NCBI RefSeq assembly: GCF_020252395.1
Contig: NZ_JADCDB010000002.1
Location: 1 to 64,000, forward strand
Direction: 5' to 3'
DNA length: 64,000 nt
Source: Aestuariivirga sp.
Lineage (GTDB): Bacteria > Pseudomonadota > Alphaproteobacteria > Rhizobiales > Aestuariivirgaceae
Part shown: piece after piece, positions 1 through 64,000 of the stretch
How the letters are laid out: every line of letters begins with the position of its first letter
Numbering within the stretch: the first letter of the stretch is position 1
Notes under the pieces: model-generated
What the model saw: only the letters and a program-made list of their open reading frames with translations
Told to the model about the DNA's origin: nothing
Database searches by the model: none
Translations under genes and position numbers: made by a program

Positions 1-1
1 C

Positions 2-556
2 GTCTGGCAAGCCAGCTACGACCCCTTCGGCCAGCCCGCGAGCGTCACCGGAACGGTGGAACAGAACCTCCGCTTCCCCGGCCAGTATTTCCTCATCGAG
101 TCAGGAATGGCCTACAACTGGCACCGCATCTACGACCCGGCAACGGGCAGAATGGTGGCAACCGCGGCCGAACCGGCGGAGCACTGCTGCGGCGCGCCGT
201 CACGGCGCACGGCCCTGTTCGTGTCGAACACCAGCTGTGCCGGCCACCAGAACAGGTCGTCGCCCGAAGCCGAGCCCGTGATGGTGCGGATGGTGTGGAC
301 GTTCTGCGCGTCGCCGTTCTCGATGCCCTCGATGAGGCTGGTCGTTTCGGCGTTGTTCGCTTCGAGCGAGGCGGTGTCCGTCATGCTCTTGGGTGCGATC
401 ACCACGCCCTGCGAGTTGCCGGCCACCGGCGGTTCTCCGGTCCATGGACGAGGTTCAGCAACCAGACCCTACCTGGAAACCCCGGTAACCGCCGAAAGCC
501 GTTCGCTCGCGACAGCGCTCCCCAAGGGCCCGCTTCGCGAACGGCTTAACCCCTAA
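2..556 (+). pseudogene. Rhs-repeat protein remnant (3' fragment, degraded)
   Basis: The frame entering from the left edge reads YDPFGQP, then FPGQYF, then YNWHRIYDPATGR ending near base 151. This is the classic end of the core of RHS/YD-repeat proteins, large secreted toxin-delivery proteins. The recognisable part starts before the window and ends at DPATGR, where the core normally gives way to a variable toxin tip. After that the frame runs on to a stop at 554-556 in low-complexity sequence that resembles no protein I know. It is either a displaced Rhs tail or a decayed gene end. The family call for bases 2-151 is firm; the rest is inference. Confidence 0.6.
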
Positions 557-719
557 ATCCTACACCACGCCCGGGGACACGGCCAACACGATCTCGCAGG
601 TCGACACGCGGAATTAACATGAAGAGCGGATCACCAAACCGTCCCCAAGGAAATCTGCGATTCCGGTAAGCTTGAAAATGCTCTATTTTCGTCCTTCAAT
701 GCAAAGGAGTTCCGTGGTC
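557..719. other. Intergenic, nothing recognised except an RBS
   Basis: No gene-like signal is visible here. The only clear element is an AAGGAG ribosome binding site at 704-709 that serves the HlyU-family gene starting at 720. Confidence 0.5.
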
Positions 720-1007
720 ATGTCATTTTTGAAGAAGCTGTTCGGAAGCGGGCCGCCCGCGGAGAAAGGCCCTGCAAAGCCCAGCCGGACCCTCGACTAC
801 AATGGCTTCGTCATCGCCGCCACGCCCTACAAGGAAGGCGGCCAGTGGCAAACCTCCGGCACGGTGACCAAGACGGTGAACGGCGAGGTGAAGGAACACC
901 GCTTCGTCCGCGCCGACCGCTTCGCCGACGCGGAGGCTGCCGCCGACCACGCCATCCTCAAGGGTCAGCAGATTGTCGACCAGCTGGGCGAGCGGGTGTT
1001 TTCCTGA
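720..1007 (+). CDS. HlyU family protein
   Basis: A 95-residue protein beginning MSFLKKLFGSG, then YNGFVIAATPYKEGGQW, a basic/charged centre and a C-terminal QQIVDQLGERVF. This is the pattern of the small HlyU family, named after the Vibrio hemolysin activator but mostly uncharacterised in alphaproteobacteria. I chose the ATG at 720 because AAGGAG lies about 10 nt upstream and the family starts with MSFL/MSFF. An in-frame ATG at 672 would add 16 non-conserved residues. The gene converges with the minus-strand gene ending at 1008 with no spacer. Its DNA target, if it has one, is unknown. Confidence 0.8.
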   Translation: MSFLKKLFGSGPPAEKGPAKPSRTLDYNGFVIAATPYKEGGQWQTSGTVTKTVNGEVKEHRFVRADRFADAEAAADHAILKGQQIVDQLGERVFS

Positions 1008-1643
1008 TCAGGCCAGAACGTAGTTGAAGCTGACGCTGATGCGATTGCCGCCGGCGCGGTTCACCGGCACTTCGTGACGGAGCCAGCTTTCCCATAGCAT
1101 CAGCGTGCCCACCTCGGGCTTGAACGAGACATGCTGCTTCAGGTTCTGCGGCAGCTTCGCCAGCTTCGGCGGAGCGGCCATCATCAGACCCAGCCGCGGG
1201 TCCTCATAGACGATGGGGCCGGCACCTTTCGGCACCGCCACGTAGAACGTTCCGCTGATCACCGAGTTGGGGTGGATGTGCGAGGTGTGGTGGCCGCCCT
1301 CCGGCAGCACGTTCACCCACAGCGAGTCGCAGCGCGGCTTGGTGCCGCGCAAATCCCAGTGCAGCGCCCTGGCATAGGCGAGGCAGTGCTTATCCATGAC
1401 CGTCACCAGCCGGGCGAATTCCGGGAAGCGCCAGGGCAGGTCATTGAGCGAGGCATAGGAAGTATAGCCCGCATAGCCATACTTCTCCGCCCATTTCTGC
1501 CCTGCGCCATCATCCATGGCGAGCGACATGGCGAGCGCCTCGATGGCGTTGGTGAGCTTCTGGGGCACGATCTTTTCCGCCCGGTAGAGGCGGGTGACGA
1601 AGAGATCGTGGGTTTTCGCGCCGGGAACCTTGGTTTGCGTCAT
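1008..1643 (-). CDS. TIGR02466-type putative 2OG-Fe(II) oxygenase
   Basis: 211 residues. The C-terminal half carries HTSHIHPNSVISG (an HxH-type pair), a central YEDPR, then WESWLRHEVPVN and an RISVSFNYVL end, the double-stranded beta-helix layout of putative 2-oxoglutarate/Fe(II) oxygenases in TIGR02466. The histidine in LRHEVP and the arginine in NRISVSFN sit where the distal iron ligand and the 2OG-binding arginine usually lie. The substrate is unknown. The gene follows the host-attachment-type gene at 1665-2120 with a 21-nt gap and may be co-transcribed with it. Confidence 0.75.
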   Translation of the reverse strand: MTQTKVPGAKTHDLFVTRLYRAEKIVPQKLTNAIEALAMSLAMDDGAGQKWAEKYGYAGYTSYASLNDLPWRFPEFARLVTVMDKHCLAYARALHWDLRGTKPRCDSLWVNVLPEGGHHTSHIHPNSVISGTFYVAVPKGAGPIVYEDPRLGLMMAAPPKLAKLPQNLKQHVSFKPEVGTLMLWESWLRHEVPVNRAGGNRISVSFNYVLA

Positions 1644-1664
1644 GGCGTCCGGTTAGCCGAGGCC

Positions 1665-2120
1665 TCAGCCGCCTTCAAGCGCCTTGACGACGCTGCCGGC
1701 GATCGCGGATGCGTTCTGCTTTGTAAGGTCCTTGGTGATTTCCTTGAGGGTGACCTTGGCGAGCTGCGGTGTTACCGCCTTGCGCCAGACGCCCAGGGCC
1801 ACAGGCGGAGCGACCACGATGATCTCGCTGAAGGCGCCCGCGCTCAGGTCCTTCGCCATGTCGGCGGCGATGGCCTGGACGAAGCGGTCCTCCGTCATCT
1901 GGTGATAGTCCGGCTGCTCGGCGGTGGAACGGCCATAGCCCACGCTTTCCATGACGCGCGAGGGCTTGTCGCTGGCCTGATCGCGGTTGGGCGGATTGTC
2001 CTGGTGGTAGGACCGCACCGGCTGCAGGTCCGGCTTGCCGGCATCCCCTGCATTGCGGAACACGGTGGCGCGGCCACCGTCGGTGACGAGCACGCGGGCG
2101 TTGTGATTCAGTCGCTTCAT
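1665..2120 (-). CDS. Host attachment / baeRF family protein
   Basis: 151 residues starting MKRLNHNARVLVTDGGRATVFRN, with a central GRSTAEQPDYHQMTEDRFVQAIA and a C-terminal FSEIIVVAPPVALGVWRK. This matches the small host-attachment (AtsE-like) group of the bacterial eRF1-related (baeRF) superfamily, widespread in Rhizobiales. Agrobacterium AtsE was linked to plant attachment; relatives are thought to act on ribosomes. The RF1-like fold is family knowledge, not visible here. It is divergent from the membrane-protein gene at 2225 and upstream of the oxygenase-like gene. Confidence 0.75.
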   Translation of the reverse strand: MKRLNHNARVLVTDGGRATVFRNAGDAGKPDLQPVRSYHQDNPPNRDQASDKPSRVMESVGYGRSTAEQPDYHQMTEDRFVQAIAADMAKDLSAGAFSEIIVVAPPVALGVWRKAVTPQLAKVTLKEITKDLTKQNASAIAGSVVKALEGG

Positions 2121-2224
2121 GACGATACCTCCATGGCTTGGTCCGAGAGGACACCCTGCCGCCGGTTCACGCCTTGCGCAGGATCAAAAATGGGGCGACA
2201 CAGGAGACAGGGGAGGACTGTTAC

Positions 2225-2608
2225 ATGCGGAGGCTTGTGAGCTTCGAATCCCGCCGCCAGCCGGTGGTGAGCCGGACGGTCTTTTACGGGCGGCTGGCGC
2301 GCAACGCACTTTACTCGCTTGGCTTCGTCTCGGTGTCGCTGTTCGCCGGCGCCTGCGGCTACATTTATTTCGAAAACATGCGGCTGGTCGATGCTTTTGC
2401 CAATGCCTCGATGATCCTCGCCTCGATGGGGCCGCTGACGCCGTTGATGACCGATGGCGGCAAGATCTTCGCCTCGCTTTACGCGATCTTTTCCGGCCTG
2501 CTGCTCATCGGCATTTCTTCGCTGATGCTGGCGCCGGTGTTCCACCGCATCCTGCACCGCTTCCACGTCGACGAGCACGATACCGACCCGCCCCGCCGCA
2601 AGCGCTAG
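2225..2608 (+). CDS. Small two-helix inner-membrane protein, unknown function
   Basis: 127 residues with two hydrophobic stretches, about residues 29-49 (LYSLGFVSVSLFAGACGYIY) and about 86-106 (LYAIFSGLLLIGISSLMLAP), and a basic, proline-rich C-terminus. The segment before the second helix, ASMILASMGPLTPL, resembles a pore-loop region of two-TM channel-like proteins, but the usual K+-filter GYG is absent, so I do not call a channel. The ATG at 2225 is preceded by a strong GGGGAGG about 8 nt away; an earlier ATG at 2138 lacks this. It overlaps the convergent neighbour's stop by 4 nt. Confidence 0.7.
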   Translation: MRRLVSFESRRQPVVSRTVFYGRLARNALYSLGFVSVSLFAGACGYIYFENMRLVDAFANASMILASMGPLTPLMTDGGKIFASLYAIFSGLLLIGISSLMLAPVFHRILHRFHVDEHDTDPPRRKR

Positions 2609-3528
2609 TCCTGCGACAGGATCAGCCCCGGCTCCCACGCCTCCGCCAGCCTGCGCCGTGCCGCGCGGGCGGCTGCAAGCGAGGCCGCGTTGATGACCGC
2701 AAGGCGGAAGCCGCCGGGTGGCATGGCGTGGTCATCCGGCCGCTTGTGCTCGTGGAAGGTGATCTGCAGGCTCCTGACCTCCGGCATGGCGCGTACCTCC
2801 GCCTGTAGGGCTGGCGAGGGATGACGGTAGGCGCTGCCATGCCGCGCGAAAAGCGGCATCGAGAAGCCATCACGCGGATTGCCGTCCGCGAAGGCCCAGC
2901 GCCCCGCCGCATAAAGCTGCGCCAGCGCTTCCACCCAGCCCTCGCCATAGAGATCGCACCATTGATCGGCGAAGCGCAGATGCGCCTCGATGATGACGCT
3001 GCCGATGGTCTCGAAATTCAGCATGCCGGTATAGCCCGCCATGTTGCCTGATACCCAGTCTGCGAGCTTGGCCGTGAGATAGGGAAAGGCCTCGGCATGG
3101 ACTGTCCAGTAGCGGAACATGCCATCGTTCCACGTCGTTCCCGTGGCATGGCGGAGCCACGCGATGCGGCCATTCTCGATCGCACAGTCGGTCGAGACGT
3201 GGTCGCCCTCGAGCAGCGGCATCCACATGTGGCCGGGCTGGTAATGGTACTCCATCTCGGCGGCGGAGCGGATCACCCGGCTGCCGAGCCCCATACCTTT
3301 CAGATTGGTGACCGGCTTGGAGAAGACCGGGTAAGACGCTGGCATCACGCCATGCGGCCCGGCGGCAAGGCCCTGCGTCTCCGCCACTTTCAGCTTGTCA
3401 TAGATCCAGCGATGCGCGGGGAAGAGCTGCCAGCAGTCGGAATCATCCGTCGGAATATCGACGTGATCCGGACACGGAACATGCTCGAAAAACTGCAGGC
3501 GCCACGGGTCGCGTTCGAGAACCGGCAT
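2605..3528 (-). CDS. Hypothetical protein with ATP-grasp-like features
   Basis: 307 residues, not recognised with certainty. Visible blocks: YPVFSKPVTNLKGMGLGSRV (near residues 66-85), which looks like an ATP-grasp lysine strand; LLEGDHVSTDCAIENGRI; and MLNFETIGSVIIEAHLRFADQWCDLYG, where an N-x-E and an E-x-H-x-R resemble the metal-binding end of ATP-grasp enzymes. There is no signal peptide or membrane segment. If the fold is right it would be an ATP-dependent ligase of unknown substrate. The product has no obvious functional link to its neighbours. Confidence 0.55.
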   Translation of the reverse strand: MPVLERDPWRLQFFEHVPCPDHVDIPTDDSDCWQLFPAHRWIYDKLKVAETQGLAAGPHGVMPASYPVFSKPVTNLKGMGLGSRVIRSAAEMEYHYQPGHMWMPLLEGDHVSTDCAIENGRIAWLRHATGTTWNDGMFRYWTVHAEAFPYLTAKLADWVSGNMAGYTGMLNFETIGSVIIEAHLRFADQWCDLYGEGWVEALAQLYAAGRWAFADGNPRDGFSMPLFARHGSAYRHPSPALQAEVRAMPEVRSLQITFHEHKRPDDHAMPPGGFRLAVINAASLAAARAARRRLAEAWEPGLILSQD

Positions 3529-3562
3529 GAGCCGAGATTATCACGCCCATGCCGGGCTGCAA

Positions 3563-4279
3563 TCACGGCTGCTTAATTTCCCAGATGATGTTCACATCGG
3601 CTGCCAGCGTTTGCTCGCCGGCTGCGACCGGAACGGGCGCTGCATCGGCCTTCATCATCGTCGCACCGCGCACGAAGGGGACGGGCTGCGGCATCGTGGA
3701 AGAACCCTCGCTGATCTGCATAACGTTGCCGAGTTCGATGCCCATGGCGTCGGCATAGAGCTTGGCCTTGCGGGTGGCGTCCTGGGTGGCAAGCTTGCGC
3801 GCCTCGTCCATCGCCTCTTCGCGCTTCGAGACATCGAAGCTAATGCCGCTGACCTGGTTGGAGCCGGACTGCACCATCTTGTCGAGCAGGGCGCCCAGCG
3901 TATCGACCTTGCGCAGCTTCACTGTGACGTTGTTGGACACATCATAACCCACCAGCTTCGGCGCCTGGCCGTTGGAGAAATCATAGCGCGGCTGGACAGA
4001 GAAATCCGACGTCTGGATGTCCTTGCTCTCGATCCCGGCGTCCTTCAGCGCGGCGAACAGGCCGGTCATGGCCTTGGTGTTGGCGGCCAGCGCCTCGGCG
4101 GCGGTTGCGCCCTGCGTGGTCACGCCAGAGGTGACGAAGGCGATGTCCGGCGTGCTGCGGACTTCACCATGGCCTGTAAGCGAAACGATCCGGGGCATTT
4201 TGCCTCCATCGGCGAAAGCGGGGGAAACGGCGGCAAGCAGACCCATGATGGCGGCTGCGGCGAAACTCAGACGTTGCAT
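3563..4279 (-). CDS. SIMPL domain (DUF541) periplasmic protein
   Basis: 238 residues starting MQRLSFAAAAIMGLLAAVSPAFADGG, a standard Sec signal peptide with an AFA-D cleavage site. The mature part has GHGEVRSTPDIAFVTSGV, IQTSDFSVQPRYDFSN, VGYDVSNNVTVKLRKVD and GISFDVSKREEAMDEARKLA, all hallmarks of SIMPL/DUF541 proteins (E. coli YggE type). YggE is associated with oxidative-stress protection, but the biochemical role is unclear. The start at 4279 is supported by AAGGAG just upstream; a longer 20-residue extension would put charged residues before the signal peptide. It follows amn on the same strand. Confidence 0.85.
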   Translation of the reverse strand: MQRLSFAAAAIMGLLAAVSPAFADGGKMPRIVSLTGHGEVRSTPDIAFVTSGVTTQGATAAEALAANTKAMTGLFAALKDAGIESKDIQTSDFSVQPRYDFSNGQAPKLVGYDVSNNVTVKLRKVDTLGALLDKMVQSGSNQVSGISFDVSKREEAMDEARKLATQDATRKAKLYADAMGIELGNVMQISEGSSTMPQPVPFVRGATMMKADAAPVPVAAGEQTLAADVNIIWEIKQP

Positions 4280-4335
4280 GCTGTTCTCCTTAGGATGGTG
4301 CTTGGATGGCCAGGGATTGCGGCGCCAGTGGGGCA

Positions 4336-5790
4336 TCAACGGAAAGGCGGCTCATCGAAGCTGCGGAGCTTGCGGGAGTGCAGCTGGCCCACATTGCCGC
4401 GCAGCTGTTCGATGGTTTCGAGCCCGATCAGCAGATGCTCCCCCACCGCCCGGTCATAGAAGGCATTGGCCGCACCCGGAAGCTTGATCTCGCCATGGAG
4501 CGGCTTGTCGGAAACGCAGAGCAGCGTGCCGTAGGGCACGCGGAAGCGATAGCCCTGGGCCGCCAGCGTGCCGGACTCCATGTCGACCGCAATGGCGCGG
4601 GACAGGTTGATGCGGCGCAGCTCCTGCGTCCAGCGCAATTCCCAGTTGCGGTCGTCGTTGGTGACCACGGTGCCGGTGCGCAGGCGCTCCTTCAGCGCGT
4701 CGCCCTGTTCGCCGGTGACGCGGGCGGCCGCCTGCTGGAGTGCCACCTGCACTTCGGCCAGCGCCGGGATCGGAATCTCCGGCGGCACCAGTTCGTCGAG
4801 GATATGATCCTGGCGGAGATAGCCGTGCGCCAGCACATAGTCGCCGATGCGCTGGCTCTGGCGCAAGCCGCCGCAATGGCCGACCATGAGCCAGCAATGC
4901 GGGCGCAGCACCGCCAGGTGATCGGTGATGTTCTTGGCATTGGAGGGACCGACGCCGATATTGACCAGCGTCACGCCCCCATGCCCGTCGCCCCGCGACA
5001 GATGATAGGCAGGCATCTGGAAGCGGTGCCATTGCGATCCGGCAATGATGGCGTCGGCCTCAGCGCCGGACATTCCGCGCGTGATCTTGCCGCCGCCCGG
5101 CAAGTAGAGAACGGACCATGGGCTGTCCTTCGAAAGCTGTTCGAGGCCCCATTTTACGAACTGGTCGACATAGCGGTGATAGTTGGTGAGCAGGATCCAC
5201 GGCTGGATCGCACGCCAGTTGGTGCCGGTATAGTGCTGCAGCCGCTTCAGCGAATAGTCGACGCGCACCGCATCGAAGAGCGCCAGCGGCAGCGGGTGGC
5301 CGGGCCGGTGCGCCCAGTCGCCGTCCGGCACCTCGTCGCCCACCTGGGCGAGTTTGGGTGCAGGGAAATGCAGCGTGAGTTCTGCCGCCGTCACGCCGTT
5401 GCGCCCAAGATCATCGCCCTGGTCCAGCACGTAAGGATAGGGGATTTCCTGGTCGGACGGATGCACGGTGATGGCCGCGCCATAGTCCTTCACCAGGTAG
5501 CGCAGCTGTTCGGTCAGATAGCGCCCGAAATGCTCCGGGTGGGTGACGGTGCTGGCATAGGTGCCGGGCCCCTGGAACTTGGCATAGGCCCGGGCGATCC
5601 GCGGCTGCACGTCGCTGGCGCGGTATTCGACGCGGAGCTCCGGATAGGTGAAGCTGCGGCGCTCCTCCAGCGTGGGCGGCTCGCGCGTATCGAAATAGCG
5701 TTCCAGGCAGTCCTTGAGCCTCGTGGTGGACTGGCGGTAGAGCTCGACCAGCCGCTCCACGGCGGCTTCCGGCGACAGGTCATGTTCCAT
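4336..5790 (-). CDS. amn: AMP nucleosidase
   Basis: 484 residues, the usual full length. AMP nucleosidase hydrolyses AMP to adenine and ribose 5-phosphate, adjusting adenylate pools. The N-terminal domain has LVELYRQSTTRLKDCLERY and TYPELRVEY; the C-terminal nucleoside-phosphorylase-like domain has LVNIGVGPSNAKNITDHLAVLRPHCWLMVGHCGGLR, IAVDMESGTLAAQGYRFRVPYGTLLCVSDKPLHGE and a C-terminal GLETIEQLR. The MESGT segment contains the ribose-binding Met-Glu typical of this superfamily. A large reading frame on the opposite strand across the same bases is a codon-bias shadow. It lies upstream of the SIMPL gene and divergent from the tRNA. Confidence 0.93.
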   Translation of the reverse strand: MEHDLSPEAAVERLVELYRQSTTRLKDCLERYFDTREPPTLEERRSFTYPELRVEYRASDVQPRIARAYAKFQGPGTYASTVTHPEHFGRYLTEQLRYLVKDYGAAITVHPSDQEIPYPYVLDQGDDLGRNGVTAAELTLHFPAPKLAQVGDEVPDGDWAHRPGHPLPLALFDAVRVDYSLKRLQHYTGTNWRAIQPWILLTNYHRYVDQFVKWGLEQLSKDSPWSVLYLPGGGKITRGMSGAEADAIIAGSQWHRFQMPAYHLSRGDGHGGVTLVNIGVGPSNAKNITDHLAVLRPHCWLMVGHCGGLRQSQRIGDYVLAHGYLRQDHILDELVPPEIPIPALAEVQVALQQAAARVTGEQGDALKERLRTGTVVTNDDRNWELRWTQELRRINLSRAIAVDMESGTLAAQGYRFRVPYGTLLCVSDKPLHGEIKLPGAANAFYDRAVGEHLLIGLETIEQLRGNVGQLHSRKLRSFDEPPFR

Positions 5791-5844
5791 CGCCGGAGCC
5801 TATAGCATGGCGCAGCGAATTGCTGTAGCCATCCTGTCCCGTGG

Positions 5845-5920
5845 GGGCCCATAGCTCAATGGTTAGAGCTGACGGCTCATAACCGTTTGGTTCCAGGTTC
5901 GAGTCCTGGTGGGCCCACCA
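5845..5920 (+). tRNA. tRNA with CAT anticodon (Ile2 or Met)
   Basis: A 76-nt cloverleaf can be folded by eye: acceptor stem GGGCCCA (5845-5851) with TGGGCCC (5910-5916), discriminator A and encoded CCA (5918-5920); D arm GCTC/GAGC; anticodon stem GACGG/CCGTT (last pair G-T) with loop CTCATAA; T arm CCAGG-TTCGAGT-CCTGG. The anticodon is CAT. The anticodon arm and short D loop look more like tRNA-Ile2 (whose C is changed to lysidine by TilS) than elongator Met, but I cannot decide without comparison. It is not initiator Met, since the three G-C pairs expected at the base of the anticodon stem are absent. Confidence 0.93.
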
Positions 5921-5959
5921 CTCCATATCTCAATGTTCTGGCTCGTTTGTGTCCTCTGA

Positions 5960-6175
5960 CGCGGTGTAGGAGGCCGCGCGCGCAGCCCCGGCGTAGCGCA
6001 GCGCGGTACGGATGCCAATGCCAGCGCGTATTACGACGATGGTTGCGCTGCGGGTAAGACCGACAAGAAGGCCGGACTGAGCATGGCCTACGAGCGTCAC
6101 GCCGGCGCCTACGATACGGCGAACGCCAGTGCCTATGAGGCTGGCTACAACAAGTGTTGGATGAAGGCGAAGTAA
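5960..6175 (+). pseudogene. 3' remnant of a small Ala/Tyr-rich secreted-type protein
   Basis: The frame ending with TAA at 6173-6175 reads GTDANASAYYDDGCAAGKTDK, then MAYERHAGAYDTANASAYEAGYNKCWMKAK. It has protein-like composition and two cysteines (GCAAG, NKCWM), but no start codon and no upstream body: an in-frame TGA lies at 5957-5959, only 40 nt after the tRNA. It looks like the C-terminal end of a small cysteine-containing, possibly exported protein whose 5' part was lost. I do not recognise the family. Confidence 0.4.
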
Positions 6176-6325
6176 GAAAACGGGAAGAATGCGCCTCCTC
6201 ATAGCTCAAGACAGTGATGAGGACGGCGTACCGCAACGAGAAAGCCCATATCCCGTGTGCCTTGCTATCTGGCGCCTCTCTCGTATCGCAAGCGACTCTA
6301 ATTGCCTGCACGATACGCCAAGAAA
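6176..6325. other. Intergenic, nothing recognised
   Basis: About 150 bases between a gene remnant and the 3' end of the minus-strand gene at 6326. Composition is more AT-rich than the neighbouring genes, with no tRNA, terminator or repeat that I can support. Confidence 0.4.
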
Positions 6326-6829
6326 TCACTGCGCAGTTTGCGGATCCCTTGCGGAAGGATCGGCTTCATACGGGTCGGGAGCGGTAATATCTGGGCTGCT
6401 GCCGTCGATTGCGGTCGGATCGCCCATTGGTGGGGCCATGCCATCGCTCTCCTCTGAGGGCGCTGCCTCCTCGCCTGGGGAAGAGAGGAAGATGATGGAG
6501 GTGGGTTTGCCGTCGGCTTTGAAACCAAGCGTGAAGGCGGCGCCCGGCAGCAACAGCCTCAGGGCGCGTTCGAGGCTGGCGCCGCGCAAGTGGTTCGGGT
6601 TGATCGTTGCCTCCTGGGGCTGTCCTTTGACGTTGGCGCCGGTGGCGGCGGCAAGCGCATCGATAAGTTCCGCTGCCGAGATCTGGTTCTCGATGTCGAT
6701 GTCATATCCCTTGGCGGCGGGCGTCACCGTCACCTGGGCATAGGCCGGTGCGGCGGCAAAAATGCCCACCGCGGCGGGCAGGGCCCACCGCAACGACAAG
6801 CGGTCTCGTAACGTCCTTCTCGGCATCAT
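6326..6829 (-). CDS. Exported protein with a secretin/STN-like N0 domain
   Basis: 167 residues. An N-terminal basic region and hydrophobic stretch (WALPAAVGIFAAAPAYAQ) form a signal peptide. The mature part, YDIDIENQISAAELIDALAAATGANVKGQ followed by LRGASLERALRLLLPGAAFTLGFKADGKPTSIIFLSS, has the alternating strand/helix pattern of the short N-terminal domain of secretins and TonB receptors, in which a small peptide domain ends with a beta strand reading xSIIFL. The last ~45 residues are acidic, Pro-rich and probably disordered. It stands alone rather than next to a secretion system, and the gene may be an orphan. Confidence 0.5.
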   Translation of the reverse strand: MMPRRTLRDRLSLRWALPAAVGIFAAAPAYAQVTVTPAAKGYDIDIENQISAAELIDALAAATGANVKGQPQEATINPNHLRGASLERALRLLLPGAAFTLGFKADGKPTSIIFLSSPGEEAAPSEESDGMAPPMGDPTAIDGSSPDITAPDPYEADPSARDPQTAQ

Positions 6830-6924
6830 GATCCAAGCGGCAGGTTGCGCTCTCGCGTTCCGGACAGCGCATCATAGGCGTTGGCAATGGCTGGAGCAAC
6901 GGGCGGCGCTCCCACGCCCAGAAC
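6826..6924 (-). pseudogene. C-terminal tail of a xanthine-dehydrogenase-type molybdopterin subunit
   Basis: Minus-strand reading GVGAPPVAPAIANAYDALSG followed by TRERNLPLGS and a TGA stop (6826-6828). This closely follows the end of isoquinoline 1-oxidoreductase/xanthine dehydrogenase large subunits, where a GVGEPPVAPAIANA block and a final R-x-LPL are highly conserved. Only about 33 residues remain; upstream of base ~6924 the similarity stops. The rest of the ~750-residue protein is missing. It abuts an unrelated gene tail read from the other strand. Confidence 0.45.
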
Positions 6925-7044
6925 CTGGCGGGCGCCAAGGTCGTCGTCCTCGACGATGCCGCACACATGGTCTTCATAGAAAAGGCCAGCGATGCGAATG
7001 CGCTGATCAAGAAGCATATCGGGAGCCAGGCACCCTGCAAATGA
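6925..7044 (+). pseudogene. C-terminal tail resembling an alpha/beta hydrolase
   Basis: Plus-strand frame LAGAKVVVLDDAAHMVFIEK followed by ASDANALIKKHIGSQAPCK and TGA at 7042-7044. The GAKVVVLDDAAHM..EK pattern is the catalytic-histidine strand and final helix of alpha/beta hydrolase-fold enzymes. Nothing upstream supports the rest of the protein, and the bases before 6925 read well as the end of a molybdopterin enzyme on the other strand, so this looks like a junction of two broken genes. The call rests on one short block and is tentative. Confidence 0.35.
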
Positions 7045-7064
7045 TGGGGCGGCAAAGCCTCCCA

Positions 7065-7367
7065 TCACTTCACATATCCCGCCTTCACTTTCTTGATCTC
7101 CTCCTCGAGGATGATCGTGCAGGCCTCCTGGTCGGTCTTTGACTTGAAGCCCAGCCGCACCTTGCGGGCGCAAACGAACATGGCGGGTGAGGGAAGGTCG
7201 AATTCCTCCAGGCAGATGTTGTCGATGAGCGCGCCTTTCTCGCCGGTCATCAGCCACGTCACGCACCTCCTGAACATCGGGTCGTCGAATGGCGGCTCCT
7301 CGGCCGCCGTCGCGGCGTTGGCGAAGCACAGGGGGAGCAGGAGAAAAATGCCGGGCGTGCCCTTCAT
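7065..7367 (-). CDS. Small exported protein, unknown
   Basis: 100 residues starting MKGTPGIFLLLPLCFANAATAAEE, a clear signal peptide with an ATA-A type cleavage site. The mature ~76 residues contain four cysteines (RRCVTWL, DNICLEE, FVCARK, QEACTII), so two disulphides are likely in the periplasm. I do not recognise the family. It is the last gene on the minus strand after the DUF2177 gene, 48 nt downstream of it. Confidence 0.55.
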   Translation of the reverse strand: MKGTPGIFLLLPLCFANAATAAEEPPFDDPMFRRCVTWLMTGEKGALIDNICLEEFDLPSPAMFVCARKVRLGFKSKTDQEACTIILEEEIKKVKAGYVK

Positions 7368-7415
7368 GCGAGCCTCCAGTTGGTGCCGGTTTCCCGGCCG
7401 CTGCCGGATGAACGC

Positions 7416-7850
7416 CTATTTCGCGAACAGTCGGATTCCAAGAGCCGTCGTCAGCCCCGCTACGGACCCGGTCAGCACCGTGCCCCACGCGAGGTCAATC
7501 ACGGCGATCCGCGTCGTGAAGCCCTTCATCACCGCGAGGTTGGTGAGGTCATAGGTGCCATAGGCCACGAGGCCGAGGATCGCGCCATAGAGCACCGCCT
7601 GCCCGGCGGAACCACCCTGCACCGCGGGCCAAACGACCATTACCATCAGGCCGGTGACGTAGAGAATGTAGAACGCTCCGGCAGCGGCCATGTTGGGAGG
7701 CTGACGCAGCAGATCGCCGATTTCGCTCACATAGAAACCGCGGCCCAGCCACAGCAGCCAAACCATGTCGATGACGAGGAACAGGACCGCCGTGGCAATC
7801 CAGAGAATGATCCATTGTGTCAAGCCGCTCTCCTGTCCATTTGACGTCAT
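7416..7850 (-). CDS. DUF2177 family membrane protein
   Basis: 144 residues with four hydrophobic segments (about 12-34, 55-75, 85-105, 115-140). Diagnostic blocks are FLVIDMVWLLWLGRGFY near the start, AVLYGAILGLVAYGTYDLTNLAVMKGF in the middle and IDLAWGTVLTGSVAGLTT near the end, all typical of DUF2177. Function is unknown. It lies 27 nt after hemA on the same strand, so it probably reads off the end of the photosynthesis operon or marks its boundary. Confidence 0.85.
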   Translation of the reverse strand: MTSNGQESGLTQWIILWIATAVLFLVIDMVWLLWLGRGFYVSEIGDLLRQPPNMAAAGAFYILYVTGLMVMVVWPAVQGGSAGQAVLYGAILGLVAYGTYDLTNLAVMKGFTTRIAVIDLAWGTVLTGSVAGLTTALGIRLFAK

Positions 7851-7877
7851 TACGGACAGGAGGGCCGCAAGATCACA

Positions 7878-9089
7878 TCAGGCCACCGCGCGTGCCAGCG
7901 CGCACTGCGACCAGAGCTCGGACAACGCCGTCACCAGGTGGTCGATGTCGGCGTCGGTGTGGAGCGGGGTGGGCGTAATGCGCAGCCTCTCCGTGCCGCG
8001 CGGCACAGTGGGATAGTTGATCGGCTGGATGTATATGCCGTGCCTCTCCAGCAGGATGTCGCTGATCCACTTGCACTTCTTGGCATCGCCCACCATCACG
8101 GGCACAATGTGGCTGTTGTTCGCCATATAGGGAACGCCCGCCTGATCGAGCTTCTTGCGGAGCTTGGCCACACGGTCCTTGTGGCGCATGCGCTCGAACT
8201 GGGAATTCTTCAGGTGGCGGATCGACGCGGCCGCGCCTGCCGCGCAATGGGGCGGCAGAGCGGTGGTGAAAATGAAGCCCGAGGCGAAGCTGCGGACGAA
8301 GTCGCACAGCGCGGCTGAGCCCGTGATATAGCCTCCCACCACGCCGAAGGCCTTGCCGAGCGTGCCCTCGATTACGGTCACGCGGTCCATCAGCCCTTCG
8401 CGCTCGGCAATTCCGGCGCCGCGGGGGCCATACATGCCCACAGCGTGCACTTCGTCGAGATAGGTCATGGCGCCGTACCTATCAGCGAGATCGCAGATCT
8501 CTTTGATCGGGCCGATGTCGCCATCCATCGAATAGACGGACTCGAAGGCGATCAGCTTCGGCCGTGACGGATCGGCAGCCTTCAACAGGCGCTCGAGGTC
8601 GTGCAGGTCATTGTGCCGGAAGATGTGGCGCTCGGCGCGGCTATGGCGGATGCCCTCGATCATCGAGGCATGGTTGCCGGCGTCCGAAAACACCATGCAG
8701 CCGGGAATGCAACTCGCCAGCGTGCCCAGCGCCGCCCAGTTGGACACATAACCTGACGTGAAGAGCAGGGCGCCTTCCTTGCCGTGAAGGTCTGCGAGTT
8801 CGCGTTCCAGTTCGACGTGGTAATGGTTTGTGCCGGAGATGTTGCGTGTGCCGCCCGCGCCCGCGCCGCAGCGGTCCAGTGCCTCATGCATTGCCGCAAT
8901 GACAGCAGGGTTCTGGCCCATGCCCAGATAGTCGTTGGAGCACCAGACGGTGATCTCCTTCCTGTCCGATCCGTGGTGGGTGGCCCTGGGGAAGCTGCCC
9001 GCCTTCCGCTCAAGATCGGCGAAGACGCGATAGCGGCCCTCGGTCTTCAGCGCGTCGAGTTCGGTCTGGAAGAAGCTTTCATAGTCCAT
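7878..9089 (-). CDS. hemA: 5-aminolevulinate synthase
   Basis: 403 residues, full length. It condenses glycine with succinyl-CoA to 5-aminolevulinate (C4 pathway), the precursor of heme and bacteriochlorophyll; a PLP enzyme. Visible: CSNDYLGMG (50-58), [49 protein letters not shown], and the PLP lysine K246 in [10 protein letters not shown] chose ATG 9089, which has GGAG 8 nt upstream, over the GTG at 9098. It overlaps the end of puhE by 11 nt and closes the bchF-hemA transcription unit, tying ALA supply to pigment genes. Another ALA synthase elsewhere in the genome is possible. Confidence 0.96.
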
Positions 9090-9921
9090 CGGGGGCACTC
9101 CGGAGGGCGGCTTTGAGGGGTGTATAGTCGAACCGGGGGGATATGGAATTGCGCGATTTCGCCGCGTCCCGCCGGGCGGGAAGGCTCCATTTCCACAGCT
9201 TTTCCACAGGCACTGGCAGCATCAGCATCCAGTGCTCGAAGAGGGCAAGGGTGGCTAGGGCGGCGAGCAGCGACCAGCCGCTGCGCTCTTCCGCCAGATC
9301 GGCGGCATGGGCCTGCTGGAACAGCAGGAAGGCTCCGACGGTGGCCGCAGAAATCGAGAAAGGAAACAGCAAATTCATGGACTTGCGGGTGAGGAAGCTC
9401 TTCAGCACCGCCATATGGGCGGGCACGAACTCCTCCGACACATTGCGTACGCCGAGAAACACGTTGAGCCTCGCCGAAAGGTGCATGGCCCAAAGCAGCA
9501 GATAGGCCCAGAGGCCCCAGTTGTTCACAGCTTCTCCACACAGGCTCCAGATGGCGAGCGCCACCGCCACGATGGCGATTTCGTGCCACAGGTTTACCCC
9601 CAGCGCGTGGCCGAAGTGCCGCCAGCCGGAGCATCCGGCGGGGCAGAGCTGCTTGCGCGGACCCGTCACATAGCCCGTATAGAGGCTCAGCTCCTGCCAG
9701 CCCCAGGCCAGCACGCCTGCGGTGAAGGCGGCATAGACCGAGAGGAGGGACGGATCATCCCTCTCGGCCCAGATTACCCACAGGGCGGCCGCCAGCACCA
9801 CCGTGCCGCCCGCCATGCTCCACTTGAAAGTCCTCACCGGCAGCTGATCGAGATAGAAGATCACGCCGGTAGCGAACCACCAGAGCAGCAGGGCATAGGC
9901 GATGGGCAGCGCGTAATCCAT
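9079..9921 (-). CDS. puhE: Photosynthetic complex assembly protein PuhE (DUF3623)
   Basis: 280 residues with about six to seven membrane spans: [25 protein letters not shown], then [70 protein letters not shown] and later helices. TGVIFYLD and [19 protein letters not shown] are characteristic of PuhE. In Rhodobacter capsulatus PuhE affects assembly of the reaction centre/LH1 and pigment levels; the biochemical activity is not settled. It starts 3 nt after acsF and overlaps hemA by 11 nt. Confidence 0.93.
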
Positions 9922-9924
9922 CGA

Positions 9925-10992
9925 TCACCAAGTTGGCGCGAGACGGATGTCGGCGGGAAGATCGTGCGACTTGGATGGGATGAGGAAGAGGCGCACCAAA
10001 GTCGCGCCCGCCGCCACTGCCGTCCATGCCTTGCCCAGCCTTGCCGTCATGCCACCCTTCTTCTGCCATACGGCGGCACGGTCATTGATCTTCCTCAATT
10101 TTTCGAGGCCGGCGAAGAAAGCGGGGTTGTCGATGTCGAGCTCCAGCGGGAACACTTGGCGCGAGATCTCGGAGGTGATCTTGAACACCTTATAGCCATA
10201 TTGGGTGGGGTCGATCCCCAGCGCCTCATGGAAATGCGGCCGCTGGTGGTCGCGCACATACATGGTGGCGAAGACTGCCATCAGGAAGAACTTCACCCAC
10301 AGCTTGTTGAGGCCGGACAGCAGTTCAGGATGCGCCCGCATCAGCAGGGCGAAGGCCTCGCCGTGGCGGAACTCGTCGTTGCACCACTGCTCGAACCACT
10401 TGAAGATGGGATGAATGCGCTTTTCCGGGTGCTGCTGCAGGTGCCGGAAGATAGTGATATAGCGCGCGTAGCCGATCTTCTCCGACAGGTAGGTCGCGTA
10501 GAATATGAACTTGGGCCGGAAGAAGGTATATCTCTTTGTCTTGGTCAGGAACCCTAAGTCAACGCCCAGGCCGAAATCCTTAAGCGTGTCGTTGATGAAT
10601 CCGGCATGGCGGCCTTCGTCGCGCGCCATCAGGCGGAAGAGTTCGCACAGATCCGGATTGGTGCCGCGCTTCCTCATCTCGGAATAGAGCACGCAGCCGG
10701 AGAATTCGGCGGTGAGCGAGCTCACCAGGAAGTCGACGAGCTCTCGGCGCAGCCCTTCGGGCAGGGCGGCGAGATCGACATGGTCCCACTCGGCATTGCG
10801 CTTGAAGTGGCCCTTGTTGGGGTCGGACTGCATTTCGGCAATCAGCTTGTCCCACTCCTCGCGGACGGGCGTGACGTCGAGCTTGTCGAGCGCCTCGAAG
10901 TCGGTGGTGTAGAAGCGCGGACTCAGTACAGTCGATTCCTGTGCCTTGGCGAGCGTGTCTGCGGGCCTGATGCCCAGTGTCTCGATGGTCAT
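9925..10992 (-). CDS. acsF: Mg-protoporphyrin IX monomethyl ester oxidative cyclase (diiron)
   Basis: 355 residues. AcsF is the catalytic di-iron subunit of the O2-dependent cyclase that closes ring E to give protochlorophyllide. The four-helix iron ligands are visible: E96 (SLTAEFSG), E126 and H129 in [11 protein letters not shown]171 (LSEKIGY), and E207 and H210 in [10 protein letters not shown]. The cyclase needs oxygen, so this organism makes bacteriochlorophyll at least when some O2 is present; the anaerobic cyclase bchE is not in this window. It lies 1 nt downstream of the small BciE-like gene, which alphaproteobacterial AcsF requires. Confidence 0.97.
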
Positions 10993-10993
10993 T

Positions 10994-11290
10994 TTAAAGC
11001 TCCTCCCCCGAAAAGCTGAATTCCAACAGTTCCATGAATTCCAGATCGCCGGTGAGCTTCACCCACTTGCGCTCCAGCCAGTTGGCCCGCGTGATCGTCG
11101 CCTTGCGGCGCTCGGTCGCGGACTCGCCATAGGGCACGATGATCGGCTTGCCGTGGACGAGCACCTCATCGCCCGGCTCCACCATCACGCCGTCATCCAA
11201 TTCCACATGTGCGGCGAGGCTCTCGAAAGTGTTCACCACGCGCACGGTGCACATCACGTCCTGCCTGTCCGGCGTGAAGATGTTCAACAT
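10994..11290 (-). CDS. bciE: BciE-like accessory subunit of the O2-dependent cyclase
   Basis: 98 residues with no membrane span: [62 protein letters not shown] and [17 protein letters not shown] protein of this size and position, encoded between puhC and acsF in alphaproteobacteria, was named BciE and reported to be required for alphaproteobacterial AcsF activity. I identify it from size, the [25 protein letters not shown] end and the gene order; I could not align it. It overlaps puhC by 1 nt and precedes acsF by 1 nt. Confidence 0.75.
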
Positions 11291-11754
11291 CAGCCCTGGT
11301 CTCCTGTCGTTGGAAGGAAGCGGAGGAAGGAAGCGGCATTGTCACGGCCATAGGCCGCAAGGTCGAGCGATACGCCGGAGACGGTGTCGACCAGCAGCAA
11401 TTGCCCATTGCTCAAATGCTCCAGGCGATAGGCGTCGGTCACCTTCGCCTGCCCGGTTTGCCGCATGCGGTTCAGCCCACGCAGCACGCCGGGGATGAAG
11501 CCTTCTGCGCTGGTGTGGGTGATGACGGCGCCGGTGGTGGCATCGATCACGGCGACGCCCTGTGCGCCGCTCTCGAAGCGCAGCAGGCGGCTTTGCGCGA
11601 CCTCCGAGGCGCCGAGCGTCTGGACCGGTGAATAGCCGCTGAGCTTCGCCACCGAAACGGCCAGCAAGGCCGCCACCACCATGCCAACCGCCGCAATGGC
11701 TGCCAGCGAGGGCCCGAAGGGGCGGACGGGCTGCTGGGCGATGGCGTTTCTCAT
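11290..11754 (-). CDS. puhC: Photosynthetic complex assembly protein PuhC
   Basis: 154 residues: a short cytoplasmic N-terminus, one membrane helix (SLAAIAAVGMVVAALLAVSVA, about 16-36), then a periplasmic domain containing SRLLRFESGAQGVAVIDATTGAVI, GFIPGVLRGLNRMRQ and LDLAAYGRDNAASFLRFLP. These last blocks, in which a beta-rich domain ends with AYG..N...F..FL, are typical of PuhC. PuhC helps organise the RC-LH1 core in Rhodobacter. The gene overlaps puhB by 4 nt and bciE by 1 nt. Confidence 0.92.
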   Translation of the reverse strand: MRNAIAQQPVRPFGPSLAAIAAVGMVVAALLAVSVAKLSGYSPVQTLGASEVAQSRLLRFESGAQGVAVIDATTGAVITHTSAEGFIPGVLRGLNRMRQTGQAKVTDAYRLEHLSNGQLLLVDTVSGVSLDLAAYGRDNAASFLRFLPTTGDQG

Positions 11755-12407
11755 GCGGCCACCGGCTGACTGGTCTTGGCCGCACGTGCAGGCGCGGTCG
11801 CGATGGGCATTGCGGCAGGGGCGGTTCCGGCAAGCGCTGCGGCAAGCAGGTTTGCCACGTCATCGGCGCGTGCCAAGCAGCGCAGCGTCGGCTGCGGATG
11901 GGTGAAGTTGAAGGGCCGTGCATGGGGCCACAGAAGCAGATAGGCCACGCGCTCCGTCTTCGACACCTTCAGCGGAATGTCACCGGATCCATTGGCGAAG
12001 ACGCGCAAGGCCGCTCCATCGATCTGCGCGAAGGGCAGGTTCAGCGTGACCGGCAGCGCCATGCCGATGCGCATCACCACGCGCTTCGTGGTGATGGTGT
12101 AAACGCTCGTCCGCGCGCTCAAGTAGGCCAGGCCGGACAACAGTGCCCCCGCCGCAAGGCCCATGGGCATCAGCCACTGAAAAGGCCGCGCCGCGTAAGC
12201 GAGGCTATCGCCCTCCGCCAGCCGAAGTGCCCCCGCGAGCAGGGTGAGCCCGGCGAAATACCAGATCACCTTGCGCACGTGGAAGGCATGCACCGCAAGG
12301 TCCTGCCAGCGCGGTGCACCCTGCCACAGCATGCGTTCGCCTTGCGGTAGCATCCGCGGCAGGCCGCGGACCGGCTCGAAGTCGAAATCGTCGTGATGCT
12401 CGGTCAT
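11751..12407 (-). CDS. puhB: Photosynthetic complex putative assembly protein PuhB (PH domain)
   Basis: 218 residues. FDFEPVRGLPRMLPQGERMLWQGAPRW is followed by two adjacent membrane helices (VIWYFAGLTLLAGALRL and FQWLMPMGLAAGALLSGLAYL), then a bacterial PH (bPH2/YdbT-like) domain with ARTSVYTITTKRVVMRIGMALP and LNLPFAQIDGAALR. PuhB helps assemble the reaction centre in R. capsulatus. A positively charged Ala/Pro tail ends the protein. It overlaps both puhA and puhC by 4 nt, so translation is probably coupled. Confidence 0.93.
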   Translation of the reverse strand: MTEHHDDFDFEPVRGLPRMLPQGERMLWQGAPRWQDLAVHAFHVRKVIWYFAGLTLLAGALRLAEGDSLAYAARPFQWLMPMGLAAGALLSGLAYLSARTSVYTITTKRVVMRIGMALPVTLNLPFAQIDGAALRVFANGSGDIPLKVSKTERVAYLLLWPHARPFNFTHPQPTLRCLARADDVANLLAAALAGTAPAAMPIATAPARAAKTSQPVAA

Positions 12408-13183
12408 ACCAGCGGCTCGGCACGGTCAGGAATGGCGTAGAGATGGCCGCCCGCGTAGAAGGCGCAGATCTTATCCTCCTCGAGGCGCGTGACGACATCC
12501 GGGTTGCGAAGCCCCGGCACCTTGATGAACTGCTTCGAAGTGATGGACTTCACCTCGATACGCCGCTTGCCGCCCCAGATGCGGGCGAGCGTCGTGGGCA
12601 ACAGCACGTTGCGGGTGCGGCCTTCCTTGTCGCTGACCTCCACTTCGAGGTAGCGCATGATGTATTCCGAGCGGTCCACCCACACATCCTTCACCGTGCC
12701 GCCCTGCTTGCCGTCGCAGCCGATCACCGGCATGCCGCGCGGATCGGGGTCGCGCTCTTCCACGTGCCAGTCCGGGTTGTTGCGCAAGGGCGAGAGCTTT
12801 GGCTCGCCGGTGAACAGCGCATCCGGAATGTCGAGGCGCTCGGCATAGGAGGCGGGCCCCACACCATCCACCATCGCGTCGCCATCGGGCTCCAACGGAG
12901 CGCCTGGCCATGGGCCGATGGGCGTGGCCTTGATTGGCCGGCCGTCATAAGGTTCGGCGCGTGGCGCCTGAACAGTGCTGCCGTCGGCGAGGAGATAGGT
13001 CTTGGGCGCGGGCACCGCCGGCCAGCCTTGCACCGTGATGTTGGCGGAGCGCTCCGACTCCAGCGGATAACCCTCGCGCTTGTCCTCCCGGTGGAGGTAG
13101 ATGATGATCCCTGCGAGAAACGCCCAGAACACGTAGAGCACGACCTGGGCGACATCGACATACTGGGTCAAGGCTGCAGACAT
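12404..13183 (-). CDS. puhA: Photosynthetic reaction centre subunit H
   Basis: 259 residues, the normal length. Subunit H is anchored by one N-terminal helix (VVLYVFWAFLAGIIIYLHRED, about 12-32) and caps the cytoplasmic face of the type II reaction centre, guiding protons to QB. The sequence shows the family blocks REGYPLE, PKTYLLADG, GWPAVPAPK, VIGCDGKQGGTVKDVWVDRSEYIMRYLEVEV and RNVLLPTTLARI. The start at 13183 follows AAGGAGA; an open frame extends 33 codons further upstream but does not resemble PuhA. It lies 16 nt after lhaA. Confidence 0.97.
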   Translation of the reverse strand: MSAALTQYVDVAQVVLYVFWAFLAGIIIYLHREDKREGYPLESERSANITVQGWPAVPAPKTYLLADGSTVQAPRAEPYDGRPIKATPIGPWPGAPLEPDGDAMVDGVGPASYAERLDIPDALFTGEPKLSPLRNNPDWHVEERDPDPRGMPVIGCDGKQGGTVKDVWVDRSEYIMRYLEVEVSDKEGRTRNVLLPTTLARIWGGKRRIEVKSITSKQFIKVPGLRNPDVVTRLEEDKICAFYAGGHLYAIPDRAEPLV

Positions 13184-13199
13184 GGGTTCTCTCCTTCGG

Positions 13200-14636
13200 T
13201 CAGCCTGGATATTGCGCCAGGCCGAAGCCCGGCTGTCTCGTTGAGCGCCTGCCGCCCCGCACCAGCGGCCCGATGACGGCAAGCGTTGCGAACAGAAGCA
13301 CGATTTCGATCTGATAAACGGTCACGTAGCCAGCGGCAGGTCCCGTTGTGGCTGAACCCAACTCGCCATGCATCGCAAGGTTCGACACCGCATCGCGCAG
13401 CATGCCGCTGATGCCCACGCCGAGGCCGGCCGCCGTCGCCTGCACGCCACCCCATGCGCCAAGCGCGAAGCCCGACATGGCGCCCGCACCGCTGGAGGCG
13501 AGGTCCATCGCCGCCGTCAGCATGCCAACCGAGAAAAGGCCGCCGCCCAGCCCGATGAAGAAGGCGCCGGTCTGGAACAATGAAACCAGTCCAAGCACGG
13601 CAGAGAAGATGACCGCTGCAAAGGCGAAAATTCCAGCGAGAATGCCCATCGAGGCGAGACGATAGGGATCGCCCCCCTTGCCGAGACGCCGCGCGGAAAT
13701 GGCAAATCCCGCGAGCGTGCCGAGCGCCATGGTGGCGGTAAGCCATGTCGTCTGGCCGACGTTGAGGCCGAAGACCTGGCCACCGAAGGGCTCCAGCAGG
13801 ATGTCCTGCATCGAGAAAGCGGCGGAGCCCAGGCCTACGCCGATCAGCAGGCGCTTAGCGCGGCCCGCGGCACTGAACTGCCGCCAGGCTTCGCCGAAGC
13901 TGATGGTTGCTGCATCCTTCGAAGTGAGTGACGGGTTGCGGGCTTCCTGCTTCCACATGGCGATGCCGTTCAGCACCACCGTGAGGACGGCGACGCCCTG
14001 GATGATCTGGATCAGCTGCTTCGCGGTGAAGTCATGCAACAGGCTGCCGAAGACCAGCGCGCTTATCACCATTCCGGCGAGCAGCATCACATAGAGCAGG
14101 GCGACGACGCGCGGTCTTGTCTCCTCCGAAGCGAGGTCGTTGGCCAGTGCAAGGCCGGCCGTCTGCGTTGTGTTGATGCCGGCGCCGATCAGCAGGAAGG
14201 CCAGTGCCGCACCCGCCTCACCCCATACTGCGGAGCCGTGGCCGTTTCCGGTGAGCACCAGCAACGCGAAGGGCAGGATTGCGAAGCCGCCGAACTGCAT
14301 CATCGTGCCGAACCAGATATAGGGCACGCGCCGCCAGCCGAGTACAGACTTGTGGGTGTCCGACTTGAAGCCGATCAGCGCCCGGAACGGCGCGATCAGC
14401 ACCGGGATCGACACCATAAGGCCCACGAGCCAGGCCGGCACACCCAGCTCGACGATCATCACGCGGTTCAGCGTGCCGGTGAGCAGCACCAAGGCCATAC
14501 CAACGGAAACCTGGAACAGGGACAGCCGCAAGAGGCGCGACAAGGGCAGATCCTTGGTCGCGGCATCGGCGAAGGGCAGGAATCGGGGTCCGATCTGCTG
14601 CAGCGCCGAAATCATCTTGCGGTTAATCATCATCAT
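13200..14636 (-). CDS. lhaA: LhaA / PucC-family (BCD) membrane protein
   Basis: 478 residues, about twelve membrane helices, major-facilitator-type. Recognisable blocks are RLLRLSLFQVSVGMALVLLTGTLNRVMIVELGVPAWLVGLMV, IGFKSDTHKSVLGWRRVPYIWFGTMMQFGG and MQDILLEPFGGQVFGLNVGQTT. LhaA promotes assembly of light-harvesting complex 1, probably by delivering bacteriochlorophyll. I place the start at ATG 14636, which overlaps the bchM stop (ATGA); the frame stays open upstream through bchM but that part is a shadow. A paralogue sits at 30750-32063. Confidence 0.95.
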   Translation of the reverse strand: MMMINRKMISALQQIGPRFLPFADAATKDLPLSRLLRLSLFQVSVGMALVLLTGTLNRVMIVELGVPAWLVGLMVSIPVLIAPFRALIGFKSDTHKSVLGWRRVPYIWFGTMMQFGGFAILPFALLVLTGNGHGSAVWGEAGAALAFLLIGAGINTTQTAGLALANDLASEETRPRVVALLYVMLLAGMVISALVFGSLLHDFTAKQLIQIIQGVAVLTVVLNGIAMWKQEARNPSLTSKDAATISFGEAWRQFSAAGRAKRLLIGVGLGSAAFSMQDILLEPFGGQVFGLNVGQTTWLTATMALGTLAGFAISARRLGKGGDPYRLASMGILAGIFAFAAVIFSAVLGLVSLFQTGAFFIGLGGGLFSVGMLTAAMDLASSGAGAMSGFALGAWGGVQATAAGLGVGISGMLRDAVSNLAMHGELGSATTGPAAGYVTVYQIEIVLLFATLAVIGPLVRGGRRSTRQPGFGLAQYPG

Positions 14637-15330
14637 GTGCGCTTCAGCTCCTGCGCATGGGAGATGTAGAAGCCGCTGGAGACGCGCGCATTGCGGCCCG
14701 GGCGCCAGCCGGCGAGATGCTCGGAGCGGCTGATGCCCGTGTAAAGCGAAGACGTCGCATGCGGCACGATACGGGGCGAGCGGTCGCTTCGCGGAAAGGC
14801 CTTGCCGATGAAATGCATGGCGGCGAGTGCCCGTGTGCGCGGCGCATAGGTGAAGTGGATGCCGCTGCGGCTCATTTCGGCGAGCCTCGCCAGCATGCCG
14901 ATCATGTCGGGCAGGCTGTAGTGGATGAGCGAGTCCATCGCCACGATATGGTCGAAGGTGCCGAGCTTCTTGTCGAGCATGTCGCCCGCCATGAAATGGA
15001 TGCGGCCATGGCCCAGCTTCTCTGGCAGGCGTTCCTTGGCGATTCCGACGAGGGTGGGGGAAATATCCACCGCCGTCACGTCGGCGCCACGCTTGGCTGC
15101 TTCCACGGCAAGGGCGCCCGTCCCACAACCGGCATCGAGGATGCGCGCACCGCGCAGGTCCTGCGGCAGGAAGGAGAGGAGTGTGGCCCGCATGCGGTCC
15201 CGGCCGGCGCGCACCGTGGCGCGGATGCCGCTCACCGGTGCATCCGAAGTGAGCTTCTGCCAGGCGTGCGCAGCCGTCCTGTCGAAGTAGGTTTCGATCT
15301 CGCCGCGTCGCTCAAGATAGCTGTCGCTCA

Positions 15331-15331
<1 letters not shown>
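14633..15331 (-). CDS. bchM: Mg-protoporphyrin IX O-methyltransferase
   Basis: 232 residues. It transfers a methyl group from SAM to the ring C propionate of Mg-protoporphyrin IX. The SAM-binding motif I is ILDAGCGTGALAVEAAKRG (about residues 64-82), followed by VTAVDISPTLVGIAKER. Later blocks TFDHIVAMDSLIHY and IHFTYAPRTRAL are typical of BchM. Its ATG overlaps the bchL stop by one base (TGATG) and its own stop overlaps lhaA by 4 nt. Confidence 0.96.
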
Positions 15332-19803
<4,472 letters not shown>

Positions 19804-19832
<29 letters not shown>

Positions 19833-21330
19833 ACAGCGTCTCGATGGTGATGAGGTTGATGCCGCGCTCGGTGGCGAAGCGTTCGGTATTGCGGCGCGCC
19901 TTGCCGCGCACGAAGAATGGAACTTTCTGCAATTCCTTTTCGGCTTCGGGCGCCCAGCCGCCCTCGGCGGGCTGAGTGGCCGTTGCTTGAGCGGCAACAG
20001 GCTTGGCTGCGCCATGGCCGAGGTGCGAGGCGGCAGCCTTATCATTGAACTCGAAGTCGTTGCGGAACATGTGGAGCAGGTGCTCCTCCAGCCCCATCAT
20101 CAGCGGGTGAACCCAGCTGTCGAAAATGACGTTGGCGCCCTCGAAGCCCATCTGCGGCGAATAGCGGGCGGGAAAATCCTGCACGTGAACGGGCGCCGAA
20201 ATCACCGCGCAGGGGAAGCCGAGCTTCTTGGCGATGTGGCGCTCCATCTGCGTGCCGAGCACCAGTTCCGGCTGCAGCTCGGCGACCTTCGCCTCGACTT
20301 CGAGATAATCGTCGGTGATCAGCGCCTCGAGGCCAAGCTTCTGTGCCGCCTCGCGCACCGGCCGCGCGAATTCGCGCGAGTAGGTGCCAAGGCCCACGAC
20401 TTCGAAGCCGAGCTCCTCCTTGGCGATCCGCGCCGCCGCCAGCGCATGGGTTGCATCGCCGAAGATGAAGACGCGCTTGCCGGTGAGATAGGTCGAATCG
20501 ACCGAGCGTGAATACCACGGCAGGCGCGACTCACCCGCCTTCAGGGCGGCATCTGCGTCGAGCCCGGCCAGTTTCGCCACCTGGGCGATGAAATCGCGCG
20601 TGGCGGCAACGCCGATTGGCACGATGCTTGTCATCGGCTGCTTGAAGTTGCGCTCCAGCCAGCGGCCGGCCACCTCGGCTGCTTCCGGGTAGAGCACCAC
20701 GTTGAAGGCGGCGTCTGGAATGCGCCGGATATCGTCCGGCGTCGCGTCGAGCGGGGCCACCACGTTGACCGCAATGCCCATGCTTTCCAGCAGCTTCACG
20801 ATTTCGGCGAGGTCGTCACGATGGCGGAAGCCCAACGCAGTGGGGCCGAGGATGTTGCAGCTCCGCGGGTTCACCTCCGCCTCGCGGCGCGGCTGCGCCA
20901 GCGCGCGGACGATTTGGTAGAACGTCTCGGAGGCGCCCCAGTTCTCCTTCTTCTGATAGGAGGGGAGCTCGAGCGGGATCACCGGGATCGGCAGGGCCAG
21001 CGCCTTGGCGAGGCCTCCGGGATCGTCCTGGATCAGTTCTGCCGTGCAGGAAGCGCCGACGATCATCGCCTGCGGCTGGAAGCGGGCATAGGCGTCGGCC
21101 GCCGCGGTCTTGAACAGTTCCGCCGTGTCACCGCCCAGGTCGCGGGCCTGGAAGGTGGTGTAGGTGACGGGTGGACGCGCGCTGCGCCGCTCGATCATGG
21201 TGAACAGCAGGTCGGCATAGGTGTCGCCCTGCGGCGCATGCAGCACATAGTGCAGGCCTTGCATCGCGGTCGCGATGCGCATGGCGCCAATGTGCGGCGG
21301 GCCTTCATAGGTCCAGAGGGTGAGCTGCAT
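19804..21330 (-). CDS. bchB: Dark protochlorophyllide reductase subunit B
   Basis: 508 residues. BchB pairs with BchN in the catalytic heterotetramer. The NB-cluster ligands are visible: D36 ([10 protein letters not shown]) and C95 ([13 protein letters not shown]) with an N-terminal [18 protein letters not shown]. The C-terminal ~60 residues form the separate domain expected for BchB ([15 protein letters not shown]...[13 protein letters not shown]). It starts 2 nt after bchN and ends inside the start of bchH. Confidence 0.97.
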
Positions 21331-21332
21331 CT

Positions 21333-23101
<1,769 letters not shown>

Positions 23102-23168
23102 TGTCTCTTCTCCCGGGCCCGCTGCACTCCCGCTCAAAGCGGGGTGAAGGATTGCAGCCCAGCTTCGG

Positions 23169-23197
23169 AAGCTAGTCCCCATAAAAATAAGTGTCAA
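23169..23197 (-). promoter_or_regulatory. Candidate sigma-70 promoter of bchF operon
   Basis: On the minus strand, TTGACA (complement of 23192-23197), a 17-nt spacer and TAGCTT (complement of 23169-23174) form a good -35 and a weaker -10. A transcript would begin about 60 nt before bchF. The -35 lies inside the PpsR-type dyad at 23192-23209, the arrangement expected for aerobic repression. Inferred from sequence only. Confidence 0.55.
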
Positions 23198-23209
23198 TAC
23201 TTGTTGACG
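23192..23209. promoter_or_regulatory. PpsR/CrtJ-type operator between bchF and aerR
   Basis: TGTCA-N8-TGACG, one base off the canonical TGT-N12-ACA PpsR/CrtJ site. It covers the -35 of the bchF promoter on the minus strand, and its other arm (TTGACG, 23204-23209) could be a -35 for aerR on the plus strand. Photosynthesis genes in purple bacteria are repressed by PpsR at such dyads, and ppsR itself is nearby. The single mismatch leaves some doubt. Confidence 0.6.
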
Positions 23210-23311
23210 TCTAGATTTTGGTACATAGTGCGTCGCGCTGGGGTGGTGCCTCGGCTTGCCGTGCGTCCTGCCCTCCCGGGGAGAGCCGGGCTGGCGCAGA
23301 AGGTCTGGACC

Positions 23312-23349
23312 AGGAGCGATTTGCGACATCAGGAGCGGTTTGCGACATT
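23312..23349. repeat. 19-bp tandem repeat upstream of aerR
   Basis: Two adjacent copies, AGGAGCGATTTGCGACATC (23312-23330) and AGGAGCGGTTTGCGACATT (23331-23349), identical at 17 of 19 positions. They end one base before a short ATG frame that leads into aerR. They may be a leader-level regulatory element or a simple duplication. Confidence 0.7.
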
Positions 23350-23390
23350 ATGAGCACGCTTGAGGGTTTTGCCGCACAGGGAGGAGAGGT

Positions 23391-24077
23391 TTGAACGACG
23401 CCTCTCCATTCCGCGTGCCGACCATTTCGCCGGAGCTGGTGGAAAGCTTCACCGGCATGGTGTTTGACGGCCAGGAGGCTGACTTCGAGCAGATGGTGGA
23501 GCAGCTGCTGGCGGGCGGCGCGTCGCCGGAATCGCTGATGTTGGAGCTGCTCGCGCCGGCGGCGCGGCTGATGGGCGAGCACTGGTGCCAGGACAGCCGC
23601 GATTTCGTGGAGGTGACGCTGGGCATGGCCAGGCTGCAGCAGCTGGTGCGACAGTTCCGGCTGCCGTCCACGCCCCGGGTCCAACTGCGCGGCCATGCCT
23701 TGCTCGTACCCGTGCCGGGCGAACAGCACACATTCGGATTGCGCGTGGTTGAGGAACACCTGCTGCGCGCCGGCTGGAAGGTCACCGTCCACATCGCGGC
23801 GGGCGAGGCCGATATTGCGCGCCTTGCGGCTGAGGAATTCTATGATTTCGTCGGGCTTTCCCTGTCATCCGAGCGTCTGCTCCCCGCCCTGCGCCAGGCG
23901 GCGCGCAGCCTGCGGCCGGCGGCGCGGAACCGGAACCTGCGGATCGCCGCCGGGGGCGTTCTGTTCGATGGGCTGGACCTTGCGCCCGGCGAGATTGGCG
24001 CCGATGCCATCGTGACGGACGCGCGGGATGCCGTGAACCAGGCCCAGGAGTGGTCCAGCCTGGCGGGTGCGGAGTGA
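23391..24077 (+). CDS. ppaA: B12-binding photosynthesis regulator AerR/PpaA
   Basis: 228 residues. AerR/PpaA is a cobalamin-binding antirepressor that acts on CrtJ/PpsR. The N-terminal helical part (LLELLAPAARLMGEHWCQDSRDFVEVTLGMARLQQLVR) is the B12-cap; the Rossmann part follows from about residue 100. EQHTFG (111-116, H113) stands in place of the DxHxxG cobalt-ligand motif, as in AerR. The start is TTG at 23391, preceded by GGGAGGAGAGG; a 14-codon frame from ATG 23350 ends (TGA) overlapping this TTG. It is 41 nt upstream of ppsR and divergent from bchF. Confidence 0.9.
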   Translation: MNDASPFRVPTISPELVESFTGMVFDGQEADFEQMVEQLLAGGASPESLMLELLAPAARLMGEHWCQDSRDFVEVTLGMARLQQLVRQFRLPSTPRVQLRGHALLVPVPGEQHTFGLRVVEEHLLRAGWKVTVHIAAGEADIARLAAEEFYDFVGLSLSSERLLPALRQAARSLRPAARNRNLRIAAGGVLFDGLDLAPGEIGADAIVTDARDAVNQAQEWSSLAGAE

Positions 24078-24118
24078 CGCATGTTCCCAGCCGCCGCAGC
24101 CCATGGAAGGACAAGGAC

Positions 24119-25567
24119 GTGACGCTCAAGAGCGCGCCCTCTCACCCGAGGGACCGGGAGGCCAGTCTGGCCGGGCTGCTGCAGCAGCTGGACGCGGGAG
24201 AATCCGCGCTGCTCCTCTCGGCCGCCGCTGACATCGCGCTGGTCATCAACCCGGACGGCGCGCTGGCGGACAAGATCTTCGCCGGCGCCGAGTTTCCGGC
24301 GGACCTCATCGCCAGCTGGCCCGGAAAGGCCTGGACCGAGGTCTCGACCGTCGAGAGCCGGCCCAAGATCCAGCAGATGCTGCAGGAGGCCGCGATGGGC
24401 CTGCCGCCGCGCTGGCGCCAGATCAACCACCAGCAGCCGGATGGGCCAGATATTCCCGTGCGTTACGCGGTGATGAGGGCGGGGAGCGGCGGGCAATTCC
24501 TGGCCATCGGCCGCGACCTGCGCCAGGTGGCCGCCGTGCAGCAGAAGCTGCTCGCCGCCGAACAGTCGATCGAGCAGGAATACGCCAGACTCCGCCACGC
24601 CGAAACGCGCTACCGCCTGCTGATGCAGGTCTCCTCCGAGGCGATCGTGGTGGTCGACCAGCGCACAGGCCGCATCGTGGAGGCCAATGCCGCGGCCGCC
24701 AATCTGATCAACAAGCCCTTGAAAAGGCTCGGCGGTTCGCAATTCGCCGCGATCTTCGACGGCCCCGACCAGGCCCGCGTCGAGGAGCTGATGACCGCGC
24801 TCCGCGCCACCGGCCGGGCGGACGACGTGGCGCTCACGCTGGAGGGCCGCCATCGGCAGGCGGTGCTCGGCGCCACCATCTTCCGCCAGGAAAACGCCAG
24901 CTTCTACCTGATGCGGCTGCAGCCCATGGCGGCGGGCGCCAGCGGCATCGTCGTCTCCAGGGGCCAGGCCGCCGTGGTCAACGCGGTGCGCGACCTGCCG
25001 GAGGCCTTCGTGGTGACGGACCTCGACCGCCGCATCATCTCCGCCAATCCGGCCTTCCTCGACGCCGCGCAACTGGGCTCGGAGGAGCAGGCGCGGGGCG
25101 AGCCGGTGGACCGCTGGCTGGGCCGCGCCGGCGTCGATATCTCCGTTCTTTTCAACAGCCTGGCCGAACATGGCGCGGTGCGCCAGTTCCACACCGTGCT
25201 GCGCGGCCAGTTCGGCACCGCGGAGGACGTGGAGGTCTCGGCCGCCGCCACCCCGCCCGCCGCCCCCGCCTGCTACGGCTTCTCGATCAGGCGCGCCAGC
25301 CGCCGCGCGGCCGAGCCCGACCCCGCCCGCCGCAGCCTGCTGCGCTCGGTGGAGGAGATGACCAGGCTGGTCGGCAAGGTGCCGCTGAAGGATCTGGTGC
25401 GCGAGACCACCGACATCATCGAACGCCTGTGCATCGAGGCCGCCCTGCAGCTCTCGGAGAACAACCGCGCCAGTGCCGCGGACATGCTGGGCCTCTCCCG
25501 CCAGAGCCTCTACGTCAAACTCCACCGCTACGGCATCGAGGACAAGCCGGGGGCGGAGGAGCAGTAG
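24119..25567 (+). CDS. ppsR: Photosynthesis gene repressor PpsR/CrtJ
   Basis: 482 residues with the PpsR layout: an N-terminal domain and two PAS domains (about 140-260 and 290-400, with YRLLMQVSSEAIVVVDQRTGRIVEANAAAANL and LPEAFVVTDLDRRIISANPAFLDAAQ), a linker helix, and a C-terminal Fis-type helix-turn-helix (about 438-473). Two cysteines match the redox pair discussed for PpsR/CrtJ: one in PACYGFS and C438 at the HTH start (RLCIEAALQLSENN). The GTG at 24119 has AAGGAC just upstream; earlier in-frame starts have no support. PpsR represses bch/crt/puc genes in air; sites matching its dyad occur at 23192 and 29802. Confidence 0.95.
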   Translation: MTLKSAPSHPRDREASLAGLLQQLDAGESALLLSAAADIALVINPDGALADKIFAGAEFPADLIASWPGKAWTEVSTVESRPKIQQMLQEAAMGLPPRWRQINHQQPDGPDIPVRYAVMRAGSGGQFLAIGRDLRQVAAVQQKLLAAEQSIEQEYARLRHAETRYRLLMQVSSEAIVVVDQRTGRIVEANAAAANLINKPLKRLGGSQFAAIFDGPDQARVEELMTALRATGRADDVALTLEGRHRQAVLGATIFRQENASFYLMRLQPMAAGASGIVVSRGQAAVVNAVRDLPEAFVVTDLDRRIISANPAFLDAAQLGSEEQARGEPVDRWLGRAGVDISVLFNSLAEHGAVRQFHTVLRGQFGTAEDVEVSAAATPPAAPACYGFSIRRASRRAAEPDPARRSLLRSVEEMTRLVGKVPLKDLVRETTDIIERLCIEAALQLSENNRASAADMLGLSRQSLYVKLHRYGIEDKPGAEEQ

Positions 25568-25636
25568 CCCGCCGTCCGGCCGGCCGCGCCGCCCGCGCCG
25601 TCCGGTTGCGCGCGCGGATGCTTGTCATGTAGCAAG

Positions 25637-25666
25637 AGCGTTGCAAAAGCGTTGCAAAAGCGTTGC
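25637..25666. repeat. 11-bp tandem repeat (AGCGTTGCAAA, 2.7 copies)
   Basis: AGCGTTGCAAA at 25637-25647 and 25648-25658, plus AGCGTTGC at 25659-25666. Each unit carries the palindrome TTGCAA. A period of 11 places each copy on the same helix face. It lies 70 bases after the ppsR stop, at the border where the AT-richer insertion begins. Confidence 0.75.
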
Positions 25667-25792
25667 CGCCGTAGCCCCGCGGATGCCCGGTCCCATGCAA
25701 CAGACTCATGTCGCCGCCGGAGCACTCCGGTTGCGCGTGTAAAGGATTGCAGGAGGCGGTTGCATATCTGCATAACTGGCGCTTGATTCGAA

Positions 25793-25810
25793 TGACACCG
25801 CGATCTGTCA
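25793..25810. promoter_or_regulatory. Inverted half-site pair TGACA-N8-TGTCA
   Basis: TGACACCGCGATCTGTCA: the same half-sites and the same 8-nt gap as the perfect palindrome next to bchG at 29815-29832. The orientation is the reverse of the canonical PpsR dyad. The shared form at two places in one cluster makes a common regulator plausible, not proven. Confidence 0.4.
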
Positions 25811-25841
25811 AATCAGCACGTCAGTTTTTCGCGCTTTCGCA

Positions 25842-25859
25842 TGTCATGGCTTGTTGCCA
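25842..25859. promoter_or_regulatory. PpsR-like dyad TGTCA-N8-TGCCA ahead of FkbM-GT
   Basis: One mismatch from TGTCA-N8-TGACA. Its core (CTTGTTG) is the same as that of the bchF/aerR site at 23192-23209. It lies about 75-90 nt upstream of the probable start codons (25915 or 25933). No convincing -10 follows. Confidence 0.4.
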
Positions 25860-25932
25860 ACCGTCAATTCACTTGAGAAATGCAACCTGTGAGCTAAGAA
25901 CCTTTCTCAAAGGAATGATCTTCGGAACTCTC

Positions 25933-27855
25933 ATGTCAGCGGATCTCGTGTCGTCAGAGAACAGTTTGGCCTTGTCCCACGAAAACAGCAGCGCAGGCGG
26001 GCCTGCCGAGCAAGATCAAGAGGTGGACCTCGGTACACCTCACGATGACGGAGAGCGGCGAGAGCGGTCGCCGAAGCCGCATCTGAATAACTTCGTGTAT
26101 GAAGCCATCGCCGCAAGCGCTCTGCCCAAGCCCGACATCGACGTGCCGCTCGTCCGCCACTTTGCCCAATGTGCCGAGGATGTGATTGTCGTCGCCCTGT
26201 TGCAATCCCTGGCACAGGAGCGCGGGCTTGAGCTTTGGCGGGAGCGCTATCTGGAGATCGGTGCGAATCATCCAATTGCCACGAGCGCGACCTATCTGCT
26301 GAGAGAAGAACTTGGCATGCGTGGCGTCTTGGTCGAAGCCAATCCCGCGCTGATCGACGACCTCAAGGCGGCTCGGCCAGGCGATACAATCATTCACAGC
26401 GCCGTAGTGCCCAAGGATGGCGACACGACCGAGCTGTTTGTCTCTAACAACAGCGAGCTGACGTCTCTTTCCCGCTCGTTCGTGGAGAATTGGGCAGGTG
26501 GAACCGTCGGATTGAAGAAAGTCGAAACCGTTCCGGCGATCCGCATGAATGCGCTTCTGGAGCAACGCTTTGCCGTTCAGGCCCCGATCTTCCTCTCTGT
26601 CGATGTCGAAGGCCTCGATCTGGAATTGCTGAAGGACGTGGATTGGGACCGTTGGCGACCGCTAATTGTGCAGGCTGAACCGTCCGAGCAATTCATCGCC
26701 GACAATGCCCGGCAGATTGCCGGCTTCATGAAGTCCCGCGGCTACGTGCCATTGGCGCGTACGCCCGTGAACCAAATCTTCCTGGATAGACGCGCCCTGC
26801 GGACCGATCTCCGGCACGCCAATAGTCCCGTTTCAGATCGAAGCAAGAACAATGACGTGGCCGCCCTCAGTGTCGGCGTGGTGATGCGTACGAAGGATCG
26901 AGCCGTTCTGTTGCGTCGTGCACTGGAGAGCGTCAAGAGCCAAAGCCACGCCAACTGGCAACTAGTGATCGTGAATGACGGTGGCGATGAGGCGCCTGTC
27001 GATTGGCTTGTCGGCCAGATCTTCCAGCATGACGAACGAGTGACCGTCATTCACCATGCCGAATCCCGGGGCATGGAAGCTGCCTCCAACGCCGGGCTGG
27101 CCATCCTTAATACCGAGTATGCCGTTATCCACGATGATGACGATAGCTGGGCGCCCGAATTCATGTCTTCTATGACCGCTGCAATCACCCGACAGCGGCA
27201 AAGATTCGCATCAATCAGGGGCATAGCCTGCCGCGTCAACGCAGTCTTCGAAAACGTGGTTAGCAACGAGATCATTATCGAGCGAGTGAAGCCTTGGAAG
27301 TCTTCGCATTCAGACTCACTTGAAGAGGGTTTTCTCAGCATTCAGAAGATGCTGGTAAGAAATCAGTTCCCGCCAATTGCTTTCATGTTCGAACTGGAGT
27401 CGGCTCGTGCCGCCGGACTATTCGACGAGAGCCTGCCTGTACTTGGCGATTGGGACTTCCACACCCGGTTCCTGCTCAAGTATGACATCTGGGTTCATGC
27501 TGAATACCTAAGCTTTTATCATCACCGGGAAGCGGCCAAAGGGGCTCTTGGCAACACAGTGCATGCAGGCGCTCATCTTCACCGGCTATACGGTCAGAAA
27601 ATCCGCAATGATCGAATTCGGGCTGCTGCCGGACAAGATGGGTGTAATCTCATGCTCATGATGATTCCGATGGAAGTTCAGGAGCACACCCAGAATGAAA
27701 TCGGCGACGTGCTTTGGAAGCTGCGCCATATTGGCGACGAGAACCGCCCTTCTTCAATCAAAAGGATGCTGGTCTCGCTCTGGGACAGCTTGCCGCCCCG
27801 CGTGCAGAAGGGAATCGAACCCTTTGCGGACTGGGTGGACCGGGTGGTGAAATAA
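25933..27855 (+). CDS. FkbM-type methyltransferase / GT2 glycosyltransferase fusion
   Basis: 640 residues from ATG 25933 (646 from ATG 25915, which has AAAGGA directly before it). Residues 1-70 are polar and variable. Residues ~75-290 are an FkbM methyltransferase: ERYLEIGANHPIATSATYLL with SAM motif (106-120), GVLVEANP (131-138), FLSVDVEGLDLELL (220-233) and QAEPSEQF. Residues ~310-560 are a GT-A family 2 glycosyltransferase: VGVVMRTKDRAVLLRRALESV (314-334), VIVNDGGDE and the metal-binding VIHDDDDSWAPEF (398-410). Such fusions decorate surface polysaccharides or O-antigen. It is 13 nt ahead of the HAD-type gene. More AT-rich than ppsR and bchG around it, so probably acquired. Confidence 0.85.
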   Translation: MSADLVSSENSLALSHENSSAGGPAEQDQEVDLGTPHDDGERRERSPKPHLNNFVYEAIAASALPKPDIDVPLVRHFAQCAEDVIVVALLQSLAQERGLELWRERYLEIGANHPIATSATYLLREELGMRGVLVEANPALIDDLKAARPGDTIIHSAVVPKDGDTTELFVSNNSELTSLSRSFVENWAGGTVGLKKVETVPAIRMNALLEQRFAVQAPIFLSVDVEGLDLELLKDVDWDRWRPLIVQAEPSEQFIADNARQIAGFMKSRGYVPLARTPVNQIFLDRRALRTDLRHANSPVSDRSKNNDVAALSVGVVMRTKDRAVLLRRALESVKSQSHANWQLVIVNDGGDEAPVDWLVGQIFQHDERVTVIHHAESRGMEAASNAGLAILNTEYAVIHDDDDSWAPEFMSSMTAAITRQRQRFASIRGIACRVNAVFENVVSNEIIIERVKPWKSSHSDSLEEGFLSIQKMLVRNQFPPIAFMFELESARAAGLFDESLPVLGDWDFHTRFLLKYDIWVHAEYLSFYHHREAAKGALGNTVHAGAHLHRLYGQKIRNDRIRAAAGQDGCNLMLMMIPMEVQEHTQNEIGDVLWKLRHIGDENRPSSIKRMLVSLWDSLPPRVQKGIEPFADWVDRVVK

Positions 27856-27868
27856 GCCGATCCGTCCA

Positions 27869-29785
27869 GTGACCATATTCGATCTCATCTCATTCGACAT
27901 CTTCGATACGCTCGTGCATCGCCGGGTGGGGGCGCCCGTCGATATCTTCGAAGCGGTTCGCCTTTCGGTTTTCCAGAAGCCGATTGCGCTTCTGAATCAC
28001 GACCGGCTCTTGGCCTTCTGCCAGCAACGGGTTCAAGCGGAACGCGAGGCACGTGAAGCGCGCGTGGCGCGCATGGGCGATGACGGCGAAGTTCTGTTCG
28101 ACGAAATCTACGACTGTTATCAGGAGCTGTCGGGTTGCAGTTCCGAATTGCGGAATCTGCTGCAGCAGACCGAACTGCGCATGGAAAGGACGTTCCTCTT
28201 TGACAGCCCGGAAGGCATGGTAAAATTCGAGGAACTCAAGCCGCAGGCGCGGCAGCTGGCCTTCTTGTCCGACATGTACTTGCCGTCAGAATGGCTGCGG
28301 CAGCTGCTGGTGGATCTGGGTTTCCAGGGCGTGCAGTCGGTGCCCATCTTCGTCTCCGGTGAGGAGCGCCGGAGCAAGCACGCCGGCGGATTATATGACG
28401 TGGTGCGCGACCGCCTGAAACTGGCAAAGGGGGCCCGCTGGCTGCATGTAGGCGACAACCCCCATGCCGATGTTGCGAAGGCGAGGGCACACGGCATCGA
28501 AACCCTGCATGCCCAATGGGCCGAAGTGGACAATCGGTGGCTTCCTTCAAACCCGCCGCGCAGTGAATATCTTGTCCGCAGCATCGTTAAGTTCTTGTCG
28601 CAGCCACAGTCCCGAGGTTCATTCCCGGACGAACCCTATGCGGCTATCGGTTATCAGAGCTTCGGTCCTGCCATATTTGGCTTCATGTTGTGGCTTCTGG
28701 CCAAAGTGCGGGAGACCAAGCTCGGGAAGCTGGTCTTCGTCGCCCGCGACGGGTGGTTGCCATTTCAACTCTTCCAATCGTTGCGGCATGAGGTTGGCCT
28801 CGGTGACGTTGGGGCGTCTTATATCCACTTTTCGAGGCAGGCAGGGCTTCTCACTGGCATTAAGAGCTGGGATACTGATCGGTGGTGGCCACTTGATGGC
28901 CGGGGAAAGCGCGTGATTGATGAAGTGATAGCTTCGGTCGGACTTGACATCGCCGGTCTTACTCACTTGCTGGAACGGCATGGGCTCAAGTCGGGAGATG
29001 AAGTGACAGCTGAAAGACGAGATCCAGCGCGCAGGCTGCTGGCAGAGTCTTTTCAATCTATTCTTACGGCATCCCGGCACAAGCGTGAAAAATTCGCTCC
29101 TTATTTGGAGAGTTACTTCATTCCCGGCGAGAGGACGGGGATTGTCGATATTGGGTGGAACGGAAGCATTCAGAGATATCTCGGTGAAAGCCTGGACGGC
29201 CGCTACTTCAAGGAACAGTTCACAGGATTGTTTCTTGGCCTGCACTCCACTGCAACTATAGACCGGGACAGGGGTTTGAAGATGCAAGGCTGGCTTGTGG
29301 ATTTTGGGAATCCACCGCACGTCCAGCAGTATTTATTTGCGGGTGGCGTGGAACTGCTGGAATTCGCGCTCACCGCCGATCACGGCACGACCTTGGGCTT
29401 TGCCATTAACGAGCAGGGTGGTGTCGAACCGGTGCTGGAGGAGCTTCAGCCCGGGGAAGCGATTTACCGTGAGCGGGCCATGAAAGTGCAGGCGGGCATT
29501 CGCAAGTTTGTCGATGATTACCGGTTTCTGCTCCGCGAATTTGATCCTGCGGTGATCTGTTCGACCGCATGGAGCCTCCCGTTTGAGCGTCTGGTTCTAG
29601 ATCCGAGCAGACGCGAAATCGACTTGCTGGCGGACCTCACGCATTCGGACGCCGTGGGCCATACGTCGTCGCGCATTCCGCTGGCTGCGCGGCAGGGGCT
29701 GAGAACCCGGTGGTCGCCCGGCGCGCTGGCGCGGGCACGCGAAGCGTCATTCTGGAAAGCCGCCTTCGACCGCCTGAACCGGTAG
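27869..29785 (+). CDS. Large HAD-superfamily protein of polysaccharide loci
   Basis: 638 residues. HAD motifs are in order: motif I SFDIFDTLV (D10, D13), motif II FLSDMYLP (S134), motif III K170 in RRSKHAGG and motif IV HVGDNPHADV (195-201). The typical nucleophile-acid spacing of a phosphatase (DxDxT/V) is present as DIFDT. Residues ~260-640 form a second conserved domain of unknown function with LVFVARDGWLPFQLF and GERTGIVDIGWNGSIQRYLGE. Proteins of this type occur beside glycosyltransferases in capsule/O-antigen clusters and may remove phosphate from sugar intermediates. The start GTG 27869 has no good RBS, so translation may be coupled to the gene 13 nt upstream. Confidence 0.75.
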   Translation: MTIFDLISFDIFDTLVHRRVGAPVDIFEAVRLSVFQKPIALLNHDRLLAFCQQRVQAEREAREARVARMGDDGEVLFDEIYDCYQELSGCSSELRNLLQQTELRMERTFLFDSPEGMVKFEELKPQARQLAFLSDMYLPSEWLRQLLVDLGFQGVQSVPIFVSGEERRSKHAGGLYDVVRDRLKLAKGARWLHVGDNPHADVAKARAHGIETLHAQWAEVDNRWLPSNPPRSEYLVRSIVKFLSQPQSRGSFPDEPYAAIGYQSFGPAIFGFMLWLLAKVRETKLGKLVFVARDGWLPFQLFQSLRHEVGLGDVGASYIHFSRQAGLLTGIKSWDTDRWWPLDGRGKRVIDEVIASVGLDIAGLTHLLERHGLKSGDEVTAERRDPARRLLAESFQSILTASRHKREKFAPYLESYFIPGERTGIVDIGWNGSIQRYLGESLDGRYFKEQFTGLFLGLHSTATIDRDRGLKMQGWLVDFGNPPHVQQYLFAGGVELLEFALTADHGTTLGFAINEQGGVEPVLEELQPGEAIYRERAMKVQAGIRKFVDDYRFLLREFDPAVICSTAWSLPFERLVLDPSRREIDLLADLTHSDAVGHTSSRIPLAARQGLRTRWSPGALARAREASFWKAAFDRLNR

Positions 29786-29801
29786 TTGGCTGCGGAGCGA
29801 A

Positions 29802-29819
29802 TGTCAGAGATAGTTGACA
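29802..29819. promoter_or_regulatory. PpsR/CrtJ operator of bchG (perfect dyad)
   Basis: TGTCAGAGATAGTTGACA fits TGT-N12-ACA exactly. It overlaps the -35 (TTGACA, 29814-29819) of the bchG promoter, the textbook position for aerobic repression by PpsR, whose gene lies 4.2 kb upstream in the same cluster. Confidence 0.8.
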
Positions 29820-29842
29820 CATTAATGTGTCAGCCATATCCT
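29814..29842 (+). promoter_or_regulatory. bchG promoter (TTGACA-17-TATCCT)
   Basis: TTGACA at 29814-29819, a 17-nt spacer, and TATCCT at 29837-29842. Transcription would start near 29849, leaving only about 2 nt before ATG 29851, so the bchG message may be leaderless or nearly so. There is no Shine-Dalgarno sequence upstream of that ATG, which fits. Confidence 0.6.
29815..29832. promoter_or_regulatory. 18-bp perfect palindrome in the bchG promoter spacer
   Basis: TGACACATTAATGTGTCA is its own reverse complement. It shares its left arm with the PpsR dyad, giving three alternating half-sites (TGTCA, TGACA, TGTCA) each 13 bp apart from 29802 to 29832. It fills the -35/-10 spacer, so whatever binds would block RNA polymerase. 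Confidence 0.65.
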
Positions 29843-29850
29843 TCCCGCCC

Positions 29851-30753
29851 ATGGCGAACCTGGCTTCCACCCGGACTGCTCCCTCCCTGCCGCAGGCTGC
29901 GGCGGTGGTGCGGTTGCTGAAGCCTGTGACGTGGTTTCCGCCCATGTGGGCCTTTGCCTGCGGGGCGGTGTCGTCCGGGGTTTCGCTTGGCGACCGTTGG
30001 GGTTTGGTGCTGGCGGGCATGGCGCTGTCCGGCCCGCTCGTCTGCGGCGCCAGCCAGGCGGTGAATGACTGGTTCGACCGGCATGTGGACGCCATCAACG
30101 AGCCGGGGCGGCCGATTCCGTCTGGCCGCGTTCCGGGGCGCTGGGGGCTTTATATCGCGATCATCTGGACCGCGGTGTCGCTGGCGGTGGCGCTGGCGCT
30201 GGGGCCTGTCGTGTTCTGGGCGGCCTCGTTCGGCATGGCCATGGCCTGGGCCTATTCCGCGCCGCCCTTCCGGCTGAAAGCGAATGGCTGGTGGGGCAAT
30301 GCCGCCGTGGGCCTGTGTTACGAGGGGCTGCCGTGGTTCACCGGGGCGGCGGTGCTGCTGGCGGGGGTTCCGGGCTGGCCCATCGTCACGCTGGCGCTGC
30401 TCTATTCGGCGGGTGCCCACGGCATCATGACGCTCAATGACTTCAAGGCCATCGAAGGCGACACCAGGATGGGCGTGCGCTCGCTGCCGGTGCAGCTGGG
30501 CGTTGAGGGTGCGGCGCGCACTGCCTGCGCGGTGATGGCGCTGCCGCAGCTGGCGGTGATCGGGCTGCTGTTCTTCTGGGGCAAGCCCCTTCATGCGGCG
30601 GCGGTGCTTGGCCTTCTCGCCGTGCAGCTGGTGATGATGAGGCGCTTCCTGGCACAGCCCGTTCAGCGGGCGCTGTGGTATTCGGGGCTCGGCGTCACGC
30701 TCTATGTGTCGGGCATGATGGTGAGCGCCTTTGCGCTGAGGGCGCTCGCATGA
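29851..30753 (+). CDS. bchG: Bacteriochlorophyll synthase (prenyltransferase)
   Basis: 300 residues, UbiA superfamily, about eight membrane helices. It esterifies bacteriochlorophyllide a with geranylgeranyl or phytyl diphosphate. The first Asp-rich motif NDWFDRHVDAINEP (72-85, NxxxD then D) is intact and the second appears in LNDFKAIEGDTRMGVRSLPVQLG. Start ATG 29851 is preferred; the GTG at 29827 lies inside the promoter spacer. It is followed by an ATGA overlap with the pucC-like gene, then bchP. Confidence 0.95.
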   Translation: MANLASTRTAPSLPQAAAVVRLLKPVTWFPPMWAFACGAVSSGVSLGDRWGLVLAGMALSGPLVCGASQAVNDWFDRHVDAINEPGRPIPSGRVPGRWGLYIAIIWTAVSLAVALALGPVVFWAASFGMAMAWAYSAPPFRLKANGWWGNAAVGLCYEGLPWFTGAAVLLAGVPGWPIVTLALLYSAGAHGIMTLNDFKAIEGDTRMGVRSLPVQLGVEGAARTACAVMALPQLAVIGLLFFWGKPLHAAAVLGLLAVQLVMMRRFLAQPVQRALWYSGLGVTLYVSGMMVSAFALRALA

Positions 30754-32063
30754 TGTCCTGGGCGGGCATCGCGCGCTTCGGGCTGGTGCAGGCGGCGCTG
30801 GGCGCCATCGTGGTGCTGACGACCTCGACCATCAACCGCGTGATGATCGTGGAGCTGGCCCTGCCGGCGATCGTGCCCGGGCTGCTGGTGACCTGGCATT
30901 ATGCGCTGCAGGTGCTGAGGCCGTCGTGGGGGCATGGCTCCGACAGGGGCGGGCGGCGCACGCCGTGGATTATCGCCGGCATGGGCGCGCTGGCGCTGGG
31001 CGGCTTCGGCGCGGCGCTCTCGGTGCATCTCATGGGGCAGAACATGATGGCGGGGACGGTGGCGGCCATCCTCTCCTTCACGCTGATCGGGGCGGGCGTG
31101 GGGGCGGCGGGCACGTCGCTCCTCGTGCTGCTGGCTGCCCAGGTGGAGGAGCGGCGGCGCGCCGCGGCGGCCACCATCGTCTGGATCATGATGATCGCGG
31201 GCTTCATCCTCACCGCCGGGCTCGCGGGGCACTTCCTCGATCCCTTCTCCAGCGAACGGCTGATGGCGGTGGCGGGCTCGGTCTGCGCCGGGTCCTTCCT
31301 GCTCACGCTCGTTGCGGTGCGCGGGCTCGAGACCGGCCGCGTGGCCGCGGCGACGCAGGCGGACAAGGTTCCCTTCGCCCGGGCCATCGCCGAAGTCTGG
31401 GCGGACCGCGCGGCGCGGCGCTTCGCCATCTTCATCTTCGTGTCGATGCTCGCCTATTCGGCGCAGGACCTCATCCTCGAGCCCTTCGCCGGCCTCGTCT
31501 TCGGGCTGACGCCGGGCCAGTCGACAAAGCTTTCGGGCGTGCAGAATGCGGGCGTTCTGCTGGGCATGGTGCTGGTGGGCGCGGCCTCCACGCTTCTGCC
31601 GCGGCTGATGACGCTGAGGAGCTGGACCGTGCTCGGCTGCATCGGCTCGGCGCTGGCGTTGATCGGCCTCGTCATGGCGGCGAAGGTTGGGCCGGGCTGG
31701 CCGCTGCGGCCCTCGGTCCTCGCGCTGGGCTTCTGCAACGGCGTGTTCGCGGTCGCCGCCATCGGCTCGATGTTCAGCATGGCGAACTCGGGCGCCGCGC
31801 GCGGCGGCGTGCGCATGGGGCTGTTCGGCGCCGCGCAGGCCATTGCCTTCGGCATCGGCGGCTTCGCGGGAACGGCGCTGGCCGACCTCTCGCGCCTGGC
31901 GTTCGGCTCGCCGGTGATGGCCTATGCGACGGTCTTCGCGGTGGAGGCGGGCTTCTTCATCTTCGCGGCGGCGCTGGCCGCGGCGGTGGGGGCGAAGGAC
32001 GGATTCGGACAGGCGGCAAACCCCCTGGTGCTCGCGGCGCGCCACCAGGCAAGCGGGAGTTGA
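30750..32063 (+). CDS. PucC/BCD-family MFS transporter (orf428-like)
   Basis: 437 residues, twelve predicted membrane helices. STINRVMIVELALPAIVPGLLVTWHYALQVLRPSWGHGSD and SAQDLILEPFAGLVFGLTPGQSTKLSG mirror the LhaA/PucC signature found in the paralogue at 13200-14636. A gene of this kind lies between bchG and bchP in Rhodobacter (orf428). A role in handing bacteriochlorophyll or its prenylated forms to complexes is inferred. Its ATG overlaps the bchG stop; bchP starts 4 nt after its own stop. Confidence 0.9.
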   Translation: MMSWAGIARFGLVQAALGAIVVLTTSTINRVMIVELALPAIVPGLLVTWHYALQVLRPSWGHGSDRGGRRTPWIIAGMGALALGGFGAALSVHLMGQNMMAGTVAAILSFTLIGAGVGAAGTSLLVLLAAQVEERRRAAAATIVWIMMIAGFILTAGLAGHFLDPFSSERLMAVAGSVCAGSFLLTLVAVRGLETGRVAAATQADKVPFARAIAEVWADRAARRFAIFIFVSMLAYSAQDLILEPFAGLVFGLTPGQSTKLSGVQNAGVLLGMVLVGAASTLLPRLMTLRSWTVLGCIGSALALIGLVMAAKVGPGWPLRPSVLALGFCNGVFAVAAIGSMFSMANSGAARGGVRMGLFGAAQAIAFGIGGFAGTALADLSRLAFGSPVMAYATVFAVEAGFFIFAAALAAAVGAKDGFGQAANPLVLAARHQASGS

Positions 32064-32067
32064 TCTC

Positions 32068-33255
32068 ATGCTGGCGGAAACGGTGTATGACCTGGTGGTG
32101 GTGGGCGGCGGCCCTTCCGGAGCCACGGCCGCGCATGACGCGGCGAAGGCGGGCCTGTCGGTGGTGCTGCTCGACCGGGCCGGGCGCATCAAGCCCTGCG
32201 GCGGGGCCATTCCGCCGCGCTGCATCCGCGACTTCGAGATTCCGCCGGAGATGCTGGTGGCGCGCATCTTCTCCGCCCGCATCATTTCCCCCTCGGACCG
32301 CAAGGTCGACATGCCGGTGACCAATTCCTATGTCGGCATGGTGGACCGCGGACCCTTCGACGAATGGCTGCGCGAACGCGCCGCGGAGGCCGGGGCGGAG
32401 CGGCGCACCGGCACGTACGAAAGCTTCTCGCGCGATGGCTATGGCACCGCCACCGTCCATTACAAGGACAAGGACGGAAAGGAAGCCAAGCTGCGCGCCC
32501 GCTGCGTGATTGGCGCGGATGGCGCGCTGTCGCGCGTCGGCAAGGACACGGTGCCGGGCGCCCACAAGATCCCTTACGTCTTCGCCTATCACGAAATCAT
32601 CGAGGAGCCCGGGACGCGCTCCGCGGAATATGAGCCCGACCGCTGCGACGTCTATTACCGCGGCAGCCTGTCGCCCGATTTCTATGCCTGGGTCTTCCCG
32701 CATGGAAAGACCATGAGCGTTGGCACCGGCAGCGCCCACAAGGGCTTCTCGCTGAAAGGCGCTGTTGCCGATCTGCGCCGGCAGATGGGCTTCGATGGCC
32801 AGACCATCCGCCGCGAGGGCGCGCCCATTCCCATGAAGCCGCTGAAGCGCTGGGACAATGGCCGCGACGTGGTGCTGGCGGGCGATGCCGCGGGCGTGGT
32901 GGCGCCCTCTTCGGGCGAGGGCATCTATTACGCCATGCTGGGCGGCAGGCTGGCGGCGGATGCGGCGATCGCCTTCCTGAAGACGGGTGACGCGCGCCAG
33001 CTCGCCACCGCGCGCAAGCGCTTCATGAAGGAGCATGGCCGCGTCTTCTTCATTCTCGGCATCATGCAGTATTTCTGGTATTCGAGCGACAAGCGCCGCG
33101 AAAGCTTCGTCAAGATGTGCGAGGACAAGGACGTGCAGCGCCTGACCTGGGAATCCTACACGGAGAAAAAGCTCTCCCGCAAAGGCCCCATGGCGCATGT
33201 GAAGATTTTCCTTAAAGACATGGCGCATCTTCTGGGCATCGCGCGCCCCACATGA
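32068..33255 (+). CDS. bchP: Geranylgeranyl diphosphate/bacteriochlorophyll reductase
   Basis: 395 residues, FAD-dependent. It reduces the geranylgeranyl tail to phytyl. The dinucleotide-binding motif VVVGGGPSGATAAHDAAKAG opens the protein, followed by GGAIPPRCIRDF, the BchP-type CVIGADGALSRVG and VLAGDAAGVVAPSSGEGIYYAMLGGRLAADA. ATG 32068 has GGGAG upstream. A longer open frame from 31924 is a shadow of the pucC-like gene. It overlaps tspO by 4 nt. Confidence 0.95.
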   Translation: MLAETVYDLVVVGGGPSGATAAHDAAKAGLSVVLLDRAGRIKPCGGAIPPRCIRDFEIPPEMLVARIFSARIISPSDRKVDMPVTNSYVGMVDRGPFDEWLRERAAEAGAERRTGTYESFSRDGYGTATVHYKDKDGKEAKLRARCVIGADGALSRVGKDTVPGAHKIPYVFAYHEIIEEPGTRSAEYEPDRCDVYYRGSLSPDFYAWVFPHGKTMSVGTGSAHKGFSLKGAVADLRRQMGFDGQTIRREGAPIPMKPLKRWDNGRDVVLAGDAAGVVAPSSGEGIYYAMLGGRLAADAAIAFLKTGDARQLATARKRFMKEHGRVFFILGIMQYFWYSSDKRRESFVKMCEDKDVQRLTWESYTEKKLSRKGPMAHVKIFLKDMAHLLGIARPT

Positions 33256-33740
33256 GCTGGCCGGCGGATTTCCTCTGGCCGCTGGGCATCGCCTCGGTGG
33301 CCGCCATCGTGGTCGCCATCGCCGGCGCGGTGCTGACCGAGACCGGCCCCTGGTACGGCAATCTGAAGAAGCCCTCCTGGAAGCCGCCGGACTGGGCCTT
33401 CGGGCCGGTGTGGACCACGATCTTCGTCTTGACCGTGATCGCCACCGCGCTCGCCTGGCAGGCCGCGGCGGGAACGGGCGCGCGGCCGCTGATTTTCTGG
33501 GCGCTCGCCATCAATGCCGTGGTCAACATCGCGTGGAGCGGCATCTTCTTCAAGCTGCGGCGGCCGGACTGGGCGCTGCGCGAGGTGGTGCTGCTGTGGT
33601 GTTCGGTGCTGAGCCTCGTCCTGGTGCTCGGTTCGGTCTCGGCTTGGGCGGGAGTCCTGCTGTTGCCTTATCTGCTGTGGGTGTCGGCCGCCTCCGTCCT
33701 GAACCTGCGCATCGTTCAGATGAACGGGCCTTTCGGGTGA
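33252..33740 (+). CDS. tspO: TspO/MBR (CrtK) tryptophan-rich sensory protein
   Basis: 162 residues, five membrane helices. GPWYGNLKKPSWKPPDWAFGPVWTTIF and WALAINAVVNIAWSGIFFKLRRPDWALREVVLLW are the TspO signature blocks, with WxPPxWxFxPVW intact; the tail VSAASVLNLRIVQMN is also typical. TspO binds tetrapyrroles such as protoporphyrin IX and, in Rhodobacter sphaeroides, lowers photosynthesis gene expression in oxygen through the AppA/PpsR route. Here it is placed after bchP with a 4-nt overlap, in keeping with its CrtK name in other clusters. Confidence 0.95.
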   Translation: MSWPADFLWPLGIASVAAIVVAIAGAVLTETGPWYGNLKKPSWKPPDWAFGPVWTTIFVLTVIATALAWQAAAGTGARPLIFWALAINAVVNIAWSGIFFKLRRPDWALREVVLLWCSVLSLVLVLGSVSAWAGVLLLPYLLWVSAASVLNLRIVQMNGPFG

Positions 33741-33747
33741 CCGCGCC

Positions 33748-34050
33748 ATGGAACAGTTCGTGGCAAGCGGCCAGGTTGCGACGGTGATGCTGGTGGTCCT
33801 GGCCATCGAGATTGCCGTCGCGGGCTACTACTACTCCCGGCGGAAGCAGAGGACGTTCCTCCTGTTGTCCTTCGTGGCGAATGGCCTTTCCGGGGCATCG
33901 CTGGTGCTGGCGCTGCGCGCCGCGCTGCAGCAATCGGGATGGCTCTTTGTCGCAATCTACCTCGTGGGGGGACTGCTTGCGCATCTGGCCGATGTGGTTC
34001 TAAGACTTTATTGCACAAGACATGCTGACGGCGTGCCTTCGACCGAGTGA
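33748..34050 (+). CDS. Small three-helix membrane protein, unknown
   Basis: 100 residues, three hydrophobic segments: ATVMLVVLAIEIAVAGYYYSRRKQR, LLLSFVANGLSGASLVLALRAALQQ and WLFVAIYLVGGLLAHLADVVLRLY. The ATG is 7 nt after tspO and 28 nt before the cytochrome start, so the three genes look co-transcribed. I do not recognise the family. Its place between tspO and a cytochrome suggests a membrane role in phototrophy, but this is only guilt by association. Confidence 0.6.
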   Translation: MEQFVASGQVATVMLVVLAIEIAVAGYYYSRRKQRTFLLLSFVANGLSGASLVLALRAALQQSGWLFVAIYLVGGLLAHLADVVLRLYCTRHADGVPSTE

Positions 34051-34078
34051 CCGACAACCCCCCTTGAAGGAAATTCCG

Positions 34079-34474
34079 ATGATCAAGAAAGCCGTTTTCG
34101 CCGCACTGGCCTCCGCCGTGCTGTTCGCCGCTCCGGCCCTCACTCTTCCGGCCCATGCCGCGGGCGATGCCGCCGCCGGCGCGAAAGTCTTCGCCCAGTG
34201 CAAGGCCTGCCACGAAAACGAGAAGGGCGTGAACAAAATCGGCCCGACGCTGAAGGGCGTCGTCGGCCGCAAGGCCGCCTCGGCGCCGGATTTCAAGTAT
34301 TCCGCCGCCATGCTCAAGAAGGGTGAGGAAGGCGTGGTCTGGGACGAGGCGACCCTGACCGCCTACCTGCCCAATCCCAAGGCCTATGTGCCCGGCACCA
34401 AGATGGCCTTCGCTGGCCTGAAGAAGCCCGAGGACGTGGCCAACGTCATCGCCTATCTCGCGGCCCATCCCTGA
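34079..34474 (+). CDS. cycA: Class I cytochrome c (c2-like)
   Basis: 131 residues. The signal peptide (FAALASAVLFAAPALTLPAHAA) is followed by GDAAAGAKVFAQCKACHENEKG with the heme-binding CKACH (41-45); M109 in YVPGTKMAFAGLKKPED supplies the sixth ligand. The spacing is that of soluble class I cytochrome c2, the electron donor to the photosynthetic reaction centre, located in the periplasm. ATG 34079 has GAAGGA upstream. The gene name is given on the basis of this context and is likely but not certain; a role as a respiratory cytochrome cannot be excluded. Confidence 0.85.
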   Translation: MIKKAVFAALASAVLFAAPALTLPAHAAGDAAAGAKVFAQCKACHENEKGVNKIGPTLKGVVGRKAASAPDFKYSAAMLKKGEEGVVWDEATLTAYLPNPKAYVPGTKMAFAGLKKPEDVANVIAYLAAHP

Positions 34475-34512
34475 CCTCCCGGCCCGCATGACGGGCTCAG
34501 GCGTATGACCGC

Positions 34513-35529
34513 ATGAGCGAGATCGAGCGCCGCAAGCGCGACCACATCGACGTCGTGCTCTCCGGTGCGGCACGCCATAGCGGGCCCGCCGGCTTTGACG
34601 CGATCCGCTTCCGGCACGATGCGCTGCCGGAGGTGGATTACGAAGCAATCGACCTCTCCACCTCGTTCCTCGGACGCCCGCTGCGGCTGCCGTTCCTCGC
34701 CTCGTCCATGACCGGTGGGCCGGAGGTTTCCGACCGCATTAACCGCGCCATCGCGGAAGCCGCCGAGCAGATGGGCTTTGCCATGGGCGTGGGCTCGCAG
34801 CGCATTTCGCTGACGACGCCGGACCGCTCCGGCCTGGGGCCGGAGCTGCGCCGCATCGCTCCCTCCATCCCGATCTACGGCAATCTTGGCGCCATCCAGC
34901 TCGTCAACGGCATGGGGATCGGGGAGGCGCGCCGCGCGGTCGAACAGCTCGGGGCGGATGCGCTGATTCTGCACCTGAACTCGGTGCAGGAGGCGGTGCA
35001 GCCCGGCGGTGACCGCAACTGGTCGGGTGTTCAGTCAGCGATCGGAAAGCTGTGCCGGGCACTCGGCGTGCCGGTCATCGCCAAGGAAGTCGGCAGCGGC
35101 ATCTCCGGCACGGTGGCGCGGCGCCTGGTCGATTGCGGCGTGGCGGCGATCGATGTTGCAGGCGCGGGCGGCACCAGCTGGGCCGCCGTGGAAGGCGCGC
35201 GGCTGGCGGGCGCTCCGGAGCAGAACTTCGGCGAGATCTTCCGCGACTGGGGCATCCCGACGCCGGTGTGCATTGCCGAAGTGCGGGCGGCCTGTCCGGA
35301 CGTTCCCCTCATTGCCTCGGGCGGCATCCGCCACGGCCTCGACGCCGCCAAGGCCATCCGGCTGGGGGCCGATCTGACGGCCCAGGCGGCGTCACTTCTG
35401 CCCGCCGCCATGCAGGGCACGGAGGCCGTGGTGGCCCATGTCCAGTCCTTCGCCGGCGCGCTCCGGATCGCCTGCCTGGCGACGGGGTCGAAGCACCTGA
35501 CGGCGCTTCGCGGGGCGGCGTTGCTGTAG
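34513..35529 (+). CDS. fni: Type 2 isopentenyl-diphosphate delta-isomerase
   Basis: 338 residues, FMN-dependent TIM barrel. It interconverts IPP and DMAPP, feeding the geranylgeranyl side chain and carotenoids. Diagnostic blocks are RRKRDHIDVVLSG, FLASSMTGGPEVSDRINRAIAEAAEQMGFAMGVGSQRI, LGAIQLVNG, LHLNSVQEAVQPGGDRNWSG (with NxxQEAxxPEG-like), VIAKEVGSGIS, VAGAGGTSWAAVE and ASGGIRHGLDAAKAIRLGAD. Photosynthesis clusters often carry idi. This is the last photosynthesis-linked gene before the poly-C tract and the transposon. Confidence 0.95.
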   Translation: MSEIERRKRDHIDVVLSGAARHSGPAGFDAIRFRHDALPEVDYEAIDLSTSFLGRPLRLPFLASSMTGGPEVSDRINRAIAEAAEQMGFAMGVGSQRISLTTPDRSGLGPELRRIAPSIPIYGNLGAIQLVNGMGIGEARRAVEQLGADALILHLNSVQEAVQPGGDRNWSGVQSAIGKLCRALGVPVIAKEVGSGISGTVARRLVDCGVAAIDVAGAGGTSWAAVEGARLAGAPEQNFGEIFRDWGIPTPVCIAEVRAACPDVPLIASGGIRHGLDAAKAIRLGADLTAQAASLLPAAMQGTEAVVAHVQSFAGALRIACLATGSKHLTALRGAALL

Positions 35530-35563
35530 CGCAGCGGACGGTCATACGGTATCGCAATGTGTT

Positions 35564-35586
35564 CCCCCCCCCCCCCCCCCCCCCCC
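35564..35586. repeat. Poly-C tract (23 C)
   Basis: A run of 23 consecutive C residues, 34 nt after the fni stop and just outside the left inverted repeat of the transposon. Homopolymers of this length are rare in alphaproteobacteria and prone to slippage and to assembly or sequencing length errors. Confidence 0.9.
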
Positions 35587-35591
35587 GAGGA

Positions 35592-35615
35592 GGGGAATTA
35601 TATACTTGACAAGTA
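35592..35615 (+). repeat. Left terminal inverted repeat of the IS1595-type element
   Basis: Begins GGGGAATTATATACTTGACA; it pairs with the right end at 38165-38188 with two mismatches. Confidence 0.85.
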
Positions 35616-35654
35616 CGCCCCGGACTCCTAAAAAGGACCCAAGGAGTTAGTTTA

Positions 35655-36599
35655 ATGTCCATTTTTTCCGCCCCGCATTTCCATAACGAAGCCGCAGCGA
35701 TTGCTCGGCTTGAGGAAATCGTGTGGCCGGAAGGCCCGCATTGCCCCCGCTGTGGCGGCTTCGACCGGATCACTCTGGTGAAGGGTGGCCGTGCAGGGCT
35801 TCGCCGCTGTGGCCCCTGCAAGCGCGAGTTCACCGTGACGGTTGGCACCGTCTTTGAGCGCAGCCACGTCAAACTGCATCTGTGGTTTCAGGCGGCTCAC
35901 CTGATGGCTTCTAGCAAGAAGGGCATCAGCGCCCACCAACTGCACCGCACCCTTGGCGTTACGTACAAAACCGCCTGGTTTATGGAACACCGCCTGCGCG
36001 AAGCGATGGCGAACGGCTCCATCATCCCTCTTGGCGGCGAAGGCAAAACCCTAGAAGCCGATACCACCTACATTGGCGGCAAGGAAAAGAACAAGCACAA
36101 GGTCAAGCGCGCTGAGAAGCCCCAGATCGGCGGCATGGGCAAGCAGATCGTCCATACGCTGGTTGAGCGTGGCGGCGCTGCGCGCTCTCACCACATTCCG
36201 TCCATCAGCGGCAAGACCCTCCGCCCGATCTTGAACAAGCACGCCCACCGCGCCTCCCATTTCATGATAGACACGGCTGGCGGCTACTATCAGGTCGGTA
36301 AAGAGTTTGCTTCCCACAGCATGGTGGACCACGGCATCGACGAACAAGTGCGCGGTAACGTCCACAGCAACACCGTTGAAGGCTGCTTTAGCGTCCTGAA
36401 ACGCGGGATTGTGGGTACGTTCCACCACGTGAGCGAGCAGCACCTTCACCGCTATCTCGCAGAGTTTGACTTCAGGTACAGCAACCGATCCGCTTTAGGG
36501 GTCGGAGATGAGGCTCGCGCTGATCGTGCACTTCGTGGTATCGTTGGGAAGCGGTTAACCTACCGGGACTCGTCAGTTCCCGGCACCGCAAGAGAGTAG
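35655..36599 (+). CDS. IS1595 family (ISXO2-like) transposase
   Basis: 314 residues. The N-terminal zinc ribbon has C30, C33, C52 and C55 (PHCPRCGG and LRRCGPCKREF), then the helical ISXO2 N-region and the catalytic core: D136 in ADTTYIGGK, D206 in FMIDTAGG, N239/E242 in HSNTVEGCFS, the DDE/DDN-type triad region of the family, and a C-terminal FDFRYSNR. An AAGGAG precedes ATG 35655. Length and motifs look intact, so the element may be active. It ends 5 nt before the next passenger gene. Confidence 0.95.
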   Translation: MSIFSAPHFHNEAAAIARLEEIVWPEGPHCPRCGGFDRITLVKGGRAGLRRCGPCKREFTVTVGTVFERSHVKLHLWFQAAHLMASSKKGISAHQLHRTLGVTYKTAWFMEHRLREAMANGSIIPLGGEGKTLEADTTYIGGKEKNKHKVKRAEKPQIGGMGKQIVHTLVERGGAARSHHIPSISGKTLRPILNKHAHRASHFMIDTAGGYYQVGKEFASHSMVDHGIDEQVRGNVHSNTVEGCFSVLKRGIVGTFHHVSEQHLHRYLAEFDFRYSNRSALGVGDEARADRALRGIVGKRLTYRDSSVPGTARE

Positions 36600-36604
36600 G
36601 AACG

Positions 36605-37438
36605 GTGGCGGAACGGGTTAAAGTAACAGTCCGCGCGTCTGGTGCGCATCCTGACGTCCTGACGATTCTGGACGCCATGCGGCAAGTATTGGATTTTTTT
36701 CAGCTTCTTGCCAAAGAAGGTGAGCCGGGAATCGAATGGCGGTTGTCCAAAGCAAGCACCAATAGCCCCTTCTACATCGTAGGAGAGGCTGTCAGTCTTC
36801 ATGCCGGTGTTGATGTTACAGTTGTGGCGAGATCTCAGAAACAGGCGCTGGAACACAGTCTTCGTGACATTGTTTCTAATCGTCTGCCCATTGATCCATT
36901 GTTCGACATCAAAATTGCCAAACGGTTTTTTGAAAGAAATACAAACGGCATAGGCGTAACTGAAATTGACTTTGAGACTGGTGATATAATCAAAGTTACC
37001 CCTCAAGTAGCACGTCAGGCAGTTGAAACGATTGTTAGACAACCTGAAAACGCCCTTTACGAGTTTGTCCGCCCAACAGAGGAAGTAGGGTCCATCGAGG
37101 GGACTCTTTTCTACGTTGGAACTCATCGGAAAGCGCCAGCAGTGCAGATCATTGACTCTCGTACCAAAGAGAAAGTGTGGTGCAGATTGAGTGCCGAACT
37201 TGAGCGCAGCTTCGATGGCAAGACTACATTTGACGATGTGTGGAAACACCGCCGTGTACGGATTAGAGGGCGAATTAAATACAAAGATGACGGCGCAATA
37301 GACTACGTTCTCTCTAGCGACATTACGAAAATAGTCGAGCGCCAAGTATCTCTCGATGAGATACAAGACCGTGAGTTTACGGGCGGATTGTCTGTAGTCG
37401 AATACTTGGATCGGTTTAGGGACGGTTCTCTTGGCTGA
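36605..37438 (+). CDS. Passenger protein of unknown function, partner of a PIN gene
   Basis: 277 residues, no signal peptide or membrane helix. The N-terminal half is mixed alpha/beta (VTVRASGAHPDVLTILDAMRQVLDFFQLLAKEG, then YIVGEAVSLHAGVDVTVVARSQ). Residues ~165-240 look like a small beta-barrel: GSIEGTLFYVGTHRKAPAVQIIDSR and VRIRGRIKYKDDGAIDYVLS. I do not recognise the family. The GTG start at 36605 follows TAGGA; the coding end overlaps the start of the PIN gene (37431) by 8 nt. This is the gene order of antitoxin then toxin, but it is long for an antitoxin, so a nucleic-acid-binding cofactor is the alternative. Confidence 0.7.
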   Translation: MAERVKVTVRASGAHPDVLTILDAMRQVLDFFQLLAKEGEPGIEWRLSKASTNSPFYIVGEAVSLHAGVDVTVVARSQKQALEHSLRDIVSNRLPIDPLFDIKIAKRFFERNTNGIGVTEIDFETGDIIKVTPQVARQAVETIVRQPENALYEFVRPTEEVGSIEGTLFYVGTHRKAPAVQIIDSRTKEKVWCRLSAELERSFDGKTTFDDVWKHRRVRIRGRIKYKDDGAIDYVLSSDITKIVERQVSLDEIQDREFTGGLSVVEYLDRFRDGSLG

Positions 37439-37997
37439 CAAGCCCCGCTACTACTGGGACGCCTGCGCATGGATTTCTTTAATCCAGAAAGAAACGGGCA
37501 GATTTGAAAACCTCGCCTACGTTATTGACGAGGCAAAGGCGGGGAGCGCTGAGATATGGACGTCATACTTTACCCTTGCTGAGGTGTATAAGCGCCCCTG
37601 CGGACACCCGACTGCCAGTGGCCTTGCACCCGACGAGGATACTGTATTCGAGGCCTATATCCTTCAGGATTTTGTTCAACGGGTCCAAGTTGATTTTGAC
37701 GTGGGCGTGCTTGCGCGCCGACTCTTGAGGACATACCCAACCATTGTTAAGCCGCAAGATGGCATCCACTTAGCCACTGCACTGTTAAACAATATTGATG
37801 AACTCCACACGTACGACCGCGAAAATCTTTTAGGTTTGTCTGGGCAAATCAAACGCCAAGATGGCGGAAAATTATTGATTAATGCACCCCCAAAGCGCCC
37901 GCAGCCCAAGAAGGCACCAGCGCCGCTATTAGAGGGGTTGGAGAAAGAACTTGATGAAGAAGGCGACCAAGCCGCCAGCGGAAAAAGTGCGGGCTGA
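37431..37997 (+). CDS. PIN-domain protein (putative ribonuclease)
   Basis: 188 residues. All four acidic PIN positions are present: D10 (RYYWDACAW), E51 (YFTLAEVYK), D110 (KPQDGIHLATALLN) and D129 (LHTYDRENL). PIN domains are metal-dependent RNases and form most VapC-type toxins. The last ~40 residues are a Pro/Lys then acidic tail. It starts with TTG 37431, overlapping the gene A stop, with a short frame following at 37954 overlapping its end. The operon sits inside the transposon. Confidence 0.85.
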   Translation: MADKPRYYWDACAWISLIQKETGRFENLAYVIDEAKAGSAEIWTSYFTLAEVYKRPCGHPTASGLAPDEDTVFEAYILQDFVQRVQVDFDVGVLARRLLRTYPTIVKPQDGIHLATALLNNIDELHTYDRENLLGLSGQIKRQDGGKLLINAPPKRPQPKKAPAPLLEGLEKELDEEGDQAASGKSAG

Positions 37998-38139
37998 CAG
38001 CCTTGCGCAGTCTGCGGCATTCATCGCAAAGGCCGAGGAACTTGAAGCCGATGGCGACGAGTCAGCGGCTGTCAAGATCATGGGTCGCATGGCTCAGATG
38101 AAACCCGCGCCGCGGCCCTCCAAGTCGAAAGATGAGTAG
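37954..38139 (+). CDS. Small charged protein, third passenger
   Basis: 61 residues from ATG 37954, rich in Lys, Ala and Glu (KATKPPAEKVRADSLAQSAAFIAKAEELEADGDESAAVKIMG), likely a helical hairpin. GGAGAAAGAAC precedes the start. It overlaps the PIN gene end by 44 nt in another frame and stops 25 nt before the right inverted repeat. I do not recognise it; a regulator or antitoxin of the PIN protein is possible. Confidence 0.6.
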   Translation: MKKATKPPAEKVRADSLAQSAAFIAKAEELEADGDESAAVKIMGRMAQMKPAPRPSKSKDE

Positions 38140-38164
38140 CTGGCCAAAGTCAGGTTTCAGTCCC

Positions 38165-38188
38165 TACTTGTTAAGTATATAATTCTCC
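38165..38188 (-). repeat. Right terminal inverted repeat of the IS1595-type element
   Basis: Read on the minus strand it begins GGAGAATTATATACTTAACA and matches the left end (35592-35615) at 22 of 24 positions. Confidence 0.85.
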
Positions 38189-38196
38189 CGAGGAGG

Positions 38197-38399
38197 AGGA
38201 GAGGAATAACAAAGAGGGCCGCTTCAGGCGATATGCAATCGAGCATCGTGGAGGCAAGTGGAATCGCTTGCGAAGCGAAAGATGCTCCAGAGTCGAAAGC
38301 CGGCGCAACTTTACGTCCTCAAGCGCGGATACACCTGAGGACCCGTTGCGCCCGCCCTGCTGCGGGGACGGCGGAAGGACACGGGTGTGACGGTTCCGC
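38197..38399. other. Intergenic between transposon and DUF1989 gene
   Basis: About 200 bases with no gene, hairpin terminator or repeat that I can support. Confidence 0.4.
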
Positions 38400-38999
38400 C
38401 TACTGGTCCAGCACCTCGAAATGCGCCTCGACCGTCACGCCGTTGTTGATCGGCAGCATGTCCTGCGGGCAGGCGGAGAATACGACGATGGCGTCCATCT
38501 CGGCGCGGAACACCACATAGTCGCACGGCTTGCACAGGCAGTTGCCCCATTCGAGATCGCCATTCTCCTTCCACGGAATATTCATGAACAGGTTGAGCGA
38601 GTCGGGCGTATAGGGAATGTACAGGCCGAGCTCCGCCAGGCCCGCATGCATGTTGTCGCGGCAATTGTCGTGGTAGTGCGTGCAGCCGAGGAGCCCGTAG
38701 CGCTCGTTGTCGCACGGCGCGATCAGCGTGTCGTGGCGGCCGGGGCTTGCGTCCTTCGTCATGGTCAGGATCGGGCGGCGGCGGTTGGTGATCATCTTGT
38801 CGCCCTCGACGGGGAAAAGCCTGGTCCAGAAGGCCCGGCAGTGCTCCATGCCGAGGTATTCGCGCAGGTCTCCGGCGTTGAAGGCCCAGAAATCGACGAC
38901 CTGGTTGCCATGGGTGTTGATCACCTTCACCGACTGGCCTTTGTTCACGCGAACGGCCTTGCCGCGGCGGGCGGGAATGAGTTGAAGCGTGCTGCTCAC
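38400..38999 (-). CDS. DUF1989 / urea carboxylase-associated family protein
   Basis: 199 residues from GTG 38999, which has AGGAGGAAG 5-10 nt upstream. Blocks: LIPARRGKAVRVNKGQSVKVINTHGNQVVDFWAFNA, GDKMITNRRRPILTMTKDASPGRHDTLIAPCD, GLLGCTHYHDNCRDNMHAGL and GNCLCKPCDYVVFRAEMDAIVVFSACPQDM. This matches the DUF1989 (YcgI) family, seen next to urea carboxylase or in other N metabolism contexts; a Cys/His-rich metal site is likely. An open frame extends upstream to 39374 but resembles nothing. Confidence 0.8.
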   Translation of the reverse strand: MSSTLQLIPARRGKAVRVNKGQSVKVINTHGNQVVDFWAFNAGDLREYLGMEHCRAFWTRLFPVEGDKMITNRRRPILTMTKDASPGRHDTLIAPCDNERYGLLGCTHYHDNCRDNMHAGLAELGLYIPYTPDSLNLFMNIPWKENGDLEWGNCLCKPCDYVVFRAEMDAIVVFSACPQDMLPINNGVTVEAHFEVLDQ

Positions 39000-39009
39000 G
39001 GGGTCTTCC

Positions 39010-39345
39010 TCCTGATATGGGATGCCATCCATAATCAAGATCGGCCTCATCGGCCAGTGCGGGATGGGCGCGCCGCGCGTTCTCCAGTGCCGCGAAGAAC
39101 TGGAATTCCATTTCCTGCAGGCTGGCGGCCAGTTCCGTTTTCCCGCTCTCCACCTTGACGAAAGGGGTGGTGGCGGGGGGCCTGCGTTGCTGGAGCCTGT
39201 CCGGCCTTGAGGCCTCTCAGTACGGCGCCGGTGACGGCAGCGACGGTCTGGTTTGCCCGCGCGTCGCAGAGTTGCACGGGCGCAGGTGTGTTTTGCGCCG
39301 GGGCGGCCGAAACGGGCGCCAGCAGCTGCAGCACCGCCGCCAGTG
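39010..39345 (-). pseudogene. Possible frameshifted small exported-protein gene
   Basis: One minus-strand frame reads like the end of a signal peptide and mature start (LAAVLQLLAPVSAAPAQ, then VQLCDARANQTVAAVTGAVLRGL). Near a run of six C (39175-39180) the protein-like reading shifts to another frame: FVKVESGKTELAASLQEMEF followed by QFFAALENARRAHPALADEADLDYG. Joining the two by a one-base change would make a plausible ~100-residue exported helical protein. There is no good start codon in the first frame. Either a decayed gene or a sequencing error in the C run. Confidence 0.35.
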
Positions 39346-39476
39346 AAATCTGCCGCAGCTGCCGCCATGAACATCCAACAACTTTTTATAGCAGGATGGT
39401 TGTGGCGAAATGAGCCGGTTGGCGTTGCCCGGACGGCCTTTATGCCGCGGCTCCTGGCGGCGCCCCTCTGGCCGTC

Positions 39477-40982
39477 TCAGCCCAGGGTCTGGGGCTCCCG
39501 CCATGAATTGAGGGCGGAGAGTTGCGGTGTCTTCTTGATCTGGTGGCGGTCCATGCGCCGCAAGACGCCGTCAAGAAACGTTACGGCCTCGGCAAGGAAT
39601 GGCCCCTTGTTCAGCATCACGCATTCGGCGCGCTGGCCCATGGCGGCATCGGTGGCCTCGGCGCGGGTGGCTGCACCGTCCTTCACCATGCTGTCCAGCA
39701 CCTGCGTTGCCCACACCACAGGCACATGCGCGGCTTCGCACAGCCACAGGATTTCCTCCTGGATTTCCGGCAGGCGTTCGAGCCCGATCTCGACGGCGAG
39801 GTCGCCGCGCGCGATCATCACCGCGACCGGCGTTTCGGCCGCGGCCTGCACGATGAGGCGCGGCAGGTTCTTCACCGCCAGCGGCGTCTCGATCTTCAGC
39901 ATCAGCGCGGGCAGCGCGCGCCCACCGCGCCGCGCCTCGAGCTCCGCCAGCAGTTGCGTCACGTCGGAGGGGCGCTGCACGAAGGAATAGCCCACGATGT
40001 CGGCATGCGAGGCCACGAAATCGAGGTTGGCGATGTCCTCCCCGGTCAGCGCTGCCACCGGCAATTCGACGCCGGGCAGGTTCACGCCCTTCTCGGGCTT
40101 CAGCCTTTCGCCCTTGTCGCGGGCGCTGAACACTTCAAGGGTGGCGCGCCGGCCCTCGACGCCCGCCACGCGGGCGCCGATCTTGCCGTCGTTGATCCAC
40201 ACCGTGTGGCCGGGCGCCATCACGTCGAGCAGCACCGGCGGGCACAGCGTCGCCTCCGCCACACCCCTCTTCGTTTGCAGCCGGTCGCACAGCACAAAAC
40301 GGTCGCCGCGGAACAGCCGTCCGGCGGCAGCGGCCTCGTTCACCTCGCCAATGCGAATCTTCGGGCCGCCAAGGTCCATTAGTATGCGCACGTCCCGGTT
40401 CAGCGTGGCGGCGGCCTCGCGCACATGGGCAATCATCGCCGACCACGCTTCGGCACTGTCATGCGCACAGTTGATGCGCGCCACGTCCGCGCCCGCGGCA
40501 ATCACCCGGAAAGCGATACTGCGGTCCTCGGCGGCTTCCGCCGGCAGGGTCACCATAATGCGCGTGCGCGGGCCATCGGGGTCCCGCCCAAGGATGTCGC
40601 TCTGCCGCTTTTCCAGCAGGGCCGCGCCCTCGCTGAAACGCCGCGGGTTCGGCCGGTCCACCGGCCAGCTGGCCGCAATCGCCGAAAGTGTCGCCAGCAC
40701 CGCCTGCAGGCTGGCCAGCACATGCGCCTCCGAGCGCCCGAGGGAGGACAGCCCAAGCTGGCTCAGCCGCTCCTGCAGCGGGCGGATGTTAAAGCGGCGG
40801 AACGCGAGATAATGCGCCAGATTCTCAGCCGAGGGCAGGAATTCCGTGCGCTTGATGGCGGGTTGCCAGCCCTCCATCATCGCCCGTCCCTCGCTCAGCA
40901 CGCGGGAGTGGATGTCCGCCAGCTCCGACAGAACGGCGCGGGCCTCCTCTTCGGGCGTGGTAGCGGGCGGATGTTGCTGCAT
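39477..40982 (-). CDS. Pyruvate-kinase-like protein lacking the C-terminal domain
   Basis: 501 residues. Residues ~1-130 are an N-terminal helical extension absent from classical pyruvate kinase. Residues ~140-490 match the catalytic barrel and its B-domain: RTRIMVTLPAEAA, INCAHD, ILMDLGGPKIRIGEV, INDGKIGA, ADIVGYSFVQ, LMLKIET (strand with active-site Glu), MIARGDLAVEIG and VVWATQVLDSMVKDGAATRAEATDAAMG. The regulatory C-terminal domain of ~120 residues is missing. Whether it makes ATP from PEP is unsure: the usual RxNxSHG motif reads INCAHD here. It stands divergent from ileS. Confidence 0.8.
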   Translation of the reverse strand: MQQHPPATTPEEEARAVLSELADIHSRVLSEGRAMMEGWQPAIKRTEFLPSAENLAHYLAFRRFNIRPLQERLSQLGLSSLGRSEAHVLASLQAVLATLSAIAASWPVDRPNPRRFSEGAALLEKRQSDILGRDPDGPRTRIMVTLPAEAAEDRSIAFRVIAAGADVARINCAHDSAEAWSAMIAHVREAAATLNRDVRILMDLGGPKIRIGEVNEAAAAGRLFRGDRFVLCDRLQTKRGVAEATLCPPVLLDVMAPGHTVWINDGKIGARVAGVEGRRATLEVFSARDKGERLKPEKGVNLPGVELPVAALTGEDIANLDFVASHADIVGYSFVQRPSDVTQLLAELEARRGGRALPALMLKIETPLAVKNLPRLIVQAAAETPVAVMIARGDLAVEIGLERLPEIQEEILWLCEAAHVPVVWATQVLDSMVKDGAATRAEATDAAMGQRAECVMLNKGPFLAEAVTFLDGVLRRMDRHQIKKTPQLSALNSWREPQTLG

Positions 40983-41137
40983 TCCCTACGATAGGTGGGT
41001 TTGGATGACTGTTTTGCAACAAGGGCGGCTGGCAGCCCCCAGCAAAGCCTCAAATCCTGGAAAGGCCCAAGTCCTTTATCCCCGCCCAAAACCTGCTAGA
41101 AGCCCGCTCAAACCCTTGATTTGCACCGAGACGCCTC

Positions 41138-44032
41138 ATGTCCGACGACAAGCCGCAGAAGACCGACCGCTACCGGGACACCGTGTTCCTGCCCAGGACC
41201 TCCTTCGCCATGAAGGCCGGCCTGCCGCAGAAGGAGCCGGAGCTCTTGAAGCGGTGGGAGGCGATGGACCTTTACGGCACGTTGCGCCGGCAGTCGGCCG
41301 GGCGGCCCAAATACGTGCTGCATGACGGGCCCCCTTACGCCAACGGCCACCTGCACATCGGCCACGCCCTCAACAAGATCCTGAAGGACATCGTGACCCG
41401 CTCGCGCCAGATGCAGGGTTATGACTCGAACTATGTCCCCGGCTGGGACTGCCACGGGCTTCCCATCGAGTGGAAGATCGAGGAACAGTACCGCGAGAAG
41501 GGCAAGAACAAGGACGAGGTGCCGATCAACGACTTCCGCAAGGAATGCCGCGCCTTCGCCGAGCACTGGATCAATGTCCAGCGCGAGGAGTTCAAGCGGC
41601 TGGGCGTCACGGGCGACTGGGACAATCCTTATCTCACCATGAACTTCCGCGCCGAAGCGCTGATCGCCAAAGAGCTTTTGAAGTTCGCCGCGTCGGGCCA
41701 GCTCTACCGCGGCTCCAAGCCCGTCATGTGGTCGGTGGTCGAGAAGACGGCCCTGGCGGAAGCGGAGGTCGAGTATCAGGATTATCAGTCTGACACGATC
41801 TGGGTGAAGTTTCCGGTGCGCCAGGGCCCGCAGAACCTGCTCGGCATCTCGGTGGTCATTTGGACCACCACGCCCTGGACCATCCCCGGCAACCGCGCGG
41901 TCAGCTTCTCGTCGAGGATCGGCTACGGCCTCTATGAAGTGACCGCGGCACCCGAGGGCAACTGGGCCAAGGCGGGCGACAAGCTCATCCTCGCCGACCG
42001 CCTCGCCGAGGAGGTGATGAAGGCGGCGAAGGTCGAGAGCTTTACGCGCCATGGCGATGTCGATCCGACGGGCCTCATCCTCGGCCATCCGCTGGCCCAT
42101 CTCGGCTATTCCTTCGGCGTGCCGATGCTCGATGGCGGCCACGTGACGGACGACACCGGCACAGGTTTCGTGCACACTGCACCGGGCCATGGTGCGGACG
42201 ACTACAATATCTGGGCCGCCAGCGAAGCCTATCTGAAGGACAAGGGCATCTCCGCCACCATCCCCTTCACGGTGGATGCCGATGGCTTCTACACCAAGGA
42301 TGCGCCGGGCTTCACGGGCAAGCGCGTCATCACCGGCACGGGCGAGAAGGGCGACGCGAACGACGCGGTCATCCGTGCACTGACGGAAGCGGGCGCGCTC
42401 ATCTCGCGCGGCCGCCTCAGGCACCAGTATCCGCATAGCTGGCGCTCCAGGAAGCCGGTCATCTTCCGCAACACGCCGCAGTGGTTCATCTCCATGTCGA
42501 GCCACGGGCTTCGCGACGTGGCGCTGAAGGCGATCGACGAGACGAAGTTCTATCCGCCAGGCGGCCAGAACCGGCTGCGCGCCATGATCGAGCAGCGGCC
42601 GGACTGGGTCATCTCGCGCCAGCGCGCCTGGGGCGTTCCCATCGCCGTCTTCGTCAACCGCGGGACGGGCGAGATCCTCAACGATCCGAAGGTCAACCAG
42701 CGCATCGTCGATGCCTTCTCGCAAGAGGGGGCTGATGCCTGGTTCGCGGAGGGCGCTGCCCAGCGCTTCCTCGGGCCGGATTATTCCATCCTCGAATGGG
42801 AGCAGGTGCGGGACATTCTGGATGTCTGGTTCGATTCCGGCTCCACCCACGCCTTTGTGCTGGAGCAGCGGCCGGACCTCAAGTGGCCGGCCGACATCTA
42901 TCTCGAAGGCTCGGACCAGCACCGCGGCTGGTTCCATTCCTCGTTGCTCGAAGCCTGCGGCACGCGTGGCCGCGCCCCCTATGACGCTGTGCTGACCCAC
43001 GGCTTCGTCGTCGCCGAGGACGGCCGCAAGATGTCGAAGTCGCTGGGCAACATCGTGGCCCCTCAGGACGTCATCAGGCAGTCGGGTGCGGACATCCTGC
43101 GCCTGTGGGTGGCCTCCGCCGACTACGCCGAAGACCTGCGCCTCGGGCCGGAAATTCTCAAGACCAACATCGAGGCCTACCGCAAGCTGCGCAACACCAT
43201 GCGCTATATCCTCGGCGCGGTGGACGGGCTTCAGGACTGGGAGTTCGTGCCCGCCAAGGACATGCCGGAGCTCGAGCGCTACATCCTCCACCGCCTGCAT
43301 GAGCTTGAAGGCCAGGTGCGCCAGGCCTATGCGCTGTTCGACTACAAGCGCCTCTTCGCGCTTCTGACCAATTTCATGACGGCCGATCTCTCGGCCTTCT
43401 ATTTCGACATCCGCAAGGACTCGCTCTATTGCGACGCCTGGTCGAGCCTCAGGCGCCGCTCCTGCCGCACGGTGATGGACCAGCTGTTCCATTGCCTCAC
43501 CACCTGGTGGGCGCCGGTGCTGGCCTTCACCATGGACGAGGTCTGGCTCTCGCGCTTCCCCGCCGAAGGCTCCTCCGTGCACCTGATGCAGTTCGCCCGC
43601 TGCCCGGATGAATGGGCCGCACTGGAGCTTGCCGCCAAGTGGGACAAGATCCGCGAGGTCCGATCAGTGGTTACCGGCGCGCTCGAAATCGAGCGCCAGA
43701 TCAAGAAGACCATCGGCTCGGCGCTCGAAGCCGCCCCCGAGGTCTATGTCTCGAACCCCGGCCTGCTGGCGGCGCTGGACGGCGTCGACCTTGCCGAGAT
43801 CTCCATCACCTCGGCGGCGAAGCTGATCTCGGGCGAAGGGCCGGAAGACGGGTTTCGGCTCGATACCGTCAAGGGCGTGGCCGTGGTCTTCAGGCCGGCG
43901 GAGGGCCGGCGCTGCGCCCGGTCCTGGAAGATCTCGCCCGGCGTCGGTAGCGACCCGCAATTCCCCGACATCACGCCGCGGGACGCCGATGCGGTGCGCG
44001 AGTGGCAGGCCCGTTTCGAAAAGACCGTCTGA
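41138..44032 (+). CDS. ileS: Isoleucyl-tRNA synthetase
   Basis: 964 residues, class I. HIGH is at 73-76 ([12 protein letters not shown]) and KMSKS at 631-635 ([12 protein letters not shown]); the editing-domain block [15 protein letters not shown] and the anticodon-binding region ([14 protein letters not shown]) are in place. It charges tRNA-Ile with isoleucine. The zinc-binding C-terminal domain of some bacterial IleRS is not obvious. Its stop overlaps the lspA ATG, as in many proteobacteria. Confidence 0.97.
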
Positions 44033-44532
44033 TGAAGTGGCGGTTCTGGGGTCCGCTCGCGCCGCTGACGCTGGGTCTGGCCGTTGCCGTCTTCGGCATC
44101 GACCAGTTGCACAAGTTCTGGATGCTGGATGTCTACGGCATCATCGAAAAAGCACCCGTCCGCATCACCAATTTCTTCGATCTGGTGATGGTGTGGAACA
44201 CCGGCGTGTCCTACGGTTTGTTCTCCACCCACCTGCAAGAGTGGCTGGTGGCGCTCACCCTCTTGATCGTTATCCTGCTCTGGATCTGGGCCTGCGGGGC
44301 ACAGCGCGCCATGACCGCGGCAGCACTCGGCCTGGTCATCGGCGGCGCCCTGGGCAATGCCTTCGACCGTTTGACGCGGGGCGCGGTGGCCGACTTTTTT
44401 CACTTTCATTATCAAAGTTTTAGTTGGTATGTGTTCAATGTGGCGGACATTGCGATCGTTGCCGGCGTGGCGCTGCTGATGTATGAATCGGTTGTAATCG
44501 GCGAGCGCGGCAACCGCCGCGGAAAAGCCTGA
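44032..44532 (+). CDS. lspA: Lipoprotein signal peptidase
   Basis: 166 residues, four membrane helices. LspA cuts the signal peptide of diacylated prolipoproteins. Catalytic aspartates lie in GGALGNAFDRLTRGAVADFF and FNVADIAIVAG, and NTGVSYGLF is the conserved N-terminal block (usually NxGxAFS). ATG 44032 overlaps the ileS stop by one base. It is followed by a lipoprotein gene that would be one of its substrates. Confidence 0.96.
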   Translation: MKWRFWGPLAPLTLGLAVAVFGIDQLHKFWMLDVYGIIEKAPVRITNFFDLVMVWNTGVSYGLFSTHLQEWLVALTLLIVILLWIWACGAQRAMTAAALGLVIGGALGNAFDRLTRGAVADFFHFHYQSFSWYVFNVADIAIVAGVALLMYESVVIGERGNRRGKA

Positions 44533-44574
44533 TTTCGACGGCAACTAAAGGACCGGTTTGACAAGGGTATCTGG

Positions 44575-45048
44575 ATGAATCGTGCCGGTGCAACCGTGCT
44601 GCTTTGCATGATGGGGCTCAGCCTTGCGGGCTGCGGCAGCTCGATGCGCAGCTACCTCGAAAAGGACACCCCGGCCGAAGCCCTCAACGCCCGGCAGGAC
44701 CTCACCATGCCGCCGGACCTGCGCCTGCCGCAGCCCGGCACCACCACCGCGCCGCCCGATCCTGGCGCCGCCAGCGCGCCCGCCACGCAGACGGCCTCGC
44801 TCGCCACGCCGCCCGCCACGCCCGCCTATGCCGCCCCCAAAGCCGCTGCCCCCGCGGTTGCCGCCGGCGATCCCAAGGACGCGATTTACACCGCCGCCGG
44901 CATCTCGGTTTACAACCCCGACGGCACGCGCAAAACCGACCAGCAGCTGCGCGAGGAACTTCAGAACTACTACATTGCCCAGAAGAAGGCCAAGAACCCG
45001 AACTACGGTACTTTCATGAATATCGGCAACATTTTCAAGGACGAATAG
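44575..45048 (+). CDS. DUF3035 family lipoprotein
   Basis: 157 residues with lipobox LSLAGC (C20). The mature region has LTMPPDLRLPQPG, long Ala/Pro low-complexity, then GISVYNPDGTRKTDQQLREELQNYYIAQKKAKNPNYGTFMNIGNIF. This MPPDLRLP block and the position between lspA and two M16 proteins mark DUF3035, an alphaproteobacterial family of unknown function. It starts 42 nt after lspA. Confidence 0.88.
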   Translation: MNRAGATVLLCMMGLSLAGCGSSMRSYLEKDTPAEALNARQDLTMPPDLRLPQPGTTTAPPDPGAASAPATQTASLATPPATPAYAAPKAAAPAVAAGDPKDAIYTAAGISVYNPDGTRKTDQQLREELQNYYIAQKKAKNPNYGTFMNIGNIFKDE

Positions 45049-45100
45049 CCGTCCCTGGGCCGGGCGCATGGCGCGGCCTTCATCACCCCCGAGGAGTTCC

Positions 45101-46444
45101 ATGACACTGTTCAAGCGACTGGTCCCTGTCGTGTTCGCCGTGCTGGCCGCTGCCGGCCCCGCGCGCGCGCTCGACATCGACGTCACCTCCTTCAAGCTCG
45201 CCAATGGCATGCAGGTGGTGGTGATCCCCGATCGCCGCGCCCCCGTCGTCACCCACATGGTGTGGTACAAGACCGGTGCAGCCGACGAGGCGCAGGGCAA
45301 GGCCGGTGTGGCCCACCTTCTCGAGCACCTGATGTTCAAGGGCACGCCCAAGCATCCGGACGGCGCATTCAGCCGCATCGTGCGCGCCAATGGCGGCGAC
45401 GAGAACGCCTTCACCACGCAGGATTACACCGCCTATTTCCAGAAAGTGATGAAGGACCGGCTGCCGCTGGTCATGGAGCTCGAGGCCGACCGCATGCAGA
45501 ATCTCGAATTAACCGACGAGACCGTGCTGCCGGAACGCGCCGTCGTGCTGGAGGAGCGCCGCCAGCGCATCGACAACGAACCTGCTGGCCTGCTCAATGA
45601 GCAGATGGACGCCGCGATGTTCGCCGCGCACCCCTATGGCAAGCCTGTGATCGGCTGGATGAACCAGGTCTCGAAGCTCACCCGCCAGGATGCGATGGAC
45701 TTCTATGCCGCGCATTACGAGCCGGAGAACGCCATCCTCATCGTCGCCGGCGACGTGACGCCGGAGGAAGTGAAAACCCTGGCGGAGCGCCATTACGGCC
45801 CCCTCAAGAACAAGCGGCCGGCGCCCGAACGGGTGCGCGCCGAGGAGCCGCCGCCCAATGCCGAGCGCCGTGTCACCATGACGGACCCGCGCGTCAGCTC
45901 GCCCAGCTGGCAGCGCCGGTATCTGACGCCCGCCGCGCGCCAGATGCCGCAGCGCGAGGAACTCGCCATGTCGCTCCTGGCGGATATCGTCGGCGGCAGC
46001 AACCAGAGCCGCTTCTACCAGACGCTCAGCCTCGAGAAGAAGCTTGCCGCCTATTCCGGCGCCTGGTTCGATGCCGACCAGCTCGACTACGGCAGTTTCG
46101 GCCTCTATGCCGCGCCCAATCCGGGCGTCACCATCGAGGCCGTCGAAAAGGAGGTCGACGCCATCCTTGCCGGCGTGGTTGCCACGGGCGTCACCCAGGA
46201 AGAGCTGGACCGCAGCCGCAACAACATGATCGCCAGTTCCGTCTATCTGCTCGACTCGCAGGACAAGCTGGCGCGCACGTTCGGCGTGGCGCTGGCCACC
46301 GGCCAGACCATCGATGACGTGCTGAACTGGGAGAAGGACCTGGCGGCGGTCACCGTCGATGACGTCAACAAGGCCGCCCATGCGGTTCTTGACCGGCGCG
46401 CCTCGGTCACCGGCGTGCTGCTGCCGGAAGCCAAGAGCCAGTGA
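45101..46444 (+). CDS. M16 zinc peptidase
   Basis: 447 residues with a signal peptide (LVPVVFAVLAAAGPARA). The inverted zinc site HLLEHLMFKG (HxxEH) and the downstream ENAFTTQDYTAYFQ and TVLPERAVVLEERRQRIDN blocks are typical active M16B peptidase features. ATG 45101 has GAGGAG upstream; the earlier in-frame start at 45068 does not. It pairs with the next gene, a non-catalytic M16 homologue, probably as a two-subunit periplasmic protease of the PqqL/MPP type. Confidence 0.93.
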   Translation: MTLFKRLVPVVFAVLAAAGPARALDIDVTSFKLANGMQVVVIPDRRAPVVTHMVWYKTGAADEAQGKAGVAHLLEHLMFKGTPKHPDGAFSRIVRANGGDENAFTTQDYTAYFQKVMKDRLPLVMELEADRMQNLELTDETVLPERAVVLEERRQRIDNEPAGLLNEQMDAAMFAAHPYGKPVIGWMNQVSKLTRQDAMDFYAAHYEPENAILIVAGDVTPEEVKTLAERHYGPLKNKRPAPERVRAEEPPPNAERRVTMTDPRVSSPSWQRRYLTPAARQMPQREELAMSLLADIVGGSNQSRFYQTLSLEKKLAAYSGAWFDADQLDYGSFGLYAAPNPGVTIEAVEKEVDAILAGVVATGVTQEELDRSRNNMIASSVYLLDSQDKLARTFGVALATGQTIDDVLNWEKDLAAVTVDDVNKAAHAVLDRRASVTGVLLPEAKSQ

Positions 46445-47781
46445 GAAAGAAGATGATAAGGATGCCCAACGCCCTTCGCGGCCTGCTGCTGTTCGCCGGC
46501 TTGCTCTTCGCCTCGGCGGTCAACGCCAATGCCTTCACCATCCAGGAGGTGACGAGCCCCGGCGGCATCAAGGCCTGGCTTGTCGAGGAACATGCCATTC
46601 CGCTGATGGCGATGAACTATTCGTTCAAGGGCGGCACCGAGCTGGAGCCCGCGGGCAAAGAGGGCGTGTTCAATTTCCTCACCGGCATGCTGGACGAGGG
46701 CGCGGGCGACATGCTCTCGGCCGGTTTCCAGAAGAAGCGCGACGAACTCGCCTTCCGCATGTCCTTCGATGCCGGCAGCGACTTCTTCGAGGGCAGCTTC
46801 CAGACCATCACGAAGAACCGCGACGCCTCTGCCGATCTTCTCAGGCTCGCCATCACCTCGCCGCGCTTCGACGCGGAGCCTTTGGAGCGCGTGCGCCAGC
46901 AGTTCCTGTTGGACGTCAAGGAGAAGGAAAAGGACCCCCAGTCCATGGCCTGGCAGGCCTGGATGGATGACATTCTCCCCGGCGATCCCTATTCGCGCCC
47001 CGATGAAGGTACGGAGGCCACGGTCTCGTCCATCACCGCGGATGACCTGAAGGCGGCGCACCGCCGCATCTTCAACCGCGACACGCTGCAGGTCGCCGTG
47101 GTGGGCGACATCACGGCGAAGGAGCTGGGCCCCTTGCTCGACAAGGTGTTCGGCGGCCTGCCCGAAACCGCGCCCGGGCAGCCGGAGCTGCCGGAGGCGA
47201 AGCCCGCCATGGGACCGAAACTGAGGGTCATCGACCGCGACATGCCGCAGAGCGTCATCGTTTTCGGCACCGAGGGCATAGAGCGCGATGACAAGGACTT
47301 CATTCCGGCCTTCGTGATGTCCGAAATCCTCGGTTCGGGCGGCCTGACCTCGCGGCTGTCGGAAGAGATCCGGGAAAAGCGCGGCCTGACCTATGGCGTC
47401 AGCTATGGCCTCAGCCCCATGGGCCGCGCCGGTCTCTACACCGGCTCGCTGCAGACCAAGAATGAGTCCGCCGGCGAGGCGCTGGACGCGGCCCGCGAGG
47501 TGATCAGGAAATATGCCGAAGAAGGCCCGGGCCAGAAGGATCTCGATGACGCCAAGACCTTCCTCACCGGCTCCTATGCACTGCGCTTTTCGTCCAATTC
47601 CGCCATCGCCAACCAGCTGCTCGGCATCCAGCAGCAGAATCTGGGCATCGATTACGTGCAGAAGCGCAATGCGCTGGTCGAGGCCGTGACGCTGGACCAG
47701 GTGAAGGCCCAGGCCAGGCGCCTGCTGCACCCGGACCGGCTGATCGTCACCGTGGTCGGCAAGCCGCAAGGCGTGAAGTAG
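46441..47781 (+). CDS. M16 family protein lacking the zinc motif
   Basis: 446 residues from GTG 46441 (overlaps the previous stop), or from ATG 46453 or 46462. Signal peptide ALRGLLLFAGLLFASAVNANA. In the place of HxxEH it has GVFNFLTGMLDEGAG, so it cannot bind catalytic zinc. The C-terminal half (FVMSEILGSGGLTSRLSEEIREKRGLTYGVSYGL) is a well-kept M16 substrate-binding domain. It probably forms a heterodimer with the active peptidase upstream. Confidence 0.9.
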   Translation: MRKKMIRMPNALRGLLLFAGLLFASAVNANAFTIQEVTSPGGIKAWLVEEHAIPLMAMNYSFKGGTELEPAGKEGVFNFLTGMLDEGAGDMLSAGFQKKRDELAFRMSFDAGSDFFEGSFQTITKNRDASADLLRLAITSPRFDAEPLERVRQQFLLDVKEKEKDPQSMAWQAWMDDILPGDPYSRPDEGTEATVSSITADDLKAAHRRIFNRDTLQVAVVGDITAKELGPLLDKVFGGLPETAPGQPELPEAKPAMGPKLRVIDRDMPQSVIVFGTEGIERDDKDFIPAFVMSEILGSGGLTSRLSEEIREKRGLTYGVSYGLSPMGRAGLYTGSLQTKNESAGEALDAAREVIRKYAEEGPGQKDLDDAKTFLTGSYALRFSSNSAIANQLLGIQQQNLGIDYVQKRNALVEAVTLDQVKAQARRLLHPDRLIVTVVGKPQGVK

Positions 47782-47813
47782 CCGCCTCGCGGCTCCCTTG
47801 CTAAACTGACGGC

Positions 47814-49544
47814 ATGCGAATCCGCAGGCTGTCAGAAGGAACGGTGAACCGCATCGCGGCGGGCGAGGTGATCGAGCGCCCGGCGAGCGTGGTGAAGGAG
47901 CTCGTCGAGAACGCCATCGACGCTGGCGCCACCCAGATCGACGTCGCCTTCCGCGGCGGCGGCAAGAGCCTGATCCGCGTTTCGGATGACGGAATAGGCA
48001 TGGGGCCGGAGGATCTGGCGCTTGCCGCCGAACGCCATGCCACGTCGAAGCTTGCCGATGACGACCTCGTCGGCATCCGCTTCCTTGGCTTCCGCGGCGA
48101 GGCGCTGGCGTCCATCGGCGCGGTGAGCCGCCTCGCCATTTCGTCACGGCCACGTGGCGGCGGCGATGCGCATGTCATCGCCGTCGAGGGCGGCCATCTC
48201 ACGCCGCCGCGGCCCGCGGCGCTGAACCTCGGCACCGAGATCGACGTCAGGGACCTGTTCTTCGCCACCCCCGCCCGCCTCAAGTTCCTCAAGGCCGACC
48301 GCACCGAGATGGTGGAGGCGGCCGAGGTTGTGCGCCGCATGGCGCTGGCACATCCGGAAATCGGCTTCGCCTTCGTCACTGAAGAGCGCCGCCTCGTCGA
48401 TGTGCCGAAGGGGGAGGGCGAGGAAGCGCGCATTCGCCATATCCTCGGGGCGGAGTTCATGGAGAATGCCGTGTCCTTCGAGCTCGAACGCGAGGGCGTG
48501 CGCTTGCGCGGTCATGCCGGGCTTCCCACCGCGGCGCGCGCCAACTCCGCCCAGCAATACATGTTCGTTAACGGACGCAGCGTGCGCGACAAGCTGATCT
48601 CCGGCGCCATTCGCGGCGCTTATGCCGATGTGCTGCCCCCGGGCCGCTTTCCCGCGCTGGTGCTCTTCCTCGATTGCCCGCCGGACCGCGTGGACGTGAA
48701 CGTGCATCCCACCAAGGCCGAGGTGCGTTTCCGCGACGGCGGCCTCGTCCGCGGTCTCATCGTCAGCGCCATCCGCGATGCGCTGGCGGGCAAGCGCCAG
48801 CCTGACACGGGACTGGCGCGCCAGACCGCCTCGTCCTTCCGCCCCACCATGCCGCGCCCCTTCAATCACCGCGGCTTCGACGAGGAGGAAAAACAGGCGG
48901 CCCTCGCCATGAACATGCCGCCGGCGTCCGCGCCCCTCCCCGAGCCGCAGGTGGCGCAGCCCGATTATCCGCTCGGGCAAGCCCGCGCCCAGATCCACGA
49001 TAATTACATCGTCGCGCAGACGAAGGACGGCTTCGTGCTCGTCGACCAGCACGCCGCCCATGAGCGACTGGTCTACGAGCGTCTGAAGCGCGAGCGGGCG
49101 GAGCGCGGCATCGAAACCCAGCCTTTGCTGGCGCCCGAGGTCGTCGATCTCGACCCTGTGGATGTGGAGCGCCTCGCCGCGGCAGCGGAGATGCTGGCGA
49201 AAACGGGCCTTACACTCGAGGCCTTCGGCGACGGCGCGGTCCTGGTGCGTGAGGTGCCCGCCGCCCTCGGCAAGGCGGATGTTGCCGGGATCGTCCGCGA
49301 CGTGGCCGATGAACTGGCCGAGCTTGGTGTGACGACCAGCGTCGAGGAGCGCATCAACCACGTGCTGGCCACCATGGCCTGCCACAACTCGGTCCGCTCC
49401 GGCCGCAGGCTCCGCCCCGAAGAAATGAACGCGCTTCTCCGTGAGATGGAGGCAACGCCCAACTCCGGCCAATGCAACCACGGGCGGCCAACCTTCATCG
49501 AGTTGAAACTGGCGGAAATCGAGAAGCTTTTCGGACGACGCTAG
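47814..49544 (+). CDS. mutL: DNA mismatch repair protein MutL
   Basis: 576 residues. N-terminal GHKL ATPase: IAAGEVIERPASVVKELVENAIDAGA, DDGIGM, FRGEALASIGAVS and the MutL/HexB signature region. The C-terminal endonuclease motif DQHAxxExxxxE is present (DQHAAHERLVYE), as is a CNHGRP block at the end. MutL of this kind nicks the daughter strand itself, in bacteria without MutH. It begins 32 nt after the M16 pair. Confidence 0.97.
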   Translation: MRIRRLSEGTVNRIAAGEVIERPASVVKELVENAIDAGATQIDVAFRGGGKSLIRVSDDGIGMGPEDLALAAERHATSKLADDDLVGIRFLGFRGEALASIGAVSRLAISSRPRGGGDAHVIAVEGGHLTPPRPAALNLGTEIDVRDLFFATPARLKFLKADRTEMVEAAEVVRRMALAHPEIGFAFVTEERRLVDVPKGEGEEARIRHILGAEFMENAVSFELEREGVRLRGHAGLPTAARANSAQQYMFVNGRSVRDKLISGAIRGAYADVLPPGRFPALVLFLDCPPDRVDVNVHPTKAEVRFRDGGLVRGLIVSAIRDALAGKRQPDTGLARQTASSFRPTMPRPFNHRGFDEEEKQAALAMNMPPASAPLPEPQVAQPDYPLGQARAQIHDNYIVAQTKDGFVLVDQHAAHERLVYERLKRERAERGIETQPLLAPEVVDLDPVDVERLAAAAEMLAKTGLTLEAFGDGAVLVREVPAALGKADVAGIVRDVADELAELGVTTSVEERINHVLATMACHNSVRSGRRLRPEEMNALLREMEATPNSGQCNHGRPTFIELKLAEIEKLFGRR

Positions 49545-49552
49545 CGCAACGG

Positions 49553-49580
49553 GCCCTCAAGTGCATCCGCGCCTGAGGGC
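49553..49580 (+). terminator. Possible weak hairpin after mutL
   Basis: GCCCTCA (49553-49559) pairs with TGAGGGC (49574-49580) around a 14-nt loop, 9 nt after the mutL stop. There is no T run, so it may be a rho-dependent end or mere chance. Confidence 0.3.
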
Positions 49581-49687
49581 GGAAAGTCGCGCCGGCTTCT
49601 GACTCCGGAGGCTCTTTCTCTTCGCCAGCGGTTCCACTTGCCCGCACGATGTTCTAGATCGGCCCGGCGCGCCTCGCCGGAATCTGG

Positions 49688-50788
49688 CTATACCGCGCTC
49701 ACCCGATACTGCGCCGTCTCCAGCCAGGCCGGGTTGATCTCAACACCCCAGCCCGGCGCATCGGTCACCGTCGCCTTGCCGTCCTCGATCCGGTAGGGCT
49801 CGCCAAGGAACAGGTCATACTGCCAAGGGTAGTAGTCCTCCCCCTCAATCGAGAATTCGAGATATCTTCCCGCATTCGGAATGGCCCGCAGCAAATGCAT
49901 GGTGCACATCGTCACCAGCGACAGGTTCGCCGCATGCGGCGTCACCGGCAGGCCCGCCTTCTCCGCCATCCGGCACACATGCAGCGTCCGCAGCATGCCG
50001 CCCATGTACATGACGTCCGGCTGCACGACGTCCACCGCGCGCATGCCGATCATGGTTTCCCAGGACGTGAACTCGCAGTCCTGTTCGCCGCCGGTGACGT
50101 CGATGGAGAGTGCATCCGTCACCTGCTTCGTCCAGGCGAATTCCCAGTAGGGGCAGGGCTCCTCGAAATGCCCGATGCCCTCGGCCTCCAGGAGCCGCCC
50201 CACCTCGATCGCCCGCTTTGGCGTATAGCAGCTGTTGGCGTCGACGAGCTTGGCCACGCCATCGCCCAGCGCGCGCGACACGGTGGGCACGATCTCCTCG
50301 GTGCGGCCCGGCCATTCGTCCCTGTCGCGCCCGCATTCGGAGCCGACGCGCCACTTGAAGGCATCGAAGCCCTTCTCGTCGCGCAAGCGGCACAGCCTTG
50401 CGGCCTCATCCTTCGGCGTGATGTCGCGCTTCATCGAGGAGGCATAGGCGCGGAGCTTGCCCGGCGTGCCGCCGAGCAGCACGGCGACGGGCTTTCCCTC
50501 CAGCTTGCCGCGCAGGTCGAGGAGCGCGGTGTCGAGGCCCGTCATGGCGCGGCGGAGGTAGGAGCCCGGATATTTGTGCTCGCGCTCGCTGATAATGGCC
50601 AGCGTATCGGCAAAATCCAGCGCTTCGGCGCCCAGCGCATGGCGCGCCACCTGGCGGTGGAAGATTTCGCAGGTGATGTCGGCATTATAGGTCGAGACCT
50701 GGCCCCATCCCTGGTGGCCGGTGTCGGCTGTTGCCCGGACGAAACCGACGAACTCGTTGCAGAAGGTCTCAAGCTTCGTGATCTTCAC
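49688..50788 (-). CDS. Enolase-superfamily enzyme (mandelate racemase/muconate lactonizing type)
   Basis: 366 residues. The alpha-proton abstraction barrel shows a metal-ligand series: D in LVDANSCYT, E in HFEEPCPYWE, E in TGGEQDCEF, then VDVVQPDVMYMGGMLRTLHVCRMAEKAG and PHAANLSL. The catalytic lysine region FKWRVGSECG carries KWR. The substrate, probably a sugar acid, cannot be told from sequence. It sits 1 nt before rsmD on the same strand but with no clear functional link. Confidence 0.85.
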   Translation of the reverse strand: MKITKLETFCNEFVGFVRATADTGHQGWGQVSTYNADITCEIFHRQVARHALGAEALDFADTLAIISEREHKYPGSYLRRAMTGLDTALLDLRGKLEGKPVAVLLGGTPGKLRAYASSMKRDITPKDEAARLCRLRDEKGFDAFKWRVGSECGRDRDEWPGRTEEIVPTVSRALGDGVAKLVDANSCYTPKRAIEVGRLLEAEGIGHFEEPCPYWEFAWTKQVTDALSIDVTGGEQDCEFTSWETMIGMRAVDVVQPDVMYMGGMLRTLHVCRMAEKAGLPVTPHAANLSLVTMCTMHLLRAIPNAGRYLEFSIEGEDYYPWQYDLFLGEPYRIEDGKATVTDAPGWGVEINPAWLETAQYRVSAV

Positions 50789-51312
50789 GTCAGTCTCCCC
50801 GGTAAAATCTTATCTTCGTATCGCCATAGTCCCGCTCGTCGATCAGCGCGAGGCCTGCAATGTCCTTGACCTCGGCCTTCTGCTGCTCTTCCAGCACGAC
50901 GATGCCGCCGGGGTTGAGCCAGTCACCGGCAATCAGCGAGGCCAGTGCCTTCTCCCCCAGTCCCTTGCCATATGGCGGGTCGGCGAAGACGAGGTCGAAG
51001 CGCGGCTGCGGAGAACAGGACCCGAGTGCCGTCGCATCGCGCCGCCAGATCTTCACGAGCCCGATCACCCCCAGCGCATCGGCATTCTTGCGGATGAGCC
51101 CGCGCGCTTCCGCGCTGTCCTCCACGAACTGGCAGAAGCGCGCGCCTCGCGAAACGGCCTCGAGCCCCATGGCGCCCGTCCCGGCAAACAGGTCCAGCAC
51201 ACGCGCGCCATCGAGCGGCAACCCGCCGATGCCATGCGCCAGAATGTTGAACACCGATTCCCGCACCCGGTCCGTGGTGGGCCGTGTCGCCGAACCGGAG
51301 GGCGGGGCGATG

Positions 51313-52089
<777 letters not shown>

Positions 52090-52106
52090 CTTGACCCGTC
52101 ACCCAT

Positions 52107-52583
52107 ATGGCCTCAATTGGCACGATGCGACTGAATCTGCCAGCCCCCCTCGCGATCGCCTTCGAAGAAGCGGAAGCCGCCGCCCTTCGCGGCGAGGTTC
52201 CAGTGGGCGCCGTGGTGGCCGGCAAGGCCGGCAACGTCATCGCAAGAGCAGGAAACCGCACGCTGGAACGGAAGGACCCCACGGCCCACGCCGAGCTGCT
52301 GGCGATCCGCGCGGCGGCCGGAATCCTGGGCTCGGAGCGCCTTGTCGATTGCGACCTCTTCGTCACGCTTGAACCCTGCGCCATGTGTGCAGCGGCGATT
52401 TCCTTCGCCCGCATCCGCCGCCTCTATTTCGCGGCGGGCGACGAAAAGATGGGGGCGGTGGAGCACGGCCCCCGCTTCTATGGGCAGCCCACCTGCCACC
52501 ACGCGCCGGACGTCTACGGCGGGCTGGGCGAGGAGCGGGCAAAGGCGATGCTGAAGGACTTCTTCAAGGCGAAGCGGCCGTGA
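52107..52583 (+). CDS. tadA: tRNA-specific adenosine deaminase
   Basis: 158 residues, or 152 from ATG 52125. The zinc site DPTAHAELLAI (HAE) and FVTLEPCAMCAAAI (PCxxC) are intact. It deaminates A34 to inosine in tRNA-Arg(ACG). A downstream FARIRRLYFAAGDEKMGAVEHG block is typical. The end overlaps the patatin gene by 20 nt. Confidence 0.95.
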   Translation: MASIGTMRLNLPAPLAIAFEEAEAAALRGEVPVGAVVAGKAGNVIARAGNRTLERKDPTAHAELLAIRAAAGILGSERLVDCDLFVTLEPCAMCAAAISFARIRRLYFAAGDEKMGAVEHGPRFYGQPTCHHAPDVYGGLGEERAKAMLKDFFKAKRP

Positions 52584-53403
52584 GTCTCTTCTCGAGTTCC
52601 CGCTTCAGCTGCTCTTTTGCCGGCTGCGCCTGCTCCAGCACCTCCCGGATGCGGAAGTAATCGCCGGCGGAAAACGAGTCGATCGCCGGCCGCACATAGA
52701 TGTCCGGAGGACTGATCTGCCGCCGCAGGCTGGCCACCTGGTTGAACAGGATGAGGATGGACCCCACCGCCAGATCCATGTTGGTGCGGTTCTTGCGATT
52801 GGCTTCGCGCGGCCGCCCGGTGACGTCGACGGCGACCACGATGTCCACGCCATCGCGTACATGGTCGAATGGCACCGGATTGGTGACACCGCCATCGACA
52901 TAGCTGTGCCCGTCATAGTGCGGGCCGAGGATGACGCCCGGGATGGCAATCGAGGCGCCCAACGCTTTCACGAGGGACCCGCGTTCGATAACGCGCTCCT
53001 CCATCGCATCGAAGTCGGTGGCGATCACCTTGAAGGGAATTGCCAGATCCTCGATCATCTCCGGCAAGGTTTCCGGCAGCACCAGCGAGGCGAGCCTCTC
53101 GCCATGCACATGCAACGAGGCGAAGCCGCGCAGTGCGAGGAGCTCGAAGGGATTGACCCGCTTCTGCCCGAAGGCGAATTTCAGAGCTCCGATGCGGTCC
53201 GACAGCAGCAGCTCGGCGCGCTCGCGGATTTCCTTGGCCGTCAGCCCGCCGGCATAACCAGCCCCCAGCAGCGCGCCGATGGAGCAGCCGGCGATCACCT
53301 TCGGCTTGATGCCCAGTTCGTCGAACACTTCGAGCACCGGAATGTGGGCGAGCCCGCGCGCGCTGCCGCCGCCCAGTGCAAGGCCAATCGATGGTTCGCT
53401 CAT
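52564..53403 (-). CDS. Patatin-like phospholipase
   Basis: 279 residues, start at ATG 53403. It contains the oxyanion GGGSARGLAHI, the nucleophile elbow GCSIGALLGAGYAGG (GxSxG) and the catalytic dyad Asp in YVDGGVTNPVP (DGG). It matches the short bacterial RssA-type patatins that cleave acyl chains of lipids. It is one of a convergent/adjacent set with tadA, its start overlapping the phosphotransferase stop by 4 nt. Confidence 0.9.
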   Translation of the reverse strand: MSEPSIGLALGGGSARGLAHIPVLEVFDELGIKPKVIAGCSIGALLGAGYAGGLTAKEIRERAELLLSDRIGALKFAFGQKRVNPFELLALRGFASLHVHGERLASLVLPETLPEMIEDLAIPFKVIATDFDAMEERVIERGSLVKALGASIAIPGVILGPHYDGHSYVDGGVTNPVPFDHVRDGVDIVVAVDVTGRPREANRKNRTNMDLAVGSILILFNQVASLRRQISPPDIYVRPAIDSFSAGDYFRIREVLEQAQPAKEQLKRELEKRLTAASP

Positions 53404-54464
53404 GCGCCTGCCTTTCGTGCGAAGGACCATGCCGTCTCGGCGAGCGGCCGCACCTGCCGCGCCATGGCTGCTGCATCCCCATTGGCCGCCGTGCCATCCC
53501 GGACGCGGCCCAGAATGCCCTGCAGGATCGCCGCGAGACGGAAGAAGTTATAAGCCATGTAGATCGGCAGATCCGGAATGCCGCTTCGCCCGGTGCGGCG
53601 GCAATAATCCGCGATGTAGGCGTCGATAGCCGGAACGCCAGGCTCCCGCTCGTGCCCCAGCAGCGAGCCGACGCCAGCGCCCGTTTCCGACACCGGCATG
53701 AACCATTGCATCAGGTGATAGGTGAAATCCGCCAGCGGATCGCCCAGCGTCGAGAGTTCCCAGTCCAGCACCGCGATCACACGGGGTTCCGCCGGATGGA
53801 CGATGCAGTTATCCAGCCGGAAATCGCCATGCACGATGGCGGCACCGGAGTCAGCGGGGCATGCGTCCGGAAGCCATGCAATGAGGCTGTTCATCTCCGC
53901 GATCGTTTCGGTTTCGGAGGCACGATACTGTTCGCTCCAGCGCTTGATCTGGCGGGCCACATAACCCTGCGGCTTGCCGAAGCCGCCAAGTCCGAGCGCC
54001 AAGGGATCGAGCAGGTGCAGCTGCGCGATGGCGGCGTTGAGCGAGTCGAACAGTGCCGCGCGTTCCGTGCCCGAAAGACCCGGCGCATGCGGCTCCCAGA
54101 ACACCCGGCCCCCGGCATGCGCCATCACATAGAAAGCGGCGCCGATGATGCCGTCATCGGCGCATAGGTGTAGCGGCCGCGCCACCGGGAACCCGGCGCG
54201 CGCCAGCGCCTCCGTCACCCGATACTCGCGCTCGATGGCATGGGCCGAAGGCAGCAGCTTGCCGAAGGGCTTGCGCCGCAGCACGTAGGATCCACCGTGC
54301 GTCGTCAGCTTGTAGGTAGGGTTCGACTGGCCGCCCTTGAAGCGCGCCAGCGTCAGCGGCCCGGCAAAGCCGTCAAGGTTCCGCGAAAGATAGGCCTCCA
54401 GCGCAGCGGCATCAATGTCGGAGGCGGTGGTGCCGGAGAAGGCCTGCTGCCGGTCAATGCGCAT
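53400..54464 (-). CDS. APH/ACAD10-type phosphotransferase family protein
   Basis: 354 residues. Kinase-like fold: LARFKGGQSNPTYKLTTHGGSYVLRRKPFG (lysine strand), VHGDFRLDNCIVHPAEPRVIAVLDWELSTLGDPLADFTYHL with catalytic HGDFRLDN and DWE. This is the ACAD10/11-like group, which acts on hydroxy-acids/lipid intermediates rather than aminoglycosides. The start is ATG 54464; an in-frame ATG at 54503 is possible. It overlaps the patatin gene, hinting at a lipid role. Confidence 0.85.
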   Translation of the reverse strand: MRIDRQQAFSGTTASDIDAAALEAYLSRNLDGFAGPLTLARFKGGQSNPTYKLTTHGGSYVLRRKPFGKLLPSAHAIEREYRVTEALARAGFPVARPLHLCADDGIIGAAFYVMAHAGGRVFWEPHAPGLSGTERAALFDSLNAAIAQLHLLDPLALGLGGFGKPQGYVARQIKRWSEQYRASETETIAEMNSLIAWLPDACPADSGAAIVHGDFRLDNCIVHPAEPRVIAVLDWELSTLGDPLADFTYHLMQWFMPVSETGAGVGSLLGHEREPGVPAIDAYIADYCRRTGRSGIPDLPIYMAYNFFRLAAILQGILGRVRDGTAANGDAAAMARQVRPLAETAWSFARKAGA

Positions 54465-54586
54465 GGCGGCCCAGGAATGGCGGCAGCGCGTCCACTCCGG
54501 CATGCCGGCGCCGGTATTCGCGCGTGCCGGGGAAGAGTGTGCTCATAGGTGGGCAGATTACACCGCTTGACCAGCTCACGCAAAGT

Positions 54587-55861
54587 TCAGCGCGTCTCCC
54601 CGCGCGCCAGCGCCCGCCAGGCAATGTCGCGGCGGCAGAAGCCGTCGGGCCAGTCGATGCGGTCGACCGCGGCATAGGCCCGGTCGCGCGCCTCGCGAAC
54701 GGTTGCACCGCGCGCCGTCACGTTCAGCACGCGCCCGCCATTGGCGACGATTGCGCCGTCCCTCTCCGCCGTGCCCGCGTGGAAGATCTCCACGCCCTCC
54801 ATGGCGGCGGCGCCTTCGAGGCCGCGGATCTCGGTGCCCTTCACCGCGCCGCCCGGATAGCCCTGCGCACACATGACGACGGTCAGCGCCACGTCGTCGA
54901 ACCACCGCGCCGAGACCTTGTCGAGGGTGCCGTCGCAGCAGGCGAGCAGCAGGGTGACGAGATCATCCTTCAGCCGCATCATCAACACCTGGGCTTCCGG
55001 GTCGCCGAAGCGGCAGTTGTATTCGATGAGCTTGGGGCCGTCCCCGGTGAGGATGAGCCCGGCATAGAGCACGCCGGCATAGGGGTGCCCCATCTCTTGC
55101 AGCGCGCGGATCGTGGGCTTGACGATTTTCTCCAGCGCCTCGTCGCACAGCGCGGGCGTCATGCAGGGGGCAGGGGAATAGGCGCCCATGCCGCCGGTGT
55201 TGGGGCCCGTGTCGCCGTCGCCCACGCGCTTGTGGTCCTGCGCGGTGGCGAGCGGCAGGGCGTGTTTCCCGTCGGTCAGCACGAAGAAGCTCGCCTCCTC
55301 GCCTTCGAGGAATTCCTCGATCACGCATCCGGCCCCGCAGAACTTGCCTGAGAAAATGTCTTCGACGGCTGCGCGCGCTTCCGCCATGTCCAGCGCCACG
55401 GTAACGCCCTTGCCCGCCGCGAGCCCATCCGCCTTGATGACGATGGGGGCGCCATGCGTTTCGAGATATGCAAGCGCTGCCGCCTTGTCCTGGAACCGGC
55501 CATAGGCTGCGGTGGGAATGCCGTATTTGGCGCAGATGTCTTTGGTGAAGCCCTTGGAGCCTTCGAGCTGGGCAGGAAACTTCTTCGGCCCGAAGCACTT
55601 GATCCCCGCAGCGGCGAGGTCATCCGCCAGCCCCGCCACAAGCGGCGCCTCGGGACCCACCACCACGAGGCCGATGTTCTCCGCCCGGCAGAAGGCGGTC
55701 ACCGCGGCATGGTCGGCGACCTCCAGCTCGACGTTGCGGGCGATCTGGCCAATGCCGGGGTTTCCGGGCGCCACGAACAGCCTGTCGCAAAGCGGGCTCG
55801 CCGCAATCGCCCAGGCCAGTGCGTGTTCCCGGCCGCCCGATCCGATGAGAAGAATGTTCAT
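54587..55861 (-). CDS. purD: Phosphoribosylamine-glycine ligase
   Basis: 424 residues, ATP-grasp. [86 protein letters not shown] and [18 protein letters not shown] are all PurD signature blocks. It catalyses the second step of purine synthesis. It is divergent from xseA with a 71-nt gap. Confidence 0.97.
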
Positions 55862-55932
55862 GGCTGCACCCGTTCTTGATTTCGCCCGCCTTTTTGCATT
55901 TGATGCGTGTGAATCAAAGCGCGGAATTTGCC

Positions 55933-57330
55933 ATGTCCACCATCTGGGATCATGATCCGGAAACCGGCGAGATCATCGAGACCGGCGGCTCCAATTCCGG
56001 GGAATACTCGGTCTCGGAGATCGCCAACGCTCTGAAGCGCACGCTGGAGGACACCTTCGGACATGTGCGCGTGCGGGGCGAGATCTCGGGCTATCGCGGC
56101 CCCCACTCCTCCGGACACTGCTATTTCTCGATCAAGGACGAGGGCGCGAAGCTCGACGCGGTAATCTGGCGCGGCAGCTTCGGGCGCCTGCGCTCCAAGA
56201 TGCAGGAGGGGCTGGAGGTCGTCGTCACCGGCAAGATCACCTCCTATCCGCTCAAGTCCGCCTACCAGATCATTATTGAGTCGATCGAGCCCGCCGGTGC
56301 CGGCGCGCTGATGGCGCTGCTGGAGGAGCGGAAGAAGAAGCTCACGGCGGAAGGCCTGTTCGATGCGGCGCGGAAGCGCCCCATCCCTTATTTGCCCACG
56401 GTGATCGGCATCGTCACCTCGCCCACGGGAGCCGTGATCCGCGACATTCTGCACCGTCTCAATGAGCGTTTCCCGCGCCATGTCATGGTCTGGCCGGTGC
56501 GCGTGCAGGGCGAGACCTGCGCGGCAGAGGTCGCCGCCGCCATCGCCGGTTTCAACGGCATGGCGCGGAAGCCCGACGTCATCATCGTGGCGCGCGGCGG
56601 CGGATCGCTCGAGGACCTGTGGGGCTTCAATGAGGAGATCGTGGTGCGCGCCGCCGCGGCGAGCGCCATCCCGGTCATCTCCGCGGTGGGCCATGAGACG
56701 GATACGACGCTCATCGATTATGCTGCTGACCTGCGTGCGCCCACCCCCACGGCCGCCGCCGAGAAGGCCGTTCCGGTGCGCGCTGACCTCGTGGCTGAGG
56801 TGGCCCGTCTCGATGCCCGCATGAAGGGCGGCCTCAGCCGCGGCATGGATGAGCGCTTAACGCGCGTCCGCTCCGCCGCCCGTGCCCTGCCGCGCCCGGA
56901 TGAAATCCTCGCTCTCGTGCGCCAGCGTTTCGATTCTGCCTCGGGCCGCCTCGTACTGGCGCTGAAGGCCAATACGCGCGAGCAGGCCGCCCGCCTCAAC
57001 CGCGTTGCGCCGCGCCTCACGCCCGCCCCCATGCGCGCCATGATCGCCAATGAGCGCCGCTCGCTCGATCTTTCGGGCCGCCGTGCCGCGCAGGCCCTGT
57101 CGCGCCTCGTCGCCTTCCAGCGCCAGCGCTTCGATGGCGTGGCGAAGCTCGCGGACTCGCTCTCCTACAGATCCGTACTTCGGCGCGGCTTCGCGTTGGT
57201 GCGGGACGAGACGGGCAGGCCGGTGCGCGCCGCGGCCGGCGTCAGTCAGTGGGAAGCTCTTCGCCTTGAGTTCGCCGATGGCGAGGTGAAGGTGCGCGAA
57301 GACAGCCCCAGGCAGGGCCGACTTCTTTAG
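55933..57330 (+). CDS. xseA: Exodeoxyribonuclease VII large subunit
   Basis: 465 residues from ATG 55933. N-terminal OB-fold [45 protein letters not shown], then [43 protein letters not shown] and [28 protein letters not shown]. XseA with XseB degrades single-stranded DNA. The frame is open 19 codons further upstream from TTG 55876. The gene converges with the M29 aminopeptidase (4 nt apart). Confidence 0.95.
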
Positions 57331-57334
57331 CGCA

Positions 57335-58576
57335 TCAGACCGCCCACTCGCCCTTGCGCATCAGCGGTTCGGCGGAGCCATCCGCCATGATGCCGTCGAC
57401 GTCCAACTCGCCCGAGCCGATCATCCAGTCCACATGCACGAGGCTCGCATTGGCGCCCAGCGCCGCAAGCTCATCCTTGGAGCGTTTGGAGCCTTCGCGG
57501 ATGTTCTCGGTGTAGGACTGGCCCACCGCGATGTGGCTCGCCGCATTCTCGTCGAACAGCGTGTTGTTGAAGATGAGGCCGCTCTTCGAGATCGGCGACG
57601 AATGCGGCACGAGTGCTACTTCGCCCAGACGCGCCGCCCCTTCATCCGTGTCGATGAGATTGCGAAAGGCATCCTGCCCCTTCTCCGCCGTCATCTCCAC
57701 GATCTTTCCGCGCTCGAAGCGCACGCGGATGCCGTCGATCAGCGAACCCTGATAGGACAGTGGCTTCGAGGAACACACCACGCCGTCCACCATGTCCTTG
57801 TGGGGTGCGGTGAACACCTCCTCGGTCGGGATGTTGGCATTGCAGAACACGCCGTTCAGCGCCTTGCCGCCGCCGCCCTTCCAGTTGTGCTCCCCGGCGA
57901 GACCCAGCATGAGATCGGTCCCGGGCCCCTTGTATTTCAACGCGCGGTAGCGCCGGTTGTTGAGGAACGCGGTGCGCCGGCGCAGGTCATTGTTGTGCTT
58001 TTCCCATGCCGCGATCGGGTCCGGCAGGTCGGCCTTGGTGCAGGCGAAAATCGCCCGCCACAGCCGGTCCATGGCTTCGGCCTCGGGAATTCCGGGAAAC
58101 ACCGACTGGGCCCACGCAGGCGTTGCCGCCGCGATGACGCACCAGTTGATGGCGAAGCCGGTGATCAGCTCGAGAGCCGGGCGATAGGCCTTTGACCGCG
58201 CCTTGTTGGCGCGTGACAGCTTGTCCGGGTCTTGCCCCGCCAGCAGGGCCGGGTTTTCGCCGGCGATGGCCAGCCGCGCGGCGCCGCCGCGGAAGGCCTC
58301 TGCCATGCCGTTGAACAGCCAGCCGGGCGCCACGTCGAAGGCTTCCTTTGGGGCATGCCGATAGCGGGCAAGAGTCGTCTCTTCATCGGCGTAGACCGTG
58401 GTCACGAGGCTCGCCCCAGCCTCATAGGCGTGCTCGGTGATGCGGCGCACCAATGCCACCGCATCGAGTGGCGCCGTGATCACCAGCTGCTGCCCTCTCT
58501 GAAGGTTGAGGCCGGTCCGAACGGCGAGTTTGGCGTAGATGTCGAGAAGCTGTTCGTGGGTGGATGTTTCGCTCAT
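57335..58576 (-). CDS. M29 family aminopeptidase
   Basis: 413 residues: LNLQRGQQLVITAPLDAVALVRRITEHAYEAGAS, EEVFTAPHKDMVDGVV, SKSGLIFNNTLFDENAASHIAVGQSY and a VHVDWMIGSGELDVDGI end. The EEV, ENAASHIA(xG) and HxDWMIG blocks hold the two-metal ligands of thermophilic-aminopeptidase (AmpS/AmpT) proteins. A cytosolic metallo-aminopeptidase role is expected. It is divergent from DUF2093. Confidence 0.93.
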   Translation of the reverse strand: MSETSTHEQLLDIYAKLAVRTGLNLQRGQQLVITAPLDAVALVRRITEHAYEAGASLVTTVYADEETTLARYRHAPKEAFDVAPGWLFNGMAEAFRGGAARLAIAGENPALLAGQDPDKLSRANKARSKAYRPALELITGFAINWCVIAAATPAWAQSVFPGIPEAEAMDRLWRAIFACTKADLPDPIAAWEKHNNDLRRRTAFLNNRRYRALKYKGPGTDLMLGLAGEHNWKGGGGKALNGVFCNANIPTEEVFTAPHKDMVDGVVCSSKPLSYQGSLIDGIRVRFERGKIVEMTAEKGQDAFRNLIDTDEGAARLGEVALVPHSSPISKSGLIFNNTLFDENAASHIAVGQSYTENIREGSKRSKDELAALGANASLVHVDWMIGSGELDVDGIMADGSAEPLMRKGEWAV

Positions 58577-58661
58577 GGCAGTGAATCTAACCGCATCCGA
58601 TCAGCATTGTCCAAAGTTTCGGCGTCTTCAAATGGGCACAAAACCAGCTAGACTGTCAGCC

Positions 58662-58922
58662 ATGAATTTTCTCGACACGAAGCAACCTCGCCGGGAGGCC
58701 GTGATCCGTTACCTCGATGCCGATTTCCAGATCCTGCGGGAGGGGGATTTCGTGCGCTGCGCCGTAACGGGCGATCCTATTCCGCTTGCCAGCCTTCGCT
58801 ACTGGAACGTCGGCCTGCAGCAGCCCTTTTGCTCGGCAGAGGCCGCCTTTTCGGAACTCCTCAAAACCGTTTCGCAAAGGTTGTCAGATAGTTCTGCACG
58901 TCCTGCTGGTAGAGGACGATAA
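58662..58922 (+). CDS. DUF2093 family protein
   Basis: 86 residues from ATG 58662: AVIRYLDADFQILREGDFVRCAVTGDPIPLASLRYWNVGLQQPFCSA. This block defines DUF2093, a small alphaproteobacterial family often found near xseA and lpxC. It has a zinc-ribbon-like pair of cysteines only. The last ~15 residues (Ser/Arg-rich) overlap a reverse-strand membrane frame and may not be conserved. Confidence 0.85.
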   Translation: MNFLDTKQPRREAVIRYLDADFQILREGDFVRCAVTGDPIPLASLRYWNVGLQQPFCSAEAAFSELLKTVSQRLSDSSARPAGRGR

Positions 58923-59052
58923 TGTTGGCGCCCAGTGCGGCAAGCTGGACCAACAGGGCGGCGGCTGCCGGCATAGGCCGGGCGCCGGAGGCCTTACGGA
59001 TGGCAAAAATGGCGAGAAATATCGCGTTCAGTACCAGCAGACGGACGAACAT
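58861..59052 (-). CDS. Possible small membrane protein
   Basis: 63 residues, two hydrophobic segments ([15 protein letters not shown] and [21 protein letters not shown]), arranged like a hairpin membrane protein. It overlaps the 3' end of the DUF2093 gene by 62 nt on the other strand. I do not know the family and there is no strong RBS, so it is only a candidate. Confidence 0.35.
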
Positions 59053-59228
59053 GGGCGGAGAGCCGGCGGCAAGGACGTTATATGCTTGGTCTCATCTCGC
59101 ATGATAAAGATATTCCAGCATCGCCTGTTCGGACCATCCACGCGGGCTGGAATCCTACCGCCAAGCCGTGTATAGGCCAAGCCGATTTTAGAGTTGGAAA
59201 GGGTCAATCCCCTTTTGGAGTAAACGAG

Positions 59229-60626
59229 ATGTCGATAAACTGGACGCCTGCGACCTGGCGCAATTTCCCGGCCGTGCAGGTGCCGGATTACGAGGACCAG
59301 GCCAAGCTCCAGTCGGTTGAGGAGCAGCTGGCCGGTTACCCACCACTGGTCTTCGCGGGGGAGGCCCGGAAGCTAAAGCGCAAGCTCGCCCGCGTGGCGG
59401 AGGGCAAGGGCTTCCTGCTGCAGGGGGGCGATTGCGCGGAAAGCTTCGCCGAGCATTCGGCCGATAACATCCGCGACTTTTTCCGCGTCTTCCTGCAAAT
59501 GTCGGTTGTGCTCACCTTCGCCGGCGGCCAGCCGGTGGTGAAGGTCGGCCGTATTGCCGGCCAGTTCGCCAAGCCGCGCTCTTCGCCCACCGAAACGATC
59601 GGCGGAGTGGAATTGCCGATCTACCGGGGTGACATCGTCAATGGCGCCGAGGCGACGATCGAGGCGCGCCGGCCGGACCCAGAGCGCCAGATCATGGCTT
59701 ACCGCCAGTCGGCGGCCACCCTCAACCTGCTCCGCGCCTTTGCCCAGGGCGGCTATGCGAACCTCGAGCACGTCCACAAATGGACCCTCGATTTCCTGAA
59801 GGATTCGCCCGCCTACGAGCGCTACCAGGAACTCTCTGACCGTATCACCGAGGCGGTGGGCTTCATGCGCGCCTGCGGCATCAACGCCGATACCGCGCCG
59901 CAACTGCGCACCACCGATTTCTTCACCAGCCATGAGGCGCTCTTGCTGGGTTATGAGCAGGCCTTGACCCGTGTCGATTCGACAAGCGGGGATTGGTACG
60001 CCACATCGGGTCACATGCTGTGGATCGGCGACCGCACCCGCCAGCCTGACCATGCCCACGTCGAGTTCATGCGCGGGGTGAAGAATCCGATCGGCCTCAA
60101 ATGCGGCCCGTCGCTTAAGGCGGACGAACTGATGCGCCTGATCGACGCGCTGAACCCGGAAAATGAGCCAGGACGCCTGACGTTGATCGCCCGGTTTGGC
60201 GCGGACAAGGTCGAAAAACATCTGCCCGACCTGATCCGCGCAGTGAAGCGCGAGGGCAAAGTCGTGGTCTGGTCCTGCGATCCGATGCACGGCAACACGG
60301 TGAAGTCGACAAGCGGCTACAAGACACGTCCCTTCGAGGCGGTTCTGGGCGAGGTTCGCCGGTTCATGGGCGTGCACCAAGCCGAAGGCACCCATGCCGG
60401 CGGCATCCATGTCGAGATGACCGGCAAGGACGTGACCGAATGCACCGGGGGCCTGCGCGCGCTGCGCGACGAGGACCTGAACGACCGCTACCACACCTTC
60501 TGCGACCCCCGCCTCAACGCCGCCCAGGCGCTGGAGCTGTCGTTCTTGGTGGCGGAAGAAATCAAGAAGGAAATGGCCTCCCGCCCCAAGCCGGACGATG
60601 AGGATATGGTTGAGGCGGCGGAGTAG
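59229..60626 (+). CDS. Class II 3-deoxy-7-phosphoheptulonate (DAHP) synthase
   Basis: 465 residues. It starts aromatic amino-acid synthesis from PEP and erythrose 4-phosphate. Plant/actinobacterial-type class II blocks: [44 protein letters not shown]-like, [23 protein letters not shown] and [16 protein letters not shown] 59229 has GGAG upstream; the open frame from 59082 continues through a region unlike the family. The gst gene follows after 3 nt. Confidence 0.95.
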
Positions 60627-60629
60627 GCG

Positions 60630-61316
60630 ATGATCGAGCTCTATCACTGGCCAACCCCCAACGGTCACAAGATCACGATCTTCCTTGAGGAGGCGGGGCT
60701 TGCCTACAATCTCCACCCCGTCGATATCGGCAAGGGTGACCAGTTCAAGCCGGAGTTCCTGGCGATTTCGCCGAACAACCGTATTCCGGCCATCATCGAC
60801 ACCGCCCCCGCCGATGGCGGCAAGCCCGTTTCGGTTTTCGAGTCTGGCGCCATTCTCCTCTATCTTGCGGAAAAGACCGGGCTCTTCATCCCGAAGGACT
60901 TGCGCGGCCGGGTCGAAGTCCTGCAGTGGCTGTTCTGGCAGATGGGCGGTCTTGGCCCCATGTCCGGCCAGGCCGGGCATTTTGCCATCTATGCGCCGGA
61001 GAAGATCCAGTACGGCATCGAGCGCTATACCAAGGAAGTGAACCGCCTTTATGGCGTCATGAACAAGCGACTCGCCGGCCGGCCTTATCTCGCCGGCGAG
61101 TATTCCATCGCCGACATGGCTTCCTACCCCTGGGTTGTTCCTCATGAGCGCTACAGCCAGAACCTCGACGATTTCCCCAATCTCAAGCGCTGGTTCGAGG
61201 CGATCAAGGCGCGCCCCGCCGTGGCCAAGGTCTATGCCGCGGTGAACCCGTCCTACCAGAAGCCGATGACGGATGAGGAGAAGAAAGTCCTCTTCGGCCA
61301 GATGGCCCGCGCATGA
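60630..61316 (+). CDS. Glutathione S-transferase (YfcG/Nu-type)
   Basis: 228 residues. N-terminal thioredoxin-like domain MIELYHWPTPNGHKITIFLEEAGLAYNLHPVDIGKGDQF ends in RIPAIIDTAP, ESGAILLYLAEKTG; the helical domain has YGVMNKRLAGRPYLAGEYSIADMASYPWV. The Thr/Asn pair after PTPNGHK is that of the Nu class, E. coli YfcG, a disulphide reductase using glutathione. The gene is in an operon with the DAHP synthase. Confidence 0.9.
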   Translation: MIELYHWPTPNGHKITIFLEEAGLAYNLHPVDIGKGDQFKPEFLAISPNNRIPAIIDTAPADGGKPVSVFESGAILLYLAEKTGLFIPKDLRGRVEVLQWLFWQMGGLGPMSGQAGHFAIYAPEKIQYGIERYTKEVNRLYGVMNKRLAGRPYLAGEYSIADMASYPWVVPHERYSQNLDDFPNLKRWFEAIKARPAVAKVYAAVNPSYQKPMTDEEKKVLFGQMARA

Positions 61317-61601
61317 TTTGGAAGGCTGTTTTCGGCCATGTGTTCGCTCCTGGCTGGAACATACGCTGACCACGGCTTTGCCTGCACCAATCGGCTGGAG
61401 ACTATGGCACGTCTGTGCTTGCCCACGCTCTTGACCTTGCCGGGCACCTGACGCATGCTGCAGCGCAGAATGATGTTATTCCCCGCCACCGCCACCCTCT
61501 GCGGCCTTATCATTTGCTGCTAGTCGATATCAGCTGGCAGGGCGCCGCTTGACCTCATCCAAGATAAAGCGATCCCGGGCCGGCAAGCCTTGAGGACCGA
61601 C
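61317..61601. other. Intergenic between gst and cysS
   Basis: 285 bases. The only reverse-strand frame here (61253-61513) resembles no known protein and crosses into gst. I see no convincing promoter, terminator or RNA. Confidence 0.4.
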
Positions 61602-62999
61602 ATGCCTTTGCGCCTCTACAACACCCTGACCCGCACCAAGGAGGAGTTCCGCCCGTTGGACTCGAACAACGTGCGCATGTATGTCTGCGGGCCGACGGTG
61701 TGGGACTACGCCCATATCGGCAATGCCCGGCCGGTCATCGTCTTCGACCTGCTGTTCCGCCTGCTTCGCCAGCTCTATGGAGAGACCCGCGTCACCTATG
61801 TCCGCAACATCACGGATGTGGACGACAAGATCAACGCCAAGGCCCGGGAGGAGGGCGTCTCCATCAGAGATTTGACGGAACGCACGGTGCAGCAGTTCCA
61901 TGCGGATATCGCCGCCCTTGGCGTCCTGCCCCCAACGGTCGAGCCCCGCGCCACCGAGCATATCGCCGAGATGATCGCCATCATCGAGCGCCTCATCGCC
62001 GCGGGCCACGCTTATGCGGCGGACGGCCATGTGCTGTTCGATGTGCCCTCCATGAAGGACTATGGCCAGCTTTCCCGCCGCTCGCTGGACGAGATGATGG
62101 CGGGTGCCCGCGTCGATGTCGCGCCCTACAAGCGCGGCGACATGGACTTCGTGTTGTGGAAGCCCTCGGACGCGGAGACGCCCGGCTGGGACAGCCCCTG
62201 GGGCCGCGGCCGCCCCGGCTGGCACATCGAATGCTCGGCCATGAGCTGGAAGCATTTGGGCGAAATCTTCGACATCCACGGCGGGGGCATCGACCTCGTC
62301 TTCCCCCATCATGAGAACGAGATAGCGCAGACGCGCTGCGCCTTTGGCCACGATGTGATGGCCAACGTCTGGATGCACAACGGCTTCCTGCAGGTGGAAG
62401 GCCAGAAGATGTCGAAGAGCCTGGGGAATTTCGTGACCATCAACGAGCTACTCAAGGATTGGCCGGGCGATGTGCTGCGCTTCAATATGCTGCGCACGCA
62501 CTATCGCCAGCCCATCGACTGGACGTTTCAGTCTCTTCAGGAGACTCGCCGTATTCTTCTTAGCTTCCAGAAGCATTTCGTCCCAGACCTTGACCCAACA
62601 TATGGCGATGAAGAGCCGGTGGAAGTCTTGGCTGCATTGTCCGATGATCTGAACACGCCTGCCGCGATTGCCGCTTTACACGAAATGGTCTCTGCAATCA
62701 CAAAACTTGAGCGTGCATGGGACCCTGAGCAGCATCGCATTCGCAGCCGTTTCTCGAATGCTCTGAGATTTCTTGGGTTCGAGCGGCTGGATAAGTTTCA
62801 TCATCGCGGCATGGGAAATCTTGATGAGGCGGACAAGACAAAAATCGAGGAAATCGAAGCCCTCATCACCGCGCGGCTCGATGCCCGAAAGGCCAAGAAC
62901 TGGGCCGAGAGCGACCGCATCCGTGATGAGCTCGCCTCCATGGGCATCGCCATCAAGGACAATAAGGACGGCACCACGGGCTGGGAGGTGAAGCGGTGA
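61602..62999 (+). CDS. cysS: Cysteinyl-tRNA synthetase
   Basis: 465 residues, class [57 protein letters not shown] with [41 protein letters not shown] (zinc site) and [14 protein letters not shown] (KMSKS) are all in place. I set the start at ATG 61602; TTG 61590 is in frame and AGG lies between. Cys charging. The last ~200 bases are lower in GC and codon use than the start, without breaking the frame. Confidence 0.96.
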
Positions 63000-63050
63000 C
63001 CCCCGCAGGCTCCCCCAATGTTCCGTCATCCCTGTGAAGGAGTGCATCTG

Positions 63051-64000
63051 ATGGCCCGCGACCGCATCTATCTTTTCGACACCACGCTGCGCGACGGCCA
63101 GCAGACGCCGGGCATCGACTTTTCCCTCGAGGATAAGCTCGTCGTCATGGGCCTCTTGGACGAGATGGGGGTGGACTACATCGAGGGCGGCTATCCGGGC
63201 GGAAACCCGACCGACACCGCGCTCTTCGCCGCTGAGCGCAACACCCGCGCCACCTTCACCGCCTTCGGCATGACCAAGCGGGCCGGGCGCTCCGTCTCCA
63301 ATGACGCGGGCCTCCAGCAGCTCCTGCAGGCCAAGTCGAAGGCCGCCTGCTTCGTCGCCAAGTCCTGGGACTATCACGTGCGCGTGGCGCTTGGCTGCAC
63401 CAACGAGGAGAACCTCGAGTCGATCCGCCAGACCGTCGAGGCGGCACGCGCCGCCGGCAAGGAAGTCTTGATCGACTGCGAGCACTTCTTCGACGGCTTC
63501 AAAGCCAACCCCACCTATGCGCTGGCCTGCGCGGAGGAAGCCTACAAGGCCGGCGCCCGCTGGGTCGTGCTGTGCGACACCAACGGCGGCACGCTGCCCT
63601 CGGAGGTCGCCGCCATCGTGCGCCATGTGAAGAACCATGTGCCCGGCAGCCATCTCGGCATCCATGCGCACAATGACACCGAACAGGCGGTGGCCAATTC
63701 GCTGGCCGCCGTCGATGCAGGCGTGCGCCACATTCAGGGCACGCTTAACGGCATCGGCGAGCGCTGCGGCAATGCCAACCTCGTCTCCATCATCCCGACG
63801 CTGGCGTTGAAACCGCATTTTGCCGAGCGCTTCGAAACCGGCATCGACGCCGGGCGCCTGCAGCGCCTCACCCACGTCTCTCGCGCCTTCGACGAGCTCC
63901 TCAACCGTTCGCCCAACAAGCAGTCGCCTTACGTTGGCAAAAGTGCCTTTGCCACCAAGGCCGGCATCCATGCCTCGGCGCTGATGAAGGAGCCCGAGAC
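63051..64000 (+). CDS. cimA: (R)-citramalate synthase, 3' end beyond window
   Basis: The first 316 codons are visible; no stop before base 64000. RIYLFDTTLRDGQQTPGIDFSLEDKL has the HMGL-like catalytic RDGxQ, then VDYIEGGYPGGNPTD, IHAHNDTEQAVANSLAAVDAGVRHIQGTLNGIGERCGNANL (metal-binding HxHND) and KSAFATKAGIHASA. These are features of CimA/long isopropylmalate-synthase-like proteins; CimA condenses pyruvate and acetyl-CoA for isoleucine synthesis. GAAGGAG precedes ATG 63051. The C-terminal regulatory domain lies outside. Confidence 0.93.
   Translation, partial: MARDRIYLFDTTLRDGQQTPGIDFSLEDKLVVMGLLDEMGVDYIEGGYPGGNPTDTALFAAERNTRATFTAFGMTKRAGRSVSNDAGLQQLLQAKSKAACFVAKSWDYHVRVALGCTNEENLESIRQTVEAARAAGKEVLIDCEHFFDGFKANPTYALACAEEAYKAGARWVVLCDTNGGTLPSEVAAIVRHVKNHVPGSHLGIHAHNDTEQAVANSLAAVDAGVRHIQGTLNGIGERCGNANLVSIIPTLALKPHFAERFETGIDAGRLQRLTHVSRAFDELLNRSPNKQSPYVGKSAFATKAGIHASALMKEPE

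Follow-up and report, generated by a model that had tools for sequence, protein, structure and literature searches.

The window, by which we mean the whole 64,000-nucleotide stretch of Aestuariivirga sp. DNA analysed here, contains a complete-looking IS1595-family transposon of 2,595 bp (35593-38187). In our preferred reading, which is probably correct, it is an IS1595 element whose passengers include a type II-like toxin-antitoxin pair, composed of a 277-residue protein (A) and a PIN-domain nuclease (PIN). This A-PIN pair may help the transposon to persist in its bacterial host.

Results

Ends and genes of the element

Terminal inverted repeats, defined by end comparison, bound the element at 35593..35615 (left, forward strand) and 38165..38187 (right, reverse strand). 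Outside them lies an 8-bp target-site duplication, CCGAGGAG, with identical copies at 35585..35592 and 38188..38195. Eight base pairs is the target duplication length of the IS1595 family. The initial annotation had described 24-nt inverted repeats agreeing at 22 of 24 positions, which we recover at 35592-35615 and 38165-38188, and a repeated flank at both edges. The flank, the 10-bp CCCGAGGAGG, is present at 35584-35593 and 38187-38196, but it overlaps the tips of the inverted repeats: it consists of CCGAGGAG and one base on each side, one of these being a repeat base. The repeats pair symmetrically in one phase only, which sets the element at 35593-38187 with an exact 8-bp CCGAGGAG outside, and it is this shorter sequence that is the true duplication. 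Directly left of the insertion site runs a tract of 23 consecutive C (35564-35586). A DNA search of the same genome returned one copy of the element and, within a different transposase gene, a matching fragment of 57 bp (81%). In a comparison aimed at an empty insertion site, the same-genus relatives G744 and G749 align only as far as the gene upstream of the element.

Four genes on the same strand, encoding the transposase, A, PIN and a small protein, all lie inside the repeats and the duplication. A follows the transposase stop after a 5-nt gap, A and PIN overlap by 8 nt, and the start of the small gene overlaps PIN; the description of a transposase with three tightly spaced, co-oriented passengers is borne out. 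With passenger genes inside its ends, the element qualifies as a transporter IS (tIS).

The transposase (314 aa; 35655..36599, forward strand) was identified from its ORF, Pfam, NCBIfam and an alignment of 61 proteins. Both its DDE transposase domain with a zinc ribbon (Pfam DDE_Tnp_IS1595, 2.3e-33; Zn_ribbon_IS1595, 2.5e-9) and the terminal repeats with their 8-bp duplication are those of an IS1595 element. C30, C33, C52 and C55 are invariant in 61/61 aligned transposases, as are D136, D206, N239, E242 and K249, which we take to be the catalytic acidic/Asn and Lys positions. The neighbours of these catalytic residues are unusual in the window protein (T137, I205, S238). Since T137 stands where 59/61 aligned transposases have E, and since the genome holds a single copy, the window copy may be inactive.

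Could this be a chance cluster, an ordinary IS1595 element beside unrelated genes? The IS1595 elements of Xanthomonas and Ralstonia, as described in the available part of PMC11092175, measure about 1 kb and have one ORF, which would fit such a view. Against it stand the position of all four genes within the ends, the recurrence of their order on the Methylobacterium oryzae plasmid pMOC1 and elsewhere, and a mispaired control: when the left side of one element was set against the right side of another, 0 of 1,560 combinations had an exact 8-bp repeat together with at least 15/20 matching end bases, a comparison in which the window element scores 18. Together these refute the chance cluster, and we leave it next to no probability.

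On pMOC1 the four genes are arranged as in the window, inside ends that match at 16/20 bases and an exact duplication (AATCGGAA), with one additional gene. The element of genome G283 has ends matching at 18/20, is without an exact duplication and contains a methylase-like gene. In an assembly of an uncultured member of the Rhodobacteraceae, an A-PIN element of 2,931 bp occurs four times, its copies differing by 0-1 bases and each having a different 8-bp duplication. A transposase-A-PIN unit therefore does move, and in one genome it has done so recently. A fifth A-PIN locus of the same assembly (L026) is disrupted.

Gene A and the PIN nuclease

Gene A (277 aa, GTG start; 36605..37438, forward strand; ORF and structure model) encodes the presumed antitoxin or nucleic-acid-binding partner. 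It has no Pfam match at E 1 and nothing above the NCBIfam cut-off (one match below it, 0.033), and a PDB sequence search for relatives of A or PIN gave none at E 1 and 0.001. The structure model predicts an alpha/beta N-terminal part, an OB fold (residues ~155-245) and a C-terminal tail with a helix; single-stranded-DNA-binding, RPA and tRNA-synthetase OB domains are the best structural matches of the predicted OB fold. Weak matches of the A family to DUF7947 (0.027, 1/25 A proteins) and tRNA_anti-like (0.099) serve as a hint of an OB fold only. Such a fold would suit a protein that binds nucleic acid no less than one that binds a toxin. The usual VapB is much smaller than A.

The PIN gene (188 aa, TTG start; 37431..37997, forward strand; ORF, Pfam and alignment) overlaps the 3' end of A and matches Pfam PIN at 2.6e-10. 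D10, E51, D110 and D129 are invariant in 22 aligned PIN proteins, a set that leaves out broken, near-identical and later-found ones; NCBIfam gave a weak match in 1/22 (IteA, 0.0097). A PIN domain with conserved active-site acids is what VapBC modules have. A partner with a known antitoxin family and DNA-binding domain was not recognised: A gave no Pfam or NCBIfam match above cut-off, and the structural comparison barely covered its N-terminal fold.

The main rival reading starts from the OB fold. A-PIN would then be a two-subunit nuclease effector, in which A recognises RNA or single-stranded DNA and directs PIN, for example against phages or mobile elements, and the transposon would be carrying a means of defence, not of addiction. 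We regard this as unlikely, though deserving of serious attention. The resemblance of the predicted fold to single-stranded-DNA-binding, RPA and tRNA-synthetase OB domains speaks for it, as does the cargo of sister elements (C5 methylase, GIY-YIG, GmrSD_N, HNH, HEPN, RelA_SpoT and SocA-like). Yet PADLOC models matched none of the 22 PIN proteins at E 0.01 and one of 25 A proteins (a RecX-family model, 0.00066), and a pattern-based scan of viral contigs, which reaches fairly close relatives only, found no A-PIN. The order of an overlapping partner gene and then PIN, moreover, is the usual layout of toxin-antitoxin operons.

A-PIN as a two-gene unit

Searches with A matched in 7 of 385 genomes of the class (window included), 4 of 398 genomes of the phylum and one plasmid record, pMOC1. 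A scan of genome contigs on two short patterns gave 23 loci (a scan with A alone gave no match), and the transposase survey described below added one, L083; removal of duplicates left 34 loci. In all 34, a PIN match lies directly downstream of A. The PIN frame is seemingly broken in four (L014, L023 at its start, L035 and L122), none of which has a transposase, and A of L024 has an early stop, so A and PIN do not stay intact at every locus.

In 19/34 loci A-PIN is preceded, on the same strand, by an IS1595 transposase, which in L026 is present only in pieces and in L022 gives a partial match. In 13 of the 19, A starts within 60 bp of a transposase belonging to the window's group. The other six (L012, L026-L030) have a methylase gene or its remnant between transposase and A, and their transposases, where whole, reach 34-36% identity with the nearest query. 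Around 15/34 pairs we saw no transposase; for three of these (L122-L124) the upstream span examined was ~0.7-1.5 kb, and four (L016, L033, L034, L039) lie near contig ends. The initial annotation had held that its transposon with PIN cargo would be refuted if the passengers never accompanied this transposase in other genomes; the linkage in 19 loci and the shared order on pMOC1 answer that point, and the proposal is strongly supported.

For the locus pair L010-L021, dN/dS is 0.07 for A, 0.02 for PIN, 0.08 for the transposase and 0.15 for the small gene; for L012-L027 it is 0.22, 0.38 and 0.07 for A, PIN and transposase. Synonymous sites are saturated in two further pairs. A-PIN is thus a two-gene cassette conserved among the relatives, and purifying selection acts on it in both pairs where this is measurable.

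What, then, of the third passenger? The small gene, last in the element (61-62 aa; 37951 with TTG or 37954 with ATG to 38139, forward strand; ORF), recurs in sister elements and has no Pfam match at E 1. A profile built from 12 A-PIN elements matches these sources and 14/48 surveyed transposase loci, one of them A-PIN-like (L083), besides an additional place in L022 and weak matches (5e-5) in L012 and L031. It finds nothing in 12 A-PIN loci that lack a nearby transposase match, nor in L026-L030, where A-PIN has a distant transposase. Among 190 genomes it marks 11 places in 8 genomes: seven are surveyed transposase loci (window included), L142 and L148 have transposase pieces alongside, and L147 and L149 have no transposase within the 3.1 kb examined. 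Because the profile follows the transposase and not stand-alone A-PIN, the small gene more likely belongs to the transposon than to A-PIN. As an antitoxin of PIN the 61-aa protein is an unlikely candidate, given its recurrence behind other cargo and its absence from those 12 loci. The initial annotation had taken the three passengers for one module and proposed looking for them with and without the transposase; the three-gene module is not supported, since A-PIN occurs both ways, as a unit of two genes, and the small gene goes with the transposase.

The same genome holds two further loci of interest, both outside the window. On the window's contig (C12 ~180830-183395; L017:2831-5396) lies a second IS1595 element of 2,566 bp, with ends matching at 20/20 and the duplication TTGCCTTA, whose transposase shares 33-35% identity with the transposases of the A-PIN set. 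Its genes include one resembling A, though only suggestively so (hhalign P 5e-4, probability 31%), and this gene overlaps an ORF of PIN-like appearance. An A-like protein in L148 was not significant (0.053), and neither A-like gene was counted among the 34 loci. A stand-alone A-PIN pair lies on contig C9 (L124:932-2481; hhalign E 1.2e-12), between neighbours that we presume to be glgB and glgC. A direct repeat of 87 bp borders the pair on both sides and duplicates the beginning of the gene downstream, whose start the insertion seems to have rebuilt.

Exchange between transposases

Over 13 loci, the distances of A and PIN are closely correlated (0.89, P 2e-4), whereas those of the transposase hardly follow A (0.24, P 0.03) or PIN (0.11, P 0.21). 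Because A and PIN covary in this way, A-PIN behaves as a cassette that is exchanged between transposases of this family. Single comparisons give the same picture. L025 and L027 are 78% identical in A and 82% in PIN, with transposases at 38%; L005 and L010 are 75% identical in the transposase and 32% in A; and the transposases of L038, which carries A-PIN, and L081, which carries other cargo, are 85% identical. Between L012 and L027, dS is 0.15 for A and 0.09 for PIN, compared to 1.44 for the transposase, and DNA identity is 65-89% across the transposase, 92-97% in most of A and PIN, and mixed in between. The L012 element carries a methylase-HNH gene, of whose end the related multicopy L027 element retains ~50 codons, a deletion in the cargo slot.

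On a tree of 61 transposases, the A-PIN label changes at least nine times, five of these changes being forced by well-supported branches; shuffled labels need 12.7 changes, and 1 in 500 shuffles was as low. The tree comes from a quick search and omits L022 (short match) and the copies L026 and L028-L031, and its label 'other' may conceal very distant A-PIN pairs or cargo past a contig end. With so many changes, and a clustering that shuffled labels lack, the distribution fits neither a single origin of A-PIN nor a random one.

These data also bear on the idea that all three passenger proteins serve as accessory factors in transposition, with A, for example, binding single-stranded ends and PIN trimming flaps. 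Their direct operonic coupling to the transposase, and the recurrence of the small gene with the transposase behind different cargo, would be expected of such factors. But the cargo of sister elements whose ends are sound is quite unlike A-PIN, no transposase turned up near 15/34 A-PIN pairs, and A-PIN distances scarcely track those of the transposase. We consider this idea improbable.

Sister elements and their cargo

A transposase search (E <= 1e-60) gave 52 places in 39/385 genomes; the window and G283 were already in the set, two places were left out and 48 were surveyed, each locus being examined for an exact 8-bp duplication and matching ends. Ends were accepted in 31/48, dropped as doubtful in L078 (12/20) and L087 (15/20, untypical ends), and not found in 15, several of them cut by contig ends. 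Adding the window and eight loci from other searches gives a set of 40 elements, all with 15-20/20 matching end bases by selection. They measure 1.8-3.4 kb, and bare elements of ~1 kb number 0/40; because the set was chosen by likeness to the window transposase or A, it describes the window's group, not the IS1595 family at large.

Apart from the window and G283, A-PIN was detectable by tblastn in 1/48 surveyed loci (L083); it is one cargo among many and not general to the group. The 31 survey elements contain 70 ORFs of at least 110 aa, of which 47 were scanned and 23 omitted by eye, mostly for overlapping better candidates. Pfam (E <= 0.01) gave 23 families with one member each, some surely spurious, including C5 methylase, GIY-YIG, SocA_Panacea, PIN, PIN_10, DUF433, RelA_SpoT, GmrSD_N, HNH, NYN, HEPN, DUF1828 and DUF3800. 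By our own reading of the scans, individual loci carry methylase-GIY-YIG, RelA/SpoT, DUF433/PIN-like, SocA-like and HEPN-like genes. PADLOC matched 54 families, the best 25 of the 54 being mostly methylase models and PDC-S33. The motif R[NHDQ]xxxH, typical of HEPN RNases, occurs in 17/47 cargo ORFs compared to 3.35 in shuffles, which is a lead rather than a family assignment.

One survey element (L118, genome G185; ends 20/20) has a C5 methylase directly behind the transposase and a GIY-YIG nuclease, and looks like a mobile restriction-modification unit. A very short protein with an LRMLxTPPKP-like motif is present in eight IS1595 loci (L088, L095, L096, L099, L104, L106, L107, L113), and another kind, with the motif TPxxxxxAxxxPVK, in L118 and L026-L030.

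Discussion

How might the A-PIN pair serve its element? In the toxin-antitoxin reading that we prefer, A and PIN would be transcribed from the transposase promoter, PIN would be an RNase toxin, and A, through its predicted OB fold and C-terminal tail, would bind PIN and restrain it. By analogy with what has been proposed for toxin-antitoxin pairs in Tn3 transposons, A-PIN would favour cells that retain the element. The small protein may act in transposition or its control, which is a guess. An addiction or defence role of the cargo, as the initial annotation suggested, is plausible.

We also put forward, more tentatively and with some doubt, that the large alphaproteobacterial IS1595 group is a natural cassette vehicle, a fixed frame of transposase, ends and often the small gene that takes up interchangeable toxin-like or restriction-like modules. 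A-PIN would have been taken up several times, and A would found an unrecognised OB-fold class of PIN partner. Its co-expression with the transposase would mean that an addiction or guard unit arrives with every transposition.

If these readings are right, the toxin-antitoxin trick of Tn3 transposons is also used by another kind of element, which is unrelated to them and far smaller, carries the pair within its transposase operon and swaps it as a cassette. They would add a PIN partner family without a Pfam name, and a simple system for asking whether toxin-antitoxin genes help a transposon to invade or to persist.

The ISNwi1 group comprises passenger-carrying IS1595 elements. Such transporter IS are known, ISNha5 carrying a transcription regulator, and as far as the available part of PMC11891212 describes them, the window element resembles them in its IS1595 transposase, terminal repeats and extra genes without a direct role in transposition. 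It differs in that the passenger is a conserved PIN pair directly behind the transposase, exchanged between elements. Tn3-family transposons hold toxin-antitoxin pairs, including PIN and HEPN toxins, inside their transposition module; such pairs entered on several separate occasions and may rely on promoters of the transposon, according to the portion of Lima-Mendez 2020 (PMC7157771) available to us. The window element likewise has as passenger a putative toxin-antitoxin pair with a PIN protein. Its transposase, however, is of the unrelated IS1595 family and not of Tn3, Pfam shows no resolvase among its four gene products, and A, being without a Pfam match, falls outside all six antitoxin families named in that portion of PMC7157771. 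Like VapBC, the element has a PIN nuclease whose acidic residues are conserved and whose gene overlaps that of a partner lying upstream, but the partner is a 277-residue protein with a predicted OB fold and no recognised antitoxin family. Among the titles and abstract openings covered, which lie mostly outside subscription journals, none describes toxin-antitoxin-type cargo in IS1595 elements. Passengers in IS1595 elements and toxin-antitoxin pairs in Tn3 transposons are thus already known; what appears to be new here is a PIN pair exchanged as a cassette in IS1595 elements.
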